NCBI RefSeq assembly: GCF_004309355.1
Contig: NZ_BJCC01000025.1
Coordinates: 1 to 64,000, forward strand
From: Enterococcus florum
GTDB taxonomy: Bacteria > Bacillota > Bacilli > Lactobacillales > Enterococcaceae
Reading direction: 5' to 3'
Length of the DNA: 64,000 nucleotides
In this document: piece after piece, positions 1 through 64,000 of the stretch
Numbering within the stretch: position 1 is the stretch's first letter
How the letters are laid out: every line of letters begins with the position of its first letter
Translations under genes and position numbers: made by a program
The notes under the pieces: generated by a model
Told to the model about the DNA's origin: nothing
Seen by the model: the letters and a program-made list of their open reading frames with translations, nothing else
Databases searched by the model: none

Positions 1-46
1 AATTTCACAATCACTACTACAAAGCTGCGTAAATCACCAGACACAT

Positions 47-79
47 CAAAAAAACTACCCATCTAATCGGATGAGTAGT
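47..79 (-). terminator. Rho-independent terminator after the DUF3788 gene
   Basis: Read on the minus strand, ten-base arms (70-79 and 54-63, with one G-U-type mismatch) flank a short loop and are followed by a run of T (A on the plus strand at 47-54). It lies about 80 bases past the stop of the gene ending at 160. Confidence 0.7.
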
Positions 80-159
80 CCACAAAATTTTTATATTATT
101 TCATTGTCCTATTGACGGGGTGCGCACCAACGATCGTCTTTAGCCGTTTTTCTATTATA

Positions 160-621
160 TTACATAGCGTTATTTTTATAGATTTTCTTTGGTTTAACCT
201 TGATCTGAATGATCTGGATGATTTCCTGCAGTTCTTGCTCCGTTTCAGGAGAAATATCCAGCCATCCTCCTCGCTCCCCGCACGGATAACGGTCCGCCCA
301 TAATTTTTGAAACTTCGGGTGACACGTTCCAAGCAGCGCCTCTACTGCATCCGCTCCTTTGTCGTTGATCGAAACTGTACAGCAAAATCCATCCCTTTCA
401 AAGAAAACATAAAATAAAAGTGTTTTTTTATGCGCATAGCGAAAGGACCAGCCATATTGATTGCCAAAAGGAAAACGCAATGTTCGAGTCAGGTCGTAAC
501 GTTCCTTCAGCAGTTGCTCCAACTGTAACAGCAGCTGCCAGCCCGCTGTGCCAAGAAAGTCCTGAATTTGTTCTAGGCTGGGCTCTTGCTTTTTATCTAG
601 AAGTCGTTTTGAGTTTTCCAT
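160..621 (-). CDS. DUF3788-like protein, function unknown
   Basis: A 153-residue soluble protein with no signal peptide or membrane segment. The middle part, with GWSFRYAHKKTLL and a later run of alternating hydrophobic residues, resembles the DUF3788 family, whose biochemical role is not established. A GTG three codons upstream is possible, but the ATG at 621 sits eight bases after an AGG-type ribosome site and is preferred. The C-terminus is basic (KVKPKKIYKNN). It stands alone: a bidirectional terminator separates it from the PTS gene upstream and another terminator follows it. Family assignment is by recollection of the pattern and is only moderately sure. Confidence 0.6.
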   Translation of the reverse strand: MENSKRLLDKKQEPSLEQIQDFLGTAGWQLLLQLEQLLKERYDLTRTLRFPFGNQYGWSFRYAHKKTLLFYVFFERDGFCCTVSINDKGADAVEALLGTCHPKFQKLWADRYPCGERGGWLDISPETEQELQEIIQIIQIKVKPKKIYKNNAM

Positions 622-655
622 CTGATCCACCTCGTTTTCTTGTTCAGTGTAACAT

Positions 656-686
656 AAAAACCCTGACTACCTCTGTCAGGGTTTTT
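656..686. terminator. Bidirectional terminator
   Basis: Perfect 12-base inverted repeat (656-667 with 675-686) whose arms carry A5 and T5 ends, so it can act on both strands. It closes the IIA gene ending at 694. Confidence 0.85.
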
Positions 687-693
687 AAAAAAA

Positions 694-1161
694 TCAATCA
701 ATTCTGGCAACGATCCCAGGTTCATCTGTGATGATGGTAATGGTTTTTTCTGCAGCCAATTCCGGGAAAACAAAAATAACGTCTGTGCCTTTTCCATTTG
801 TTTTGATGGCCTCAAAGTCGACTTGTGCGATCTGTGTTCCCTTCGTTACTTTTTCTCCTTCCTTGACTAAAATATCCAGACCTTCTCCGTTTAGTTCCAC
901 CGTGTCGATCCCAATATGCACGAGGATTGCTACATCATTTGCATTTTTGATCGTAACGGCATGCTTGGTCGGAAAAACGCTGTCAATCACGCCTTCAATC
1001 GGTGTTTCAATCACGCCCTCAGCAGGTCGAATCGCAAAACCACGCCCCATCATCTCCTGAGAAAATACCTGATCCGCCACTTCGCTCAATGGAATGACTT
1101 CTCCTTTGACAGCCTGATAAATATCTGTTGATTTTTTCTTGTTAAATAAATTTTTGAACAT
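694..1161 (-). CDS. PTS glucose-family EIIA component
   Basis: A 155-residue free-standing EIIA of the glucose (Crr-like) class. It carries both conserved histidine motifs, FPTKHAVTI and ILVHIGIDTVEL; the second holds the phosphoryl-accepting His that passes phosphate from HPr to an EIIB. The ATG at 1161 is chosen because AAGGAG lies eight bases before it, whereas the GTG at 1170 touches that site. The IICB permease of the same cluster (3452-4981) ends in an EIIB and lacks its own EIIA, so this protein is its likely partner, although it could serve other glucose-class permeases. It has its own extended -10 promoter just upstream. Confidence 0.9.
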   Translation of the reverse strand: MFKNLFNKKKSTDIYQAVKGEVIPLSEVADQVFSQEMMGRGFAIRPAEGVIETPIEGVIDSVFPTKHAVTIKNANDVAILVHIGIDTVELNGEGLDILVKEGEKVTKGTQIAQVDFEAIKTNGKGTDVIFVFPELAAEKTITIITDEPGIVARID

Positions 1162-1191
1162 GCTGTACACTCCTTATGAATAATCAATACC

Positions 1192-1238
1192 AGCTGTTTA
1201 CCATTGTTTACCATTAACAGCTATCGCGTTATATTATA
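1192..1238 (-). promoter_or_regulatory. Promoter and 5' leader of the EIIA gene
   Basis: An extended -10 (TGGTATAAT, hexamer at 1233-1238) begins just after the RpiR stop. Its leader holds a direct repeat of AATGGTAAAC flanked by seven-base inverted arms (1192-1198 and 1216-1222). The repeat could be an operator or a small RNA hairpin; no function is proven. Confidence 0.45.
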
Positions 1239-1250
1239 CCATACTATCTG

Positions 1251-2015
1251 TTACTTTTTCCTCAAATAATCCACATATCCGAAAGCAAATGTTTCAATCA
1301 GGATGAAAAAGGACGAAGCCGTTTGCAGCCACCAATCCTTGGGCAATGGGCTCCGGCTGCTCGAAGCATACAGGTTATAATCCGCTCTGCCGGACAACCA
1401 GTTGTTTTGCAAGCTGGTCACTGATACAATCACTGAACGTCGAACAGAAAGGACATTCAGCACATTTTCCAAATGAGTATTTTCTCCTGATAAGGACAGG
1501 ACAAAGATTATATCCTTGTCAGATAATCGCTCCACGATCCGTCGAAATTCGTTGGACTGTGCCGAGGCTGGAATCATCTGTGCCTGTTTGCCGATCAATA
1601 AAAACAAGCGTTGGAATTCGGCTGCCTGACTTTGCTGAGTGACACCTGTTGAAAGAACATAAATATTGTTGCATGTTTCAATTTTTTGATAGATATCCTG
1701 CCAGTTGGCCTCTTCCATGTATGAAAGGGTTTTTTGGACATCCAAATAAATTTGTCGTTGAAAGTCCATGTTTTGATCTAGCGTTTCTTCGTCATCCTGC
1801 CATTTGATAAAATTGCGCAGCTCTCCGAAGCCAGTAAAACCCAATTTTTGTGCAAACCGAATGACTGAGGATTTTGATGACAAGCATTCCTTCGCAAAAT
1901 CTTGTGTACTCATAGAAACAAGCTCTTTGGTATGGTCTATAATGTAACTGCTCATGGATAAATCGGTTTCATTCAATTCAGAATAGTTTTGATTAACGAT
2001 ATCTGCAAAATGCAT
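1251..2015 (-). CDS. RpiR-family regulator of the alpha-glucoside operon
   Basis: A 254-residue regulator with an N-terminal RpiR helix-turn-helix (about residues 1-75, including SSKSSVIRFAQKLGFTGF) and a degenerate C-terminal SIS sugar-phosphate isomerase domain (about 105-240). Such proteins sense a phosphosugar and act as activators or repressors, as GlvR does for maltose in Bacillus. It follows the GH4 gene on the same strand, but a strong terminator stands between them, so it may be made from its own promoter or by read-through. The start has GAAGGAG in front. Its effector is probably maltose-6-phosphate or a related alpha-glucoside phosphate, inferred from neighbours. Confidence 0.88.
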   Translation of the reverse strand: MHFADIVNQNYSELNETDLSMSSYIIDHTKELVSMSTQDFAKECLSSKSSVIRFAQKLGFTGFGELRNFIKWQDDEETLDQNMDFQRQIYLDVQKTLSYMEEANWQDIYQKIETCNNIYVLSTGVTQQSQAAEFQRLFLLIGKQAQMIPASAQSNEFRRIVERLSDKDIIFVLSLSGENTHLENVLNVLSVRRSVIVSVTSLQNNWLSGRADYNLYASSSRSPLPKDWWLQTASSFFILIETFAFGYVDYLRKK

Positions 2016-2064
2016 GCTTTTTTCTCCTTCAGATCATTTTCTCTATTGTATAAGAAAAAAGCAA

Positions 2065-2098
2065 ATTGAAGCAAGATGAACAGTCATCTTGCTTCAAT
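2065..2098 (-). terminator. Strong terminator after the GH4 gene
   Basis: Perfect 15-base arms (2084-2098 and 2065-2079) around a four-base loop, followed on the minus strand by TTGCTTTTTT. It sits three bases past the GH4 stop and divides the permease/hydrolase unit from the regulator and EIIA. Confidence 0.9.
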
Positions 2099-2101
2099 CG
2101 A

Positions 2102-3451
<1,350 letters not shown>

Positions 3452-4981
3452 CTATTCTTGTATCCCTAATATTTCACAAACCCTTTCCTTAAAGGGCTGA
3501 ACTCCCATACCGATAATAACTTGAATGTTGTTTCCATTCGTTACAACACCTTTAGATTGCTGAAGGCTTTCCAATACCCGTTTATCGACCTGTTCCGGAT
3601 TTTTTACCGTCACCCGCAACCGAGTAAAACAGTTTGTTACCAATTCAATATTTTCCGGCCCTCCCAGTCCTTCGATCACTCGTTGTTCATCCGTTCCTGT
3701 TCCTAAAATTTGAACATCTGCTGCAGCTGTTTGAATGGTTTCTCGCCCTGGCGTTTTGATATTAAACTTCTTGATCAAAAAGACGAATGTGAAAAACCAG
3801 AGAACCCCCATCACTATGCCTACAATGATCACAAGATAAAATCGGGTTACCGATGGAGAAAAGACTGAATTAGACACCACCGTATCAATCAATCCATAAA
3901 GCATGTATGTTCGGGCTCCTAATGCCCATAATAACGTTTCAGAAATCGCGGTGATCAAACTGTGCACTAGCCAAAGAAGAGGGGATACAAATAAAAAAGT
4001 AAAATCCAAAGGCTCAGTAATTCCAGCAATTGTCCCGACAAACATGGACGGCAAAAGCATCCCCTTCACTTCTTCCTTACGCGTTTTATCTGCACAATAA
4101 ATCATTGCCAACGCAATAGCGACTGAACCAAAGATTTTCGCAAAGCCAAATGTCGCAAAACGCAAGGAGGGATCCAATTGCGCAATCGAACCTGCATTTG
4201 CCATTTCCGCATAAAAAATATTTGCCGCCCCGCTGTAAACAGTTCCGTTGATCTCTGCAGTACCACCTAACGCAGTGAAACAAAAGGGCATCCACAACAG
4301 ATGATGCAGGCCTGTCGGAATCAAAAAACGATTTCCAAAAGCATAAATAAATACTCCCAACAGCCCTGTTGTCAGAATTACATTGGATAAAGATGTAATC
4401 CCACCGTTAATCACTGGCCAGATATAACACAACACAACTGCTAAAATCAAAATAATCGGAATTGAAATCATAAAGGTCAGCCTAGAACCGCCATAAATAC
4501 TCAAAATATCGTGAAGTTCAACATTTGAGAATCGGTTATGCAGATAACCAATCAAGCAGCCGATGATCATTCCTAAGAAGACGTTCATATCAACAACCTG
4601 AAAACCCAAGACAACTCCTTGTCCTGTGCCGAATAGGCCCATTTCCCCTGCTTCAGCAATCATTTCATTCATTGTCAACCAGGCATTGTTTGCTGCTAAA
4701 AAGATCAAGAAAGCGATCAAAGCGAGCAACCCAGCTTCAACCTTTTTCTTATCTGCCAGTGAAGAAGCGATCCCGACACAAAAAATCAAGGATAAGTTAT
4801 TCAACATACTGTCCATCATCGTTTTGATCAATGTGCCCAGTGTTTGTAAAAATGAAGGCATAAAATTCAATTGCAAAATCACTGCCACAGCTAAAAACAA
4901 TCCCATAACGGCCATAAATTTCACTGGTGTGATCACCGCACGCGAAAACTTCTGCATGGATTCTGTCACTTTTTCTTTCAT
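3452..4981 (-). CDS. PTS alpha-glucoside EIICB permease
   Basis: A 509-residue glucose-superfamily PTS permease. About ten hydrophobic segments make up the EIIC part (residues 15-420), including the conserved ITEPLDFTFLF motif. The C-terminal EIIB domain (about 430-509) has the phosphorylated cysteine in TNCFTRLRV. There is no EIIA domain; the free EIIA at 694-1161 should supply it. It imports and phosphorylates a sugar, probably an alpha-glucoside given the GH4 gene next in the operon. First gene of the transcription unit, with AGGAGG before the ATG. Confidence 0.92.
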   Translation of the reverse strand: MKEKVTESMQKFSRAVITPVKFMAVMGLFLAVAVILQLNFMPSFLQTLGTLIKTMMDSMLNNLSLIFCVGIASSLADKKKVEAGLLALIAFLIFLAANNAWLTMNEMIAEAGEMGLFGTGQGVVLGFQVVDMNVFLGMIIGCLIGYLHNRFSNVELHDILSIYGGSRLTFMISIPIILILAVVLCYIWPVINGGITSLSNVILTTGLLGVFIYAFGNRFLIPTGLHHLLWMPFCFTALGGTAEINGTVYSGAANIFYAEMANAGSIAQLDPSLRFATFGFAKIFGSVAIALAMIYCADKTRKEEVKGMLLPSMFVGTIAGITEPLDFTFLFVSPLLWLVHSLITAISETLLWALGARTYMLYGLIDTVVSNSVFSPSVTRFYLVIIVGIVMGVLWFFTFVFLIKKFNIKTPGRETIQTAAADVQILGTGTDEQRVIEGLGGPENIELVTNCFTRLRVTVKNPEQVDKRVLESLQQSKGVVTNGNNIQVIIGMGVQPFKERVCEILGIQE

Positions 4982-5003
4982 TTGGTACCTCCTAATTTTT
5001 TTC

Positions 5004-5051
5004 GATACGTATCTATGACCCTAATTTACGGTGAAAAGCAGCCAATTTCAA
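5004..5051 (-). promoter_or_regulatory. Likely promoter of the alpha-glucoside operon
   Basis: TTGAAA (5046-5051) and TAAATT (5023-5028) are 17 bases apart. A perfect ten-base palindrome GATACGTATC (5004-5013) lies just downstream and could bind the regulator. Confidence 0.45.
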
Positions 5052-5117
5052 TGCTTTTCATGGTGATTGGACTAAGGTCCAGAGGTTGAAACGTCAGTTG
5101 TTTCTCTGATTCATCAA

Positions 5118-5146
5118 CAAAAAAAGAACAGCTGATCCAACTGTTC
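5118..5146 (-). terminator. Terminator after murR
   Basis: Six-base arms GAACAG/CTGTTC (5141-5146 and 5126-5131) followed on the minus strand by a T7 run, seven bases beyond the murR stop. Confidence 0.8.
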
Positions 5147-5152
5147 TCTCCT

Positions 5153-6007
5153 TTAATGATCGATTTTCACTTTTTTTACAGCTTCCTTCGTATTCTTTAA
5201 CAGCTCGATCGTCTGATCGTAATGCTTGGCCGCATACGATAGGAAAAACACATCCACCACAAATAATTGGGCCATCAACGAAACAGTGGCTGCCGCTCGC
5301 AATGGATTTTCGCCTTCATGGTCGCTGATAAGACTATAGGTAGCAATCTTCGCCAGTTTGGAATCCTCAAACGAGGTCAGCCCAATCACCTTCATTCCCC
5401 GCTCCGTTGCCAATTGCGCCAAGCGTATCGTTTCCCGCGTTTCGCCGGAATTTGAGACTCCGACAAACAGGGACCCTTGACCAACAGAGGACATCATTCC
5501 AGCCATGTGATGGTAGTCTTGATCAAACACCACGACCTTCCCCAATCGAGAAAATTTCTGGTACATATCTTGTGCTACTAAACTAGAGGCTCCAACACCA
5601 TACATATAGATTGTGCGAGCATCCTCGACGAGTTCCACGCATTTTTCTACATTTTCTTCTGACAAGCAGGCTACATTTTTGTTTAGCACGTAGTCGATTC
5701 GAGCTTTGAGTTTGGTCTTAATTGTGCTGGGATTGTCTCCTTTGTCAATGTCAGTGTATACTTCTGCTTGGCGCTGCCCCATATCCGAAGACAATTGCAG
5801 CTTCAATTCGGTGAAGCCATTCAACCCGATCGATCGAGTGAAGCGGATAATCGTCGCAGGACTAGAGGCCGCTTCATGGGCCAATTGACTCGCCGTAAAG
5901 CGAATCACTTTTTCTGGCTTGGCCAAAATATATTCTGCCAGCTTTCGTTCGGATTTACTCAAGACAGGCAGTTTGTCTCGAATCAAAAATAAAATATCAT
6001 CGTTCAC
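5153..6007 (-). CDS. murR: MurR-type RpiR regulator of MurNAc use
   Basis: An RpiR-family regulator of about 284 residues: an N-terminal helix-turn-helix (SSPATIIRFTRSIGLNGF) and a SIS domain (about residues 110-240, with YGVGASSLVAQD and VGVSNSGETRET). A GTG at 6007 is chosen as the start because AAAGGAG lies nine bases before it; the upstream ATG at 6043 lacks such a site. It is the last gene of the mupG-murQ-murP-murR set, the same order known from Staphylococcus aureus. MurR in other bacteria senses MurNAc-6-phosphate and represses the operon; that role is inferred here. A hairpin lies between it and murP. Confidence 0.9.
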   Translation of the reverse strand: MNDDILFLIRDKLPVLSKSERKLAEYILAKPEKVIRFTASQLAHEAASSPATIIRFTRSIGLNGFTELKLQLSSDMGQRQAEVYTDIDKGDNPSTIKTKLKARIDYVLNKNVACLSEENVEKCVELVEDARTIYMYGVGASSLVAQDMYQKFSRLGKVVVFDQDYHHMAGMMSSVGQGSLFVGVSNSGETRETIRLAQLATERGMKVIGLTSFEDSKLAKIATYSLISDHEGENPLRAAATVSLMAQLFVVDVFFLSYAAKHYDQTIELLKNTKEAVKKVKIDH

Positions 6008-6082
6008 CCAAGTCAACTCCTTTGTCCATTGCTCTTCGTACATAGTTTACAGGAAGCAATGAGATTTAGATAGAGAAAAAAG

Positions 6083-6114
6083 AAAAACTCCGATTGCTTC
6101 GAATCGGAGTTTTT
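6083..6114. terminator. Hairpin between murP and murR
   Basis: Perfect 13-base inverted repeat (6083-6095 with 6102-6114), with A5 and T5 at the ends. It would terminate or attenuate transcription after murP and reduce murR expression relative to the enzymes. Confidence 0.85.
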
Positions 6115-6122
6115 AAAAAGGA

Positions 6123-7571
6123 TTACGCAATTTCGCCATCGATTGCTCGTTGCGGAACACCAAACAGGTAAGTTGCAATAAAGCCGCCTGCATAGCCAGC
6201 GAGCAACCCTGCCAGGTACCCCCACCATCTGCCGTCAGCGATCAATGGGATCAAGGCAACCCCACTTGGTCCGATCGTCGTTGCACCAACGCCGCCGATC
6301 AAGCCAATCACAGCACCACCGACACCACCGCCGATACATGCTGTCACGAAAGGACGTCCTAATGGCAATGTCACCCCATAGATCAGAGGCTCGCCAATTC
6401 CTAAGATTCCTACCGGCAATGCACCCTTGATCATTTCTGTCAATTGATGATTTTTACGGCACTTAATCCAAAGTGCCAACGCAGCGCCAACCTGTCCAGC
6501 ACCTGCCATAGCCAAGATCGGCAACAGCAACGTCATCCCAGACTGATCGATCATTTCTAAATGGATAGGCGTCAAAATTTGATGCAAGCCGAACATTACC
6601 ATTGGTAAGAACAATGCACCTAAAGCAAAACCAGCAAAGGCACCGCCCACGTTTAAAATCGTATTGATAGCTCCGACCAACCCATTGGAAACTGCTCCCG
6701 CAAAAGGCATTAGAATGAAGATAGTGACTAATCCAATCACCAGCAATGCGATTGTTGGGGTCACAATGATATCAACTGCTTCAGGAATAATTTTGTGGAG
6801 ACGTTTTTCCAATAAAGCCAGCAGCCAAACAGCAATGATAACGCCGATGATTCCCCCTTGCCCTGCAGCCAGATCTCCGCCGGTGAACAAGTTTTTTAAT
6901 GGTTCCTCAACGTTCATCCCGCTCAGCGTCGTAACACCGCCGATAACCCCACCCAGAGCAGGTGATGCACCGAACTCAGTAGCTGCATTGATCCCAACAT
7001 AAATCACCAAATAGCTGAACACACCATTTTTGATGATGTTCATGACCGTCACATACTGCATCCAATCGCCAGAAAGCTGACCACCAATGATCATGTTTCC
7101 TAATACTGAGGCGATCCCGCCGATGATCCCCGCGCCGACAAAGGCTGGAATCAATGGAACAAAAATATTAGAAATCGATTTTAATGCCCGCTTAAACGGA
7201 GTATTGTTATTGGTTTTGGCCTTTTGCTGCGCTTTGACCTCTGCCGCTCGCTGCTCTACTTTGGCTTTGCCGCTTAATTCTGCTGCAGCAACAGCTGGAA
7301 ACTCTTCACCTAGTTTGACGCCAGCAGTTTCAACCATCTCATTGGCAACCTTATTGACTGTTCCAGGGCCAACGACCACTTGTAAAGTATCATCTTCCAC
7401 CACACCCATTACACCTTCAACAGCCTTTAGCTTCTCCAGATCAACCTGGTCGTAGTCCTTGATCTCCATTCTGACTCTCGTCATACAGTGAACGATCTTG
7501 TTGACATTGCCCATTCCGCCAACATTTTCGTAGATTTCCCTAGCGATTCGTTTAATTCTGTCTTCTGCCAT
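6123..7571 (-). CDS. murP: PTS MurNAc-type EIIBC permease
   Basis: A 482-residue glucose-superfamily PTS permease with the domains in the order EIIB then EIIC. The EIIB phospho-cysteine is in [10 protein letters not shown] near residue 30. A charged linker (about 90-125) precedes the membrane EIIC, which has the [10 protein letters not shown] motif. It has no EIIA. The ATG at 7571 is preferred because AGGAG lies nine bases before it, while the ATG at 7580 abuts that site. Between murQ and murR, it would import MurNAc or MurNAc-containing disaccharide and release the 6-phosphate in the cytoplasm. Confidence 0.92.
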
Positions 7572-7583
7572 CTTTTCCATCTC

Positions 7584-8474
7584 CTATAATGTATTCTTGA
7601 TAAATCCTTTGCCCTGTACCAGTTTTTCCTGTGCTTCTTCTTTGCTGCATCCCGTCAATATCATCACGATCGACAGTTTGACATTTTTCCCAGAAGCTTC
7701 AAACGCCTGAGTGGCTGCTTCGTAGGTGCACTCTGTGGCTTCCATAATGATTCGCTTGCTGCGCTCCACCAATTTTTCATTCGTGGCTTTGACATCCACC
7801 ATCAAATTTTTGTACACTTTTCCAATCCCGATCATCGAAAGTGTCGAGATCATGTTTAATACTAGTTTTTGTGCTGTTCCTGATTTCAGACGAGTGGAAC
7901 CAGTCAGGAACTCCGGTCCTACTTCGATTTCGATCGGGTATTTCGCATGCTTGCTGATCGCGGCATTGCCATTGCAGGACAATGACGCTGTAGAAGCGCC
8001 CACTTCTTGTGCATACGTTAGAGCACCGATCACATAAGGCGTTCGACCGCTGGCTGCGATCCCGATCACCATATCTTTATTTGATAACTGTAAATCAATC
8101 AAATCTTGTCTACCCAATTCTTGAGAATCCTCAGCCCCTTCAACAGCGACTGTCATGGCTTGCTCACCGCCAGCGATCAATCCGATCACCATGTCACTAG
8201 ATACACCAAAGGTCGGTACACATTCGGCTGCGTCCAGCACACCTAAACGTCCGCTGGTTCCTGCACCAAGATAAATCAATCGTCCGCCTTGGTTAAACGC
8301 TTCAATCGTGGCTTTGACAACTGGTTCAATCGTGGATAGTTTTTGCTCAACGATCTTAGCGACCTTTTGATCTTCCTGATTCATCAGCTGAAGTGCTTCA
8401 GAAATTGATAATTCATCTAAATTCATTGTTGCTTGATTGCGTTTTTCTGTAATTAAATTTCCTAAATTGATCAT
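7584..8474 (-). CDS. murQ: N-acetylmuramic acid 6-phosphate etherase
   Basis: A 296-residue MurQ. The SIS fold is seen in YLGAGTSGRLGVLDAAE (about residues 67-83), with the catalytic Glu of this motif, and in AASGRTPYV. MurQ cleaves the D-lactyl ether of MurNAc-6-phosphate to give GlcNAc-6-phosphate and lactate. The C-terminal helical part carries ILTGCSKEEAQ, typical of the family. It overlaps the upstream mupG by four bases (ATGA type), so the two are translationally coupled, and ends 13 bases before murP. Confidence 0.97.
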   Translation of the reverse strand: MINLGNLITEKRNQATMNLDELSISEALQLMNQEDQKVAKIVEQKLSTIEPVVKATIEAFNQGGRLIYLGAGTSGRLGVLDAAECVPTFGVSSDMVIGLIAGGEQAMTVAVEGAEDSQELGRQDLIDLQLSNKDMVIGIAASGRTPYVIGALTYAQEVGASTASLSCNGNAAISKHAKYPIEIEVGPEFLTGSTRLKSGTAQKLVLNMISTLSMIGIGKVYKNLMVDVKATNEKLVERSKRIIMEATECTYEAATQAFEASGKNVKLSIVMILTGCSKEEAQEKLVQGKGFIKNTL

Positions 8475-9553
8475 TTGTTTACTCCTAAACTATTCGTTTC
8501 TTTCTTTTCTACTAATTCAAATGAAACACCGGCAGTGATCAAGTTCAACAACGGCAGATCCTCTTGACAAACCTCTGCTGCGACATTGACCTTTTCGTCT
8601 GCTGGCAGAGTCCTTTTAGCGATTTGGATCTCTCCCATGTAACGCTGATATTTTTGATTGTCTACTGTGACAGCACCAACCTGACGTGTGACTGTATTTT
8701 CAGGAAGGATTGCCTCGATGGCTCGGAATCGAGCATCTGCACTGCGGATGACATCACGGGCTTCATCTTGCCGATTTTGATGCGGTCGCAGAATCATCGA
8801 ACGACAGCGGTCGCTCACTTTGTGAACCGCCAAAATTACTTTCTTTTCCAAAGAAAACTGCTGCCATTGCTGCATTGTGCAAGCACGGATTCGCGGATCA
8901 CCAATATAACAATCGTCACAATAGCCCTGATTTTTTAATTCCCAGCTGGCAAACAAAGGATGTACATCTCGATGCTGCTCCAAGGTCGGCAGCCCTCGCT
9001 TTAAGGGGCCTCTTCGTTCCCCGTCTCCTGAAATAAAAGCCGTCACACGAAAATACTGCTTCAGCCATTGATTTTTTGCAGCGAACCATTCAGCATCCAA
9101 GCCGGTTTCTGGTCGCGGATAATAATTGTGCCACGCTTCAATTTTAGAAAAATCAGCCCCCAGCTCCTGCAACTCCTGTAAATCATCGGCAGTGATAGTA
9201 CTGGCATTTAAACCGATTTCAATTTGATGTGTCAGTTCTGCAATCGTCTGATTCGAAATACCGTCATCCATTCGCAGACCAGTAACTCCCAGAGTGTTCA
9301 ATTCTTCCACTTCTTCCAGTGAAAATCCAGCCTTTTCCAAGGCGTTTGTCGAAATATCGATCATCAGCTTCATCGATCGTTCTTTCGCTAGCGTTCCAAG
9401 TGTACGTAAACGCTCTTTGTACTTTGACGCATCGTCTTCTGGAATGTGTAAGGAAGAAAAAATTCCTGTAAATCCAGATCGATGTGCCTGGCGAATGTAC
9501 TCTTCTTGTTCTGGGCTCATATCCTGATTCAAAAACACGGAAATCCCATCCAT
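8471..9553 (-). CDS. mupG: 6-phospho-N-acetylmuramidase, MupG (DUF871) family
   Basis: A 360-residue cytoplasmic protein of the former DUF871 family: a TIM barrel (about residues 1-240, with LRMDDGIS and EAWHNYYPRP) followed by a cyclophilin-like C-terminal domain. The founding member in S. aureus hydrolyses MurNAc-6-phosphate-GlcNAc, formed when the PTS imports the peptidoglycan disaccharide. The ATG at 9553 is chosen because AAAGGGG lies ahead of it and MDGISVFLN matches the family start; the longer frame to 9583 has no ribosome site. First gene of the operon, overlapping murQ by four bases. Confidence 0.93.
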   Translation of the reverse strand: MDGISVFLNQDMSPEQEEYIRQAHRSGFTGIFSSLHIPEDDASKYKERLRTLGTLAKERSMKLMIDISTNALEKAGFSLEEVEELNTLGVTGLRMDDGISNQTIAELTHQIEIGLNASTITADDLQELQELGADFSKIEAWHNYYPRPETGLDAEWFAAKNQWLKQYFRVTAFISGDGERRGPLKRGLPTLEQHRDVHPLFASWELKNQGYCDDCYIGDPRIRACTMQQWQQFSLEKKVILAVHKVSDRCRSMILRPHQNRQDEARDVIRSADARFRAIEAILPENTVTRQVGAVTVDNQKYQRYMGEIQIAKRTLPADEKVNVAAEVCQEDLPLLNLITAGVSFELVEKKETNSLGVNK

Positions 9554-9583
9554 TGAATTGCAACCCCTTTCAATTACAAACAC

Positions 9584-9612
9584 ATTATAACTTTTTCGAA
9601 ATAAAATTTCAA
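9584..9612 (-). promoter_or_regulatory. Promoter of the mupG-murQPR operon with palindrome
   Basis: TTGAAA (9607-9612) and TATAAT (9584-9589) are separated by 17 bases. The spacer and -35 contain the palindrome GAAATTTTATTTC (9598-9610), well placed for MurR to block RNA polymerase. Confidence 0.7.
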
Positions 9613-9779
9613 CTATTTATTACATTTTTCTAATTTAAGAAATTTTGTTACAAATATGGTAGATTTTTTATACACTTAAAATACCTCTCATACTCTGTCT
9701 TTAAAGCCATTATTCGAGTATCCTCTCCAGGGAAAAGTTGAAACACGTTCACTCTTCTCTAGAGATTTTATCCGCAAAC

Positions 9780-9816
9780 AAAAAAAGGCCTCACCCTTAT
9801 TACAAGAGTAAGACCT
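9780..9816 (-). terminator. Terminator after the aldehyde dehydrogenase gene
   Basis: Thirteen-base arms pairing with several G-U pairs (9804-9816 and 9786-9798), followed on the minus strand by a T7 run. Confidence 0.85.
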
Positions 9817-9826
9817 GGCCGATACT

Positions 9827-11284
9827 TTATTTTGCTGTGCGGATCGTCACGAATTTGACTTCGATATATTCTTCTACACCATAGGTTCCGTTCTCACGAC
9901 CAAAACCAGAATGCTTCACGCCGCCAAATGGGGTCGCCGAATTTGAGATCCCTGTGTCGTTGACTCCGACCATGCCGTATTCTAGTTTGTTGCTAACATT
10001 GTCGATCGTGTGGATATTCGTCGCAAAAAAGTACGACGCCAATCCAAAGACTGTATCGTTGGCATCCTTGATCACTTGTTCTTCATCTTCAAAAGTGATC
10101 AGTGGAATGACCGGCCCAAATGTTTCTTCATAGAAAATGTCCATGTCTTTTGTGACACCATCCAGAACAGTTGGTTCAAAGAAATTGCCGTTCGCAAAAT
10201 CGCCATCAGTCATTTTGCTGCCGCCGAAAAGAATTTTTGCTCCCTTTTCAGTTGCATCCTTCATTTGCTCTTCGACCTTTTCCACGCCCTCTTGGTTGAT
10301 CAAAGGACCTGTTGTTGGATCATCGAGGCCATCACCGACTGTGACTTCCTCCATGCGCTGAACGATCATATCTGTCGCTTTCTCCTTGATATCTTTGTGG
10401 ATAAAGATCCGGTTAGGCGAAGTGCAAACCTGCCCATTGTTCGCAAATTTGGTTTCAATCAAGGTGTCGACTGCTGCTTCTAAATCTGCGTCTGGAAAAA
10501 TAATAAACGGTGCGTGTCCGCCAAGTTCCATCGAGACCTTTTTCAAGGTTGGTGCCGCTTGTTCATTTAACGTTTGACCAACTTCAGTTGACCCAGTAAA
10601 GGTAATTTTACGCACATCATCTGATTCTGAAAGCATTTTTCCGATGGTTGAAGCTTCACCTAAAACGATGTTTACAACACCCTCCGGCAATCCTGCTTTA
10701 TCAAATAGCTCCATCAAAGCCAACGCCGAGAATGGTGTTTCCTCTGCTGGCTTCAAAATGACTGTACAACCAGCTGCAATTGCAGGAGAAATTTTTCGAA
10801 CAATCATGTTCGATGGGAAGTTCCATGGTGTGATCGCTCCAACAACTCCGACTGGCTGTTTGCGGACTTGCCATTGATTCGTATCTGGTGAAGGAATAAT
10901 GTCACCGATGATGCGTTGTCCTTCAGCAGCATTCCAGCGCAGGTTTTCTACGTTGGTTTGAATTTCGCCTTTTGCCTGGCTTAAGGGTTTGCCTTGTTCC
11001 ATCGTCATGATGGTCGCCAAACGTTCCGCGTCCTCTTCGACTAAATCAGCCATTTTATTCATTACTTTTGCGCGTTCGGAAGGGGCCATAGTCGACCATT
11101 TCGGAAAGGCTGCTTTTGCAGCATCAATCGCTTCCTGCGTTTCTTTTTCTCCACCTAAGTGGATCTCCGCCAAGGTTTCCCCTGTTGCAGGATTTGTAAC
11201 GGGTGCTTTGCCTTCTGAGCCGTCTACCCATTTGCCATTAATATAGAGGCGAGTTTCGACTTTAGGAAATTCATGTTTTGCCAT
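9827..11284 (-). CDS. NAD(P)-dependent aldehyde dehydrogenase, succinate-semialdehyde type
   Basis: A 485-residue member of the aldehyde dehydrogenase superfamily, GabD-like in length and pattern. It has the cofactor motif ITPWNFPSNMI, the general-base Glu in MELGGHAPF (about residue 253) and the catalytic Cys in NNGQVCTSPNR (about 287). It would oxidise an aldehyde such as succinate semialdehyde to the acid in the cytoplasm. No GABA transaminase is nearby, so the substrate is uncertain; 4-aminobutyraldehyde or glycolaldehyde are alternatives. It stands alone with its own ribosome site (AGGAGG) and terminator. Confidence 0.88.
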   Translation of the reverse strand: MAKHEFPKVETRLYINGKWVDGSEGKAPVTNPATGETLAEIHLGGEKETQEAIDAAKAAFPKWSTMAPSERAKVMNKMADLVEEDAERLATIMTMEQGKPLSQAKGEIQTNVENLRWNAAEGQRIIGDIIPSPDTNQWQVRKQPVGVVGAITPWNFPSNMIVRKISPAIAAGCTVILKPAEETPFSALALMELFDKAGLPEGVVNIVLGEASTIGKMLSESDDVRKITFTGSTEVGQTLNEQAAPTLKKVSMELGGHAPFIIFPDADLEAAVDTLIETKFANNGQVCTSPNRIFIHKDIKEKATDMIVQRMEEVTVGDGLDDPTTGPLINQEGVEKVEEQMKDATEKGAKILFGGSKMTDGDFANGNFFEPTVLDGVTKDMDIFYEETFGPVIPLITFEDEEQVIKDANDTVFGLASYFFATNIHTIDNVSNKLEYGMVGVNDTGISNSATPFGGVKHSGFGRENGTYGVEEYIEVKFVTIRTAK

Positions 11285-11497
11285 TGGTCCAGTTCCTCCT
11301 TATTTTTGGTACATTTTTACCCTAACATGGATAAAATCAAAGCTCAAAAAATACGCTTTTATTCAGGATGTTTTGCAGAATGTTGGTAAAAACTTAGAAA
11401 AATTAAAGGTGCTTCTGCTTATAAAATCACAGATTTTACCATCTGACGGATTCCAATCTCTTCTTTAAACAGTACCGTTGCGATTATTGAGCATACA

Positions 11498-11526
11498 CAA
11501 AAAGACTGCCCTCTATCGAAGGCAGT
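11498..11526 (-). terminator. Terminator after the lipoprotein gene
   Basis: Arms ACTGCC/GGCAGT (11521-11526 and 11505-11510) followed on the minus strand by CTTTTTG, just beyond the stop at 11535. Confidence 0.8.
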
Positions 11527-11534
11527 TTACCTAG

Positions 11535-12503
11535 CTATTCTTCTGGATTTTTGATGCTGCTAGGATCAATTCCAAGGGCTTCGCACATGTCCTCGTTAAC
11601 GTAAAACTCAAGATTTTTTGAATCTTCAACAGGCATTTCTGCTGGGGTTGCCTCTCCGCGTAAAATTTTAGCGGCCATTTTACCAGTTTGAACGCCTAAT
11701 TCTTCGTAATTGATCCCGATGGTTGCTACCCCGGCTTCTTTCACATCATTGATTGCTCCAGCAACCAATGGCACCTTTTTTTCTTTCATCACATCGCCCA
11801 CGATCGTTTTGGCACTGGCAAAAGTATTGTCCGTTGGCAGGTAAATGCCATCGACTTCTTCCGCTACTGTTTGTGAAACCTGCTGAACGTCGTTAGTGCT
11901 GGTCACCGTTCGGATCACGGGTTCGATCCCTGCTTTTTTTAATTCTTTCTCTGCAATATCTGCCTGGATCTTGGAATTGATTTCTCCGGAATTGTACATG
12001 ATCCCAACTTTTTTTGCATTTGGCACGATCGATAAAAGCAATTTGATTTGCTTGGCAACTGGCGACATGTTAGTCGTTCCAGTCACATTTCCACCAGGTT
12101 TTTCGTAGCTATCAACCAATTTTGCGTCCTTTAGATCAGTCACGCAAGTCACCACAATAGGAATATCCTGCGTCGCTGTCAACAGCGATTGTCCAGCGAC
12201 GGTAGTTACTCCTAATAAAAGGTCCGGCTTTTCCTTGACTAATTTTTCACTGATGCTCTTTAAATTATCTTGACTGCCTTGGGCGTTTTGGTAATCGATC
12301 TTCAGATTTTCCCCGTCTACAAATCCTTCCTCTTCCAAACCTTTGACAAATCCAGAGTAAGAGTCGTCCAAGGATTCATGCTGGACAAATTGCAACGCTC
12401 CAACTGTTTTGACCTCGTCTTCTTCGGCGGAACCATCCTTTCCGCACGCTCCAAACACCAACAAACTAAGTAAGCCAATTCCCAATACCATTTTCTTTTT
12501 CAT
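11535..12503 (-). CDS. ABC transporter substrate-binding lipoprotein (TrpX-like family)
   Basis: A 322-residue exported lipoprotein: a hydrophobic signal peptide ends in the lipobox VFGAC with the lipidated Cys at residue 20, followed by an acidic linker. The mature part is the two-lobed fold of the ABC substrate-binding family PF04392, which includes TrpX of streptococci. Members are proposed to bind aromatic amino acids or other small ligands. No permease or ATPase gene lies beside it, so it is an orphan or feeds a transporter elsewhere. Transcription runs first through a leader with an 18-codon peptide containing four Tyr codons and a terminator, which suggests control by tyrosine supply (inference). 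Confidence 0.88.
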   Translation of the reverse strand: MKKKMVLGIGLLSLLVFGACGKDGSAEEDEVKTVGALQFVQHESLDDSYSGFVKGLEEEGFVDGENLKIDYQNAQGSQDNLKSISEKLVKEKPDLLLGVTTVAGQSLLTATQDIPIVVTCVTDLKDAKLVDSYEKPGGNVTGTTNMSPVAKQIKLLLSIVPNAKKVGIMYNSGEINSKIQADIAEKELKKAGIEPVIRTVTSTNDVQQVSQTVAEEVDGIYLPTDNTFASAKTIVGDVMKEKKVPLVAGAINDVKEAGVATIGINYEELGVQTGKMAAKILRGEATPAEMPVEDSKNLEFYVNEDMCEALGIDPSSIKNPEE

Positions 12504-12530
12504 CTGTTTTTCTTCCCTTCAAATTAAAAA

Positions 12531-12690
12531 TCACCCACTCAGATAATCCAAGTGGGTGAAGGAAAGTCGAAAAGGATACGATTTCTAGTCAGTCAGCCAC
12601 TCGAATTCTCTACGTGGCTGGTGACGCATCAAAACCTGCTAGCCATCATAGATACAAACCTGGTCGTTTGTATCCTGATGAATACAAACG
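12531..12690 (-). promoter_or_regulatory. Attenuator leader of the lipoprotein gene
   Basis: Three leader segments can pair in two mutually exclusive ways. Segment 1 (12682-12690) pairs perfectly over nine bases with segment 2 (12665-12673), and segment 2 pairs over eight bases with segment 3 (12652-12659). An intrinsic terminator follows: nine-base arms (12551-12559 and 12531-12539) and a T-rich tract, 28 bases before the gene. Segment 1 starts three bases after the leader peptide stop, as in classical amino-acid attenuators. No T-box consensus was found. Confidence 0.7.
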
Positions 12691-12693
12691 TAT

Positions 12694-12750
12694 CTAATAA
12701 TAGCTAACGTAATAACGATTATTCAGTTGTTGTTTATTTAAATGAGTCAT
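12694..12750 (-). CDS. Tyr-rich leader peptide, 18 residues
   Basis: An 18-codon frame starting with ATG seven bases after GGAGGG. The peptide is MTHLNKQQLNNRYYVSYY, with four Tyr codons in two pairs, the last pair directly before the stop. It lies between a consensus promoter and the alternative hairpins upstream of the substrate-binding lipoprotein. A ribosome slowed at the Tyr codons would cover segment 1 of the leader and change the folding. Its small size means coding cannot be proved from sequence, but ribosome site, composition and placement agree. Confidence 0.65.
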   Translation of the reverse strand: MTHLNKQQLNNRYYVSYY

Positions 12751-12781
12751 GGTAAAACCCTCCAACTGATAAGTTGCACTT

Positions 12782-12810
12782 AGTATACCTCAATAAAAAT
12801 GAAATGTAAA
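12782..12810 (-). promoter_or_regulatory. Promoter of the leader peptide and lipoprotein
   Basis: TTTACA (12805-12810) and TATACT (12782-12787) spaced by 17 bases, about 30 bases before the leader peptide ATG. Confidence 0.85.
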
Positions 12811-13186
12811 TGAGAGTTTTTATTTTTTTATAATCAAAAAGCTTTGTCAATTTTATTCAATAGTTTGACTACTGACTGTGGCGTTTTGTTTGCCAAGATA
12901 ATCCGCCAGTCTTTTGGGATCGCACCTGGATAGTGTGTGATCTAGTTCAAACTACGCGCTTGAATCCTAGTCCATTCTACTGTTTTCAATTGCTCCAAAA
13001 CGTACTCTATTATACCCCAGCCAAAACGTTTTTTTTCTGAAACACGATTTGTCCCAGCAGTAGATTGAATGTATTTCCTGAATGCAACAGTCTAAAGCGT
13101 AAGCACCAACAACCACTGATTCTAGCGTTAAGACTGCTTTTTCTTCTGGGTTCTTTCATCGTAGGTGGCTCAGAATTTCAATTCCG
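12811..13186. other. Gene-free stretch
   Basis: About 375 bases between the lipoprotein promoter and the DUF2798 gene. I see no frame with a ribosome site, no terminator with a T run and no recognisable RNA. Confidence 0.5.
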
Positions 13187-13669
13187 CTAAGCCAACACCT
13201 TTCCTTCTGGGAATCCTTTGCGAAATAGTTTTTGAACGATCGGACCAGCGATCAATAATTGAAAAGGCAGTGCCATGATCAAATTCTTTGGAACATTCAA
13301 AGCCCAAATTATTGGCAGACGGGTCCATTCTCCACTATGAAAACAGGCCTCCAGCCCGCCGTACAAAGACATGAAAAAGACCATTGGCAGTACCATACAT
13401 GAGGAGACCATCACTCGCTTCATCGTTGGACTGCTGGCAGGCTTGATCAAGTAACGGAAGGCAACTCCCTTGGCATATTTTGATACGATGAACCAATCTA
13501 AACACATCGCAACCACGTATACTAAAGGCAGGCCCAGCCAGCTTTGTCTCACTACTTCAATGGAAAAACCGCCCTGCAGCAAAGCAACATTGTACATACT
13601 CATCCATAGCACCATTAAAAAACACATCATAATTGTGTAGATTAAGCTTTCTCTTTTATTCGTTGGCAT
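13187..13669 (-). CDS. DUF2798 integral membrane protein
   Basis: A 160-residue protein with four hydrophobic segments (about residues 10-32, 46-64, 84-104 and 120-145), the layout of DUF2798 proteins, which are two copies of a two-helix unit and of unknown function. The repeat can be seen in MVLWMSMYNVAL against MVFFMSLYGGLE. AGGAGG precedes the ATG. Its transcript passes a leader terminator at 13694-13740, so expression may depend on read-through. No neighbour hints at its role; an efflux or stress function is only a guess. Confidence 0.75.
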   Translation of the reverse strand: MPTNKRESLIYTIMMCFLMVLWMSMYNVALLQGGFSIEVVRQSWLGLPLVYVVAMCLDWFIVSKYAKGVAFRYLIKPASSPTMKRVMVSSCMVLPMVFFMSLYGGLEACFHSGEWTRLPIIWALNVPKNLIMALPFQLLIAGPIVQKLFRKGFPEGKVLA

Positions 13670-13693
13670 TTCTTTTCCTCCTATTACGCAGAC

Positions 13694-13740
13694 ACAAAAA
13701 AAGCAGAGGTCGTAAAAAACTCGTTACAACCTCCACCTGC
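13694..13740 (-). promoter_or_regulatory. Leader terminator (putative attenuator) of the DUF2798 gene
   Basis: Minus-strand arms 13724-13733 and 13706-13715 pair over ten bases with one G-U, extended by outer GCAG/CTGC pairs, then a T8 run. It lies between the promoter and the gene, so it must be read through. A ten-codon frame starting at an ATG around 13754 runs into the stem, but its ribosome site is too close, so I do not call it. Confidence 0.6.
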
Positions 13741-13794
13741 ACTCTCTGGTGTACATCCTCACTGCGTTTTATGTCTATTTTTTATTCGAAGTTT

Positions 13795-13823
13795 AGTATA
13801 CCTGAAAAAAGAAAAGCATGTAA
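13795..13823 (-). promoter_or_regulatory. Promoter of the DUF2798 transcript
   Basis: TTACAT (13818-13823) and TATACT (13795-13800) spaced by 17 bases. The -10 context AGGTATACTAA is nearly the same as in the promoter at 12782. Confidence 0.75.
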
Positions 13824-13850
13824 GATTTTTTTGAAATTTTTCTCGCCTTT

Positions 13851-14295
13851 TTAAATTGCATCTTTACCGATGATGCATCCTCCTTTAAAACAGCATTTCG
13901 TTCCTCGATATTTTTTACCCCTGTGTATACATTCCACAGCTGCCTCTTTGCCTTTTTTGACGCAGCTTTCTACGCCCTCCGCCCAAGCTGCTCTTTCGTA
14001 TAGTACGCCGTTAAATGTTGACCCAGCTCCGTTGGCAAAACGCAAGGTTTCTTGGGACAATTCTGCCATGACTCCTGCACTCAAAAAAGGAAAAGGCAAC
14101 TCGGTGTCTTCAGCCTGTTCTTTGAAATACGAGGCAGCTTGCTCTTTAGTGAATATGACATCACCCGCTGCATAACCTTCCACATAAGTCCTATTGACCG
14201 GTACTTCGACTTTCATCACATTTACACCATAACGCGGATCAGAAAATTCTTTCATCATCACATTGACTTTGTGCTGATCACTGGCTTTTTCTACT
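13851..14295 (-). pseudogene. Remnant of tagatose-1,6-bisphosphate aldolase (lacD)
   Basis: The frame at 13851-14261 matches only the C-terminal part of LacD: the motifs VMKVEVPVNRTYVEGY, FLSAGVMAEL and GVLYERAAWAEGV are in family order, but about 190 N-terminal residues are missing. Upstream, the family pattern (HKVNVMMKEFSDPRYG) starts before the first ATG and is cut by a stop near 14320. Near the 3' end the family sequence moves to another frame (TGVKNIEERNAVLKEDASS in the shifted frame), showing a frameshift. Both the 5' deletion and the frameshift mark it as dead. No lac or tagatose gene remains beside it. Confidence 0.85.
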
Positions 14296-14371
14296 GATCT
14301 TCATCTGGTATACACGAGAAATAAAAAGGCGCAATGCCGTTTATGCAACAAAAAAGCTCCCAAAGATTAAA

Positions 14372-14402
14372 AAGCGAACTCGTTACCCGAACGAGTTCGC
14401 TT
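14372..14402 (-). terminator. Terminator after the second antiporter gene
   Basis: Perfect 13-base arms (14390-14402 and 14372-14384) with a five-base loop, then TTTAATC on the minus strand. Confidence 0.85.
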
Positions 14403-14411
14403 CATTTCGAT

Positions 14412-15785
14412 TTATTCTGCTTCTGCTTCTCGCAGGGTTCGCTCTTTAATTGACTTGTCGATCAGCCACTCGCCGACCCCGACAGCCAATCCAACACCCA
14501 CAACCAAGAAGAGCACGTAGGAAACGGGGTCTTCCCCTTCTGGCGGTAAAAAGAAGAAAATTGTACTGAAAGCAAAGAAGATAAATTGTACACCGGATAC
14601 CAATTTTCCGATCCCGTCACCGCCAGGAATTCGAAACGGCCGTTCGATCTCTGGATCTTTCTTTCGCAAAGTAATAAATGCGAAGGACAAGATGAGGTAC
14701 GGCAAAAAGAAAATAATTGACGTAAATGAAAGCAGCGTCCAAAACAGATTGGCATTACTTGATGAGATGAACCCATAAAAGATCAATAGCGCAGTAGAGG
14801 ACAAGCCTAAAAGGATAGCCGATCCAATCGGTGCATGGACCTTGTTAGTTTTCGCAAAAATTTTAGGCAGCTCCCCTTCCAAGCCTGCCTCCAAAGCCGC
14901 TTTGTTTCCCCCTAAAGCCCAGCTGAAAATGTACCCTAAAAAGGCAATAAATGAAATCACTCCTACAATAGTCACTACGCCTCGTCCAAAAACAGTGCCG
15001 AATGCAGTAAACAGGCCCGAATCTGGATCGATCTGGTCGACTGGCAAAATTACCAGAATAGCCATTGCAGCAATAATATAAAGAACGATCGTACAAATCC
15101 CGCTGGAGAATACTGCTTTTGGTACATTTTTACTTGGATTTTCCATCTCCCCTGCCGAACAGCTGATCAAGTCATAGCCGGTCAAGGCATACACGTAAAC
15201 CGGGACCAACGAAAAGAAGCTCAAGTCAAAGGTAGGGATGATCGTGTCCATCGTAAAGCTGGTTTGCGAGCCAGTAGTGGTCAAGACAATAACTGCGCCT
15301 ATGATCAAAGCTAGACAAGCCAATAGCTTGCAAATAGTACTCAGCATTGTCAGCCATTTGGCGTCTTGTAGATCAATACAGTTAAATGCCACTACGAACC
15401 ATGTACAAATAATACAGAAAATCACCATGCCCCAAACCGATAAATCAGGAAAGAACAGCATTTGCAGCACCGAACCCATTACCACTAGCGTGGAAGGAAT
15501 AAATCCAGCAACATTCACCCAATACCACCACGTTGTTCGAGCCGCCCATCGATCGCCGTACGCTCGTTTGATCCAAACATAGATCCCGCCTTGATCAGGA
15601 TAAGTCGACCCCAGCTCCGCACAAATCAAGCCATGCGAGAGGAAAAAGGTCAAGCCTAAAACAATAAAACAAAAGATCAGCGAGGGCCCCATTGAAGCTT
15701 GTGAGGCAATCAGCTCCAATGAGAATACCGCCGCAAAGGATAAGGAAACGATGTCGATAAAACCTAACTTTTTCACATTTTCCAT
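14412..15785 (-). CDS. APC-family amino acid/polyamine antiporter, AguD-like paralogue
   Basis: A 457-residue APC transporter with about twelve membrane segments and the family motif GLICAELGSTYPDQGGIYVW near residue 50. It is closely similar along its length to the antiporter at 20780-22147 (shared RWAARTTWWYWVNVAGFIP, CSAGEMENPSKNVPK and SWALGGNKAALEAG). AguD exchanges agmatine for putrescine. This copy lies 18 bases behind the second carbamoyltransferase, so the pair may import the substrate and export the product of that enzyme, possibly a different diamine or guanidino compound. Substrate is inferred only. Confidence 0.85.
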   Translation of the reverse strand: MENVKKLGFIDIVSLSFAAVFSLELIASQASMGPSLIFCFIVLGLTFFLSHGLICAELGSTYPDQGGIYVWIKRAYGDRWAARTTWWYWVNVAGFIPSTLVVMGSVLQMLFFPDLSVWGMVIFCIICTWFVVAFNCIDLQDAKWLTMLSTICKLLACLALIIGAVIVLTTTGSQTSFTMDTIIPTFDLSFFSLVPVYVYALTGYDLISCSAGEMENPSKNVPKAVFSSGICTIVLYIIAAMAILVILPVDQIDPDSGLFTAFGTVFGRGVVTIVGVISFIAFLGYIFSWALGGNKAALEAGLEGELPKIFAKTNKVHAPIGSAILLGLSSTALLIFYGFISSSNANLFWTLLSFTSIIFFLPYLILSFAFITLRKKDPEIERPFRIPGGDGIGKLVSGVQFIFFAFSTIFFFLPPEGEDPVSYVLFLVVGVGLAVGVGEWLIDKSIKERTLREAEAE

Positions 15786-15803
15786 CGTCTTTCAACGTCC
15801 TTT

Positions 15804-16856
15804 CTAGTTCAGCTTTTGATCAAGGAATGCCCGCATTTTACCTTCATAGTAGGCTTTCGTTTGATCATCCGCACGTTTTAATCGTGGATATAAATACCAA
15901 GCTAGGAGGCCGCGCTGCACATGAAGCCGATTCTCTGCCTCTTGGAAAACCACCGACCGTGTCGGATGATCAAGTACCTCGCTGGTGATTTCTACTTCAC
16001 GGTTGGCAGGCAAACAGTGCATTGCCTTGCAATGATCCGGCGCCATTTCCAGCATTTCCATGTTCAATTGATACCGTGGATAGAAGGCCGCTGTTCGTTC
16101 TTCTTTTTCATCCTCGTATCCATAATAATACCAAACATCAGGAATAATGAAATCTGCATTTTTGACAGCTTCTTCCACATTTTCAGTAACGGTCAAAGTG
16201 CCACCGGTCTGTGCCATTTTGGCTTCTACCTTATCGATTTCTGCTTGACTGATCGAATATTTTTTCGGTGAAGCGATCGTGTAGTTCAGTCCTAAAGAAG
16301 CTGATAAATGCGCATGTTCCATTGCCATGATGCCATTTTCGCCAGAATCTCCAACAAAAACAATATTGATGTCCTCCAGTGCTTTTCCTGGTGGCAGATG
16401 TTCCATCATAGTTAAGACATCTGCCAAGCCTTGTGTTGGATGGATGTAATACGTCATGGCATTGAAAACAGGGACAGATGCATTTTCAGCTAGTTTTAAT
16501 ACCAGCTCATGGTCTTCGGTCCTCAACATGATACCATCACACATACTCGAAAGCACTTGAGCAGTGTCTTTGATGGCTTCATGAGAACCAAAGTGGATCT
16601 CACCCGGCTTCAAATATAACGCATGGCCGCCTAATTCCGCCATCGCTGTCTCAAAGGATACCCTCGTCCGAGTTGATGGTTCTTCGAAAATCATCGCCAA
16701 AGTGGCACCTTTCAACAATTGCGGAACAGCATTTTGATACGCTGCTTCTTTCAATTGAACGATGGTGGACAAAATGTCGCGAATTTCACTTTGGGACAAA
16801 TCATAATTGTCTAAAAAATGCTTCGTTGGGTAATTTTTGTTGTGAGATAATTTCAT
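15804..16856 (-). CDS. Ornithine/putrescine-type carbamoyltransferase paralogue, substrate unassigned
   Basis: A 350-residue transcarbamylase. It keeps the carbamoyl-phosphate motif [12 protein letters not shown] (about residues 61-72), the HPTQ motif and the second-substrate loop AMHCLPANREVEIT. It differs clearly from the PtcA-like enzyme at 18645-19652, which has [11 protein letters not shown] in the loop; here HFGSHEAIKDTAQVLS and DVWYYYGYEDEKEERT replace the PtcA forms. It may act on a different amine or amino acid. It is the first gene of a two-gene unit with an antiporter, divergent from an RpiR regulator. GGAGG precedes the ATG. Confidence 0.85.
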   Translation of the reverse strand: MKLSHNKNYPTKHFLDNYDLSQSEIRDILSTIVQLKEAAYQNAVPQLLKGATLAMIFEEPSTRTRVSFETAMAELGGHALYLKPGEIHFGSHEAIKDTAQVLSSMCDGIMLRTEDHELVLKLAENASVPVFNAMTYYIHPTQGLADVLTMMEHLPPGKALEDINIVFVGDSGENGIMAMEHAHLSASLGLNYTIASPKKYSISQAEIDKVEAKMAQTGGTLTVTENVEEAVKNADFIIPDVWYYYGYEDEKEERTAAFYPRYQLNMEMLEMAPDHCKAMHCLPANREVEITSEVLDHPTRSVVFQEAENRLHVQRGLLAWYLYPRLKRADDQTKAYYEGKMRAFLDQKLN

Positions 16857-16904
16857 GTCTACAATCCTCCAGTTTATTGAATCCTCTGTTTCTTCGCCAA
16901 AACA

Positions 16905-16917
16905 TCTACGCTATAAT
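16905..16917 (+). promoter_or_regulatory. -10 region of the RpiR gene promoter
   Basis: TATAAT at 16912-16917 places the transcript start near 16924, which rules out the long upstream frame and supports the TTG start at 16943. The same bases read on the minus strand (TATTAT) may serve the divergent carbamoyltransferase gene. Confidence 0.45.
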
Positions 16918-16942
16918 AAAAGGGAAGAAAGCGGGTGACCCT

Positions 16943-17716
16943 TTGACAAAGAATTTTTATACTTCTGCTAATCAGCATTTGCCGAAATTGAATGAATCTG
17001 AGAAACGCATTTTTCAATATGTCTTGAATCATTATGACGCTGTGAAAGAATACAGTATTCGTCAATTGGCGAAAAAATGTTATGTCTCTTCGGCCACGAT
17101 CTTTCGCTTTACCAAAAAACTCGGTTTCAACGGGTACAGCGATTTTATCGACAGCTTATCTGCAACTCCTGAGACGCTGCAAACGATCCCCCATTCGATC
17201 AAGCAGAAAGACTACAAGGAAGAGTACTTAAAAAATATCAGCGAATCTGTCCGGGTAGCCAATTTGGAACGTATGGAGCAATTTGATCAACTGCTGGAAA
17301 ATGATCCAGTCATTTATTTGATCGGCGAAGAATTAGATCTGCAGGCCTTGCATTATGTGCATTGGCTTTTTACTGCCCAAGGCTTTCGATCCATTTTAGT
17401 GTCTGATCAAGCTGCGATTCGCAATACTCTCAATACTATCAGCGACAACGATATTCTGTTTGCCTTTGCTTATACAGGCGACAGTCCAAAAATCATCGAA
17501 ATGATCGAAGGGGTCAAACAACACTCGCAGGCAACGGTCGTCACCTTTACCCGCGCAGTGACTAATGTTGTTCAAAATTTGTGCGACATCGATTTTTACA
17601 TTTTTACCGATGAGATCGTATACGATAGTCTCGATATGACGTCACGGATCTCGATGATCGCCATCATTGAGCTGCTGCTTTATCAGCGCATCAAACGTTC
17701 GATCACGAATGAATAA
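16943..17716 (+). CDS. RpiR-family regulator within the agmatine region
   Basis: A 257-residue regulator with an RpiR helix-turn-helix (YVSSATIFRFTKKLGFNGY, about residues 45-63) and a C-terminal SIS-like domain. The open frame extends upstream to 16673, but that part is antisense to the carbamoyltransferase. A TTG at 16943, after GGGTG and downstream of a TATAAT, is the likely start. The only plus-strand gene of the region, it lies between the two halves of the agmatine cluster and overlaps the 3' end of arcC by 14 bases, tail to tail. The known E. faecalis agmatine regulator AguR is LuxR-type, so an RpiR here is a different solution. Effector unknown. Confidence 0.8.
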   Translation: MTKNFYTSANQHLPKLNESEKRIFQYVLNHYDAVKEYSIRQLAKKCYVSSATIFRFTKKLGFNGYSDFIDSLSATPETLQTIPHSIKQKDYKEEYLKNISESVRVANLERMEQFDQLLENDPVIYLIGEELDLQALHYVHWLFTAQGFRSILVSDQAAIRNTLNTISDNDILFAFAYTGDSPKIIEMIEGVKQHSQATVVTFTRAVTNVVQNLCDIDFYIFTDEIVYDSLDMTSRISMIAIIELLLYQRIKRSITNE

Positions 17717-18632
17717 TCGTTCCAGCTTCTGCTGTGATTGCCTGAGCCACCTGCTCTAGATCGGCAATGATGGCAGTTTTTTGTTTGCCGCTGCTAACGA
17801 ATTCACATGCTGCCTGAACCTTCGGCAGCATACTGCCTGCCGGAAATTGATTATCCGCCATGTGCTGCTCCATTTCGTCTAAAGAAACTTTTTTCAGGGC
17901 CGTTTGGCTTTCTTTGCCGAAATTGATATATACATGATCCACCGCAGTCAGAATAATGAACATATCTGCATCAATTAGGCTGGCCATTTTGGAGGCTGCA
18001 AAATCTTTGTCGATCACGGCATCCACTCCCTCATAGCGTGTCCCGTGATAAACGACCGGGATGCCTCCGCCACCGCAGGCGATTACAACTTGCCCAGCAT
18101 CTACCAAGGTCTGCAAACTGATTTTTTCGTAAATATCGATCGGTCTAGGAGAAGGAACCACTCGCCGCCAGCCTCTGCCAGAATCCTCGTGGTAGATTTC
18201 GCCTGTTTGATCCATCAATTTTTTAGCTGCTTCTTCGGTATAGTAACCGCCGATTGGTTTGGTCGGGTGTTTAAATGCCGGGTCATCACCATCGACCACG
18301 ACCTGCGTCAGCATCGTAATAACGGGTGTTTCATTGATGTTGCGGCTGACCAGCTCTTCATCGATCGCCTGCTGCAAATGATAGCCGATGTACCCTTGGC
18401 TCATTGCGATGCATTCAGCGAAAGGCATGATTTCTTTCCCAGCTTCGGCTGCTTTTTCAAAAGCTAAACGAATTTGTCCCACTTGTGGACCATTGCCGTG
18501 AGCAATCACGACTTTATGCCCCTGTTCGATCAAATCAGCGATCGATTTAGCGGCTAGCTGCGCGCGGGAAAGCTGTTCGTTCGCCGAATTTCCCAATGCA
18601 TTGCCGCCTAGTGCTACAACGATTTTTGCCAT
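17703..18632 (-). CDS. arcC: Carbamate kinase
   Basis: A 309-residue carbamate kinase of the amino acid kinase family: N-terminal IVVALGGNALG, then AHGNGPQVGQI, and VIACGGGGIPVV near residue 210. It transfers phosphate from carbamoyl phosphate to ADP, yielding ATP, ammonia and CO2; this is the energy-conserving last step of agmatine breakdown. The ATG at 18632 is chosen because AGGTGGG lies before it. Last gene of the unit aguD-aguA-ptcA-arcC, starting 12 bases after ptcA. Confidence 0.95.
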   Translation of the reverse strand: MAKIVVALGGNALGNSANEQLSRAQLAAKSIADLIEQGHKVVIAHGNGPQVGQIRLAFEKAAEAGKEIMPFAECIAMSQGYIGYHLQQAIDEELVSRNINETPVITMLTQVVVDGDDPAFKHPTKPIGGYYTEEAAKKLMDQTGEIYHEDSGRGWRRVVPSPRPIDIYEKISLQTLVDAGQVVIACGGGGIPVVYHGTRYEGVDAVIDKDFAASKMASLIDADMFIILTAVDHVYINFGKESQTALKKVSLDEMEQHMADNQFPAGSMLPKVQAACEFVSSGKQKTAIIADLEQVAQAITAEAGTIIHS

Positions 18633-18644
18633 ATGTCTTCCCAC

Positions 18645-19652
18645 CTACTCTAAAGTTTCCAAAAAGGTCTCCAATTTCTCTTTGGCTGCTAATTGTTCGT
18701 ACTCGCTGCCGTCCTGCTGATACTTCGTTAAATAGACCAAGAGACCTCTCATGGCAGTCAATCGATTTTCTGCCTCATCAAAGGCCAGCGAGATTGCTGA
18801 ATCCAACACTTCATCCGTCACTTCTTCTCCTCTGGTCGCCGGTAAACAGTGTAAAAACTTCACACCAAGGCTGCATTGCTCTAACAACTCTCGATTCACT
18901 TGATATTTTGGCATGAAAACTTGATGTCTTTCTTCTGGAGATAATTCACTTTCGTACAATCCATACCAAACATCGGTGTAAACAAAATCTGTGACTGGCA
19001 AGGCTTTTTCCGGATCATCGGTCACTAACCAGCTGCCGCCGTTTTCCTGCACATTTTTCTCCATGATTTGCTTGTGTTTTTCCCTTAACTGGTACCCTTC
19101 TGGACCAAAATGAACAAAGTGCATGCCCAATTTGGTCGTGATATATCCTAATGACGCACACACCTGTGTGGCATCACCGACGAACGTTACTTTGATGTCC
19201 TCCAACTGTTTGCCCGCTGGCATGTTTTCTACGATTGTACAAAGGTCCCCGATTTCTTGGGTCGGATGGTTATAATCGCTCATAGCATTGATAACTGGCA
19301 CCGTCGAGCTGTTGGCTAGATCTACCACTGTTTGATGTTCGATCACGCGTGCCATCACAACATCCACCAACCGTGAGATCACCTTTCCAGTGTCTTCGAT
19401 GGTCTCGTGTCCTCCAAGTTGGATCATTCCCGGACCGAGATACTGAGCATGGCCGCCCAGCTGTTCCATGGCGGTTTCAAAGGAGACCCGAGTGCGAGTT
19501 GAGCTTTGCTGAAAAATCATGCCTAAAGTTTTGCGCCGCATAAGTGGCGGATAATACCCTTTTTTGACGCAGTCCTTAATCAATAAAGACAGGTTGATGA
19601 TGTCAAGCAATTCCTTTTTTGAAAAATCATTGGTATCGATAAAATGCTTCAT
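18645..19652 (-). CDS. ptcA: Putrescine carbamoyltransferase
   Basis: A 335-residue transcarbamylase very like PtcA/AguB of E. faecalis, with [20 protein letters not shown] (about residues 48-67), [26 protein letters not shown] and [17 protein letters not shown]. The C-terminal extension (about 310-335) matches the helix that in PtcA prevents ornithine use and supports trimer assembly. It splits carbamoyl-putrescine with phosphate into putrescine and carbamoyl phosphate. It lies between aguA and arcC in the usual order. Confidence 0.95.
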
Positions 19653-19663
19653 GCTGTTTTCTC

Positions 19664-20758
19664 CTATCCTTTTGGCTGTTGTTGGGTAATGCAGTGGATG
19701 TTTCCGCCACCGTAAACGATTTGTCTTGTTTGTACACCTACGATTTCTCGATCAGGGAACATTTCTTGCAGCTGCTCTAAAGCCAATGCATCATTTTTAT
19801 CACCATATTGTGGAGCAATGATCGCACCGTTGGTAATCAGGAAGTTCATATAGGAAGTAATGCAGATATCATCTGCGTGTCTTGGAATACTGCCTGCGAT
19901 ACTGTCCACTTCGTATTCTGCGCCATATGTGACCGGATCAATCGTCGTACATAATTTGTGAACAATTAGTTTTCGGCCCTTTGCGTCTGTTTGGCTGCTC
20001 AAGAAGTCATACGTTTCTTTGGCAACATCGTAGAATGGATGGTCTTGGTCTTCCGTGTAGATACACGCCACTTCTCCAGGTCGAACGAAGCAAGCAACAT
20101 CGTCAATATGTCCATTGGTTTCATCTGGGTCAATTCCATCCTTCACCCAAATCACTTTTTCGACATTTAAATATTCCTTCAGCATATCTTCGATTTCTTC
20201 ACGATTCAGATGCGGGTTGCGTCCTTCAGAGAGCAAACACATTTCGGTCACCATAACAGTCCCTTCGCCATCTACATGAATCGATCCGCCCTCTAGGACA
20301 AATTCTGGGGTATGGTAGGTATCCACATACTCGATCTCACAAACCTTTTGCGCTACTTTTTGGTCATAATGCCAAGGGAAATACAAGCCGTCGACCAGCC
20401 CGCCCCACGCATTGAAATCCCAATCTACTGCCCGAACATCTCCTTGGTCATTGACGACAAAAGTTGGTCCACAGTCCCGCATCCAGGCATCATCTGTTGT
20501 GACCTCAACCACACGAATATCGTCGGATAGACTGTTGCGGCAATGTTCGAATTGTCCAGCAGATACGCACATTGTCACAGGTACAAATTTGCGAATTGCC
20601 TGAGCAACCTCTACAAAGGCTTTTTGGGCATCTTTGCCTCCATGCTGCCAATTATCTGGTCTTTCGGGCCAGATCATCCATATTTGCTTTTGCGGTTCAA
20701 ACTCTCCCGGCATCCGAAAGCCATCTTTTTTTGGTGTTGAATCAAGTCTTCTTGCCAT
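19664..20758 (-). CDS. aguA: Agmatine deiminase
   Basis: A 364-residue agmatine deiminase of the guanidino-modifying superfamily. Visible motifs are [11 protein letters not shown] near the start, [13 protein letters not shown] (about residues 88-100), [12 protein letters not shown] with the catalytic His, and [13 protein letters not shown] at the end with the nucleophilic Cys. It hydrolyses agmatine to N-carbamoylputrescine and ammonia. It is flanked by the antiporter (22 bases upstream) and ptcA (12 bases downstream) on the same strand. Confidence 0.97.
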
Positions 20759-20779
20759 TTTACTTACACTCCTTTATTT

Positions 20780-22147
20780 TTATGCATCGATAGCCGATAC
20801 TTTTTGCTGTTTGATCGCTTGGTGGATCAGCACTTCTCCGCATCCGATCGACAATAATAGCCCGATCACTAAACTGCCGACATACAGTGTCGGATTTTCC
20901 CCTTCAGGCGGCAGTAAAAATGAAATACTGCCGAACAATAAAAAGGCAAAATGAACAATCGTTACCAGATACGCTGCCGGTTTTCCAAAAGGTACTTTGA
21001 ACGGCCGCTCCGTTTCTGGATCGATCTTCCGCAGCTTCAAGAAGGTGAAGCTCATCACAAGATACGGTAAAAAGAAAATGATCGAGGTAAAAGCCAATAG
21101 TGTCCAAAACAAATTCTCGCTTGTACTGGCGGTAATGCCGTAGAAGATCAGTAATCCTGTTGATACGATCCCTAATAAAACCGCTGATCCAACAGGGGCA
21201 TAAACCTGATTGGTCTTCGCAAAAATCTTTGGCAACTCGCCACTTTCTCCTGCTTCTAAAGCAACCTTATTGCCTCCCAGCGCCCACCCAAAAACATAGC
21301 CGAGAAAGCCAACAAAGGTCACCATGCCGATCAGATTCACTAAAAACTTGCTGCCGAACATCGCAACAATCGTATCAAACAACCCTGATGTTTCACTGAT
21401 ACTACCGGCTGGCAAAACGATTAATATGGCTGTGGCTGATAAAATATAGAAAAAGATCGTGAAAAAGCCGCTTAGGAAAACCGTTTTTGGAACATTTTTA
21501 CTGGGATTTTCCATCTCACCCGCCGAACAGCTAATTAAATCAAAGCCTGTAACACTGTAAACATAAACAGGAATCAAAACAACAAAGCTCATGTTCAATT
21601 CAGGGATCAAATCCCGCCCGCTAAAATTGTTGACTGCCCCATTTTTAAAAATAAAGTACAAGCTGCCAATGAATAATACCAATGTGACTGTGATTTTACT
21701 GATGGAGCTGATGATCGGGAGCCACTTTGCCTTCTGCAGATCAATGCAGTTGAATAAAACAATAAACCAGACGCACAAGATACAGATGATCACGATACCC
21801 CACACTGACAGATCAGGCAAAAACATTTCCTTCAAAATCGAGACCATCACGACTGCTGTGGCTGGAATAAACCCCGCGACATTCAGCCAATACCACCAGG
21901 TGGTTCGCGCTGCCCAACGATCGCCATAAGCTTTTTTTACCCAAACATAAATGCCCCCCTGATCCGGATAAGCAGCCCCCAGCTCTGCACAGATCAATCC
22001 ATGGCAGAGAAAATAGGTCAGACCAATGAACACAAAATTAAAAATCAGCGATGGTCCCAGCTTGGCCTGTGACGAGATCAGCTCCAGTGAAAATACGGAA
22101 GAAAAGGCCAAAGCCAAAATATCAAAAAAGCGCAATTTTTTCTTCAT
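20780..22147 (-). CDS. aguD: Agmatine/putrescine antiporter
   Basis: A 455-residue APC-family transporter with about twelve membrane helices and the same signature segments as its paralogue at 14412-15785. As first gene of the agmatine deiminase operon it should take in agmatine and expel putrescine. It lies behind a promoter with a cre site, so CcpA probably turns the operon down when better sugars are present, as known in E. faecalis. Confidence 0.92.
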   Translation of the reverse strand: MKKKLRFFDILALAFSSVFSLELISSQAKLGPSLIFNFVFIGLTYFLCHGLICAELGAAYPDQGGIYVWVKKAYGDRWAARTTWWYWLNVAGFIPATAVVMVSILKEMFLPDLSVWGIVIICILCVWFIVLFNCIDLQKAKWLPIISSISKITVTLVLFIGSLYFIFKNGAVNNFSGRDLIPELNMSFVVLIPVYVYSVTGFDLISCSAGEMENPSKNVPKTVFLSGFFTIFFYILSATAILIVLPAGSISETSGLFDTIVAMFGSKFLVNLIGMVTFVGFLGYVFGWALGGNKVALEAGESGELPKIFAKTNQVYAPVGSAVLLGIVSTGLLIFYGITASTSENLFWTLLAFTSIIFFLPYLVMSFTFLKLRKIDPETERPFKVPFGKPAAYLVTIVHFAFLLFGSISFLLPPEGENPTLYVGSLVIGLLLSIGCGEVLIHQAIKQQKVSAIDA

Positions 22148-22168
22148 TTGTATTATCCCTTCTTTCTT

Positions 22169-22184
22169 TTGTAAGCGTTTCCTT
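22169..22184 (-). promoter_or_regulatory. cre site for CcpA before aguD
   Basis: TTGTAAGCGTTTCCTT fits the catabolite-responsive element consensus (TGNAANCGNWNNCW) closely. It is about 22 bases upstream of the aguD start and downstream of the predicted promoter, a roadblock position. Confidence 0.75.
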
Positions 22185-22220
22185 TGGCTGATTTAAACAT
22201 ACCGCTCTTCTCCTTGCTCG

Positions 22221-22248
22221 TCTATAACTGATGCCGCAAATGTATCAA
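22221..22248 (-). promoter_or_regulatory. Likely aguD operon promoter
   Basis: TTGATA (22243-22248) and TATAGA (22221-22226) with a 16-base spacer. Confidence 0.55.
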
Positions 22249-22264
22249 TGAAACGTTGAAAGGC

Positions 22265-22289
22265 AAGTGTTTCTAAAAAAGAAACACTT
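22265..22289. promoter_or_regulatory. Palindromic candidate operator upstream of aguD
   Basis: Perfect ten-base inverted repeat AAGTGTTTCT / AGAAACACTT with a five-base centre, about 17 bases upstream of the predicted -35. It could be the binding site of the local RpiR regulator. Confidence 0.45.
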
Positions 22290-22299
22290 TTGAAACAAC

Positions 22300-22341
22300 A
22301 AAAAAGCTTCTCTCAATGACCGATTCCATTGAGAAAAGCTT
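22300..22341 (-). terminator. Second terminator downstream of the ABC-2 operon
   Basis: Arms CATTGAGA/TCTCAATG within outer AAGCTT/AAGCTT (22304-22341), followed on the minus strand by T6. It insulates aguD from read-through. Confidence 0.75.
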
Positions 22342-22351
22342 GTTATACTAA

Positions 22352-22378
22352 ATAAGACCAGAAGTTTCCTTCTGATCT
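22352..22378 (-). terminator. Terminator after the ABC-2 permease gene
   Basis: Ten-base arms (22369-22378 and 22355-22364) around a four-base loop, then TTATTT, directly behind the stop at 22384. Confidence 0.8.
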
Positions 22379-22383
22379 AATTC

Positions 22384-23028
22384 TTACAAATCAACTTTTT
22401 CAAAGCGTTTGACCGATATACGATAAGCCGCGACGGTCGCAAAGCTATAAAATATTCCTCCAATCGCCAAAATCGGCAGTTGTCGGATCAAATCAGCAGC
22501 GGCAATTGAATCCACCCAATGAAATGCCGGAAAATGAACCAAAATCTCTACAGTGATCACGATCAGGGTTGTTGGAATCATAGCCAACACGAAGGCTTTC
22601 CCCGCCTTGTAGGCCGTTTTAAAAAAAGTAGGCAAGAAAATCAAATTGAACACCCCGAAAATCAACAGACCCATGCCATAAAACGCAACATTGGGCTCGA
22701 TCCCCACAGGATTCCTTTGACTTATCAGCGTGTTTCGGAGTACCGCAAAGGGAAGGGAGATTCCGATCTGTCCCATTTGAGCCAAAACAATCAACCAGCA
22801 TTTGGCTTTGACAGTCTCGCGTTTTCGAACTGGAAGCAGTGTCGTGTAATAAATATCCTGGGTTTCTCGCCCATACATGAAACTAATATAAATACCCAGT
22901 CCGCTGAACAGGAAAACGATCCCATACGGATAACCCGGAACCAGCACCAATACGCCCATTAATGCAAAAATAAATAGATTGGGGTGCGCAGCCAACCGCA
23001 ATTCTTTATACAACAAATTAAAGATCAT
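22384..23028 (-). CDS. ABC-2 type transporter permease
   Basis: A 214-residue membrane protein with six predicted helices, resembling the ABC-2 permease family that includes BcrB/YhcI-type proteins. It overlaps the ATPase gene upstream by 11 bases and should form the membrane half of that exporter. There is one long extracytoplasmic or loop region around residues 95-110. Substrate unknown; self-regulated XRE-ATPase-permease sets of this kind in Firmicutes are often peptide or antimicrobial exporters. Confidence 0.82.
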   Translation of the reverse strand: MIFNLLYKELRLAAHPNLFIFALMGVLVLVPGYPYGIVFLFSGLGIYISFMYGRETQDIYYTTLLPVRKRETVKAKCWLIVLAQMGQIGISLPFAVLRNTLISQRNPVGIEPNVAFYGMGLLIFGVFNLIFLPTFFKTAYKAGKAFVLAMIPTTLIVITVEILVHFPAFHWVDSIAAADLIRQLPILAIGGIFYSFATVAAYRISVKRFEKVDL

Positions 23029-23761
23029 ACTGCGTCCTCTCCATCCTAACCATGATTTCCTCTAGTGACAATGCACCTTCTCCAGGCTTTCTTAAATGCT
23101 TGAAAGACTGAATAAATTCTGTCTTAGCCGCACTCTTGACCATTTTCCCATCCTTTATATAGGTGATACTGTCTGCACATTTTTCCAAATCCGTCGTGAT
23201 ATGCGTTGAAAACAAAATGCTGCGTTCCCCGCTGTCCACCAATTGACGAAACAGCACTAACAGATCCTCTCTTGATACCGGGTCCAGACCGCTGGTGGGC
23301 TCATCCAAAATCAGCAGTTTTGCACGATGAGACAGGGCTAAAGCCAGCATATATTTCACCTTCATCCCTGTTGATAAATCCTTTACCTTTTTTTGCGGGT
23401 CAATCGAGAAGGTCTTCATATACTTTTCGTAAGCTGCGTCATCCCACTCAGGATAAAAACATTTCGTGACCGCCGTAATGACTGACAATTTTTTTTGCTG
23501 ATAAAAATCGATCCCGCCTAACACAATTCCCAATTTTTGTTTGCAGCTTTCCTCGTTAGTTAAAAAATCCTGTCCAAACATCTCGATTCTTCCTTCATCG
23601 GCATGGATCAGATTGACCAAGGATTTTAAGGTAGTGCTTTTCCCTGCTCCATTTTTTCCAATCAACCCCATGATTTGGCCTTGCGGCAGCGAAAAGGACA
23701 GATGCTTTAATGTAAAGTTCGGATAATGCTTGCTAACGCCTTCGACCTCTAATAGATTCAT
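23018..23761 (-). CDS. ABC transporter ATP-binding protein
   Basis: A 247-residue ATPase with Walker A GLIGKNGAGKSTTLKSL (about residues 35-51), signature LSTGMKVKYMLALALS (the usual LSGGQ is LSTGM, common in this subfamily), Walker B LLILDEPTSGLDP and the H-loop FSTHI. It energises the permease encoded next. The start overlaps the upstream regulator stop by four bases, so the three genes form one unit. Family: YhcH/BcrA-like. Confidence 0.92.
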   Translation of the reverse strand: MNLLEVEGVSKHYPNFTLKHLSFSLPQGQIMGLIGKNGAGKSTTLKSLVNLIHADEGRIEMFGQDFLTNEESCKQKLGIVLGGIDFYQQKKLSVITAVTKCFYPEWDDAAYEKYMKTFSIDPQKKVKDLSTGMKVKYMLALALSHRAKLLILDEPTSGLDPVSREDLLVLFRQLVDSGERSILFSTHITTDLEKCADSITYIKDGKMVKSAAKTEFIQSFKHLRKPGEGALSLEEIMVRMERTQYDL

Positions 23762-24219
23762 TTTTGATCTCCTTTAAAAAAATAGCTGCCGTCTCTGCCT
23801 GTTATACGAAAGAACATCTCACTGCTGAGCAGCGCAATTCCACCTGTCATAGGATTGCTGTCGCCTAAGATCACTAATGTATCACCAGCTTTAAAATTCA
23901 TCGTGTCCCGCGCTTTTTTGGGCAAGACGATCTGACCACGATCATTGATGGTAACTGTCCCAAAGAAATGCTTGCCCTTTGGAGCGATCGGCACCCCATT
24001 CGCAATCGGATCGTAGGAGACGAGATCGTTCAACGAAACCTCAAACAGTTCTGCTAAGGCCGCGCATTTGATAATATCCGGCAATGAATCGCCATTTTCC
24101 CACTTGGCCACCGCTTGGCGCGTGACTTGGATTTTTTCTGCTAATTCTTCTTGTGTCAGACGATTAGCCGTCCGTAAATAACATAGATTTGCCGAAATGT
24201 TGCTTTTCAGATTATTCAT
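23758..24219 (-). CDS. XRE-family regulator with C-terminal AbrB-like domain
   Basis: A 153-residue protein with an N-terminal XRE helix-turn-helix (LTQEELAEKIQVTRQAVAKW, about residues 22-41) and a C-terminal AbrB/SpoVT-like swapped-hairpin segment (TINDRGQIVLPKKARDTMNF, about 88-107). Both parts bind DNA in their families. The ATG at 24219 follows a GGGTGGGAAG region, and the longer frame to 24273 has no better start. It heads the ABC-2 operon and probably autoregulates it. Confidence 0.88.
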   Translation of the reverse strand: MNNLKSNISANLCYLRTANRLTQEELAEKIQVTRQAVAKWENGDSLPDIIKCAALAELFEVSLNDLVSYDPIANGVPIAPKGKHFFGTVTINDRGQIVLPKKARDTMNFKAGDTLVILGDSNPMTGGIALLSSEMFFRITGRDGSYFFKGDQK

Positions 24220-24372
24220 ATTCTTCCCACCCTTTCCTCCATTATATACACTCTTTTCGTGCATAAAAACCAACTGTTGTTAACTATTTCTGTTCGTTTT
24301 GGTTGCGCGATTGAAAAAAGTGACGCTTTAAAAAAACAGGAGCGCTGCAATGATGGAAAGTTCTTACATCAT

Positions 24373-25200
24373 TTAATGCAAATAACTTTTTTGATACTGC
24401 AGCGGTGTTTTCTCGTATTTCCGTTTGAAACAGCTGACGAAATAGCTGAGCTGGTTGAAGCCGACACGATGACTAACTTCAGTAATGGACAGATTTCGTT
24501 CCTGAAGCATGCGTCTGGCCTCCTGTAATCGGTACTCATTGAGGTAAGCGATGGGAGAAAGTGTCGTGTAGCGCTTAAATAGAGTTGTGCATTTGCTTTT
24601 GCTGATGTGCCCAGAAGCCGCAAGATCCGCTACAGTCATTGTATGTGCATAGTTTGCTTGTAAAAACTGCAGCATTTCTGAAAACAGAGACAGATCTTGA
24701 TCTTCTCGATGACTTGGCGATTGCTGGTCGCTCACCGAAACCCTTCCCAACACCTGAGTAATAAAGGACAAAACAAAGAGAGGGTTGATGGTTTCCGTTC
24801 GTTGAAATTGTTGCAAAAGATGGCGCTGCTCTTCACTGACCTTGAGTGTTAGAGATGCAAACTCCACTGAAAGCAAGTACGCCGATACGATCTCTTCTGT
24901 TAAAAAATCCAACAAGAAGTTAAAACAAATCGCCCTTACCCGGTTTGTGATCGGTTTGGCTTGGTGGAACACCTTGGCAGGAAGGATCAACAGATGATTG
25001 GTGTCCAGAATAAGCTCCTCCTCATTGATCAAAAAACACAGTTCGCCGTCACTGATCCAAGTGACCTGCCACTCGGGGTGCCAGTGCAGAGGCAATTCAT
25101 CGCCACGAGTCTTTTCAAATCGTTGAAAATGCAAGGCAACTGGCAAATGTTCGATGCTATACTGAATCGACTCTTGCTGATCCGCTCCGATGTTGATCAT
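24373..25200 (-). CDS. AraC-family regulator with cupin N-terminus
   Basis: A 275-residue regulator. The N-terminal cupin part (about residues 15-100, with LPLHWHPEWQ) would bind a small ligand, and the C-terminal pair of helix-turn-helices (about 175-272, with HISKSKCTTLFKRYTTLSP and VGFNQLSYFVSCFKR) binds DNA. The ATG at 25200 is chosen because GGAGGGGAG stands before it. It is divergent from the DMT transporter gene 114 bases away, whose expression it may control. Confidence 0.9.
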   Translation of the reverse strand: MINIGADQQESIQYSIEHLPVALHFQRFEKTRGDELPLHWHPEWQVTWISDGELCFLINEEELILDTNHLLILPAKVFHQAKPITNRVRAICFNFLLDFLTEEIVSAYLLSVEFASLTLKVSEEQRHLLQQFQRTETINPLFVLSFITQVLGRVSVSDQQSPSHREDQDLSLFSEMLQFLQANYAHTMTVADLAASGHISKSKCTTLFKRYTTLSPIAYLNEYRLQEARRMLQERNLSITEVSHRVGFNQLSYFVSCFKRKYEKTPLQYQKSYLH

Positions 25201-25314
25201 GGTCTCCCCTCCAAAAAAAGCAAATTTAATAAAATGATGGCTCATTGTGATAGAATCTGCTAGTTTCTTTACAGTATAATGATAAAATGAAGAAAAAGAA
25301 AGTGCAGGAATCTT

Positions 25315-26205
25315 ATGAAAATCAAAGGTGTTTTTTTTGCGATATTTGCTGCTAGTATGTGGGCGATCTCAGGGATCATGAGCGAGATGCTGTTCACTCG
25401 TTATTTAGTATCGCCTGAGTGGCTGGTGAGTACGCGGTTACTGATCTCAGGCATTTTACTGACCTTATTGACAGTAGTTTCCGAAAAGGAGAAGCTTTCC
25501 CGCTTAGTTCGTTCAAGTGATGTTGTCTCACTGCTTTTATTTTCGATCGTTGGGATGCTAGGTGTGCAATATACCTATTTTAAAGCCATTCAATACAGTG
25601 GAGCAGCCATCGCAACGATCCTACAATTTACCGGACCCATTTTTATCTTTCTTTATTTGGTGAGTCAAAAGGAAAAGAGCGCCAATTTGGCAGAATTTTT
25701 TTTATTAATTTTAACCTTTAGCGGAATTTTTTTTATCGTTACACAAGGTAATCTGCAAAAGCTGGAAATCTCTGGACTAGGTTTTCTGATGGGGATCGCC
25801 TCTGCAATCACTCTTGCCTTTTACACGCTGCAGCCTCGAAAACTTTTGGTGAGCTATGGAGAAGTTCCGATCGTCGGTTTAGGCATGCTGATTGCTGGCC
25901 TGGTGTTTCAACTGATCCACCCTGTGTGGCGGCCAAACTTTGATGGCGACTTTTTCTCTGCCTGTCTGGTTGCTGCCATCGTCTTTTTTGGAACGGCCTT
26001 GGCATTTCTATTTTACCTTTCGAGCCTACGCTTTATCGAAGCCTCACTGGCCAGTGTCTTAACTGCCTTTGAGCCGATATTGGCAACCATTTTAAGTATT
26101 TTGCTTTTCCATCATACCTTCGGAAAGATTCAATTAATGGGTTTCGTTGCTGTGATTGCCTCGGTCATCGTTTTGACCCGGCTTTCTAACAAACCGAATC
26201 CATAA
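25315..26205 (+). CDS. DMT-superfamily (EamA) transporter
   Basis: A 296-residue membrane protein with ten predicted helices and the two EamA repeats (about residues 5-135 and 150-288) usual for the drug/metabolite family. Members export or import amino acids, nucleotide sugars or other metabolites, so substrate cannot be given. A TATAAT at about 25276 precedes the gene, which is followed directly by a terminator. Divergent AraC regulator upstream. Confidence 0.9.
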   Translation: MKIKGVFFAIFAASMWAISGIMSEMLFTRYLVSPEWLVSTRLLISGILLTLLTVVSEKEKLSRLVRSSDVVSLLLFSIVGMLGVQYTYFKAIQYSGAAIATILQFTGPIFIFLYLVSQKEKSANLAEFFLLILTFSGIFFIVTQGNLQKLEISGLGFLMGIASAITLAFYTLQPRKLLVSYGEVPIVGLGMLIAGLVFQLIHPVWRPNFDGDFFSACLVAAIVFFGTALAFLFYLSSLRFIEASLASVLTAFEPILATILSILLFHHTFGKIQLMGFVAVIASVIVLTRLSNKPNP

Positions 26206-26241
26206 ATAAGCTTGACAATCTCGTTCCCAAGCTTATTTCTA
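26205..26241 (+). terminator. Terminator after the DMT transporter
   Basis: Perfect ten-base arms AATAAGCTTG / CAAGCTTATT (26205-26214 and 26228-26237) followed by TTCTAT. Confidence 0.65.
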
Positions 26242-26824
26242 TATTAAAGTGAAAAATCTCACAGATTGTCACTCTCTCTTTTCCAAGTTCAGTGTACTGG
26301 ATATCATTGACAGAATTCATGGCAAACGCACTATTCATATCCAATCGCCGCGACCCTTCCATTTTTCAAATCCAACCGGATAAGACTTGTTTTGTCGATT
26401 GCCTCAAAGCCGACCCAAATGCATTCCTCGATTTTTTCATACGGTTTTGCCCAGCCAGTTGAGCTTCTGCCATTCTTTGTAAGAGATTGGCTTTGTGATA
26501 ATCTCTTACGGATCATTCACGTCCAGCACCTCAGTGATTATACCTCGTTTCTAGTTAAAAGGAGGCCGATCGATAGCCGACTTTGTTCCTTTCACTTTTC
26601 CATTCTTTCTTAGGATTTGACTGCTTTTAAGTTTACGAAGAGTAGACTGCAAGAACAAAAAATGACTTGGAAATCAAGTTTCTTTCTAGGACTGATCAGA
26701 GATTTCGACTATTTCTTAAAAGAAAAGCAACTTATTTTAAAGCCGTATTCTGCATTCCTAATTGAGTCACTATGATAAACGGAAATGCTAGAAAAAAAAG
26801 AGGGGGTAGAAAACCGAATGCAAA
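26242..26824. other. Gene-free stretch
   Basis: About 580 bases without a credible gene. The short open frames lack ribosome sites. One perfect inverted repeat, GTAAGAGATT (26479-26488) with AATCTCTTAC (26500-26509), is present without a T run. A decayed gene is possible, but I could not identify a family in any frame. Confidence 0.5.
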
Positions 26825-26858
26825 CAAAAAAAGTCCCATTCAGAAGTCTGAATAAGAC
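26825..26858 (-). terminator. Terminator after the aminotransferase gene
   Basis: Ten-base arms with two G-U pairs (26849-26858 and 26833-26842) followed on the minus strand by T7, nine bases past the stop. Confidence 0.85.
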
Positions 26859-26866
26859 GTTTTTTC

Positions 26867-27988
26867 TTAGATTTGTGCCAAATACTCAGAAAATTTTGCC
26901 AGACCGGCTTTTAATTCTTCCGTATCGCAAGCATAGCCGATTCGAACGCAGTGTTCAAACTCAAAGCAATCGCCTGGTGTGAAAAGAATGCCATGGTTGT
27001 CGATCAACTCAATGCACAGCTCACGACTTGACATCTCAAAATCATAATAAAGCAGCGTCACCGTTCCAGCCTGCGGTTTAACATAGCTGATATGCGGTTC
27101 TTTTTCGACCCACGCATCTAAAATCTGCAAATTCTCACGAACGATCCTTTTATTCCGAGCCAAAATCTTTTCCTGATTGGCTAATGCGATCGCCGCAAAT
27201 TCCTCGTCCAACAATCCACAGCTGATCGTGTTGTGGTCACGATGCAAGGCACATTGTTCCATGATTTCTGCATTTTGAGAGGCAATCCAGCCCAAGCGCA
27301 GACCGGCCAGTGAAAAGACCTTCGACATACTGCTGACACTGATGCCTTTTTCATACAGATCTGCAATCGAAGGGCTGTCAACATCCTCTTGAGTCAATCC
27401 GCGGTAAGTTTCATCGGACAAAATGTACGCATCTACCGATTTAGCAATCTCAATGATCGCTAAAAGCATATCCCGATCCATCAATGAGCCTGCCGGATTG
27501 TTTGGATTATTGATGACGATCAACTTTGTTTGCTCTGTGACGAGCTGTTTCAATTGATCAAGGTCTGGTAAAAATTGATTCTCTGGGGTCAGAGTCAAAC
27601 TTTTGACGGCTGCTCGAAAAGATTTAGGTATCGAATACAGCTGCTGATACGTAGGCAAAACGGCCACGACTTCATCTTCAGATTCTACTAGTGAATAAAG
27701 AGCCAAATGATTAGCCCCGATCGCCCCGTGCGTCGTCAGCACATTCTGCGGTGACAGCTTTTGATACAACGAACAAATTCCTTCTTTGAATGCCGGATTT
27801 CCAAAGATATGCCCATAAGTCAAGCGCTTTTGCATCAACTCAGCTACTTTTTCTGCCTTGTTGATTTGGGCGATTTCAAATAATTGATCAATACTGATCG
27901 AATCAACACACGTTTCTCCTGTGTTGTAGATGGCTTTTTCCTCGTGTTCATTCATCCATAATTCGACTTTAAATGGGTCTATTTTCAT
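26867..27988 (-). CDS. PLP-dependent class I/II aminotransferase
   Basis: A 373-residue fold-type I enzyme. The segments VINNPNNPAGSLMD, ILSDETYRGL (with the Asp that contacts the PLP nitrogen) and SSMSKVFSLAGLRLGW (with the Schiff-base Lys, about residue 221) are in family order, and a C-terminal Arg in VRIGYACD would bind the substrate carboxylate. The substrate is unknown; the pattern is nearest to aspartate/aromatic-type aminotransferases and MalY/capreomycidine-synthase-like groups. Single gene with its own terminator. Confidence 0.85.
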   Translation of the reverse strand: MKIDPFKVELWMNEHEEKAIYNTGETCVDSISIDQLFEIAQINKAEKVAELMQKRLTYGHIFGNPAFKEGICSLYQKLSPQNVLTTHGAIGANHLALYSLVESEDEVVAVLPTYQQLYSIPKSFRAAVKSLTLTPENQFLPDLDQLKQLVTEQTKLIVINNPNNPAGSLMDRDMLLAIIEIAKSVDAYILSDETYRGLTQEDVDSPSIADLYEKGISVSSMSKVFSLAGLRLGWIASQNAEIMEQCALHRDHNTISCGLLDEEFAAIALANQEKILARNKRIVRENLQILDAWVEKEPHISYVKPQAGTVTLLYYDFEMSSRELCIELIDNHGILFTPGDCFEFEHCVRIGYACDTEELKAGLAKFSEYLAQI

Positions 27989-28095
27989 TCACGTCACTCC
28001 CTTACTTATGCTTAGCATTATAACGCGAAGAAGTCTGATTGGGTAGCAATATTTTATAATTATTGATTGAATTTGCATAATTATTCGATTGCCGA

Positions 28096-29616
28096 TTACC
28101 CCAGGTCAATGATCCGATCGATGAACTCCTCATAGAACGTATTTTCGTGGGAAACGACTACGACCGTTCCTAGAAATTTGCTCAAAGCATCCTGCAGGCT
28201 TTGCTTCGTGTCTTGATCGATATGATTAGTTGGTTCATCCAAAATCAAAAAATTACTGTTGATCATTGTCATCTGTGCGATTTTTACTTTTGTCTGCTCG
28301 CCCCCACTCAGTGTTTTCAAGCTTTGCTGCGTCAACTGACTGCTTAACCCTGCACGAGACAGCTGGCGGCGCAGCTCCTTGTTATTGCTTTTGGGAAACT
28401 GATTGCTTAAATATTGAAAAGGCGTTTCCAAAGGATTTTCCCAAGCCAGTTCCTGAGAAAAGTAATTGATTTTCGTGTAATTTGGAAAGTGAAAACTGCC
28501 TGCTAGCGCAGGAATTTCCTCGATCAAGGTTTTAATCAACGTCGATTTACCGATCCCGTTGAAGCCGCGCAAAGCCACCTTTTCCCCGTAGCGGATCGTC
28601 AAATTTAACGGCTGCAGCAGCGGTTTTTGATACCCTACCTGCAATTGATCCGTTTCTAAGGCAATCGCCGCAACGATTGCTGTATATGGAAAAACAATGT
28701 TGGGTTTTGGTGCGTCGCTCGGGGGAGTCAGCCGATCGATTTTTGCCAATTGCTTCTCACGGCTTTTCGCCATCGTTGAACGAGATCCTGCTTTGTATTT
28801 GCGAATGTAGGCCTCGGTTTTTTTGATATGCTCCTGCTGCGCCTCATATTGACGCATGTAAGTTTGTGAACGCAATTCCTTTTGTTTGAGCGCCTTTTGC
28901 AGGTTTCCGGTATATTTGGTCAATTGACCGAACTCAATATCCAAAATGTGGGTCGTTACCTGGTCCAAGAATGCTCGATCATGAGAAACAACTAAAAAGG
29001 TGCCTGAAAAGTCCTTCAAAAATTGAGTCAACCATTGAACATGCTCGTCATCTAAATGATTGGTCGGCTCATCTAAAATCAGGATTTCAGGTTTTTCCAA
29101 CAATAATTTCGCTAAAAGAACTTTTGATCGTTGCCCGCCACTTAAATTTTTTAGTCGATTGGCCATTCCCAGAACAGAGATGCCCAGTCCATTGGCCAAT
29201 TCATCGATCAAGGTCTCCATTTGATAAAATTCACCTTGGTCCAGTTCATTTTGCAATTTTCCTGCACGATCCAGCAGTCTATCGTCTAAGCTTTCTGCAT
29301 ATTCTTCATAAAGCTTGCCGATCCGTTTTTCCTTTTCAAACTCTTCCGCATAAGCTGATTGCAGAAATTCTTGGATCGTCAGTGTTTCATCGACGTTCAC
29401 ATACTGATCTAAATAGCCCAAATGAATTTTAGGCGACAAAACGACCTGTCCATCATCCGGCAAAATCTCACCAGTAATAATCTTAATCAAAGTACTTTTT
29501 CCAGCACCGTTTCTCCCGATCAATCCAACGTGCTCGCCAAGATTGATCTGTGCGTTGATCTTTTCATAGAGTATTTTATCCCCGAATTGCTGAGTAATAT
29601 CGACTAGTTTTAACAT
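28096..29616 (-). CDS. ABC-F family ATPase, probable ribosome-associated protein
   Basis: A 506-residue protein with two fused ABC domains and no membrane segment. First domain: Walker A GLIGRNGAGKSTLIK, signature LSGGQRSKVLLAKLL, Walker B LILDEPTNHLDD. Second domain: RGFNGIGKSTLIK, LSGGEQTKVKIAQM, LILDEPTNHID. The basic inter-domain linker (about residues 245-300, with KYKAGSRSTMAKSREKQLAK) reaches into the ribosome in this family. ABC-F proteins either aid translation or protect ribosomes from antibiotics. The presence of an upstream leader peptide and terminator is typical of the resistance type, but the class cannot be named from sequence. Confidence 0.88.
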   Translation of the reverse strand: MLKLVDITQQFGDKILYEKINAQINLGEHVGLIGRNGAGKSTLIKIITGEILPDDGQVVLSPKIHLGYLDQYVNVDETLTIQEFLQSAYAEEFEKEKRIGKLYEEYAESLDDRLLDRAGKLQNELDQGEFYQMETLIDELANGLGISVLGMANRLKNLSGGQRSKVLLAKLLLEKPEILILDEPTNHLDDEHVQWLTQFLKDFSGTFLVVSHDRAFLDQVTTHILDIEFGQLTKYTGNLQKALKQKELRSQTYMRQYEAQQEHIKKTEAYIRKYKAGSRSTMAKSREKQLAKIDRLTPPSDAPKPNIVFPYTAIVAAIALETDQLQVGYQKPLLQPLNLTIRYGEKVALRGFNGIGKSTLIKTLIEEIPALAGSFHFPNYTKINYFSQELAWENPLETPFQYLSNQFPKSNNKELRRQLSRAGLSSQLTQQSLKTLSGGEQTKVKIAQMTMINSNFLILDEPTNHIDQDTKQSLQDALSKFLGTVVVVSHENTFYEEFIDRIIDLG

Positions 29617-29654
29617 GTTGTTTCCTTCTTTCTTGGTTCATTTGATTATAAAAA

Positions 29655-29815
29655 AGCGACAGACAATCTGCATCGTCTGTCGCTACACAATAATTCATTC
29701 GTGATCGAAAAAGGCCGGGCAGCTCAAATAAACGACCACCTGTCGGCTTTTTCGATGAAGAATTTTCTGATTGTATGCTCTTAACAATGCTTCATCGTAT
29801 CCATAAGTTAAGAGC
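29655..29815 (-). promoter_or_regulatory. Attenuator leader of the ABC-F gene
   Basis: Three hairpins follow one another. Arms 29807-29815 and 29777-29785 pair over nine bases, and the first arm lies inside the leader peptide. Arms 29744-29755 and 29705-29717 pair over about twelve. Arms 29675-29684 and 29655-29664 form a perfect ten-base terminator followed by T6, 39 bases before the ABC-F start. This is the layout of ribosome-mediated attenuators of antibiotic-induced ABC-F genes. Confidence 0.75.
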
Positions 29816-29854
29816 TGCTTTTCTAGTAAATCGTAAATAATAATCGTAAATCAT
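29792..29854 (-). CDS. Leader peptide of the ABC-F gene, 20 residues
   Basis: A 20-codon frame beginning with ATG six bases after AGGGAG. The peptide is MIYDYYLRFTRKAALNLWIR. It follows a consensus promoter and overlaps the first arm of the first leader hairpin, so a ribosome stalled on it would stop that hairpin forming. Coding is supported by ribosome site and position rather than by length. Confidence 0.65.
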   Translation of the reverse strand: MIYDYYLRFTRKAALNLWIR

Positions 29855-29878
29855 CTAGGTCTCCCTCTTTCGCCAAGC

Positions 29879-29908
29879 ATCATATCATGTTTTTCCGGTG
29901 AATGTCAA
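29879..29908 (-). promoter_or_regulatory. Promoter of the ABC-F transcript
   Basis: TTGACA (29903-29908) and TATGAT (29879-29884) with an 18-base spacer, about 25 bases before the leader peptide. Confidence 0.8.
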
Positions 29909-29925
29909 AAAAGGGGCTGGTCAAT

Positions 29926-29956
29926 AAAAAAAGCTTGCATGCAAAAGCATACAAAC
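29926..29956 (-). terminator. Terminator after the DUF2187-like gene
   Basis: Ten-base arms (29947-29956 and 29933-29942) with two G-U pairs, followed on the minus strand by T7. Confidence 0.8.
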
Positions 29957-29964
29957 TCCTCGTT

Positions 29965-30192
29965 TTATTCAACACATGTCAATTTTTTATAGCTGATCAC
30001 TGTTTTATAGTCGATCAACGCCTTAGAGGGACTTTGTGAGATTTTCACCACTGCCGAGTTGTTCATCATGGTTTCGATCGTTCCCTCGTGATGGCTGTTC
30101 TCATAAGGAAAGGCCACTTTGGAACCTACGGCAAATTTCTCACTTGCAAAAAGAGGGACAGTCAACTTATAGCCAAACGTTTTACTATTCAT
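29965..30192 (-). CDS. Small DUF2187-like protein
   Basis: A 75-residue protein of mainly beta pattern. FAVGSKVAFPYENSHHEGTI and the following AVVKISQS resemble DUF2187/KOW-like small proteins of Firmicutes, whose function is unknown. The ATG at 30192 is preferred because GGGAGG lies before it; the longer frame starting at 30267 would run through the cspA terminator. It is downstream of the cold-shock gene, separated by a terminator. Confidence 0.65.
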   Translation of the reverse strand: MNSKTFGYKLTVPLFASEKFAVGSKVAFPYENSHHEGTIETMMNNSAVVKISQSPSKALIDYKTVISYKKLTCVE

Positions 30193-30225
30193 TCTTTTTC
30201 CTCCCAGCGGTTTTGATTCGAATCT

Positions 30226-30257
30226 AAAAAAAGAGAAGACCTGCATCAGATCTTCTC
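30226..30257 (-). terminator. Terminator after the cold-shock gene
   Basis: Arms GAGAAGA/TCTTCTC (30251-30257 and 30233-30239) with a T7 run on the minus strand. Confidence 0.85.
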
Positions 30258-30269
30258 GATTAATCAAAA

Positions 30270-30470
30270 TTATGCTTTAACAATGTTTGTTGCTTGAGGG
30301 CCGCGTTGACCTTCTTCAACATCAAAAGTCACTGATTGACCTTCGTCTAATGTTTTGAAGCCGTCACCTTGGATAGCTGAGAAATGTGCGAATACATCAT
30401 TTCCATCTTCACCTGTGATAAATCCAAAACCTTTGTCTGCATTAAACCATTTTACTGTACCGTTATTCAT
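30270..30470 (-). CDS. Cold-shock protein (CspA family)
   Basis: A 66-residue single cold-shock domain. The RNA-binding motifs are present: [11 protein letters not shown] (RNP1) and DVFAHFSAI (RNP2). It binds single-stranded nucleic acid and unwinds mRNA structure as a chaperone. GGAGG precedes the ATG. The long untranslated stretch upstream (30471-30600) is usual for csp transcripts, which fold in a temperature-dependent way; I could not resolve a specific structure. Confidence 0.97.
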
Positions 30471-30709
30471 AACGTACCTCCAAATTACACATCGTGTGTG
30501 TTTATTTTGTAATAGAAAATGACGTGTAAAGAGAAGTGCGTATCAACTTTTATAGATAAACAAATTTCACATATCAAAACATTACCATACTACCATAACA
30601 CGTTCAGATTCCAAAAGCAACTAAACATGAACGATCTGTCAGAATCGCCGTTGAAATATTAAGGTTTGAGCAAATTCCTTAATAGATTCAATCGATTCGT
30701 CTACTCCTG

Positions 30710-31363
30710 CTACTGGTCTGCCCAGTTTAGATTGACCCATGGACTTTCCTCATCCTCCAGCAGCCAGCGAATGCGGGAATGAATCAATTTCCGACCTAAT
30801 CGATTGTTGATAGCCAGTTGTTCTTCTCCTTGTTTAAACAGCGCTGCATAGGTCTGCCAAGAGTCGACATGAAGTTTTTGGGTGAGGGTATCTACTAAGG
30901 TAGAGATGTCCGTTTGGACTTGATCAAATGTGATGTAGTCAGCATCAATCGCAGTCGTCAAGATATAAAGGTGGACGTTCGCCAGTGTCAGCAACGTTGC
31001 AGTATCGACCTCCTGATCATCCTTTTCCCATTCGGCAAACAGCTTTTGTCGTGCTTGAATCAGCTGGTTGTGTTCAATCTCTTCTTTTCCATAAATATCA
31101 AAATCCCTTGCCAGCAAATCCCGAGCTTCCTTTTTTTGCTTCGAATCCAGCATTCCTAATTTGTACAAATGCGGCGAAAACCCGCCCATATCGGAACTCA
31201 ACAGTACCTCTCTCATAGGACAGGCCAAGGCTAAGGCCTTTTTCTCCAATGTGATCGGTGCCGCTTTTAGTTCTTGGTATGTCGCTGCTCCTTGTTCATG
31301 TTCTGCTTTTGCTTCATCGTATCCTTCTTTGATCGACTCTTTGATAAACCGCAACAGTCCCAT
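30710..31363 (-). CDS. DUF1266-like protein
   Basis: A 217-residue soluble, helical and acidic protein. The end of the sequence (RWLLEDEESPWVNLNW) matches what I recall of DUF1266 proteins, which are uncharacterised. The start at 31363 is chosen because GGAGG lies seven bases before the ATG; the open frame to 31492 runs through upstream sequence without a ribosome site. It stands alone. Confidence 0.6.
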   Translation of the reverse strand: MGLLRFIKESIKEGYDEAKAEHEQGAATYQELKAAPITLEKKALALACPMREVLLSSDMGGFSPHLYKLGMLDSKQKKEARDLLARDFDIYGKEEIEHNQLIQARQKLFAEWEKDDQEVDTATLLTLANVHLYILTTAIDADYITFDQVQTDISTLVDTLTQKLHVDSWQTYAALFKQGEEQLAINNRLGRKLIHSRIRWLLEDEESPWVNLNWADQ

Positions 31364-31493
31364 TTTTTGTCCTCCACTTTTTTTGTACAGTATAGCAAAA
31401 AAATATCCAGATTTAGGGCTTTTTTTCAACAGTCGAAGTAAGAGTTGTTCATTCATGGTTGGTCTCACAACGATTGTATCCATCTTTTTCAAA

Positions 31494-31538
31494 AAATGAA
31501 AAGCAATCCCTAAAAATTAGAAATTGCTTCTTTTTTTC
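31494..31538 (-). terminator. Terminator after the M28 peptidase gene
   Basis: Arms AAGCAAT / ATTGCTT (31523-31529 and 31501-31507) followed on the minus strand by TTTCATTTTTTG. Confidence 0.65.
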
Positions 31539-31553
31539 AATAATTGTACTTTT

Positions 31554-32735
31554 TTACTCTTCCGTGAAGGTTTCGACAGCCTGGTCCAAGAAACAAACTG
31601 TTTCAGCAATACGTTCATAATCGACAATGGAAAGATTATCCTTTGGTGTATGCATCACCATTTCCATTAGCGTGGTGATTTTCGAAGAGGTGAGAGCAAT
31701 TGCTGGGATGCCAGCTCCGGCAAAAAGCATATGATCCCCCATTGGCCAAGGCTCGGTTTTTTCGAACTCGTCATTATCAACCGCAAATCGTTCGAAACGC
31801 TGCTCGAACAACTCAGAGCAAGCATAAAAGGAGTAAGATGTTTTGCTGTCCTTCATCCCAATACCATCTACATTGACGGCCCACAAGTACTCCTCAGGCA
31901 CAGTCAAAGACTGATTCATGAAGGTCATTTCTCCTGGCATTGAATAGTAGTCTTCTCCATTAAAGAGAACGATCTCCTTTTGAAATGTCTCCTCTGTTTT
32001 TGCTAACCGTTCAGCTAATACCAGTAAAGCAGCTGTTCCGCTGGCATTATCCAACGCGCCGGGTGTCGTTGGTTTTGTATCGATATGAGCTGAAAACGAT
32101 ACCTTTTTTCCCTGGCCGAAGGTGGCAATGACGTTGGCGGCTGTCGTCTGTCTGCGCTCAGTATCCAGCGTCAACTCTGCCTGTTTTCCTTGAAGCAGTG
32201 TCGGCAAATATTTTCCTTTTACAGTTGCACAGGGAATATCAAAGTCACCATCTTGGATAATGGGTACGGCTACTTCCGAGAGAAAGCTTACCGTGATTAC
32301 CGCAGACGGTTTTTGTTCTTCCAGTTCACGAATAATTGCTTGGTGCTCTTCCGGATTCCAAAAGGTCATGCTTTTTGGCATAAGTGGTTCTTTGCAGAGC
32401 TCTCCGTAGATGACGCAAAGCTTGTTCGTCGCATTAAGGTTACGCAATTGTTCAAGCGTTTCCGCAAAAACTAACTCACCAGAGTCTTCGCAAGGAGCGG
32501 CATACTCTGCGACCTCCACCTCTAAAGCTTGCCCATCGATTTTCAGCTGTGCTCCTCGATTCTGCCAATCGATACAAGGAAATTCTTGAAGTGTCACCTC
32601 GTACCCCAATCGTTCGAGCGTCTCTGCAGCATACTGAACAGCCTGTGTATTGGCTTTTGATCCAGTTGCTCGCGCACCAATTTCTTCACACAATACCTTC
32701 ATATGACGGACGATCGATTCTTTGATTTTTTCCAC
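31554..32735 (-). CDS. M28-family metallopeptidase (aminopeptidase)
   Basis: A 393-residue zinc peptidase of the M28 fold. Metal-binding and catalytic residues appear in SAHIDTKPTTPGALDNASG (His, Asp, Asp), LFNGEDYYSMPGE (Glu) and PMGDHMLFAGAGIP, with a PA-like insert between residues about 80 and 190. There is no signal peptide, so it is cytoplasmic. The family removes N-terminal amino acids from peptides. It is divergent from the AraC-GyrI regulator at 32837. Confidence 0.85.
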   Translation of the reverse strand: MEKIKESIVRHMKVLCEEIGARATGSKANTQAVQYAAETLERLGYEVTLQEFPCIDWQNRGAQLKIDGQALEVEVAEYAAPCEDSGELVFAETLEQLRNLNATNKLCVIYGELCKEPLMPKSMTFWNPEEHQAIIRELEEQKPSAVITVSFLSEVAVPIIQDGDFDIPCATVKGKYLPTLLQGKQAELTLDTERRQTTAANVIATFGQGKKVSFSAHIDTKPTTPGALDNASGTAALLVLAERLAKTEETFQKEIVLFNGEDYYSMPGEMTFMNQSLTVPEEYLWAVNVDGIGMKDSKTSYSFYACSELFEQRFERFAVDNDEFEKTEPWPMGDHMLFAGAGIPAIALTSSKITTLMEMVMHTPKDNLSIVDYERIAETVCFLDQAVETFTEE

Positions 32736-32836
32736 TTTTCTTCACTCCTTATTCTTGATACCATAAGTATAGAAGATCGATTAAAAAAAACTTGACCTTC
32801 CTTGCGAAACTCATCACGACAGAAAAGAGGGCCCCG

Positions 32837-33736
32837 ATGGCACATTTAGACCATGCTGCAGCTGTTACACGTATGCAAACCTATATAGAAACACATTTAG
32901 AGGACGATCTTACTCTGCACCTGTTAGCCGAACAAGCCGGATACTCTCCCTGGCACTGCGCCAAACTATTCAAAGAATACACTGGTAGTTCACCCTTCGA
33001 ATACATTCGCAAGCTGCGTTTGTCACAAGCGGCTTTAGTGCTCCGAGATGAAAAACGCAAAGTAGTGGATGTTGCGTTAGAATTTGTCTTTGACTCCCAT
33101 GAAGGCTTCACCCGAGCTTTTCAAAAGCAGTTTGGGATTCGACCCAAAGCCTATCAGCAGCAAACACCGCCGATCCCTTTGTTTCACCCCTATCCTGTCG
33201 AAAGCTATTATTTAATGATGGATAGACCAGCGGAGATCAGCCCTTTGTCACAATCCTTCCATGTCCATTTGATGCATTTTCCCGCCCGAAAAATGCTGTT
33301 GCTGCGAGGAAACAAGGCGGACAATTACTTAGACTATGCAAAAGAAATCGGCTGTGATGTTTGGGGGATCTTGGCAAGTATCAAAGAGGCCCTTTATGAA
33401 CCTGTGGGTATGTGGCTGCCGGCCTCCTTTCAAAAAAGAGAGACTTCTATTTATGCTCAAGGTGTGGAAGTACCAGAAAATTATACTGGAATCCTTCCTG
33501 ACGGCTTTGACTGCTTCACAATCCCAGCGAACACGATGCTGATATTTCAAGGCAATCCATATCCAGAAGAACAATTTGATGTAGCTATCAATGACCTGAT
33601 TCAACAAATCGACCACTATGATCCAAGCCAGTTTTCCTGTGTGTGGGCGCCTGAGGACGCACCGCGCGTTCAGCTTGAACCACAAGGATATCGTGGGTAT
33701 ATTGAAGCCCGACCAGTTCGGGTGAGAGAAGAATAA
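32837..33736 (+). CDS. AraC-family regulator with GyrI-like effector domain
   Basis: A 299-residue regulator in the order DNA-binding then effector domain. The double AraC helix-turn-helix lies at about residues 10-110 (YSPWHCAKLFKEYTGSSP, FVFDSHEGFTRAFQKQFG), and a GyrI-like small-molecule binding domain fills 140-295. This is the Rob/SoxS-related layout found in multidrug regulators. The ATG at 32837 follows AGAGGG and is preferred over the frame start at 32792. Targets unknown; the divergent peptidase gene is one candidate. Confidence 0.87.
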   Translation: MAHLDHAAAVTRMQTYIETHLEDDLTLHLLAEQAGYSPWHCAKLFKEYTGSSPFEYIRKLRLSQAALVLRDEKRKVVDVALEFVFDSHEGFTRAFQKQFGIRPKAYQQQTPPIPLFHPYPVESYYLMMDRPAEISPLSQSFHVHLMHFPARKMLLLRGNKADNYLDYAKEIGCDVWGILASIKEALYEPVGMWLPASFQKRETSIYAQGVEVPENYTGILPDGFDCFTIPANTMLIFQGNPYPEEQFDVAINDLIQQIDHYDPSQFSCVWAPEDAPRVQLEPQGYRGYIEARPVRVREE

Positions 33737-33739
33737 ATA

Positions 33740-33780
33740 AAAAGCTTCAGATAATGTTATCACACATATCTGAAGCTTTT
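33740..33780. terminator. Bidirectional terminator
   Basis: Perfect 14-base arms (33740-33753 and 33767-33780) with A4 and T4 ends, between convergent genes. Confidence 0.9.
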
Positions 33781-33785
33781 GCTTA

Positions 33786-34391
33786 TCAGCCGTTCATTAT
33801 TTTTTCCAACGCACCGTACAGCTTTTCATAATTCGCATCATTAAAATCTGTTACATCCAGTTCGAAAAGAATACCTAAAGCAAAGGATTCATACCCTCTT
33901 GTTGTACAACGCTTTTTAAATTCGTCATAGGTCAACAAATTGTCTGCCTCGTCATGCCGAAGTACTTGATTCTTTTGATAACACTTCACAATGTGTCCTA
34001 AATGACGTGTCTCGTCTAAATCACGCTGCTGCTGTCGTTGGAATAAAACATCCAAATCAGCAATCAGTCGAACAGTGATGACTTGGTAAGAATAGATTTT
34101 AGACAATCGATGGAGAGTCGCCCTCTGCTTGTCGCTGAAAGGATAATCTGAAATAACTCCTATCTGCCGCTTAAAACAATCTTCCAACGTCTCGTAATAT
34201 TCCTGCCAGCTTTGTTGGATCAAGCGTTCTTTTTCTTTCAAGCTGTTAAAACCATACAAATCCCAATTTTTTTCTTTGATTTCATCTGGAGAAAGTAGAC
34301 AAAACTCAGGAAAACGTTCCATAATGCCATTGGCCAGATAGGTTTTTCCAGTTCCAGGGTACCCGGCTAGTAAAATCAAGGTCTTGTTCAT
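33786..34391 (-). CDS. P-loop kinase-like protein (AAA_33 type)
   Basis: A 201-residue protein with Walker A GYPGTGKTYLA near the N-terminus and a SPDEIKE motif, the pattern of small P-loop kinases in the AAA_33/zeta group. Such proteins phosphorylate small molecules, sometimes sugars. It follows the GntR gene by 13 bases and is the last gene of the mannose-family PTS operon, so it may act on a pathway intermediate; that is an inference from position only. It ends before a bidirectional terminator. Confidence 0.75.
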   Translation of the reverse strand: MNKTLILLAGYPGTGKTYLANGIMERFPEFCLLSPDEIKEKNWDLYGFNSLKEKERLIQQSWQEYYETLEDCFKRQIGVISDYPFSDKQRATLHRLSKIYSYQVITVRLIADLDVLFQRQQQRDLDETRHLGHIVKCYQKNQVLRHDEADNLLTYDEFKKRCTTRGYESFALGILFELDVTDFNDANYEKLYGALEKIMNG

Positions 34392-34404
34392 GTGGATCCT
34401 TCCT

Positions 34405-35136
34405 TTAAATGGTCAATTCGATTTCCAAATGGTATTTATCTGCCAGATAATACGTATCAACATATTCTCGCGGACAATCCTTCACATCATAAGAAACCCG
34501 CTTGATATGCAGCAGCGGACTTCCCGTTTCCACCTGCAGCAATTGGCTAAACTCCTCATTTGCTGTAATGGCATAGATTTCTTGCCTGGCATAAGCCCAT
34601 TGAATATCATAGGTTTTATTCAAAAAGACGCGCAGAGATTCTTTCGAAAAGTCACGTGTAAGAATTTTAGGAACATAGTCCTTTTCAAAATAGTTAATTT
34701 CCAAATAGAAGGGTTCTTTTCCACCATAACGTACACGTTTGAGACAAATCAGGTCTGTCTCAGGCTCAAGATTTAAAACTTGTGCAATTTCTTTTGGCGC
34801 TTTTATTGTGTTAAAGTGGATGATCTTCTTTTGAGAAATCACACTGGTGGGTTCATTTTTACGAGAGTAATTGACGACCCGTTGCGGCGAGTGATTGGGA
34901 CGAGTCGAAACCACGACTGTCCCTAACCCTCGTTTCTTTTTAACAAAGCCGTCATTCGCCAGCATTTCCATCGCTTTTCTGGCAGTAGCACGACTTACCT
35001 GATAGCGTTTCATCAATTCACTTTCTGATGGAATCAACTCCCCCACTTTATAGGTCCCGTTGCTGATTCCTTGAAACAACAGATCGTATAGCTGGTAGTA
35101 CAATTGCTCCCTGCTGTTGAAATCCAACGTTGTCAT
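34405..35136 (-). CDS. GntR-family (HutC/UTRA) regulator
   Basis: A 243-residue regulator: N-terminal winged helix (about residues 8-75, with YQVSRATARKAMEMLANDGFV) and C-terminal UTRA ligand domain (about 95-238). HutC-type members usually bind a phosphorylated sugar. It belongs to the PTS operon running from 40728 to 33786, 18 bases after the SDR gene. A 14-base palindrome AATATACGTATATT before the aldolase gene (40791-40804) is a fitting operator. Confidence 0.9.
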   Translation of the reverse strand: MTTLDFNSREQLYYQLYDLLFQGISNGTYKVGELIPSESELMKRYQVSRATARKAMEMLANDGFVKKKRGLGTVVVSTRPNHSPQRVVNYSRKNEPTSVISQKKIIHFNTIKAPKEIAQVLNLEPETDLICLKRVRYGGKEPFYLEINYFEKDYVPKILTRDFSKESLRVFLNKTYDIQWAYARQEIYAITANEEFSQLLQVETGSPLLHIKRVSYDVKDCPREYVDTYYLADKYHLEIELTI

Positions 35137-35154
35137 GCTGCTCCTCCTATCCTC

Positions 35155-35919
35155 TTAGTCCATCCATTCTCCACCAACTAAATTGATCGATTGTCCAGTC
35201 AAGTAACTAGACTGGTCCGTTAGTAAAAAGACCGCCGCATGAATCACGTCTTGCAGATCCACCAATCGATGCATGGGTATATTGCTCTTGAAATAGTCCA
35301 TGACTTCTTCAGGGTCAAGATCACGCTTTTTAGCATATTGGTGCTTCAGCTTCTCCCACATTTCTGTGTAGACGATGCCTGGGCAGATGGAGTTGACTCG
35401 GATGTGTTGATCCGCAAATTCTTTAGCGATCGATTGTGTCAATCCTTGTACCCCAAATTTGCTAGCACAATAGACCGTCTGCCATGAACTAGCCTTTTTG
35501 CCTGACAATGAAGACATATTCAAGATTTGGCCGCCGCCATGTTTCAACATTCGCGTAATTGCTGTTTGGCAACACAAGAAGGTCGCCTTCAAGTTAACAT
35601 TCATTGTTAGATCCCATAATGCTTCGCTGCTTTCCAAGAAGGGGGCCATTTCAGAAACTCCGGCTGAATTAACCCACGAAGTCAACGCACCAAATTGCTG
35701 CTCCACTTTTTCAGTTGCCTCTTCGATCGCCTGTTTATTTGTCACATCAACTTTGTAATATCGGAGATTCGACGATCCGACTTCCTCGACTAGCGCATTG
35801 CCTTTCTGGTCATCAAGATCATAAACAGCTACTTTTGCCCCAAGTGCAGTGAATTCTTTTGCCATGGCCGCGCCCATACCGCTGGCACCACCGGTGATCA
35901 CGATTACTTTACCCTTCAT
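35155..35919 (-). CDS. Short-chain dehydrogenase/reductase, sugar-phosphate type
   Basis: A 254-residue classical SDR: cofactor motif TGGASGMGAAMA (about residues 8-19), Asp after the second strand (VYDLDD) favouring NAD, active-site Ser in MSSLSGKK and YCASK with catalytic Tyr and Lys (about 151-155). By position in a PTS operon with a zinc dehydrogenase, kinase and aldolase, it probably oxidises or reduces a hexitol or ketose phosphate, as sorbitol-6-phosphate dehydrogenase does in L-sorbose operons. The substrate itself is not shown. Confidence 0.85.
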   Translation of the reverse strand: MKGKVIVITGGASGMGAAMAKEFTALGAKVAVYDLDDQKGNALVEEVGSSNLRYYKVDVTNKQAIEEATEKVEQQFGALTSWVNSAGVSEMAPFLESSEALWDLTMNVNLKATFLCCQTAITRMLKHGGGQILNMSSLSGKKASSWQTVYCASKFGVQGLTQSIAKEFADQHIRVNSICPGIVYTEMWEKLKHQYAKKRDLDPEEVMDYFKSNIPMHRLVDLQDVIHAAVFLLTDQSSYLTGQSINLVGGEWMD

Positions 35920-35931
35920 TTTTCCGCGCTC

Positions 35932-36405
35932 CTAGTCCAAAAATTTAGCAACATCCGCAGGTTTATCCTGCGGCATCACTTGAATAAAGACATTGACATT
36001 TTTGGCAATCAACTGCTTAAACTGTTGATTCTCATCGACACTGGTGGAAATATTTTTATACAAAACACTGCGGTCCTTCCGTGTCCCCATACCTCCAACA
36101 TCTACTTCCGTGATTTCAATCCCATGATCGACCAAATAATTCAAGACATCAGGACCCTTCACTAATAAGATCGTTGGAGCTTCAAGGCCTTGGCTAAAGA
36201 ACTGTACCCCTTCTTCTTTCGTAAAGATGCCAATTGCAATTTCTTCAGGAATCGCCATTTCTAAAACCTCAATCATGTATTCATCGTTTGCAGTACCATC
36301 GTCTACGATCACCACTTGATCGGCACCTTTGTTTTTGATCCACGCTGTCATCACCTGTCCATGGATCAAGCGATCATCAATCCTTGTTAACACTAAGTTT
36401 TGCAC
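35932..36405 (-). CDS. PTS mannose-family EIIB component
   Basis: A 157-residue EIIB with the phosphorylated His in RIDDRLIHGQVMTAW near residue 15. It takes phosphate from the EIIA and gives it to the incoming sugar. The start is a GTG with GAGGGGAG upstream, inside the end of the EIIA gene, which it overlaps by 29 bases. Length and motif are normal for the mannose/sorbose class. Confidence 0.93.
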   Translation of the reverse strand: MQNLVLTRIDDRLIHGQVMTAWIKNKGADQVVIVDDGTANDEYMIEVLEMAIPEEIAIGIFTKEEGVQFFSQGLEAPTILLVKGPDVLNYLVDHGIEITEVDVGGMGTRKDRSVLYKNISTSVDENQQFKQLIAKNVNVFIQVMPQDKPADVAKFLD

Positions 36406-36814
36406 GTTTCTTTCGCTCCCCTCGTTTGACTACTTTGCCTTCTACACCTAACGAACTCTCCAGAGTGGCTTTTTCAATCAGTTCTTCTAGTGTTTTTTCT
36501 TCGGTATTTCCTAACGCCAACGTCAACAGCATCGGCATGTTCATCCCTGAGATCAGACCGATTTGGAAATCTTTTGCCAAATAAGCGGCACTTTGAAAAG
36601 GGGTTCCTCCAGATATATCAGATAAAATGACGTAGCCCTGCGCTGTATCCATTTCAGCTAAAACTCCGGCCAGCTTTTCACGGTAACTTTCTGGTGATTC
36701 ACCGGGAACCAGAGGCACTGCTTTGATGCCAAATGTATCTCCAGCGATCATTTTCAAACTACTTAATAAACCAACACAAAAATCCCCATGACTGATTAAT
36801 ACGATATTGCTCAT
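36377..36814 (-). CDS. PTS mannose-family EIIA component
   Basis: A 145-residue EIIA with the phospho-His motif VLISHGDF at residues 5-12 and an LSDISGGTPFQSA segment. It accepts phosphate from HPr. The C-terminal tail is strongly basic (VVKRGERKKRAK) and overlaps the start of the EIIB gene. It follows the fused IIC-IID gene by 15 bases. Confidence 0.93.
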   Translation of the reverse strand: MSNIVLISHGDFCVGLLSSLKMIAGDTFGIKAVPLVPGESPESYREKLAGVLAEMDTAQGYVILSDISGGTPFQSAAYLAKDFQIGLISGMNMPMLLTLALGNTEEKTLEELIEKATLESSLGVEGKVVKRGERKKRAKLSVNKD

Positions 36815-36829
36815 TTATTCCACCTCAAC

Positions 36830-38479
36830 TTATGCTGCGTAGCCTAAAATACCTAAGTAATACCCTAGAATTCCCACTACGAAAATAGCAATAATGATCC
36901 AAACGGTATTGATTTTTTTCTTCAGCATCCACCACACCAATAGAGTAATCCCTAACGGAATCAAGCCAGGTGCCAATGAGTCCAGGACATCTTGGATTTT
37001 CGTTACTCCTTCACCGACAGTCACAGCCAAAGGCGTATTAACTGCGACTCGACTAGCAGCCATTGACCCGACAACCATTAGACCTACGATACTGAAAGAA
37101 TTGATAATACGATCAATCGTTCCATTCTTCAAGATTTTCAGCAATGAAGTTTTCCCTTGTTTATACCCTGTCATAAACATAAAGTAACCGCATCCAAAAA
37201 TCAATGCTTCAAATACGATGAAAGACAATATTGGACCTAAATAGCTGCCATCTAACGCCATGGAACAGCCGATTCCGAAAATGATCGGAAATAAAATCCC
37301 TTGCATGACCGTGTCGCCAATTCCAGCTACTGGTCCCATTAGTCCTGTACGTACAGCATTAATATCTTTGTCCTGCACATCCTCACCATTCGCCCGCGCT
37401 TCTTCCATAGAACAAGCGATCCCGTTGATGATTGGGCCGATCGTAAATACTTCGGAGTTGTAGAAAACCATATATTTCTTCAGCTCTCTTACTCGCTCCT
37501 CATTCGTATCATAAAGCTCCCGGATTGGCGTGATCATCAAGTTGGCTGCTCCTAAGGCCTGCAAACGCTCGTAATTGTAGCAAGCCTCTGTACTTGTGGT
37601 CCACAACCATGTTTTAACCAAAGTATTTTTGGACAGTTTTTTCTTATAGTCCACGACAGGTTCTGCAGGAGCAGATTGATTATTGACTTCGACTGTTTGC
37701 ACTTCTTTGTTGACAGATAAACGTTTGACTTTTTTCTTCTCCGATTTTTCCTTTTTGTTATCATTCAAATACATGACTAACGCAATAATTGCCGAGAAAA
37801 TCGATACCGCAGTCAATCCTAAGCCAGAATAGACAGTCAGGAAGAAACCGCCGAAAAACCAAGGAATCAAGTGACGTTTGCCCAAATAATTCAGCAGCAT
37901 GGCAATTCCTAATGCAGGCATGATTCCACCCACGACTTCTAAGGCACTGATAACAGTTTCAGGAACTGCATTGATTAATTGTTGTGCCCAGCTGCTGCCA
38001 GAGCTTACCAGCAAGAAGGCGGGAATTCCATAAAGCAGGAAAGCCATACAGAAGGAGGGAACAAAATTCATTAACCGCACCCCGCGGATGTTCCCGCTCT
38101 CTAAAAGCTTGTCTGCTTGGTGAATCCATGCAGCGTTAACGGTCATATACACTTGATTCAGCAACAGCCCCAACATGCTGAACGGAATCGCAAAGGTCAC
38201 CGCCATGGTAGGATCAGAATCAGATAAAATCGTCATCGCTGTCCCGAAAATACCAGCTACGATCGTATTGCTCGGCATCGTTCCTCCTGCCGAAATCCAA
38301 CCAAGATAAATCAATTGGATATTCGCTCCTGCCAGCATTCCTGTCATGGGATCGCCCATAAAGATACCGACTAAAAAACCGGTTGTTAACGGATAGACCA
38401 AACATTTAGTGACCGGACCAAAAAACCACCATTGCCCCATCGTAGCTAATAATGCTACTAATATTGCCGAGACTACCAT
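36830..38479 (-). CDS. PTS mannose-family EIIC-EIID fusion permease
   Basis: A 549-residue fusion of two membrane subunits that are normally separate. Residues about 1-245 match EIIC (FFGPVTKCLVYPLTTGFLVG, MTGMLAGANIQLIYLGW). A charged linker at 245-290 (rich in Lys and Glu) follows. Residues about 290-549 match EIID (WTTSTEACYNYERLQALG, TGLMGPVAGIGDTVMQG). Together they form the transmembrane channel for a hexose or polyol. The single frame is intact and has AGGAGG before the ATG, so the fusion is real rather than a reading error. It lies downstream of the tandem repeat. Confidence 0.92.
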   Translation of the reverse strand: MVVSAILVALLATMGQWWFFGPVTKCLVYPLTTGFLVGIFMGDPMTGMLAGANIQLIYLGWISAGGTMPSNTIVAGIFGTAMTILSDSDPTMAVTFAIPFSMLGLLLNQVYMTVNAAWIHQADKLLESGNIRGVRLMNFVPSFCMAFLLYGIPAFLLVSSGSSWAQQLINAVPETVISALEVVGGIMPALGIAMLLNYLGKRHLIPWFFGGFFLTVYSGLGLTAVSIFSAIIALVMYLNDNKKEKSEKKKVKRLSVNKEVQTVEVNNQSAPAEPVVDYKKKLSKNTLVKTWLWTTSTEACYNYERLQALGAANLMITPIRELYDTNEERVRELKKYMVFYNSEVFTIGPIINGIACSMEEARANGEDVQDKDINAVRTGLMGPVAGIGDTVMQGILFPIIFGIGCSMALDGSYLGPILSFIVFEALIFGCGYFMFMTGYKQGKTSLLKILKNGTIDRIINSFSIVGLMVVGSMAASRVAVNTPLAVTVGEGVTKIQDVLDSLAPGLIPLGITLLVWWMLKKKINTVWIIIAIFVVGILGYYLGILGYAA

Positions 38480-38489
38480 ATTTTTTCCT

Positions 38490-38840
38490 CCTAATTCGTA
38501 TTAAAGTACTCATTTTTCCAAGGAAAAATGAGGTCGATGCTCATCACGTATATCATTCTGCTAAACTCTTCTCTTCTGAATTCTCTGCATTTCTTTTTCT
38601 GCAATCTTTTTTTGACACTGGGAAAAGCAGAACTGACATCCTAATTCGTATTAAAGTATTCATTTTTCCTTGAAAAATGAGGTTGATGCTCATCACGTAT
38701 ATCATTCTGCTAAACTCTTCTCTTCTGAATTCTCTGCATTTCTTTTTCTGCAATCTTTTTTTGACACTGGGAAAAGCAGAACTGACATCCTAATTCGTAT
38801 TAAAGTATTCATTTTTCCTTCGAAAAATGAGGTTGATGCT
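38490..38840 (-). repeat. Tandem 150-bp repeat between two genes of a PTS operon
   Basis: Two nearly identical units (38490-38639 and 38640-38788; 150 and 149 bases) and a partial third (38789-38840) lie head to tail between the zinc dehydrogenase and the PTS permease. Each has an AT-rich hairpin TCATTTTTC/GAAAAATGA (at 38510-38531, 38660-38680 and 38809-38830). The unit next to the permease also supplies its AGGAGG site. The hairpins lack a T run, so they are not ordinary terminators. Confidence 0.92.
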
Positions 38841-38863
38841 TAGGACTTATAATCCTTTTTTTA

Positions 38864-39868
38864 TCAATTTTCGCCTGACAGATACACCATCACTTTGCCT
38901 TTTTTTGAAAAAGTCAACTGTTGCAGTTCTTCCCCGATCGCTTCCAAGCTTAATTCCGCACTGATTATTTTTTCGGTATTTATCTGACCACTTTCCAACA
39001 GTTTGACTGCTCGAGCGGAAGTATGGGGATTTAAATAGGAAGTATAAATGCTTAACTCCTTCGTATAAGCTTCGAACTGATTAAACTGAATGGGCTGCTG
39101 CGGATCCCCTAGACCGAAAAGCAGCACTTTGCTATTTTTCCCAGCTATCGCAATTGCTTGTTCCATAGTACTGGTTAATCCAATACACTCCACCACATAA
39201 TCAAGATTTTCCTGCTGTCCGATCGTTTCGATTTCTTGGTCTGTCACTGCGAGATCTGCCCCTAATTCCAAAGCCAACTGCCGTTTTTCCGCTTCTCGTT
39301 CTACGACGATGATTTTTCCTGCACCGGAAAGTCGAATTAGCTGCAGCATCAATGAACCAATGGCACCCATACCATACATGGCAACTGTTTTTCCGCTTTC
39401 GATCTGAATCAAGTCCAACCCATGAATGGCACATGACAACGGCTCTGTAAAGGCGGCTGTTTTCAAATCCAAGCCATCCGCAATTGGATAAACATTTTGT
39501 TCAGGAGGATAGACATATTCGGAGAACCCCTTAGCTACTCCGTGTCGCACCTTGCAAAAATTCGGCAGCCCTTGTTGACACCAGCTGCATTTTCCGCAGC
39601 CGTAGCTTGGATCGCAAGCAACACGATCTCCTGGACGAAAATACTCACATTCCGGTCCAACCTCCGTAACAATCCCTGAGCACTCATGCCCTAAAATAAT
39701 TGGCGGAACTACCACACTGGCGCCATTCTGACCTTGGAACTTATGGACATCAGTGCCACAAAGCCCACACCAAGCGACGCGAATCTTCACTTCATCTTTT
39801 TCCGGTGAGCGTTCAGGAACTTCTCTTACCTCGTAGGTGTAGTCCCCAACATAATATCCTGCTTTCAT
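38864..39868 (-). CDS. Zinc-dependent medium-chain dehydrogenase, polyol/sugar type
   Basis: A 334-residue enzyme of the zinc MDR family. Catalytic zinc ligands are seen in CGLCGTDVH and GHECSGIV; the structural zinc has four Cys in CGKCSWCQQGLPNFC (about residues 92-106). The nucleotide motif is YGMGAIGSL. It resembles sorbitol, butanediol and galactitol-1-phosphate dehydrogenases and should interconvert a secondary alcohol and ketone on a sugar phosphate. It is too short to be the 400-residue SorE reductase. Second gene of the operon, 11 bases after the aldolase. Confidence 0.87.
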   Translation of the reverse strand: MKAGYYVGDYTYEVREVPERSPEKDEVKIRVAWCGLCGTDVHKFQGQNGASVVVPPIILGHECSGIVTEVGPECEYFRPGDRVACDPSYGCGKCSWCQQGLPNFCKVRHGVAKGFSEYVYPPEQNVYPIADGLDLKTAAFTEPLSCAIHGLDLIQIESGKTVAMYGMGAIGSLMLQLIRLSGAGKIIVVEREAEKRQLALELGADLAVTDQEIETIGQQENLDYVVECIGLTSTMEQAIAIAGKNSKVLLFGLGDPQQPIQFNQFEAYTKELSIYTSYLNPHTSARAVKLLESGQINTEKIISAELSLEAIGEELQQLTFSKKGKVMVYLSGEN

Positions 39869-39879
39869 AGTCTATTCCT

Positions 39880-40728
39880 TCAATCGTCCAAATTTTTGAA
39901 TAAATGAATTTTTCTTTCTACCGTCGTCCGGATCACTTCCAAACAAGGGACTACGTTCTCACGATTCGAAACATTTTCTTTAGAGGCTTCGTAGCATTCT
40001 CTCGCTTTTTTATTCCAGCCTACCAACAATTCCGTTCCAACATTGAATTTACGGATCCCTAAATCAATGACTCGTTTTACATCATCATCTTTGACACCTG
40101 TTCCTCCGTGAATCACCAAGGGAATAGACACAGCCGCTCGGATTTTTTCTAATTGATCAAAGCTGATATCCGTTTTGGATTTGTACTGCCCGTGATTGGT
40201 TCCAATTGCCACAGCTAAAGCATCGATTCCTGTTTCCGCGACAAATCGTACCGCATCTTCAGGATCGGTATAAAAGACTTGATCCTGAGAAACCACGATC
40301 CCATCTTCTGTCCCACCTACAGTTCCCAGCTCTGCTTCAACACTGACACCATACTCTTTGGCGAATTTCACCACTTGTTGGGTTCCTAAAATATTTTCTT
40401 TAAAAGGCAGCGAAGAACCATCAAACATGACCGAACTATAGCCCGCCAGAATCGCTTTTCGAATCTCACCAAAATCTTTGGCATGGTCCAAGTGCAAGAC
40501 CACTTCTACCCCATATTCCTTTGCCATCGATTGGCAAACAGCAACCAAATTTTTATGTCCGACATAATTTGCGGTGCCGCAGCTGGTTTGCACAATTACC
40601 GGCGTGTGTTGCTGTTCAGCCGCTTGAATGATTGCTGGCAGCATTTCTAAATTATGGGTGTTGAAAGCTCCAATCGCCATATTCAATCTGTCTGCTTCTG
40701 TCAGTACTTCTTTCAAAGTTACATACAT
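39880..40728 (-). CDS. Class II ketose-bisphosphate aldolase
   Basis: A 282-residue zinc aldolase of the FbaA/GatY/KbaY family: zinc ligands in VVLHLDHAKDF (His, Asp), EAELGTVGGTEDG, and VIHGGTGVKDDDV; phosphate loop GIRKFNVGTEL. It would cleave a ketose 1,6-bisphosphate (fructose- or tagatose-type) to DHAP and glyceraldehyde-3-phosphate. The ATG at 40728 is taken because GGAGG lies before it, while the frame to 40839 has none. First gene of the minus-strand operon, divergent from an RpiR regulator and a PfkB kinase. Confidence 0.9.
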   Translation of the reverse strand: MYVTLKEVLTEADRLNMAIGAFNTHNLEMLPAIIQAAEQQHTPVIVQTSCGTANYVGHKNLVAVCQSMAKEYGVEVVLHLDHAKDFGEIRKAILAGYSSVMFDGSSLPFKENILGTQQVVKFAKEYGVSVEAELGTVGGTEDGIVVSQDQVFYTDPEDAVRFVAETGIDALAVAIGTNHGQYKSKTDISFDQLEKIRAAVSIPLVIHGGTGVKDDDVKRVIDLGIRKFNVGTELLVGWNKKARECYEASKENVSNRENVVPCLEVIRTTVERKIHLFKNLDD

Positions 40729-40790
40729 CAAAATTTCCTCCTCGGATTGCCAATTTCTTTGACGGGCCCAGCCAAAAAAATAAATATCAT

Positions 40791-40804
40791 AATATACGTA
40801 TATT
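40791..40804. promoter_or_regulatory. Palindromic candidate operator between divergent units
   Basis: Perfect 14-base palindrome AATATACGTATATT, of the GTATAC type favoured by HutC-family GntR regulators. It is about 63 bases before the aldolase start. Confidence 0.5.
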
Positions 40805-40991
40805 TGATGTACTTTTATGATAGCCTGTAAAAAGAGCAATTACTATATAGTGATGAGGAAAACCTTTCCAAAAAAAAAGCCGAAACAAGTTTTTTTTGAA
40901 AATCCATTCATGGTAAACTATGAGAAAATATACTTGAGTTCGACTTCACTATTCTATTTGTTCTGCAAGATACTTTATGAGGAGGGCTCCC

Positions 40992-41738
40992 ATGATTATT
41001 CAATTGAAAAGAGAAAATTACGAAGCGCTATCTGATTCTGAACGCAAAGTGATTGATTTCATCAATAAAAACGAAGCAAAAATTCCCGAATTGTCGATCA
41101 CAAAAATGGCAGAGAAGACCTTTACCTCCTCCGCCACCATTTCACGTACCATTCAAAAATGCGGATTCTCCGGTATTGGCGAATTGCGTTACAAAATCTC
41201 TCAGCAACAGCAATCGCGAGATACTTACGATGCCCCCTATGTTGTGAACAACATCCTGGCAAAATCCTTTCGTGAATGCACTCAAACCATTGATGCCATT
41301 AGTTCCACTGCTATTTTTCAAACCATCGAATACATTAAAAGGGCACAGCGAATTTTTATATATGCTCGTGGATTTACTGGGCTGATTGCCGAAGAGTTCC
41401 AGATGTACCTGCAGCTCTTAGGTTATAATGCGATCATAGTGAAAGATGTGAAGTGGATGGATAAAACGCACGAGATTGTAACCAAAGAAGACATGATCAT
41501 TATTTTGTCTTTAAGAAATTCGACCCCTGAACTGGCAGAATCCGCTAAAAGCGCACAGCGGATTGGTGCAAAGGTCGTTTCCTGCTGTTGTAAATCCCCA
41601 ACTGATTTAGAGAAGTATTCAGATGTGACTATTATCGGCCACACGGAAAAGGTCATGAGTGCCAGCGGCCTGCAGGTCTATTCACGAGTTCCCTTATTGA
41701 TCATCACCCGCACAATTATCGAGTATATCGGCTTATAA
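40992..41738 (+). CDS. RpiR-family regulator of the PTS cluster
   Basis: A 248-residue regulator with an RpiR helix-turn-helix (FTSSATISRTIQKCGFSGIG, about residues 46-65) and a SIS domain (about 105-240). The ATG at 40992 lies eight bases after AGGAGG; the frame start at 40977 precedes that site. A possible promoter TTGAAA-17-TATGAG lies just upstream. It is followed by the PfkB kinase after 17 bases and is divergent from the aldolase operon. It is the second regulator of the cluster beside GntR. Confidence 0.87.
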   Translation: MIIQLKRENYEALSDSERKVIDFINKNEAKIPELSITKMAEKTFTSSATISRTIQKCGFSGIGELRYKISQQQQSRDTYDAPYVVNNILAKSFRECTQTIDAISSTAIFQTIEYIKRAQRIFIYARGFTGLIAEEFQMYLQLLGYNAIIVKDVKWMDKTHEIVTKEDMIIILSLRNSTPELAESAKSAQRIGAKVVSCCCKSPTDLEKYSDVTIIGHTEKVMSASGLQVYSRVPLLIITRTIIEYIGL

Positions 41739-41755
41739 AAATTAGGAGGAAAATC

Positions 41756-42658
41756 ATGAGTATTTTATGTATTGGACAGGCGGTGTACGACCTGACTTTT
41801 CCCACAGACAGCACCATTGTAGAAAATCAAAAATACCGTATTTTTGATCGCCATGAATGCATGGGTGCGCCAGCCGCTAATGCCGCGTACCTGTGCGGTC
41901 TTTGGGGGATTCACACCTCATTGATTGCTCGAATCGGAGATGATCTATTCGGCAAGGAAATTGTCCAAACTCTGCAGTCTGCAGGAGTCGATACAACAGG
42001 AATCCGGTACGAAGAGCAGCAGAAGACCAGCATCAGCTGTATCATGGTCAACAAGAAAAACGGAAATCGGACGATTTTGAATGCGCCTTTGAAGGAAACC
42101 GATTTTCATCCTGTTTGGCCCGAGTCTCCAAAGGTGATCCTGCTCGATGGCCACGAACAAGCTATTTCGTTAGAAGCTTTACGTCGATTTCCGAAAGCTT
42201 GCTCAATCATGGATGCCGGCAGCTTCAAACCTGAGCTGACTGAGTTGTTCCAGCAAGTGGATTTCTTGGTTTGTTCGCAAGATTTTGCTTATCAATACAC
42301 CCAGATCGTAATTGACCTGCAAGAGGTTTCGACCTTGGAAGCCACTTTTGATGCCTTGGAAAAACTTAATTCCAAGCAAATCGTCATTACGTTGGGCGAA
42401 CAAGGCAGTGTCTATAAGCAAGCAGGCAAAATCGTCCACATTCCTGCCTTCCCGACCAAACCGGTCGATACAACGGGAGCAGGAGATATCTTTCATGGGG
42501 CCTTCGCTTATGGGCTGCACCAAGACGATTCGATCGAAAAAATTATAGTGTCGGCTTCTGCTGCGGCCGCGCTTTCAGTCGAGAAGCTGGGTGGGCAAAC
42601 TGCGGTCCCTGAAAAAGAGAAGGTCGACCGATTTTTGCAGGAAAAGCAAGGATTGTAA
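41756..42658 (+). CDS. PfkB-family sugar kinase
   Basis: A 300-residue ribokinase-family enzyme. N-terminal substrate motif MGAPAANAAYLCGLWG, and the C-terminal signature PVDTTGAGDIFHGAFAYG with the catalytic Asp and anion hole (about residues 240-257). It phosphorylates a sugar or sugar phosphate with ATP. With the class II aldolase in the divergent operon it could be a fructose- or tagatose-6-phosphate 1-kinase; that is inference. It ends at a strong bidirectional terminator. Confidence 0.9.
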   Translation: MSILCIGQAVYDLTFPTDSTIVENQKYRIFDRHECMGAPAANAAYLCGLWGIHTSLIARIGDDLFGKEIVQTLQSAGVDTTGIRYEEQQKTSISCIMVNKKNGNRTILNAPLKETDFHPVWPESPKVILLDGHEQAISLEALRRFPKACSIMDAGSFKPELTELFQQVDFLVCSQDFAYQYTQIVIDLQEVSTLEATFDALEKLNSKQIVITLGEQGSVYKQAGKIVHIPAFPTKPVDTTGAGDIFHGAFAYGLHQDDSIEKIIVSASAAAALSVEKLGGQTAVPEKEKVDRFLQEKQGL

Positions 42659-42662
42659 AGTC

Positions 42663-42700
42663 AAAAAGAGCTCGTACATGAAAAAGTACGAGCTCTTTTT
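42663..42700. terminator. Bidirectional terminator
   Basis: Perfect 15-base arms (42663-42677 and 42686-42700) ending in A5 and T5, between the convergent kinase and membrane-protein genes. Confidence 0.93.
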
Positions 42701-44367
42701 TAACTGTTTTTATGTGTCCTTATCCAAACCAAGACGCTTAAACTGCCAATCCAGCTCAATAATGTTACCCAGATTCCTAAGTCTACATAAAAAGGTGCTT
42801 TAAACGATAAAGTAATTTCTTGTATATCCTCCGTCGCTTGAATCGTGGGGGTGCCAATTTCAGACAACGTATAGCTGATCGGTCGACCTTTTGCTTCTAA
42901 GCGTGATCCTTGATATAAAATGATCGGCAGAGCCAGTGGACCATTGACAGGTGCTTTCCACTTTACTGTTAGCTGGTCATTGCGAACCTCTTTTTGAAAG
43001 TTTGGGTTCCTTTCAACGATCTCGTCTCGATAAAGCCGATAATTGTTTGCGGAGGTCGCTTGGTAGATCGGCAAATAGTCAGGTGTGCCTTTTTGAACAA
43101 GCGTTAAGCTCTTTTGCATGTCAGAATTAAAAAAAGAGTCTTTGACCGCCTTTGTATTTGAATCAACATACGTATGGATCTGGCTGTTGCCAGCATAATT
43201 CTCCGTCTGCCAGCGGGCGAGCGTCTCGGTGGTGGTGAACAAAACCTGTCCCATGCCGAGCAGTGCAAATGCTGAAAACAACAGCAGAAAATTTCGTGTA
43301 TCCCATTTAACTGCCTGCAGCGTTTTCCCGCTGAAAAAGAGAAACAGTACGGTAAACGGGGCAAAAAAACGAAAAGGAAATTGAATCAAGCTGACAAAAG
43401 GCAGTTCATCGGAAACCATCGTATTCCACGGCAGCAGATCACTAGATAAAAATAGAAACAGCAGTGCCAATAAGCCTGTAATCCCTGTCAAGACCGACAT
43501 TTCTTTACGCCGCACGATAAAAATCACTGCTGCGATCCCCATCAAAATCAACAAAGGATAAGGATAAAATAGCCAATAATCACTGCCTGTATCCACCGCA
43601 AAAGAAGACATATCTCGATTGATAAAAGGACTCAAAATAGTATTGCCGCGATACAAATAGAATAAGGCGGTCCACAGATTGGCAGTCAACAGTATGAACA
43701 AGCCAATTGCTGCAAACAAATGCTTCAGCATTCGGCCCTTTTCATGGCATTTCACAAAACTGTAGACAAAATAGCCGGCATAGATCACTGCCAAAAGCAA
43801 ACTAGTAAACAAATGAATCTGCGCCATCAAAGCCATGGATAAGGCCAATTTAAGAATTGGAATCTGCTTTTTCTCCACCATATCGATTACTGGAATCAAA
43901 CACAATGGCAATACCGCTGTCCCCCAGCTCGTAAATCCTTGCCGTTCGATCCAATATTGAATCGAAAACGTCGTCATAAAAAACAACGATAGCGGCAAAC
44001 GGATCGGTAAACTGACGTGCGCCTTTTTCAATAGTAGAAACAAAGAAGTTCCCGACAACACATACAACAGGAAATTCGACAATACTTGATAACGAAACCA
44101 TGTTCCAGCCAATAAAACCAGCCCACCATTCAAGTAAGCCCATAATGGTCCGTAAAATGGATTCACGATCCGACCGGACTGCTGAAAACCGAACAGTGAG
44201 ATAAAGTATTGAAAATTTCCAGTCTTAATCTGCATCGCTGTATCATAAAAGCGATTAAAATGAAAGACAGAATCCGATCCCATTACCATTTGGCGTGTGA
44301 TGAGATTGGGCAACACTAAAAGGAGCGCTGCAAATACGATCACCAAATAGGGTATTTTTTTCTTCAT
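42700..44367 (-). CDS. Large polytopic membrane protein, PTPS-related/YfhO-like
   Basis: A 555-residue protein with about eleven to twelve membrane segments in the first 400 residues, an extracytoplasmic domain of about 120 residues, and a last helix near the C-terminus. The start (GSDSVFHFNRFYDTAMQIKTGN) has the acidic pair seen in GT-C glycosyltransferase-like membrane proteins, including the group annotated as 6-pyruvoyl-tetrahydropterin synthase-related. A role in glycosylating cell-surface polymers is likely but not proven. Single gene that interrupts the sugar island and shares a terminator with the PfkB gene. Confidence 0.7.
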   Translation of the reverse strand: MKKKIPYLVIVFAALLLVLPNLITRQMVMGSDSVFHFNRFYDTAMQIKTGNFQYFISLFGFQQSGRIVNPFYGPLWAYLNGGLVLLAGTWFRYQVLSNFLLYVLSGTSLFLLLKKAHVSLPIRLPLSLFFMTTFSIQYWIERQGFTSWGTAVLPLCLIPVIDMVEKKQIPILKLALSMALMAQIHLFTSLLLAVIYAGYFVYSFVKCHEKGRMLKHLFAAIGLFILLTANLWTALFYLYRGNTILSPFINRDMSSFAVDTGSDYWLFYPYPLLILMGIAAVIFIVRRKEMSVLTGITGLLALLFLFLSSDLLPWNTMVSDELPFVSLIQFPFRFFAPFTVLFLFFSGKTLQAVKWDTRNFLLLFSAFALLGMGQVLFTTTETLARWQTENYAGNSQIHTYVDSNTKAVKDSFFNSDMQKSLTLVQKGTPDYLPIYQATSANNYRLYRDEIVERNPNFQKEVRNDQLTVKWKAPVNGPLALPIILYQGSRLEAKGRPISYTLSEIGTPTIQATEDIQEITLSFKAPFYVDLGIWVTLLSWIGSLSVLVWIRTHKNS

Positions 44368-44478
44368 GGAATCACCTCGTCTCTCATTATAAAGTAGACG
44401 AGATGATTTCCAGTGAAAAACGCTTGACAGGCTTTAGTATGAAACAAAAGTTGACGATCCTAAGTAAGATTTTGAATA

Positions 44479-44516
44479 CAAAAAGGAAGCAGATCCGCAC
44501 AGCGGATTTACTTCCT
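44479..44516 (-). terminator. Terminator of the RuBisCO-like protein operon
   Basis: Outer arms AGGAAG/CTTCCT and inner ATCCG/CGGAT (44484-44516, small internal mismatch), followed on the minus strand by T5. It is just beyond the E3 stop. Confidence 0.75.
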
Positions 44517-44527
44517 TCTTTTAAAGC

Positions 44528-45916
44528 TTATCCTTCATTTGGGATATGAATCGCCCGTTTATCCGCAGCCATTGTAGCCTCGCAGATCACTTCACTTAAA
44601 GTTGGGTGTGGATGAATGGTCGACAAGATTTCTCGGGTAGTTCCCCCTAGCTGCATGATTACTGCCGCTTCTGTAATTAAGTCCGTTGCGCGTTCACAAA
44701 GCAGATGGACCCCGATAATTTTATCCGTTTCCTCCTCCACTAAAACTTTCGCAAAGCCATAAGCTTTGTCCATAGCCAGGGCTTTTCCGCTGGCCTTTAA
44801 AGGGAACTTGCCTAAGCGAAAGTCGATCCCTTTTTCTGTTGCCTTTTGTTCTGTTAAACCGACACCAGCAAATTCCGGATCAGAATAGACACACCCAGGA
44901 ACAACATCCCCTTTAAAGATTTCCTTGGCACCTAAAGCATTCTCTGCAGCAATTTCACCTTGTGCTGAAGCGTAATGCGCCAACATAACCTGTCCGGTAC
45001 AATCGCCAATTGCATAAATATGATCCACGGTAGTTTGTGTACGTTCATTGATTAACACTTGCTGTCCTTCCATTTTAATAGAAGTTTTTTCTAGACCTAA
45101 CCCTTCAATATAGCTTTTGCGCCCGACGGCGATCAACAGCTTTTCACCGGTAAGCTTTTCATTACCCAAGGAAAGTTCAACTCCCTTTGTATGAGAAGCG
45201 ACCGCTTCAACTCGAACACCCAATCGGAACTTAATTCCCGACTTAGTCAGCTTCTTCCGTAATAATCCCGCCAGTTCTTGATCCATTGCTGGCAAGATTT
45301 CCGGCTGTTCTTCCACGATCGTCACAGCGACACCAAAGTGATTAAAGATCGAAGCAAACTCAATGCCGATCACTCCACCACCAATAATTAACATGGAAGC
45401 TGGCAAACTTTCTAAACTGAGAGCTTTGCTGGAATCCAACCAGTCAGTATAATTGTTCAACCCTTTAATTGGCGGAATGAAAGGCTTAGAACCAGTCGCA
45501 ATAATCACCCGATCCGGCTGTAAATTGATCCTCTCGTCGTCTGCGCCAGTCACTTCAATCGTTTGATCATCCAAAAATGCTGCAGTTCCCTGCAAGACTT
45601 CGATCTGATTAGTTTTCATCAGACTTTGGACCCCTTTGACTAACTGCTTGACGACTCGATCTTTGCGTTTCATTACTGTCGACCAGTCAAATCCTTCAAC
45701 AGTAGCTGAAATACCAAATTTTTTGGCTTGTTGTACCTGTTCTAGTGCTTCTGCTGATTGGAGTAAAGCTTTAGTAGGAATGCAGCCGATATTCAAGCAC
45801 GTACCGCCCAACATTTCTTTCTCAATCAATACCACTTTACCGCCTAATTGCGCTGCACGTATCGCTGCAACATATCCTCCAGGACCGCCGCCAATAATTG
45901 CGATGGTTGTTTCCAA
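44528..45916 (-). CDS. Dihydrolipoamide dehydrogenase (E3)
   Basis: A 462-residue flavoprotein disulfide reductase. FAD motif IIGGGPGGYVAAIRAAQLG at the N-terminus, redox pair in GGTCLNIGCIPTKALLQS (Cys about 41 and 46), NAD motif IIGGGVIGIEFASIF (about 176-190), and the catalytic His-Glu dyad in HPHPTLSEVI near the C-terminus. It reoxidises the lipoyl group. The start is a TTG eight bases after GGAGG. Last gene of the operon, 30 bases behind E2, which supports a dedicated complex rather than a shared housekeeping E3. Confidence 0.95.
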   Translation of the reverse strand: METTIAIIGGGPGGYVAAIRAAQLGGKVVLIEKEMLGGTCLNIGCIPTKALLQSAEALEQVQQAKKFGISATVEGFDWSTVMKRKDRVVKQLVKGVQSLMKTNQIEVLQGTAAFLDDQTIEVTGADDERINLQPDRVIIATGSKPFIPPIKGLNNYTDWLDSSKALSLESLPASMLIIGGGVIGIEFASIFNHFGVAVTIVEEQPEILPAMDQELAGLLRKKLTKSGIKFRLGVRVEAVASHTKGVELSLGNEKLTGEKLLIAVGRKSYIEGLGLEKTSIKMEGQQVLINERTQTTVDHIYAIGDCTGQVMLAHYASAQGEIAAENALGAKEIFKGDVVPGCVYSDPEFAGVGLTEQKATEKGIDFRLGKFPLKASGKALAMDKAYGFAKVLVEEETDKIIGVHLLCERATDLITEAAVIMQLGGTTREILSTIHPHPTLSEVICEATMAADKRAIHIPNEG

Positions 45917-45946
45917 GTGAATTCCTCCTCCTTCGTATGATTTTCT

Positions 45947-46624
45947 CTATTTTTTAGGCAGCTGTTCTTCAGGGTTTTCCAACACCTCAGCCATACGTGT
46001 TAAAAATTTTGCCCCGCTAGCACCGTCAGCAACCCGATGATCCAGAGTCAACACTGGTTGAAGGATTGAAGCTGCGATAATTTGGTCATTTTCGTCCACA
46101 TAGGGTTTCTTGACGATTTTTCCGACAGCCAGGATTCCTAATTCCGGTGTATTTACAATAGAAGAAAACGTTTCAACGTTGAACATGCCTAGGTTACTGA
46201 TGGTGAAGGTTCCACCCGTCAGTTCTTCCATTGAGAACTTCCCTAGCCTACTTTTTTCTTTGATTTCATTCAAGGCCTGCTGCATCTCGGCTAGGGACTT
46301 CGCCTCTGCCTGAGGGATGACCGGAACTAGCAGACCACGCTTAGTGTCACTGGCGATCCCTAGATTCACCGCATCCACCGACTCTACTAGACCATCCACA
46401 AACCGTTGGTTCATCTCAGGAAATTCTTGCAAGGTCACCGCAACTGCTTTGGCTATAATTGCAGTGAACGAAACCTTTTCCGGCAAACTTTTGCGATAAG
46501 CGATTAAATTGTCACAGCGAACCGTTGTGCTTAGCTGAAACTGTGGCACATCGGTCCAGCTGCGGATCATTTGTTTAGCCATTGCCTTTTTGATTCCGGC
46601 TAGCTTTTTTCCTTCACTACTCAT
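45947..46624 (-). CDS. E2 acyltransferase, catalytic domain only
   Basis: A 225-residue protein corresponding to only the catalytic domain of a 2-oxoacid dehydrogenase E2. It begins at KKLAGIKKAMAKQMIRSW, where the catalytic fold starts in full-length E2s, and ends with the active-site motif DHRVADGASGAKFL (His and Asp). There is no lipoyl domain and no E3/E1-binding domain. The ATG at 46624 overlaps the end of the lipoyl-domain gene (ATGAGTAG), so the two are translationally coupled. The longer frame to 46684 has no ribosome site. Either a natural split or the outcome of a deletion. Confidence 0.85.
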   Translation of the reverse strand: MSSEGKKLAGIKKAMAKQMIRSWTDVPQFQLSTTVRCDNLIAYRKSLPEKVSFTAIIAKAVAVTLQEFPEMNQRFVDGLVESVDAVNLGIASDTKRGLLVPVIPQAEAKSLAEMQQALNEIKEKSRLGKFSMEELTGGTFTISNLGMFNVETFSSIVNTPELGILAVGKIVKKPYVDENDQIIAASILQPVLTLDHRVADGASGAKFLTRMAEVLENPEEQLPKK

Positions 46625-46859
46625 CGACTTCAATCCATGCGATGGTTTCGCCGATATCAACGGTGGCATCTTCCTCTTCGACAATTTCGGCTAATACCCC
46701 ATCCACTGCTGCTTCCACATCAGTCGTGGCTTTATCTGTTTCGATTTCTAGTAAAACTTCGCCTTTCTTCACCGCATCCCCTACTTTTTTATACCAGGTA
46801 ATAATGGTTCCTTCGTCCATGTCCAAGCCGATTTTCGGCATAATTACTTCTTTTCTCAT
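46617..46859 (-). CDS. Free-standing lipoyl-domain protein
   Basis: An 80-residue protein that is a single biotinyl/lipoyl domain. It opens with IMPKIGLDMDEGTI, has the lipoylated Lys in the turn EIETDKATTDVEA (about residue 48) and ends WIEVDE. The turn sequence DKA is that of lipoyl rather than biotin carriers. It acts as the swinging arm between E1, E2 and E3, here detached from E2. The ATG at 46859 is chosen from the GAGGTG site; the frame upstream to 46919 overlaps the hydroxyacid dehydrogenase gene. Confidence 0.88.
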   Translation of the reverse strand: MRKEVIMPKIGLDMDEGTIITWYKKVGDAVKKGEVLLEIETDKATTDVEAAVDGVLAEIVEEEDATVDIGETIAWIEVDE

Positions 46860-46872
46860 CCTCTGCACCTCA

Positions 46873-47922
46873 CTAATAATTGGCAAATTCTGGGTTATAT
46901 ACCTTTTCCGGCATACCACCAGCTAAAAATAGCTTCAACTCTGTGAATAATTTATCATACGAGCGGTCATAAGGGTCCATGCTGCAGCCGCCGATATGGG
47001 GGGTCAATACCACATTGTCTAATTCTAATAGTGGATGATTATTTGGTAATGGTTCTACCGGATACACATCCAACGCCGCTCCAGCAAGCTCCTCTTTTTG
47101 CAGCATATCAATCAATTTATCATAATCCATTACAGCAGCTCGTGCCGTGTTGATTAGATACGCAGTTACTTTCATTTTGCTCAACATGTCTGCTGAAACA
47201 ATCCCACGAGTCCCATCGTTCACTGGCAAATGGATTGAAACAAAATCGGAGGCAGCCATTAATTCCTCCAGCTCTACCAATTGAACCTCCACTGAAATAT
47301 CTTCCTGCTTAACAAAGGGATCATAAGCCAAAACCTTCATATCAAAGGCCAATGCCCGTTTCGCAGTTTCTCGACCGATCGCTCCAAAACCAACTAAGCC
47401 GATTGTTTTTCCCGCTAAAGTAGGACCTTTGTATTGCAAGTACGCAAATTTTTCTGGTGTAGAGCCGACCCAATTGACATCAGTGACACAAAAACCATTT
47501 TCAACATACGTTTTATCATCGGTAATTACCCGATTTTTGATTAACAGATTCCCTTTTGCAATGCCACGGCTGACAGCAATCATCATCCCAATCGTGAAAT
47601 CAGCGACCGTATCTTGATTTCGCCCAGGTACATTGAAAATTGGAATACCACGTTTGGTTACTGCATCCACGTCAACATTGGCATGCGCGCCCCCACGAAC
47701 CGAAGCAATGACTTTCAACTTCTTCGCCCGATCCAATACCTTTTTCGTTAAAGGATCAAATTCGATGATAATCGCATCGCAGTCCTCTATTGCATTTGCT
47801 AACTCATCTTCTGTCAAAATCCGACCTAATTCCGTCATGCCGGCAAACTTGATTTCTGAAAATAAGGTTTTTAAGCGTTCAATATTTTTTTCATCTATAT
47901 ACGTCGTAATTAGTAGTTTTAT
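46873..47922 (-). CDS. D-2-hydroxyacid dehydrogenase (SerA-like), non-canonical start
   Basis: A protein of about 349 residues. NAD fold in GLVGFGAIGRETAKRA; catalytic Arg in NTARAAV, Glu in DVYPVEPLP and His in TPHIGGCSM. Family members interconvert 2-hydroxy and 2-oxo acids, often phosphorylated. The first ATG (47838) would remove the first beta strand. The family-like N-terminus KLLITTYIDEKNIERL is encoded upstream, right after a GGGAGAGG site that overlaps the E1beta stop, and only ATT (47928), ATC (47925) or ATA (47922) can start it. I place the start at ATA by spacing; this is uncertain within six bases. Confidence 0.85.
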   Translation of the reverse strand: MKLLITTYIDEKNIERLKTLFSEIKFAGMTELGRILTEDELANAIEDCDAIIIEFDPLTKKVLDRAKKLKVIASVRGGAHANVDVDAVTKRGIPIFNVPGRNQDTVADFTIGMMIAVSRGIAKGNLLIKNRVITDDKTYVENGFCVTDVNWVGSTPEKFAYLQYKGPTLAGKTIGLVGFGAIGRETAKRALAFDMKVLAYDPFVKQEDISVEVQLVELEELMAASDFVSIHLPVNDGTRGIVSADMLSKMKVTAYLINTARAAVMDYDKLIDMLQKEELAGAALDVYPVEPLPNNHPLLELDNVVLTPHIGGCSMDPYDRSYDKLFTELKLFLAGGMPEKVYNPEFANY

Positions 47923-47935
47923 GATAATCCTCTCC

Positions 47936-48907
47936 CTAGCTCAATGTTTTTTTGACTGCTGCGATGACTTGATTTTCATCCGGTACATAAGCCATTTCCA
48001 AATTTCTAGCAAACGGCACTGGCACATCTGGCGCGGTTACTCGTAAAACCGGTTTTTTCAGATGATCGAAAGCAAACTCTTGAATTTGAGCAGCAATTTC
48101 TCCGCCAAAGCCGGATTTTTTGACGGCTTCGTGAACGATTAAAGCATGCCCGGTCTTTTCAATCGAGGTTAAAATCGGTGCCATATCCAGCGGTTCGATA
48201 CTCTTCACATCGATCACTTCGGCGCTGATCCCCTCTTCTTTTAATTCCTTAGCCGCTTTTAACGCGACATCTACCATGGCTGAATAAGAGATAATCGTGA
48301 TGTCTTCTCCGGCTTGCTTCACTTCGCTCTCATAGCTGACTTCGTAGGGCTCTTCTGGCACCTCACATTTTCGTTTGTATAAAGCTTTATGCTCTACAAA
48401 TACCACCGGATTGTTGTCACGAATCGCCCGCAGCAGCAAGCCTTTAGCATCGTAAGCATTGGAGGGCATTACTACCCGAATTCCTGGTACATGAGACAAA
48501 ATATTTTCCAAAGATTGCGAGTGCTGCGCACCATTTCCTAGTCCGGCGCCGCATTGTGTCCGAATGACTAAAGGAATACTCACCCGACCGCCATACATGT
48601 AGCGCATCTTCGCAGCCTGATTCAGGATTTGATCAAAACACACTCCGATAAAATCCATATAAGACAATTCAACAATTGGACGCCGCCCGATCATCGCTGA
48701 TCCGATCCCCGCACCAACAATCGCAATTTCAGAAATCGGGGTATCTCGTACCCGTTCTCCGCCAAAATTCTCTAATAAGTCATAACTGCAGCGTAGCTGA
48801 CCACCATAGACAGCGATATCTTCGCCGATGGTAAAGACATTTTCGTCACTGTTAAAAGCAATATGCAGCGCTTCGTTAACTGCCTGACGCATTGAAAGTT
48901 TCCGCAT
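47936..48907 (-). CDS. 2-oxoacid dehydrogenase-type E1 beta subunit
   Basis: A 323-residue E1 beta subunit (AcoB/PdhB type): N-terminal TPP-binding region with FTIGEDIAVYGGQLRCSYD (catalytic Glu), then IVELSYMDFIGVCFDQI and the C-terminal transketolase domain (SYSAMVDVALKAAKEL, about residues 200-320). The ATG at 48907 is taken because AGGAAGGGG precedes it. It pairs with the alpha subunit encoded 13 bases upstream. It could act on a 2-oxoacid or, like acetoin dehydrogenase, on an alpha-hydroxyketone. Confidence 0.92.
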   Translation of the reverse strand: MRKLSMRQAVNEALHIAFNSDENVFTIGEDIAVYGGQLRCSYDLLENFGGERVRDTPISEIAIVGAGIGSAMIGRRPIVELSYMDFIGVCFDQILNQAAKMRYMYGGRVSIPLVIRTQCGAGLGNGAQHSQSLENILSHVPGIRVVMPSNAYDAKGLLLRAIRDNNPVVFVEHKALYKRKCEVPEEPYEVSYESEVKQAGEDITIISYSAMVDVALKAAKELKEEGISAEVIDVKSIEPLDMAPILTSIEKTGHALIVHEAVKKSGFGGEIAAQIQEFAFDHLKKPVLRVTAPDVPVPFARNLEMAYVPDENQVIAAVKKTLS

Positions 48908-48920
48908 AATTTTCCCCTTC

Positions 48921-49928
48921 CTATCCTTTAGAAAATACGTTCCACTCAATATCTGCAAAGGTTGGATCGTACAAATCATCCGTCATATCTTCAACTGACG
49001 GCTCTGGATCTTGCTTGGCCTGTTCCGAAGCAGCTAATACTTTTTGGTTTTCCTCTTTTTCAATTGTCCTCAATTCTTCTTCCGTTACATCATAGTGATT
49101 TATCAGCAGCTGTTCACAGCGGAAGATCGGATCCTTTTCCCGCCATTTTTCCACCTCTGAGCGCTCACGGTAATTTTCATTATCCCCAAAGTAGTGACCT
49201 GACATACGATAAGTATCCATCTCCAATAAAACGGGACCGTTGCCAGTTAAAACATATTCTTTAACTTCTGCAAAGGTTTCGTACACTTTGACTAGGTCAT
49301 TTCCATCAATGGTAAGCCCTTTGATGCCATAACCCTTAGCACGATCCGAGATATGCTTAATATTCATGGATTTTTCTGTCGAAGTAGAAATCCCATACTT
49401 ATTGTTTTCGCAGATAAATACCACCGGCAGCTTCCAAATTGAAGCCATGTTCAAGGATTCATGGAAGGAACCCTCATTTGAAGCCCCATCACCAAAGAAG
49501 GCAACAGACAAATGCGGTTCATGAGCCACCTGCAAGCCTAAAGCTGCTCCCATTGCCATTGGAATGCCACCACCGACAATGCCGTTAGCTCCTAAATTAC
49601 CCGTAGCTAAGTCGGCAATGTGCATCGAGCCGCCCTTGCCTTTACAATAGCCAGTTTCTCGACCCATTAGTTCAGCAAACATTCTTCTCAAATCAGCACC
49701 TTTAGCAATACAGTGACCATGTCCACGGTGAGTCGACGTAATGTAATCTTTGTCGCTTAAGTGGGCACAAACCCCTACAGCGATCGCTTCTTCTCCGTTA
49801 TACGTATGAACCGCCGCTCGAGTAATATTCGCCTTGGCTAATTCAATCGCTTCATTTTCAAATGCACGAATGCGTACCATTGTTCGATAAAGTTTTAACA
49901 AAGTTTCTTTTGAAAGAGTCTTCTCCAA
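48921..49928 (-). CDS. 2-oxoacid dehydrogenase-type E1 alpha subunit
   Basis: A 335-residue E1 alpha subunit nearest in pattern to AcoA (acetoin dehydrogenase) and PdhA. The TPP motif starts with FFGDGASNEGSFHESLNM (about residues 146-163) and ends with the ENNKYGIST Asn. The phosphorylation-loop region reads MDTYRMSGHYFGD. The start is TTG with GGGAGGG six bases before it. A 100-base gap with a hairpin separates it from the RuBisCO-like gene upstream. Confidence 0.92.
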   Translation of the reverse strand: MEKTLSKETLLKLYRTMVRIRAFENEAIELAKANITRAAVHTYNGEEAIAVGVCAHLSDKDYITSTHRGHGHCIAKGADLRRMFAELMGRETGYCKGKGGSMHIADLATGNLGANGIVGGGIPMAMGAALGLQVAHEPHLSVAFFGDGASNEGSFHESLNMASIWKLPVVFICENNKYGISTSTEKSMNIKHISDRAKGYGIKGLTIDGNDLVKVYETFAEVKEYVLTGNGPVLLEMDTYRMSGHYFGDNENYRERSEVEKWREKDPIFRCEQLLINHYDVTEEELRTIEKEENQKVLAASEQAKQDPEPSVEDMTDDLYDPTFADIEWNVFSKG

Positions 49929-49959
49929 TGAAATCCCTCCCGCCTTCCTGTTAAGGTAA

Positions 49960-49982
49960 TCATTTTTCTTAATGAAAAATGA
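49960..49982 (-). repeat. AT-rich hairpin shared with the 38.5-kb repeat
   Basis: TCATTTTTC (49960-49968) and GAAAAATGA (49974-49982) with a five-base loop, directly before the E1alpha ribosome site. The same arms occur three times at 38510-38830, each also placed between genes of a sugar operon. Confidence 0.7.
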
Positions 49983-50028
49983 ATCTGATGTTCTGTTGAC
50001 CGTTCTGCCTAATTTTTTGAACCAGTAA

Positions 50029-51261
50029 TTAGGACCAGAACTTCAATGCTTGATCCAATTCTTCATGATTTTTCGCCGCTTCAACAACCGGAATTTCATT
50101 CATTACTGCTTCAATTGCTTGCAGTAAAGCCTTCGCACCGGAAACTGCTCCTTCTGGATGCCCGTAAATACCGCCCCCAGCCATTAAAATGGTTTCATTG
50201 CCTAAGAGATTCATCAAGTATTCAATACTTCCTGGATGAACGCCGCCTGCTACAGTCGTGAAGGCTGGTTCAATTGACTTCATTGGAGTGGATAAGGCAC
50301 TATGAGTTTCAACTAACTCATCCGTAGTGGTTCCAAAGCGTCCAGTATCTGGGTAAACTAATGGCATATCCATTCCAATTAAACGTGGCAATTTCCCACA
50401 GCTTAAGGCTGCCGACATTCCGTTGTTAGCCGAACGATAGTAGGCACCTGCGCCTGCACAATGGCCAAAAATTGGAATCTTGATGTTTTCTTGCTTCAAG
50501 AAGCGAACCAAATCCTCGGTTGCTGCCCAACCTAGTGCATTATAGTTGACCATAATGGAATTAGCGCCAGCATCAATGGCTGCTTTCGCACGATCCACTA
50601 CATTTTGTCCAGTAATATTGACTGCGTATAAAGTAGATTTATCTTTGCCAACTTCTTTCAAATGCGCCATCACCGTTTTCACTCGGTCAATCATTGGAGA
50701 GTAGGCTGGATCACTTAATAGTTCGTCATCCTTAATTACATCTGCTCCGCCAAGAGCCGCTTTCGCCGCACCGGCAGCACTAGCTTCCGGCGGAACACCA
50801 ATACATGGCTTCAAAATGGCACCAACCAACGGACGTTCTTGGATTCCCAACAGTTCCCGAATGCCGCTGACTCCCAACAATGGGCCGGTAAATTGTTCCA
50901 GCATCGCTTCTGGAAACTCGATATCCACTAAGCGAATACCATCCTGTGCCAAGACATTTCCAGCAACCGTACTGATCACCATTGCCATGTAAGCTGGGAA
51001 ATTAGCAATTGGAAAAGCTACTCGAGCAATACATGAAATGCCATCAGACATTGGATAAACACCAATTACTTTTGCCCCATACAGTGCAATTACCTCTGGT
51101 GTTTCTCCCTCCACATGTGTCCAGGTCCCAGCACTTTGGTCGGCTGCAACTAGCTTCACCCAATCATAAAGATCAGGTTCCTTTTCAGATTTCATATAGT
51201 AGGTGGCGATGACAAACTCGTTATTCAAGCCTTCTGACATTTTCAATGTTTCAAATTTCAT
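50029..51261 (-). CDS. RuBisCO-like protein (form IV), function unassigned
   Basis: A 410-residue member of the RuBisCO large-chain superfamily. Conserved: STVAGN (Asn102), GAILKPCIGV (Lys151, the Lys175 of RuBisCO), the metal and carbamate motif VIKDDELL (Lys177, Asp179, Glu180, matching Lys201, Asp203, Glu204), His267 in IFGHCAGAG, and the phosphate loops AGG (338-340) and AGGGIYGHPEG (361-371). Missing: the loop 6 lysine (here VYPDTGRFG) and the Ser379 equivalent (Ala338), so CO2 fixation is excluded. The intact enolisation centre suggests enolase, isomerase, decarboxylase or transcarboxylase chemistry on a phosphorylated substrate. No methionine-salvage gene is present, unlike MtnW loci. 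Confidence 0.95.
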   Translation of the reverse strand: MKFETLKMSEGLNNEFVIATYYMKSEKEPDLYDWVKLVAADQSAGTWTHVEGETPEVIALYGAKVIGVYPMSDGISCIARVAFPIANFPAYMAMVISTVAGNVLAQDGIRLVDIEFPEAMLEQFTGPLLGVSGIRELLGIQERPLVGAILKPCIGVPPEASAAGAAKAALGGADVIKDDELLSDPAYSPMIDRVKTVMAHLKEVGKDKSTLYAVNITGQNVVDRAKAAIDAGANSIMVNYNALGWAATEDLVRFLKQENIKIPIFGHCAGAGAYYRSANNGMSAALSCGKLPRLIGMDMPLVYPDTGRFGTTTDELVETHSALSTPMKSIEPAFTTVAGGVHPGSIEYLMNLLGNETILMAGGGIYGHPEGAVSGAKALLQAIEAVMNEIPVVEAAKNHEELDQALKFWS

Positions 51262-51282
51262 TGTTTCTCCCCATTTCTGAGA

Positions 51283-53361
51283 TTATTTTCTCGCATTTTC
51301 AAGTTCTGCTACTTTTTGATGAATAAGTTCACTTATTTCTTTTGGCTTTCGACAATTCAACAGCCTCTCAACATTCTGATCATCCAAAACAATTTTATGA
51401 AATTGCGTAACTGCATTGATATGCATATCATTATTCAACGGTGCCACCACCATCAATAGTGAAACCCAGCGTTTTTCATTTGGAAAATAGATCGGCTCAG
51501 CCAGCTTCAGCAAGCTCATCCCAACACTGTGCACATCTCCTATACCGGTTGTGTGCGGCAACGCCACCTTAGGAGCGATAGAGAAGTACGATTCTCCTTT
51601 TGGGTAATTGGCAATGATTCGCTCTGCATAAGAAAGCTCCACTATTTTATTTTTTATTAGCGGCTGACTGCACAGCAGAATCGCTTCTTCTAATGAAAGC
51701 GAATCATTGCTCAACTGAATGTGCTCAATCGGCAACAGTTGTACCAAGGATGGTTTGTTGTAATACGATAATGTTGATAATTGAAGAGAAAAGGGCTGTA
51801 AAGTAATATCCAGAAAAGCTTCCAGCCCTTTTTTGTCTTTGATTGTAACGAAGGGTTCAATACTTTCAATGAATTGATTGATTTGTTCCTTTTTCATCAG
51901 TTCTTGTTTCGGTCCATAAAAACGAATTTTCTTCAGCACATTTTTTCGCAGCCAAAGCTTTTTCTCATCGTTAATCACTGGATCAACTACAAAGAGAAAC
52001 TGCTCAGTGTCAAAGTAAACCGTAGAAAAAATTACGTCTGCTGGTACTTCATTTTTGACAAAATCCCGTTTAGACATGTATCCGATAAACACAAACTCGG
52101 GAAAAATTTCTCGTAGCACATTGGTCAGAAGTAATGATTCCGTTAGCCCGTTTTCGCATAAAACCACTGCTTTAGGTTTGTTTTCAATGTGCGCGTTTTG
52201 TGAAAAAATCAATCCGACAAACAGCATGGTTAAATAGGCCAGCTCATTTTCTGGGAAGCTGGTTTGCAATTCTTGCTCAATCGGATCGATCACCTTGCGC
52301 ACGATGGAATGAATGTAGCTGTATTCCTGCCTCACCCGAGTGGAGAGATCGTTGGCCAATGGAATATCGTATTTGATACGATAGATCGCCGGGATGATAT
52401 GCTGGTAAAACTTTAAATAAATTTCTTCTTTTTGGTTAAATTTTATCGCCATACTATTTTCAAACCGCCAGACCATCTTGCAGATTAGATGATAGTAAGG
52501 ATCTTTTTCATAGGTTTCCGGCTTCACTTGGCTGAGAACCAAACTGGCACCTAGGATTTGAATGATCAGAAAACTGACATCCGCTTCATTGACTTTTTCC
52601 AATGGCAGATTCCTCTCGAATATTTCTCGTAAAATCTGAAAAGAGTCCTCTTGCTTCAGCACTGCCAAGTCGATCAGATCGGCTTCTTCCAATTGATGCT
52701 GGTTTTCTGCCCGTTTCAGTAATGCTTCAATAATAAACGGCAACCGGTAAATCATTTCATCAGATAGGCGAATACTCATGCCCTCTTCAATCTGTTTGAA
52801 AAAATCCTGATAAAATTTAGAACTCCGCATTTCTAAAAAGCCGTTCGTTTCCACCATCTGTTTGATACGGTCGGTCTCACGAATCCGTTTTAGCAGCATG
52901 CGGCGAATCGTAATTTCATTGCCTTCGAGATAGTAGCCCTTTCTACGGTTATAATGCAGTTGAATGCTCTGCTCTTCAAAATTCCTTTTGACCTCTTTTA
53001 AGTCACTTAAAATGGTATTTTTACTGGCCTTCAAATCAATCGAAAAATGAGCTAAAGAAGTGTCCTCATGCAGCATCAGCATAAACTCAATCAAGGTTTT
53101 TCGTTCCATATCAGAAAGCCAGCCAGTATCATTTTCTTTTTCAATGATCAGATTTAACTGCTCCATAGTCAGCCGACCAGTTAAAACGTGATTTTCTTTT
53201 CTTAATGGTTCAATTTGGTTTTCTAACAGGTATTGATTGGCTTTTTTCAAAGAATAGTCAATTTGTGTCTTGTTCAGGGAGTATTTTTTAGCCAGCTCCG
53301 ACAAATCAATCTCCTGATTAGAAACAATTTCATTCAAAAGATCAAAAATTCGACGATCCAT
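51283..53361 (-). CDS. PRD- and EII-domain transcriptional activator (MtlR/BglG type)
   Basis: A 692-residue regulator: N-terminal helix-turn-helices (about residues 1-150, with FSIDLKASKNTILSDL), two PRD modules (about 185-390, with HIIPAIYRIKYDIPLAN), an EIIB-like domain with Cys in VVLCENGLTES (about 405-490), and a C-terminal EIIA domain with VALPHTTGIGDVHSVG (about 550-690). The PTS phosphorylates such proteins to set their activity by substrate flux. The ATG at 53361 is eight bases after AGGGAG. It lies inside the operon between EIIC and the RuBisCO-like gene, so it probably autoregulates the unit. Confidence 0.92.
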   Translation of the reverse strand: MDRRIFDLLNEIVSNQEIDLSELAKKYSLNKTQIDYSLKKANQYLLENQIEPLRKENHVLTGRLTMEQLNLIIEKENDTGWLSDMERKTLIEFMLMLHEDTSLAHFSIDLKASKNTILSDLKEVKRNFEEQSIQLHYNRRKGYYLEGNEITIRRMLLKRIRETDRIKQMVETNGFLEMRSSKFYQDFFKQIEEGMSIRLSDEMIYRLPFIIEALLKRAENQHQLEEADLIDLAVLKQEDSFQILREIFERNLPLEKVNEADVSFLIIQILGASLVLSQVKPETYEKDPYYHLICKMVWRFENSMAIKFNQKEEIYLKFYQHIIPAIYRIKYDIPLANDLSTRVRQEYSYIHSIVRKVIDPIEQELQTSFPENELAYLTMLFVGLIFSQNAHIENKPKAVVLCENGLTESLLLTNVLREIFPEFVFIGYMSKRDFVKNEVPADVIFSTVYFDTEQFLFVVDPVINDEKKLWLRKNVLKKIRFYGPKQELMKKEQINQFIESIEPFVTIKDKKGLEAFLDITLQPFSLQLSTLSYYNKPSLVQLLPIEHIQLSNDSLSLEEAILLCSQPLIKNKIVELSYAERIIANYPKGESYFSIAPKVALPHTTGIGDVHSVGMSLLKLAEPIYFPNEKRWVSLLMVVAPLNNDMHINAVTQFHKIVLDDQNVERLLNCRKPKEISELIHQKVAELENARK

Positions 53362-53411
53362 TCCTATCACTCCCTTAGTTTTCTTCTATTTATCAAGCCA
53401 ATCATTCCCAT

Positions 53412-54854
53412 TTATTCCGTTGATACTTCCCCAGCAACTGGTTCTGGAACATAGTCTTCACCTAATGCTTGTTTTTCTAAATATTCATGAATGCTGTCAC
53501 GCTTCGTGCGTACAAATAAGTAACAGCCAACATAGACAATAATCGAAAGGCCAATCAGCAACGGACTTCCATTTAAGAAAATTAGGAAAAGCAAGCCATT
53601 GACCCAATTCGCCAGGAGAATAATACTAAAAATCATCATCGCTCCAGAAGGAATCTCATAGCCAACACTCACTGCCAAGTCATTAAAAATCGGCGCAACT
53701 GCGGTTACCATATACAGGCCGCCGCACAAATACACCGCCCCGATAATCACTGTCTTGAAAATATTGCCGTTGGTCATAGCCACGATTGCTTGAATCAAAT
53801 AAGGAATTCCAATCAAATCGATCATTGGCAAGGCTTGATTTCCTGGTAAGACAACCGCTAAGATCAAAATAATCGGGATCAAAATCATACCTGACAGCAA
53901 GGTTGCCGGTTCACCATAACCAGCTGCATCGTTAATCGCAATGTACCATTCTCTTTGACCGCCTTTAGTTGATTTCTTCGCATTTTTCTTGGAAGCAGAA
54001 GTAATACTGGAAAAGGCTGAACTGAAAATTGCCGCAATTTTAGGAAAGATCGCCATAATAGCTGCTGTGGCAACGGCCAGTTGAACTGCCTCGCCCCACC
54101 CTTCCAACGTATTTAAACGCGTCAAGTTACCTAAGATTCCCAAAATCAGCCCCAACAGCAAACCAAGCGTGGTTGCTTCTCCAAACAAACCTAAACGTTT
54201 TTCAATAGTTTGGGGATTTAACTTAATCTTGTTCGCACCTAATTTATCCAATAGCCAGTTCATCGCTAAGGTTAACGGTACAGGTGCCGAATCATGAGCA
54301 ATAGCCAAGGTTGCTCCAGGAATACCATAGTATTTTGACCACCGTTTTTCGGTAATTTCTGAGAGCATTAAGCAATACAAGTTAGTTAGCACCATCAATA
54401 GAATGGCCAACCAAGTATTTCCTGTGACCAATTGAAGCATCGCGCCCCAGATCATGTAAGAATAGTTGTTCCACAGATCAGATGGCTGGAAGATGTTGGT
54501 AAAACGAATAGCAAACAGGAATGTCTGCATCACCAAGCCTAGTGCCAAGAATACCAAGCTAATTTTGGCCGAATAAATAATTCCCGCAGTCGGCTGCCAG
54601 CCCGTATCAATGATATTCATGTTAATACCAGTCGTTTCAACCATACGTTCAATTACTGGTGCTAAAATCGGAGTATACGCACCAATTAATAAGTTAAACC
54701 CAATCAGCCCAATCCCACAGTTCAAGGCGGATTGAAAAGCTTTCTTTGGCTTTACCTTCATCAAGAGACAGATAACGAAAAGGACGATCGGAACCACGAC
54801 AGCTGACCCAAAAGCGTTCATAATATCAGATAATAAATTTAAAAAGTTATCCAT
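53412..54854 (-). CDS. PTS galactitol-family EIIC permease
   Basis: A 480-residue EIIC with about ten membrane helices, of the galactitol (GatC/SgcC-like) family. Motifs: DSAPVPLTLAMNWLLDK, GLFGEATTLGLLLG and GYGEPATLLSGMIL. It translocates a polyol, pentitol or related compound. In the galactitol class the subunits are separate, as here. The EIIB gene lies 26 bases upstream. The C-terminal tail is soluble and acidic (LGEDYVPEPVAGEVSTE). Confidence 0.92.
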   Translation of the reverse strand: MDNFLNLLSDIMNAFGSAVVVPIVLFVICLLMKVKPKKAFQSALNCGIGLIGFNLLIGAYTPILAPVIERMVETTGINMNIIDTGWQPTAGIIYSAKISLVFLALGLVMQTFLFAIRFTNIFQPSDLWNNYSYMIWGAMLQLVTGNTWLAILLMVLTNLYCLMLSEITEKRWSKYYGIPGATLAIAHDSAPVPLTLAMNWLLDKLGANKIKLNPQTIEKRLGLFGEATTLGLLLGLILGILGNLTRLNTLEGWGEAVQLAVATAAIMAIFPKIAAIFSSAFSSITSASKKNAKKSTKGGQREWYIAINDAAGYGEPATLLSGMILIPIILILAVVLPGNQALPMIDLIGIPYLIQAIVAMTNGNIFKTVIIGAVYLCGGLYMVTAVAPIFNDLAVSVGYEIPSGAMMIFSIILLANWVNGLLFLIFLNGSPLLIGLSIIVYVGCYLFVRTKRDSIHEYLEKQALGEDYVPEPVAGEVSTE

Positions 54855-54880
54855 ATTTAGTTATCTCCTTCCTACGGCGT

Positions 54881-55180
54881 TTAAAGCTCCAGTCCTTTTA
54901 CAGCTTCCATTAGTTCCTCTTCAAAGCCCTCTTCATCCGTCCCGGTCAAAAGTCCGATCGCATTGATCGTCGGCAAATCATATTCTCTTTTTAGCGGACT
55001 GGTATGCACGATAATGTCAAATTCACGGTTGGTCAACAACTCATCCACCCCGTTTGGATTGCACTCCACTGTTTGTGCTTGATAGCCTTCATCATCCAAC
55101 ATATCACGGACATTTCCTGCGATCATTGAGCTCGTTACTGATCCAGATCCGCAAACAGACAGCACATTGATTGTTCTCAT
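54881..55180 (-). CDS. PTS galactitol-family EIIB component
   Basis: A 99-residue EIIB with the phosphorylated Cys in VLSVCGSGSVTSSM (residue 10), typical of the galactitol/lactose-type P-loop-like EIIB. It hands phosphate from EIIA to the incoming substrate. AGGAGG-like site (AAAAGGAGG) before the ATG; 20 bases after the EIIA gene. Confidence 0.93.
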   Translation of the reverse strand: MRTINVLSVCGSGSVTSSMIAGNVRDMLDDEGYQAQTVECNPNGVDELLTNREFDIIVHTSPLKREYDLPTINAIGLLTGTDEEGFEEELMEAVKGLEL

Positions 55181-55200
55181 TTTGAAACTCCTCCTTTTGA

Positions 55201-55668
55201 TTAAAATGCACTTTCCAATAATTCAAATACTTTTTCATCTTCATCCGATTGAAGACACCCGCTCATAAATGCCTCTGAAGAAAACAGCTTCATTAATTTT
55301 TGCAAAACAGATAACTGTTCCTCGCTTTTCATCAACCCTAAAAATAAAATGATCTTGGGCCGCACTTCCGCTTGCTTCGTCGCCATTTCTTTGAAGATAA
55401 TTTCATTTGCTGGTCGTACAAACGCAATGAAGGGTTTTTTTACATGAATCGGATCCGCATGAGGAATTGCTACGTCGTAGAGCTTTGTATGCAACCCGGT
55501 AGGAAATTCGACTTCACGTTTTTTTAACGCCTCATAATAATGTTCATGGACCAATTCTTTTTCTTGCAGCCAGGCTGAAATTTTACTAAACAACTCCTCC
55601 TGATCTTGATAATACTCATCAAGCTTGACTAATTCTCGATCAAATGCCAACAACTGGGAATTACTCAC
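55201..55668 (-). CDS. PTS galactitol/fructose-family EIIA component
   Basis: An EIIA of about 155 residues with the phospho-His in YDVAIPHADPIHV (about residue 70 of this start), similar to GatA. It is the first gene of the 11-kb operon and takes phosphate from HPr. An ATG at 55674 touches the AGGAGGG site, so a GTG at 55668 with six bases of spacing is preferred; the frame upstream to 55701 runs over the ribosome site. The promoter at 55744 directs transcription here. Confidence 0.9.
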   Translation of the reverse strand: MSNSQLLAFDRELVKLDEYYQDQEELFSKISAWLQEKELVHEHYYEALKKREVEFPTGLHTKLYDVAIPHADPIHVKKPFIAFVRPANEIIFKEMATKQAEVRPKIILFLGLMKSEEQLSVLQKLMKLFSSEAFMSGCLQSDEDEKVFELLESAF

Positions 55669-55743
55669 AACCATCCCTCCTATAGATGTAAAGGTTTTCA
55701 CGATTCAGCGCCGAATTTAGAAAAACATCTTCTTTACACCCTC

Positions 55744-55841
55744 ATTATATTTTTAATCTGGTCGAAACGTAAAGAATGATTCAGCCCAACTTTTCTTCTT
55801 ACGAAATAAAAATAACGATAAACATTGTGATGTTCATCGTT
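55744..55841 (-). promoter_or_regulatory. Promoter and palindromic activator site of the RuBisCO-like operon
   Basis: TTTACG (55768-55773) and TATAAT (55744-55749) with an 18-base spacer. About 40 bases upstream lies a near-perfect palindrome, AACGATAAACAT with ATGTTCATCGTT (55814-55841), 11 of 12 bases matching. A weak -35 with an upstream palindrome fits control by the PRD activator. Confidence 0.6.
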
Positions 55842-56226
55842 AAAGTCTCTTTATAATTATACTTTCTTTACACATGTATAACTATATTCTTATTAAAATA
55901 TAGGTTTCAGGAGATGGAATTGACCATTCATTACTCAAAAAAATTATTTTATTTTTTTGTATAAAATAATTGTGATCGAAAGTGATTTTCTTTCTTCTTT
56001 TGATTAACCATAATTTCACTAGTTGAAAAAGCATTCGATCGTGTAACCATTTTACTTTTCTTCACCTTTTTAGTTGAATCTCAAAATGAACACTCTGCTT
56101 TGGCATACGATAAGACAAAGCAGAATTACTGATTAAAAAAACGTTATTTTAAACGTCATAAGTCTTGAAAATCAATCGTTTCAACTTTGATTAATAAAGC
56201 TAAAGCACTCACCCCTCCGTTGAACG
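55842..56226. other. Gene-free stretch with one inverted repeat
   Basis: Very AT-rich, no credible gene. A perfect nine-base inverted repeat TCTGCTTTG / CAAAGCAGA (56094-56102 and 56116-56124) lacks a T run. Near 56136-56160 a weak hairpin with T7 on the minus strand may end the HAD transcript. Confidence 0.45.
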
Positions 56227-57066
56227 TTATGCCAATCCATGCTCTTCCAACGAAGCTGCAATACCACCTTCATCATGCTTTAGCGTGACTTCCTTCGCTG
56301 CAGCTTTTAGAGCTTCACAAGCATTTCCCATGGCAATTCCGATCTGAACAGCTTCAAACATCTCTAAATCATTGGGACCATCACCAAAAGCGATCGTGTC
56401 TGCTTGATCCCACTCTAAGTAATCAAGTAAAAATTGGATCGCTGACTTCTTATGGATACCTTTCATCCCAATTTCACCACTGTTGGGACCAAACGCCGGG
56501 ACCGTACTTCTCATCATTTGAAACGCGCCATGGTATCGTTGATGAATTCGATCATAAGGAATGGTTTGATTAATAAACGACACCTTATTGACATCACTAT
56601 AATCAATCCGACTCGGGTCTTCAATCAATAGATCCAAAAACCATTGAATCCTCCCCAAACGCACTTGTCCTTCTAGACTATCTGCCTCCAGTCCTTTAAG
56701 AGTCAATTCATGAAGACACTTTTTCAAATTTTTGCTGGCAAACAAGCCCTGATTTGATTCTAAATAATAGTCAATCCGATTCTCTTCAAGAAAAGCGATC
56801 AGCTGCTTCAACTCTTCTGGATCAAACACCTTATGCAAAATTACTTTTCCATCTACCTCGCAGTATCCCCCGCCTGCCCCAATGATCCCCCGAATTGGCA
56901 AAGACAGAACTTCTTCGGTAATCTCTGCCTTTGAACGTCCTGTACATAAAAAGAACTGATGTCCTTTACGACTCGCAGCTTCGATTGCGTTTTTAGCACT
57001 TTCAGGTATAACGCCGGCATCGTTGCACAATGTCCCGTCAACATCTAAAAAAATAAGTTTCTTCAT
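56227..57066 (-). CDS. HAD-superfamily (Cof-type) phosphatase
   Basis: A 279-residue HAD hydrolase of subfamily IIB. Motif I FLDVDGTLCND (nucleophile and acid Asp, about residues 7-17), motif II LCTGRSKAEI (Thr), motif III around KGIHKKSAI (Lys), and motif IV AFGDGPNDLEMFE. Such enzymes remove phosphate from sugar phosphates. The ATG at 57066 has GGAGG six bases before it. A terminator hairpin stands directly before the gene, leaving no room for a promoter after it, so expression seems to depend on read-through. Confidence 0.88.
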   Translation of the reverse strand: MKKLIFLDVDGTLCNDAGVIPESAKNAIEAASRKGHQFFLCTGRSKAEITEEVLSLPIRGIIGAGGGYCEVDGKVILHKVFDPEELKQLIAFLEENRIDYYLESNQGLFASKNLKKCLHELTLKGLEADSLEGQVRLGRIQWFLDLLIEDPSRIDYSDVNKVSFINQTIPYDRIHQRYHGAFQMMRSTVPAFGPNSGEIGMKGIHKKSAIQFLLDYLEWDQADTIAFGDGPNDLEMFEAVQIGIAMGNACEALKAAAKEVTLKHDEGGIAASLEEHGLA

Positions 57067-57084
57067 TTCCATCCTCCATCTCCA

Positions 57085-57198
57085 ATAAAAAAACCTGCCG
57101 GAAGCACACTATACAGTGTTTTGCTTCTCAACAGGTTTAGCCTAGTCGAGCGAATAACTATCCACGTTCATCGTAAAGCTTTCCGATTTTACGGTCAA
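57085..57198 (-). promoter_or_regulatory. Promoter and leader terminator before the HAD gene
   Basis: TTGACC (57193-57198) and TACGAT (57170-57175) with a 17-base spacer are followed by a long interrupted hairpin (57091-57138: AACCTG/CAGGTT and GAAGCA/TGCTTC arms) and T7 ending about 18 bases before the HAD ATG. The hairpin also serves as terminator for the DeoR unit upstream. Either a plain terminator with leaky HAD expression or an attenuator. Confidence 0.6.
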
Positions 57199-57276
57199 GA
57201 AGTTCTAAAAAGATTTTTCCTTCAGTTAAGAAAAAGCTGGATTTTGCAACCACATTTACAAAAAGCGCGACAATTT

Positions 57277-58053
57277 TTATGCTTTTATGTGAATGACATC
57301 CAACTGCTGGATTTCCTGTTCCTGATCTTTTCTAAGACCTGCATCTGTAATCAAATAGTCGCAATCACTAGGACCCGCAAATTGGCAAAAGCTGCGTTGA
57401 CCAATTTTAGAAGATTCACAAAGCACGATTTCCACACGCCCAATACTCATTAAACATCTTTTCATTTGAGCAGTTTCGTAGTTGGGCGTAGAATACCCAT
57501 AGTCCTTATCAAAGGAAGTGGTCCCTAAAATGACCTTATCCACAGAAAAATTATTCAAATTCAATGCAACTGAATTACCTGAGACATAGGGATAGCCGTT
57601 GCGAATCATCCCTCCTAAGACCTGAACTTGATAATTGGTTTTCTCGCTAAGCAGCAGCCCGATTTCCAAATCATAAGTCAAGATCGTCAACTTTTGAATT
57701 CCACTGTGAATCAATTGCTCTGCGAAAGCCCTGCAGGAGGTACCGGTATCAATCGCTAAAATATCATTTTCTTCAATCAATCCGACTGCCCTTTTGGCAA
57801 TTTTATATTTTTCTTCAGTAAACTCTCTGCTTCGGGGATTTACCTCAACGCTTCGTTGAAACTCTCGTTTGATCACGCCTCCATGAGTTCTTGTGATCAG
57901 CCCATCTTCTTCAAGTTCCCGCAAATCATTTCGAATCGTTGAGCCTGTTACCTTGAAGATATCCGCCAGCTCAGAAACCTGCATGCGGCTTTTCTCGTTA
58001 ACTAGCGTTACGATTGTTTGCTTCCTCTCTTCTGCGTACAACTGTTCTTCCAT
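57277..58053 (-). CDS. DeoR/GlpR-family regulator
   Basis: A 258-residue repressor: N-terminal winged helix (about residues 6-58, with FKVTGSTIRNDLRELEEDGL) and a C-terminal sugar-phosphate sensor domain (DeoRC, about 75-235, with AIDTGTSCRAFAE). Family members usually lose DNA binding when a phosphosugar binds. It is the last gene of the operon that starts with the aldolase at 62747. The palindrome and direct repeats at 62811-62841 are its likely operator. Confidence 0.92.
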   Translation of the reverse strand: MEEQLYAEERKQTIVTLVNEKSRMQVSELADIFKVTGSTIRNDLRELEEDGLITRTHGGVIKREFQRSVEVNPRSREFTEEKYKIAKRAVGLIEENDILAIDTGTSCRAFAEQLIHSGIQKLTILTYDLEIGLLLSEKTNYQVQVLGGMIRNGYPYVSGNSVALNLNNFSVDKVILGTTSFDKDYGYSTPNYETAQMKRCLMSIGRVEIVLCESSKIGQRSFCQFAGPSDCDYLITDAGLRKDQEQEIQQLDVIHIKA

Positions 58054-58143
58054 ATAATCACCTTGTTATTTTTATTTCATTATAAAGCATTCCTAAAACG
58101 AAAGCAATTGAGGGTAAATGAAAAACATGAGCTGAAGCTCATT

Positions 58144-59187
58144 TTAGTCAAAAATGATCACGTTTTTTAATCCCACTGCATTTTTTGCATTCTTTAGAGC
58201 TGCTTCAAACTGATCAATACGATAAGTCTGTGTAATCAGCTCCTTGAGCGGTATTCTTCCGCTGGCTACCAATTGCGCACAAGTCCGATACCCCATGAGG
58301 CTGGCACGAGTACAGCCATACACCCGCAATTGTTTATAGTGCAAGACATTCGTATTCAAGCGAACCTGTTCTTTTTCCTTCGGCAGACCGCCGAAAAATA
58401 GGCATCTGCCATTCACCGCCATATAGTCAAAGCTTGCTTCCTGTGCTTGAGGAGCTGGCGCTGCGATGATGCATAGATCCACTCCTTTTCCAGAAGTTTC
58501 TTCAAACACACGCTCTTTTAGCTGCTCTGAATCAAGGATAACTAAATCCGGAATTCGGCTTTTCGCCTCCATCAGGCGTTCTCTGGAGAGATCATTCATC
58601 ATTATTTTTCCTGCTCCTCTGGCTTTAGCCAATAACGCATGCATTAGACCAATGGGACCAGAACCAATAATCAACACTGTATCTCCGGCATAATTCTGAG
58701 CAATTTCTTGACCATTGTATACACAGCTGAAGGGCTCAATCAAAGCCGCCTCTTCATACGACAATTCATCAGGGATCAGGGAAATGTTCCCTTGTCTGAC
58801 TGCTTTTTCCGGCACTAGCAGATATTCTGCAAACCCACCAGGCAAATTAATACCGAACGCTTCGTAATTCTCACACAAATGCGTACTGCCGCTGACGCAC
58901 GCGTCACAAATTCCGCACCCCATATTTGGAGCCACTGCTACGCGCATCCCGGGGTTGTAGAACGCGACTTCCGAGCCGACCTCTACAATATCTCCCGCGA
59001 TTTCATGGCCTAGAGTCAAAGGCTGCTGCTCTGTTGCCGTTGGATAGCCATTTTTATACATACGTACATCAGTCCCGCAAATGGACGCCGCTCGAACTTT
59101 TATCAAGACCTCCTTCTCTGAGATTTTAGGAAGCGGAACCTCATTGATCGTGATTTTTTCTTTCCCGGACAATTGTACTGCTTTCAT
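58144..59187 (-). CDS. Zinc-dependent medium-chain dehydrogenase
   Basis: A 347-residue zinc MDR. Catalytic zinc ligands in SICGTDVRMYK and GHEIAGDIV, four structural Cys in CGICDACVSGSTHLC (about residues 92-106), and nucleotide motif IIGSGPIGLMHALLA. It belongs to the sorbitol/threonine dehydrogenase group and should oxidise a secondary alcohol of a sugar or polyol (phosphate). It starts directly at the stop of the Gfo/Idh/MocA gene, so the two oxidoreductases are co-translated. Confidence 0.88.
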   Translation of the reverse strand: MKAVQLSGKEKITINEVPLPKISEKEVLIKVRAASICGTDVRMYKNGYPTATEQQPLTLGHEIAGDIVEVGSEVAFYNPGMRVAVAPNMGCGICDACVSGSTHLCENYEAFGINLPGGFAEYLLVPEKAVRQGNISLIPDELSYEEAALIEPFSCVYNGQEIAQNYAGDTVLIIGSGPIGLMHALLAKARGAGKIMMNDLSRERLMEAKSRIPDLVILDSEQLKERVFEETSGKGVDLCIIAAPAPQAQEASFDYMAVNGRCLFFGGLPKEKEQVRLNTNVLHYKQLRVYGCTRASLMGYRTCAQLVASGRIPLKELITQTYRIDQFEAALKNAKNAVGLKNVIIFD

Positions 59188-60219
59188 TTAGTTATCCACC
59201 TCTACAATTCGATTTTCCAATAAGGACGTTAACCCTGCCTTGACTAATTTTACGGCCATTAAACCATCTTCTCCTGTACATAACGGAGAAGTGTCCGATA
59301 AAATACAGTCGATGAACGCTTGATCCTCTGCCACATAGGCATCCTTAAAAAGATAGGTCCAGCTGTGCATCGCCGGTTTTGTGAGCTTTCCGTCACTGGT
59401 TGCGATCGTGATCTTATGCTTGCTTTGATCACCTATCAGGATACTGCCTTTGGTGCCCAAGACTTCCGTTCTAGCATCATAACCATATTGAACATACTGT
59501 GCTCCATCGACCATGCCTAGTTTTCCATCGGAAAAATGGATCGTCATGGCTACTGTATCATAGTAATCTGGAAATTCGTCCCTGACTTCTGGGGACCGAT
59601 AGTTCCCGCCAATTGCATAAATACTTTTTACTTCACTCCCCGTTAACCATCTGAGTGTATCGAGATCATGACTATTCACTTCACCGATCGGCCCATTGCT
59701 TTGATGAATATCGAACATCCACGGTTTTGGATTGCTTGGCCCATGTGTGAGAGATTTTACGAGTACAACTTCTCCAATCGCTCCAGCCTCAATCGCTAAT
59801 TTGGCCTCCTGAAAGCTGGCATCGAAGCGTCGCATGAAACCGACCTGCAATTTAATCTGATGCTCTTCAGCGGCGGTAATAATTTCCACACACTCTTCTT
59901 CATTCATTGCTAAAGGTTTCTCACAAAGAATATGTTTTTTGGAGGCAGCAGCAGCCAAAGCAATTTCTTTATGGTAAATTGTGGGAGTCACGATAATCAC
60001 TGCATCGATTTCAGGATTTTTCATAACGTCTCGATAATCGGTGTAAAGATAGTCGCAATTGAGTTCAGCTTGTGCTTGGGTCAAGTTTTCTTTTGAAGGA
60101 TCACACAAAGCAATCAATTTGCCTTGATCGATGCTTCGCGAAAAATTTCTGCCATGAATCATTCCTGCTCTGCCTGTCCCGATCAGACAGACATTTATCC
60201 TATTTGTCATGTTCACCAT
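59188..60219 (-). CDS. Gfo/Idh/MocA-family oxidoreductase
   Basis: A 343-residue NAD(P)-dependent oxidoreductase: Rossmann motif CLIGTGRAGMIHGRNF near the N-terminus, CEKPLAMNEEECVEI with the conserved Lys-Pro (about residues 97-111), and a C-terminal beta-sheet domain with the GPIGEVNSHDLDTLRW catalytic His region. It resembles inositol 2-dehydrogenases. The ATG at 60219 shares a base with the stop of the PTS gene (TAATG); an ATG at 60210 is also possible. Substrate unknown; inositol-like or deoxy sugars are candidates. Confidence 0.88.
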   Translation of the reverse strand: MVNMTNRINVCLIGTGRAGMIHGRNFSRSIDQGKLIALCDPSKENLTQAQAELNCDYLYTDYRDVMKNPEIDAVIIVTPTIYHKEIALAAAASKKHILCEKPLAMNEEECVEIITAAEEHQIKLQVGFMRRFDASFQEAKLAIEAGAIGEVVLVKSLTHGPSNPKPWMFDIHQSNGPIGEVNSHDLDTLRWLTGSEVKSIYAIGGNYRSPEVRDEFPDYYDTVAMTIHFSDGKLGMVDGAQYVQYGYDARTEVLGTKGSILIGDQSKHKITIATSDGKLTKPAMHSWTYLFKDAYVAEDQAFIDCILSDTSPLCTGEDGLMAVKLVKAGLTSLLENRIVEVDN

Positions 60220-61595
60220 TACTCCTTAGTCGCCTGCTTTTTTTGCGATAGTACTTTGACTGTCGTCACCAGAAATCCACTGATTGCTGTTCCAATTATC
60301 AAAGATAAAATATAAAATAGCACGTTTTCTACCGCTCCAGGAATCAAAAAGACGAAGAAACCACCATGAGGAACAGCGATTCCGCAATTGAAAATCATTG
60401 ACAAGGCGCCAGTAATCGCAGAACCGACAGTCACAGAAGCCAACACTCGCAATGGGTCCGCCGCCGCGAAGGGAATTGCGCCTTCAGATATAAATGACAG
60501 TCCTAATACCCAAGCAGATTTTCCAGCTTCACGCTCTTCCTTGCTGTAAAGTCCTTTTCCTAAAATCGTTGAGGACAACGCCATCGCCAACGGAGGAACC
60601 ATTCCGGAAATCATCACTGCCGCCATAACTGTACTAGTTTCACCAGCTCCCAAATTGGTCAAAGAAGCCACCCCGAAGAAGTAGGCGGCTTTTCCAATAG
60701 GACCGGCTAAGTCGATCGCCATCATTCCACCCAAAATCAATCCCAACAGGACTGAGTTCATGCCGGATAACCCATTCAGCCAATTCGTGATTCCTTCGTT
60801 CAAAGCAGTGATCGGAATCCCTACAATAAACTTCATCACCATTCCAACAAACAAGACCGAAACGACTGGCAAAATCAAAACCGGCAGCAAACCAGCAAAA
60901 GCAGGCGGCAGCTTCAACACCTTTTTTAGAGTTAAAATCGTATATCCTGCTAAAAAACCACCCAATAGCGCGCCTAGAAAACCGGCGTTCATGGAAGACG
61001 CTACCATTCCAGCCACCATCCCTGGAACCAGTCCCGGACGATCAGCAATCGAAAAGGCGACATATCCGCCCAAGATCGGCCACATCAATCCCATGGCAAT
61101 ACCGCCCAGCTCATTGATTGAAGCGGCGATTTGTCCTTCTGCATTGATACCGCCAAATGCAAAGGCCAACGCAATACAGATCCCTCCAGCTACAACAAAT
61201 GGGATCATGTAAGAAACTCCGGTCATAAGATGACTGTAAATACCACTTTTCTCGGCCTTCACTTCAGTGGTTGTTTCAGCGTTTGTTGAATAGATCGCAG
61301 CAGTTGGTGCACGATCAAACAAATCATCAGGGTGATCAATCGCTTCGGTAACATCGACCTCCAATAAACGTTTGCCATTAAATCGATCTTTGTTAACCGA
61401 GGTACTGGCCGCAATAATCACAGCATCAGCAGCTGCAATCTCTTCACTGGTCAGTACATTTTCAGCCCCAATTGATCCCTGTGTTTCGACTTTTATCTCG
61501 ATCCCGCTTTTTTTGGCAGCGATCTCTAAATTTTCTGCGGCCATATAGGTATGAGCGATTCCTGTAGAACAGGATGTAATCCCTACAATTTTCAT
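60219..61595 (-). CDS. PTS fructose-family EIIBC permease
   Basis: A 458-residue permease in the order EIIB then EIIC. The EIIB phospho-Cys is in GITSCSTGIAHTYMAAENL (residue 9). After a linker (about 95-118) the EIIC has about nine membrane helices with AFSIADRPGLVPGMVAG, GEGAIPF-type ISEGAIPFAAADP and GCGIAVPHGG-like NCGIAVPHGGFFVF motifs. Fructose-class permeases phosphorylate hexoses, mannosylglycerate or others. EIIA is encoded separately 18 bases upstream. Confidence 0.94.
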   Translation of the reverse strand: MKIVGITSCSTGIAHTYMAAENLEIAAKKSGIEIKVETQGSIGAENVLTSEEIAAADAVIIAASTSVNKDRFNGKRLLEVDVTEAIDHPDDLFDRAPTAAIYSTNAETTTEVKAEKSGIYSHLMTGVSYMIPFVVAGGICIALAFAFGGINAEGQIAASINELGGIAMGLMWPILGGYVAFSIADRPGLVPGMVAGMVASSMNAGFLGALLGGFLAGYTILTLKKVLKLPPAFAGLLPVLILPVVSVLFVGMVMKFIVGIPITALNEGITNWLNGLSGMNSVLLGLILGGMMAIDLAGPIGKAAYFFGVASLTNLGAGETSTVMAAVMISGMVPPLAMALSSTILGKGLYSKEEREAGKSAWVLGLSFISEGAIPFAAADPLRVLASVTVGSAITGALSMIFNCGIAVPHGGFFVFLIPGAVENVLFYILSLIIGTAISGFLVTTVKVLSQKKQATKE

Positions 61596-61612
61596 CGTTA
61601 GTAACCCCTTTA

Positions 61613-62059
61613 CTATTCAAAAATTTGATAGATGTGTTCGACGGTAGCGGCGTCCATCAATTGCTTTCGGACATCTTCATGCATTAGTTTTCTCGATAAT
61701 TTACTCAAAATACGCAGGTGCTCATCATTTGAATGTTCAGGGACAGCGATCAAAAAAAGGAAATGAACAGGCTTGCCGTCCATGGAATCATACTCAATTC
61801 CCGTTTGGCTTCGACCAAAAGCCAATGCTGGCTCAACAACACCCGCACTTTTCCCGTGCGGGATAGCTACCCCGAAACCAATGCCGGTAGTACTTTCTTT
61901 CTCCCTAGTCATGACCGCGGATAGGTAAGCGTTCTCATTTGTCACAACACCTTCTTTGACAAAGGTGTTCGCTAGTTCGCTTATTGCGGTTGTCTTCGAT
62001 GTTGCGGACAATTGTAATGTAACGAACTCTTTTTTAAGAATACCGCGAATTTCAGTCAT
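61613..62059 (-). CDS. PTS fructose-family EIIA component
   Basis: A 148-residue EIIA of the fructose/mannitol class with the phospho-His in GFGVAIPHGKSAGV (about residue 68) and the preceding MTREKESTTG segment. It passes phosphate from HPr to the EIIBC encoded next. Preceded by GGAGAT; ten bases behind the aldolase gene. Confidence 0.94.
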   Translation of the reverse strand: MTEIRGILKKEFVTLQLSATSKTTAISELANTFVKEGVVTNENAYLSAVMTREKESTTGIGFGVAIPHGKSAGVVEPALAFGRSQTGIEYDSMDGKPVHFLFLIAVPEHSNDEHLRILSKLSRKLMHEDVRKQLMDAATVEHIYQIFE

Positions 62060-62069
62060 CGTTCATCTC

Positions 62070-62747
62070 CTATTTCTTTTTGTACTCTTCAACAATTTTA
62101 ATACCTGAACTTGTTCCTAAACGCTCTGCTCCAGCTTCGACCATTGCCAACGCTGTAGTCAAATCACGAATACCACCAGCTGCTTTGACCTTCACCTGCT
62201 CACCTACGACCGCTTTCATTAACTTAACGTCTTCGATTGTCGCTCCGCCTGTACCAAAGCCAGTCGACGTCTTCACAAAATCCGGTCTGATTTCTTTGGC
62301 GATCTCACAGACTTGAACTTTCTCTTCCTCGGTTAGATAACAAGTTTCCAAAATAACTTTGCTAAGAATGTTTCCTTCTTTAGAAGCATCCACGATCGCT
62401 TTCATTTCTTTTCGAATATAATCAATGTCGCCATCCTTTAATTTTCCTACATTGATAACATAGTCGATCTCATCAGCTCCATTTTTAATCGCATCCTTCA
62501 CTTCAAAAACCTTTGTTTCAATCGTTGTTTGACCTAAGGGAAATCCAATTGCCGCACCCACATGAACAGGACTTTCACCTAAATATGTGCGACACATATA
62601 AACTGGATAGGAATTGATCGCTACCATCTTAAATCCGTATTGATCAGCCTCTTTGCAAAGCTGTTTCAATTCTTCTTCTTTGGCGTCTGCCCGCAGCAAC
62701 GTGTGGTCAATCATATTTGCTAGTTTTTTCAATTCAATCATTTTCAT
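62070..62747 (-). CDS. deoC: Deoxyribose-phosphate aldolase family (DeoC)
   Basis: A 225-residue class I aldolase of the DERA family: IDHTLLRADAKEEEL at the start, proton-relay Asp in KNGADEIDYVINVG (about residue 95), KVILETCYL and the Schiff-base Lys in FVKTSTGFGTGGAT (about 157), followed by KAAGGIRD. DERA cleaves 2-deoxyribose-5-phosphate to acetaldehyde and glyceraldehyde-3-phosphate. It heads a PTS operon rather than a nucleoside operon, so its true substrate may be another deoxy or branched sugar phosphate. AAGGAG precedes the ATG; an ATG two codons downstream is the alternative. Confidence 0.92.
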   Translation of the reverse strand: MKMIELKKLANMIDHTLLRADAKEEELKQLCKEADQYGFKMVAINSYPVYMCRTYLGESPVHVGAAIGFPLGQTTIETKVFEVKDAIKNGADEIDYVINVGKLKDGDIDYIRKEMKAIVDASKEGNILSKVILETCYLTEEEKVQVCEIAKEIRPDFVKTSTGFGTGGATIEDVKLMKAVVGEQVKVKAAGGIRDLTTALAMVEAGAERLGTSSGIKIVEEYKKK

Positions 62748-62799
62748 TTTACTCCTTTTATTTTTATTTACACTTATATATTATTATAAATTTTCATTT

Positions 62800-62841
62800 T
62801 GTCAATATGTAAAAACAAATAAAAACAAATGGTTTGTTTTT
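62800..62841 (-). promoter_or_regulatory. Promoter and DeoR operator of the aldolase-PTS operon
   Basis: TTGACA at 62800-62805 with TAATAT 16 bases downstream. Directly upstream lie two tandem copies of AAAAACAAAT (62811-62830), the second forming a perfect nine-base palindrome AAAAACAAA/TTTGTTTTT (62821-62841). TTTGTTTTT direct repeats are typical DeoR/GlpR-type sites. Confidence 0.7.
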
Positions 62842-63501
62842 GAGTTATGACGAACACAGGAAGTACCTATAATGCCCGATAGATAAACGGACGTTACTGA
62901 AGAGGGTTACGCCCAAAAAACTAAGAATGACCCTTTCAAAATAGCGACGATCAGTCAGTTAGAATCTAGATTTTTCTGATATCCCCATCGGAGCAGTCAT
63001 TAGCCTTGGTTGTCATTTAGAAAAATACCGATTGAGGCAAAGGAGAATAATAAGGTTGATTAGGTGGAATTAAAGGAGTCTTCGCTGCAAATCGAAAAAA
63101 AGCGAATGACTTTACTCAGAAATGGCGACTATCGAAGTCTTAATTGTTTCGACAAAATTCGAAAAGCGACGTCATGTCCCCTTCCTTTCGTAACGAAAAG
63201 ATTCTTGGGTACAAAAACGTTGCACTGTTTAAAACCCTCGTGGTTACACAGCAAGATTCATCGGCCAATCGCAGCAACTGTCTTAAACCCTCAGAATTGA
63301 ACGCTTCAAAAACATATACAAGAAGCTCACGTTATTAACCAAAATCCCTTAATTTTTCTAAGTGATTGATTTACGATGCAGTGCATTCTAAACAACACGC
63401 AGGGTGAAATGAATATGACTACTCCAAAAGTCAAAAAAAAGATTCAAAAAACAAGGTTCCCTTAAAAGGCACAAAAAAGACCGAAAATTAGTGCAGTGAT
63501 T
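62842..63501. other. Gene-free stretch
   Basis: About 660 bases with only short frames and no convincing ribosome site plus family match. A frame at 63064-63300 has a weak site but low-complexity, unlike its neighbours. A decayed gene is possible; none is recognisable. Confidence 0.5.
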
Positions 63502-63586
63502 CGAGTAAATAAAGAAAAATCGACAATGGTGCTGCCCGATGAGGACAACAAATCCATTCCCGATTTTTCTAAGTCGTATTTACTCG
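63502..63586. repeat. Long imperfect inverted repeat (85 bases)
   Basis: Outer arms CGAGTAAATA / TATTTACTCG (63502-63511 and 63577-63586), inner arms AGAAAAATCG / CGATTTTTCT (63513-63522 and 63561-63570) and a further CAATGG/CCATT pairing inside. It begins 13 bases past the stop of the nucleoside phosphorylase gene. It has no terminal T run on either strand, so it is a structured RNA or mobile remnant rather than a plain terminator. Confidence 0.7.
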
Positions 63587-63598
63587 TTAAAAATTTGC

Positions 63599-63913
63599 CT
63601 ATTCTTCAGAAAGATAGCTGCAGGTATAGTCTGCATAAGTTGCTACTTTGACTTGAAATTCACTGTTTGCCGGAACAATAAATTCTTCAGAAGCAGAAAT
63701 GGTTAGCCACTCCTTTTGATTGGGCAACAAGACCGTCATCGTTCCTTGAGTTACAACCATCCGCTCCATTTCATTTGTACCAAACGTGTATTCTCCGGGC
63801 AGCATGAAGCCTAAAGTCACTCGTTGACCGTCTGCCAGATAAAGCGTTCTGCTGGTCACTTTTCCATCAAAGTAGATGTTTGCCTTTGTTTCAGCATTGA
63901 CATTTTTGAACAT
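63599..63913 (-). CDS. ppnP: Pyrimidine/purine nucleoside phosphorylase (PpnP/DUF1255 family)
   Basis: A 104-residue single cupin domain, the length and pattern of PpnP (YaiE): ANIYFDGKVTSRTLYLADG, GFMLPGEYTFGTNEMERM, then GTMTVLLPNQKEW and VPANSEFQVKV. The E. coli protein phosphorolyses several nucleosides to the base and ribose-1-phosphate. A GGAG ribosome site lies before the ATG. It is a single gene, last in the window, with the 85-base inverted repeat directly downstream. Confidence 0.88.
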   Translation of the reverse strand: MFKNVNAETKANIYFDGKVTSRTLYLADGQRVTLGFMLPGEYTFGTNEMERMVVTQGTMTVLLPNQKEWLTISASEEFIVPANSEFQVKVATYADYTCSYLSEE

Positions 63914-64000
63914 ATATTCTTTTCTCCTTTTTGCTACACTTCTTGAGCCGCAACTGCTCTGTGGCTTTTTTGCAGATATGTGAAGCCTGTATAGATAATG

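Follow-up and report, generated by a model that had tools for sequence, protein, structure and literature searches.

The window, a stretch of 64,000 nucleotides at the start of an Enterococcus florum contig (NZ_BJCC01000025.1), carries on its minus strand an orphan gene for a substrate-binding lipoprotein of family PF04392. The gene that follows on this strand is neither a permease nor an ATPase gene; it encodes an aldehyde dehydrogenase. Upstream of the lipoprotein gene lie a short leader frame, a series of segments with alternative pairing partners and an intrinsic terminator:

12782..12810, minus strand: promoter-like site TTTACA-17-TATACT (consensus scan, 10/12)
12759..12763, minus strand: Shine-Dalgarno sequence GGAGG
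12694..12750, minus strand: leader peptide MTHLNKQQLNNRYYVSYY with its stop, 18 codons, frame read from the sequence
12690..12707, minus strand: segment A, overlapping the last Tyr codons and the stop; partner D (off state)
12680..12689, minus strand: segment B; partner C
12666..12675, minus strand: segment C; partner B or the 5′ part of D
12640..12659, minus strand: segment D; partner A (off) or E and C (on)
12608..12619, minus strand: segment E; partner F (off) or D (on)
12595..12605, minus strand: segment F; partner E (off) or T5 (on)
12531..12559, minus strand: intrinsic terminator hairpin (T5 12547-12559, T3 12531-12543), then a U tract
12523..12707, minus strand: match to Rfam RF02863 (sRNA_2410), 61.1 bits
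11535..12503, minus strand: orphan substrate-binding lipoprotein gene, PF04392 by family model

A first-pass annotation made from the letters alone had reported a promoter, a ribosome site, an 18-codon frame with four Tyr codons ending in Tyr-Tyr-stop, and an intrinsic terminator, and each of these is present at the positions listed. The leader frame runs from the ATG at 12750 to the TAG at 12696-12694; its four Tyr codons fall within the last six codons, and it contains no Phe codon. The consensus scan covered 2.4 kb and returned seven promoter-like sites of this quality where 4.5 were expected, which makes the promoter match weak taken alone; its placement is consistent with a transcription start shortly 5′ of the leader. 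The covariance-model score of RF02863 is barely above the gathering score of 61. The T-box model RF00230 had no match in the window at its gathering threshold and none at E up to 1 within 12400-12900, and a T-box reading of the leader was dropped on this ground; the window genome as a whole has 21 RF00230 hits, 10 of them above the cut-off.

Two further features of the window are recorded here. The Rfam uup RNA (RF03060) matches 29777-29824 on the minus strand with 42.6 bits. The region 14412-18644 holds an amino acid permease, a carbamoyltransferase that scores above the cut-off of two ornithine carbamoyltransferase models and below that of the putrescine model, and a gene that we take from its sequence to encode carbamate kinase.

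Of 105 genomes of the family, 101 have an RF02863 match in profile searches, as do 215 of the 395 genomes searched from the order; the 14 control genomes have none. The window genome has six matches, five of them above the cut-off. They precede the lipoprotein gene at 12503, two further PF04392 binding proteins, a DAHP synthase-aroB pair, a shikimate kinase gene and an aroC-tyrA-aroA-aroK-pheA operon, in which aroA and aroK are presumptive names given from sequence. We compared 136 loci, mostly the best matches among the matches listed rather than a random sample. Every one of them has a short frame overlapping the start of the element, with a cluster of Phe or Tyr codons at the end of the frame or close to it. 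The comparison of leaders among relatives that the first-pass annotation had proposed thus found the Tyr/Phe codons conserved over all 136 loci. The leader stop lies at a common place in 124 of them and up to nine codons away in the others. The last ten residues include both Phe and Tyr in 130 leaders, Phe only in four and Tyr only in two, and no Trp codon occurs in the 136 leader peptides.

When the 52 non-redundant leaders were put into register, Phe or Tyr codons stood at -7 in 42, at -6 in 52, at -5 in 51, at -3 in 50 and at -2 in 52. In the numbering of the stall scan below, the counts for the same 52 are 6 at -8, 40 at -7, 52 at -6, 51 at -5, 1 at -4, and 49 each at -3 and -2. The gap at -4 is filled by the Ser codon AGC in 48 of the 52 and position -1 by Arg in 50. 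The leader frame had an ATG open to the aromatic codons at 136 loci and the two remaining frames at 7 and 1, a contrast partly given by construction because the frame is that of the chosen leader. In addition, Gln-Leu-Asn ahead of the aromatic cluster (12729-12721 in the window) is kept in 103 of 136 leaders, and 38 of the 52 non-redundant leaders spell it in seven synonymous ways. Retention of the tripeptide under varied synonymous codons is a sign that the leader is translated. The tripeptide is conserved at the peptide level although it lies outside the paired segments, and it also occurs in 9 of 30 Trp leaders described below.

Genes downstream of the element, assigned by clustering with family models run on representatives, were PF04392 proteins or shikimate-pathway enzymes at 133 of 136 loci. 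They comprise 86 PF04392 proteins, 36 shikimate dehydrogenases, six DAHP synthases, two chorismate synthases, and one each of shikimate kinase, dehydroquinate synthase and prephenate dehydratase; the remainder are an SBP_bac_3 protein (L114), a misread frame (L019) and a contig end (L132). On the same strand, which was the one searched, a frame begins within 267 bases of the element at 135 loci. These counts bear on the possibility that RF02863 acts in trans as a small RNA, the type under which Rfam lists it, and that the leader frame is incidental. In the accessible text of PMC5593968, sRNA_2410 of E. faecium Aus0004, predicted at 195 nt, gave two transcripts on Northern blots. A terminated leader would likewise yield a stable short RNA, and the constant proximity of same-strand genes of so few kinds also speaks against action in trans, which we consider extremely improbable.

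Reading the element as a cis-acting attenuator, we turn to its folding. The first-pass annotation had described three segments able to pair 1:2 or 2:3, which correspond to B, C and D, and both B:C and C:D can indeed form. It had also left a gap between the 2:3 pairing and the terminator. That gap is real for B:C:D alone, which stops short of the terminator and was rejected as the full switch; it is bridged by D:E and F:T5. The earlier description lacked segment A and its pairing to D, as well as the D:E, E:F and F:T5 helices that link D to the terminator. Together A:D, D:E, E:F, F:T5 and T5:T3 form a chain that joins the leader to the terminator.

For the structural comparison, four of the 136 loci (L106, L123, L140, L141) were left out, D not being recognised in them. 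Twelve more (L010, L022, L074, L092, L095, L116, L120, L130, L132, L135, L136, L137) were removed by hand because the wrong terminator hairpin had been picked, E:F was itself the terminator, or the contig ended. The 120 retained loci gave 52 non-redundant sequences at 75% (alignment A1); alignment A2 also omits L083 and has 51 rows. Over the 52 loci, segments adjacent in the chain pair strongly, with mean energies of -11.0 to -19.1 kcal/mol; for six other combinations of segments the pairing is weak (-2.7 to -6.6 kcal/mol). The native energy of F:T5 is -11.0 against -8.3 when partners are permuted among loci, and none of 2000 permutations reached the native value, also within gene class. D:E, E:F and T5:T3 likewise beat their permutations; for A:D the contrast is less sharp, 6 and 1 of 2000 reaching the native value.

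Covariation was found for both states. Alignment A1 gave 203 compensatory cells for the off state, where shuffles gave 59.1, and 88 for the on state, where shuffles gave 31.4; such counts can be inflated by related rows, and both state structures were drawn from the row of the window. The share of cells paired was 92.7% in the off state and 93.7% in the on state. None of 500 shuffles reached the native compensatory count for either state, and slid controls were 29.6-45.1% paired. Both-side changes occur in 8 of 9 pairs of the F:T5 helix, in 13 of 13 pairs of the T5:T3 terminator (helix 6) and in 7 of 10 pairs of B:C (helix 4), which has 95.2% of cells paired. The anti-terminator and the terminator are mutually exclusive, and both are conserved.

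On these grounds we hold it highly probable that the window element is a ribosome-mediated attenuator of transcription, senses charged tRNA-Tyr and belongs to a re-codable family of the Lactobacillales. According to our model, when Tyr-tRNA is ample the leader peptide would be finished, the ribosome would depart and A would pair with D; E:F and then T5:T3 would follow, and transcription would stop. When Tyr-tRNA is scarce, the ribosome would wait at the Tyr codons and mask A. D would then pair with E, with C taking the 5′ part of D, and F would be free for T5; F:T5 would pre-empt the terminator, and the binding-protein gene would be transcribed. We infer the stalling, the switch and the response to tyrosine from the sequence. 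The codon-sensing attenuation before an aromatic binder that the first-pass annotation had suggested finds support, at this level, in the comparison of 136 loci and in the match of codons to genes.

The ribosome was modelled by deleting the RNA up to 12 bases beyond the first base of the A-site codon. Folding was run on the full-length RNA, then on RNA cut at T5 and then, the T5 result being unfavourable for the window copy, on RNA cut at E. In full-length equilibrium folding the terminator of the window copy forms with or without a ribosome, and hence this calculation cannot test its switch. With RNA cut at T5, at least three F:T5 pairs formed at 16 of 52 loci in the free RNA, at 16 with the ribosome at the fifth codon, at 36 at the first aromatic codon, at 22 at the last and at 18 at the stop. 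The window copy reached only 0.0-3.4 F:T5 pairs at codons -6 to -1 in this equilibrium model, because its E:F helix is long. In L093, the nearest relative of the window copy, D:E and F:T5 are modelled as paired even without a ribosome, and in L008 (the all-Phe paralogue), L062 and L011, F:T5 was absent (≤0.13) in every modelled condition. We take the order of synthesis, in which D:E can form before F exists, to matter here.

With RNA cut at E, the mean number of D:E pairs over the 52 loci was 1.9-2.4 at codons -14 to -10, 7.8 at -8, 9.6-10.1 at -7 to -3, 7.3 at -2, then 4.5 at -1 and 3.8 on the stop codon. The modelled on-window coincides with the aromatic codons (-7, -6, -5, -3, -2) and is off by the stop; it also extends to codon -8, where aromatic residues are rare. 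Setting the footprint to 9 or 15 displaces the on-window by one codon. At least four D:E pairs formed at 16 of 52 loci in free RNA, at 49 at the first aromatic codon, at 42 at the last and at 21 at the stop. In the window copy D:E had 9.6-10.7 pairs at codons -6 to -2 and 1.9 at -1, so that it was on at three of the four Tyr codons. D:E did not form at the first aromatic codon of L008 (0.12).

A model built from 51 Phe/Tyr leaders (R1) matched 252 of 395 genomes of the order. It matched 32 of 348 genomes drawn from the class, five of them outside the order, and 3 of 348 drawn from the phylum, all within the order. Outside the Lactobacillales, Aliicoccus persicus (L213) has the leader MQHIHLTTTQSFYFSYFR ahead of a DAHP synthase gene. 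Terrisporobacter mayombei (L195) and T. petrolearius (L278) have a clostridial copy of the frame with the leader ...NLYYFSYFR before a gene of the branched-chain carrier family, and the T. mayombei gene passes the model of that family. Either an aromatic transporter is hidden in this carrier family or the codon rule fails at these two loci.

The same model also found the frame with other codons. Among 18 genomes, chosen chiefly because their R1 matches were multiple or weak, ten leaders carry Ile or Leu/Ile/Val codons, and genes of branched-chain amino acids lie downstream of all ten: two branched-chain aminotransferases, three threonine deaminases, two acetolactate synthases and three LivK-like proteins, the last scoring below the cut-off of the LivK model. 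No recognised branched-chain gene stood behind the 36 other distinct loci of this table; among them, L337 and L340 have no Pfam match and genes 437 and 259 bases away, and L338 and L352 precede class I/II aminotransferases of no known substrate. The table has 49 rows, three of which (L325, L326, L341) duplicate earlier loci. For L328, a branched-chain leader, and L345, the second-ranked frame of the picker was used, the first-ranked being off the common frame. Segment D varies together with the codons in the branched-chain leaders. In stall scans of 16 re-coded loci, the expected on-window was clear in L328, L350 and L354; L344, L355, L359 and L364 were modelled as on at almost every codon, L353 and L346 gave no D/E call, and the remaining loci were weak or mixed. 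Two weak R1 matches have Trp codons: L364 (E 2.8e-4), with the leader IWQSWHR before a PF04392 protein, and L365 (E 6.4e-4), with IWYSYRR before an SNF transporter.

Some leaders of this survey precede unexpected genes. In L351 (1672-3141), behind the leader YYFGFYYFR, an MFS transporter is fused to a chorismate mutase domain, which suggests transport of an aromatic compound. A transketolase gene follows the leader YYYFGWFS in L339, as if erythrose-4-phosphate supply were linked to aromatic demand. SBP_bac_3 proteins (L335 and L114), a CitMHS-type protein (L342) and a 2-hydroxyacid dehydrogenase (L345) were also encountered.

Trp codons also mark the leaders of the Rfam trpB ncRNA motif (RF04312), which has the same order of parts as RF02863, a leader of the WQ(S/N)W type and, in most cases, trpX-like genes downstream; R1 matches one copy of it (E 1.8e-4). 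It differs in its Trp codons, and in the copy examined the Rfam match begins past the leader frame. In the window genome RF04312 precedes trpXYZ, with the leader MNQHYLSNQLNSWQNWRR. It matches 137 of 246 genomes of the order at E 0.001 and 48 of 246 above the cut-off; among 14 controls one (Lactococcus lactis) matches, below the cut-off, and some weak matches fall on RF02863 loci (among them G212:C14, G041:C1 and G248:C41). The 30 loci fetched, which are the top-scoring ones, all have leaders with Trp, in 27 cases as W(Q/N)xW. Behind them lie 24 PF04392-like proteins by BLAST, three pyridoxal-phosphate enzymes, which we take from sequence to be TrpB, one reverse transcriptase and two cases of no frame. 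The reverse transcriptase gene (L366:2047-3105) follows the RF04312 element of G160 and perhaps belongs to an intron inserted behind it.

Across these groups the RNA frame would keep one layout, in which two or three sensed codons are followed by Ser, by one or two more sensed codons, often by Arg, and by the stop, with the sensed codons rewritten to match the downstream pathway as Phe plus Tyr, Phe only, Tyr only, Trp, Ile or Leu/Ile/Val. This bears on two other explanations. Leaders such as TnaC and Erm act by nascent-peptide arrest, and here too the peptide might arrest the ribosome in response to some small molecule, such as a free aromatic amino acid, with no readout of tRNA charging. The peptide-level conservation of Gln-Leu-Asn outside the paired segments would fit such arrest, as would the nearly fixed Ser at -4 and Arg at -1. 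However, both Ser and Arg sit within segment A, and pairing accounts for their constancy; Gln-Leu-Asn is missing from all ten branched-chain leaders; and whole codon sets switch with the pathway, for which tRNA sensing is the simple account. We regard arrest by the peptide as improbable. Alternatively, a DNA-binding regulator or a small-molecule riboswitch could be in control, the leader peptide being passive or serving for fine-tuning. A candidate protein site, the ARO box, was reportedly described before aro genes of streptococci by Panina et al. in 2003, in work on aromatic regulation in low-GC Gram-positives. Against this, codon content fits gene function while the remaining RNA stays alike, and on inspection of the alignments by eye no binding pocket besides the alternating helices stood out; control of this kind appears highly improbable. 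Sensing of charged tRNA by leader codons remains our preferred reading, and a single ancestral attenuator RNA with a fixed helix frame was probably re-coded many times in lactic acid bacteria.

In the downstream proteins the ligand pocket is in accord with the leader codons in the case of Trp. The nearest solved structure to the window lipoprotein is CD0873 (6hni, E 3.9e-72), and with 319.2 bits against the NCBIfam TrpX model NF041285 (cut-off 390, not reached) the lipoprotein is TrpX-like. According to the accessible text of PMC6816091, the ligand is Tyr for CD0873, Phe for VC_1101 and Trp for SP1069, the nearest solved homologues, and Gln-284 of SP1069 stands in for a Tyr and gives space for Trp. 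At this site we found Gln in 25 of 25 Trp-leader proteins (24 fetched loci and trpX of the window genome) and also in the protein of L364. The window protein has Tyr, not the Gln of SP1069, and so have 106 of 106 distinct readable Phe/Tyr-leader proteins, which come from 108 rows with two repeats and many near-copies, one further protein being truncated. Because the Trp group is one clade, this split may reflect a single event. The window protein is supported as a putative aromatic amino acid binder. The known pocket site does not discriminate Tyr from Phe. An argument for Tyr specificity from Glu-263 of CD0873, which binds the Tyr hydroxyl, was unsupported, the window protein and L093 having Ala at this position.

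The all-Tyr leader of the window is rare. Its exact pattern occurs in 4 of 105 genomes of the family; the exact all-Phe pattern occurs in 5 of 20 genomes of the genus and is present in all four all-Tyr genomes, including that of the window, which holds an all-Phe paralogue besides the all-Tyr copy. The proteins behind the all-Tyr and all-Phe leaders are sisters in the tree (100/97). Further pairs of Tyr-rich and Phe-only leaders in the protein tree are L348/L330 and L332/L350, L332 retaining one Phe codon. Compared with the common leader, the all-Tyr leader has one inserted A, which turns Tyr-Phe-Arg-stop into Tyr-Tyr-stop, and a change of Phe to Val. A third paralogue, with a mixed leader, adjoins permease and ATPase genes, which the two orphan binding proteins probably share.

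Several known systems resemble the element. The his operon attenuator of Salmonella and E. coli likewise has alternating helices set by ribosome position, A:B, C:D and E:F against B:C and D:E; it differs in sequence, phylum and amino acid, and we claim no shared descent. The pheA and pheST attenuators of Proteobacteria have Phe codons in their leaders, whereas the leaders here carry Tyr alone, Phe alone or both. The T-box, which reads uncharged tRNA directly, serves the same need of sensing tRNA charging in the window genome and is another RNA. Amino acid control in Firmicutes is usually attributed to T-boxes, as the first-pass annotation had noted. This view needs qualification: according to the accessible text of PMC9413887, his genes of the B. 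cereus group, the Peptostreptococcaceae and the Erysipelotrichales have predicted leader-peptide attenuators. In that of PMC8632094, the uORFC-13-1 motif of Acholeplasma has a predicted uORF with a Phe codon before aroF, followed by a terminator. The literature searched, mostly open-access, held no account of the RF02863 family as a regulator, nor is the family described in the accessible portions of PMC8632094, PMC2494555, PMC9382623, PMC1262725, PMC9413887 and PMC6429828.

A probable attenuator family has hitherto stood in Rfam as an sRNA, and its Trp relatives as the trpB motif; the RNA filed there as sRNA_2410 is the same as that of the window, which we read as a leader-peptide attenuator. 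Matches lie in 252 of the 395 genomes of lactic acid bacteria searched, and leader-peptide attenuators on this scale would change the T-box picture for aromatic and some branched-chain genes. If one RNA was re-coded as proposed, a single superfamily would comprise RF02863, RF04312 and the ilv/liv leaders. The leaders would form a natural set of sensors distinguished by their codons, and the rule that specificity follows codon identity is open to a direct codon-swap test. Rewritten within an RNA frame that stays constant, the codons may act as a label that predicts the ligands of orphan and otherwise uncharacterised transporters, and the four paralogous binding proteins of the window genome would be labelled by their leaders as Trp, Phe, Tyr, and Phe plus Tyr.
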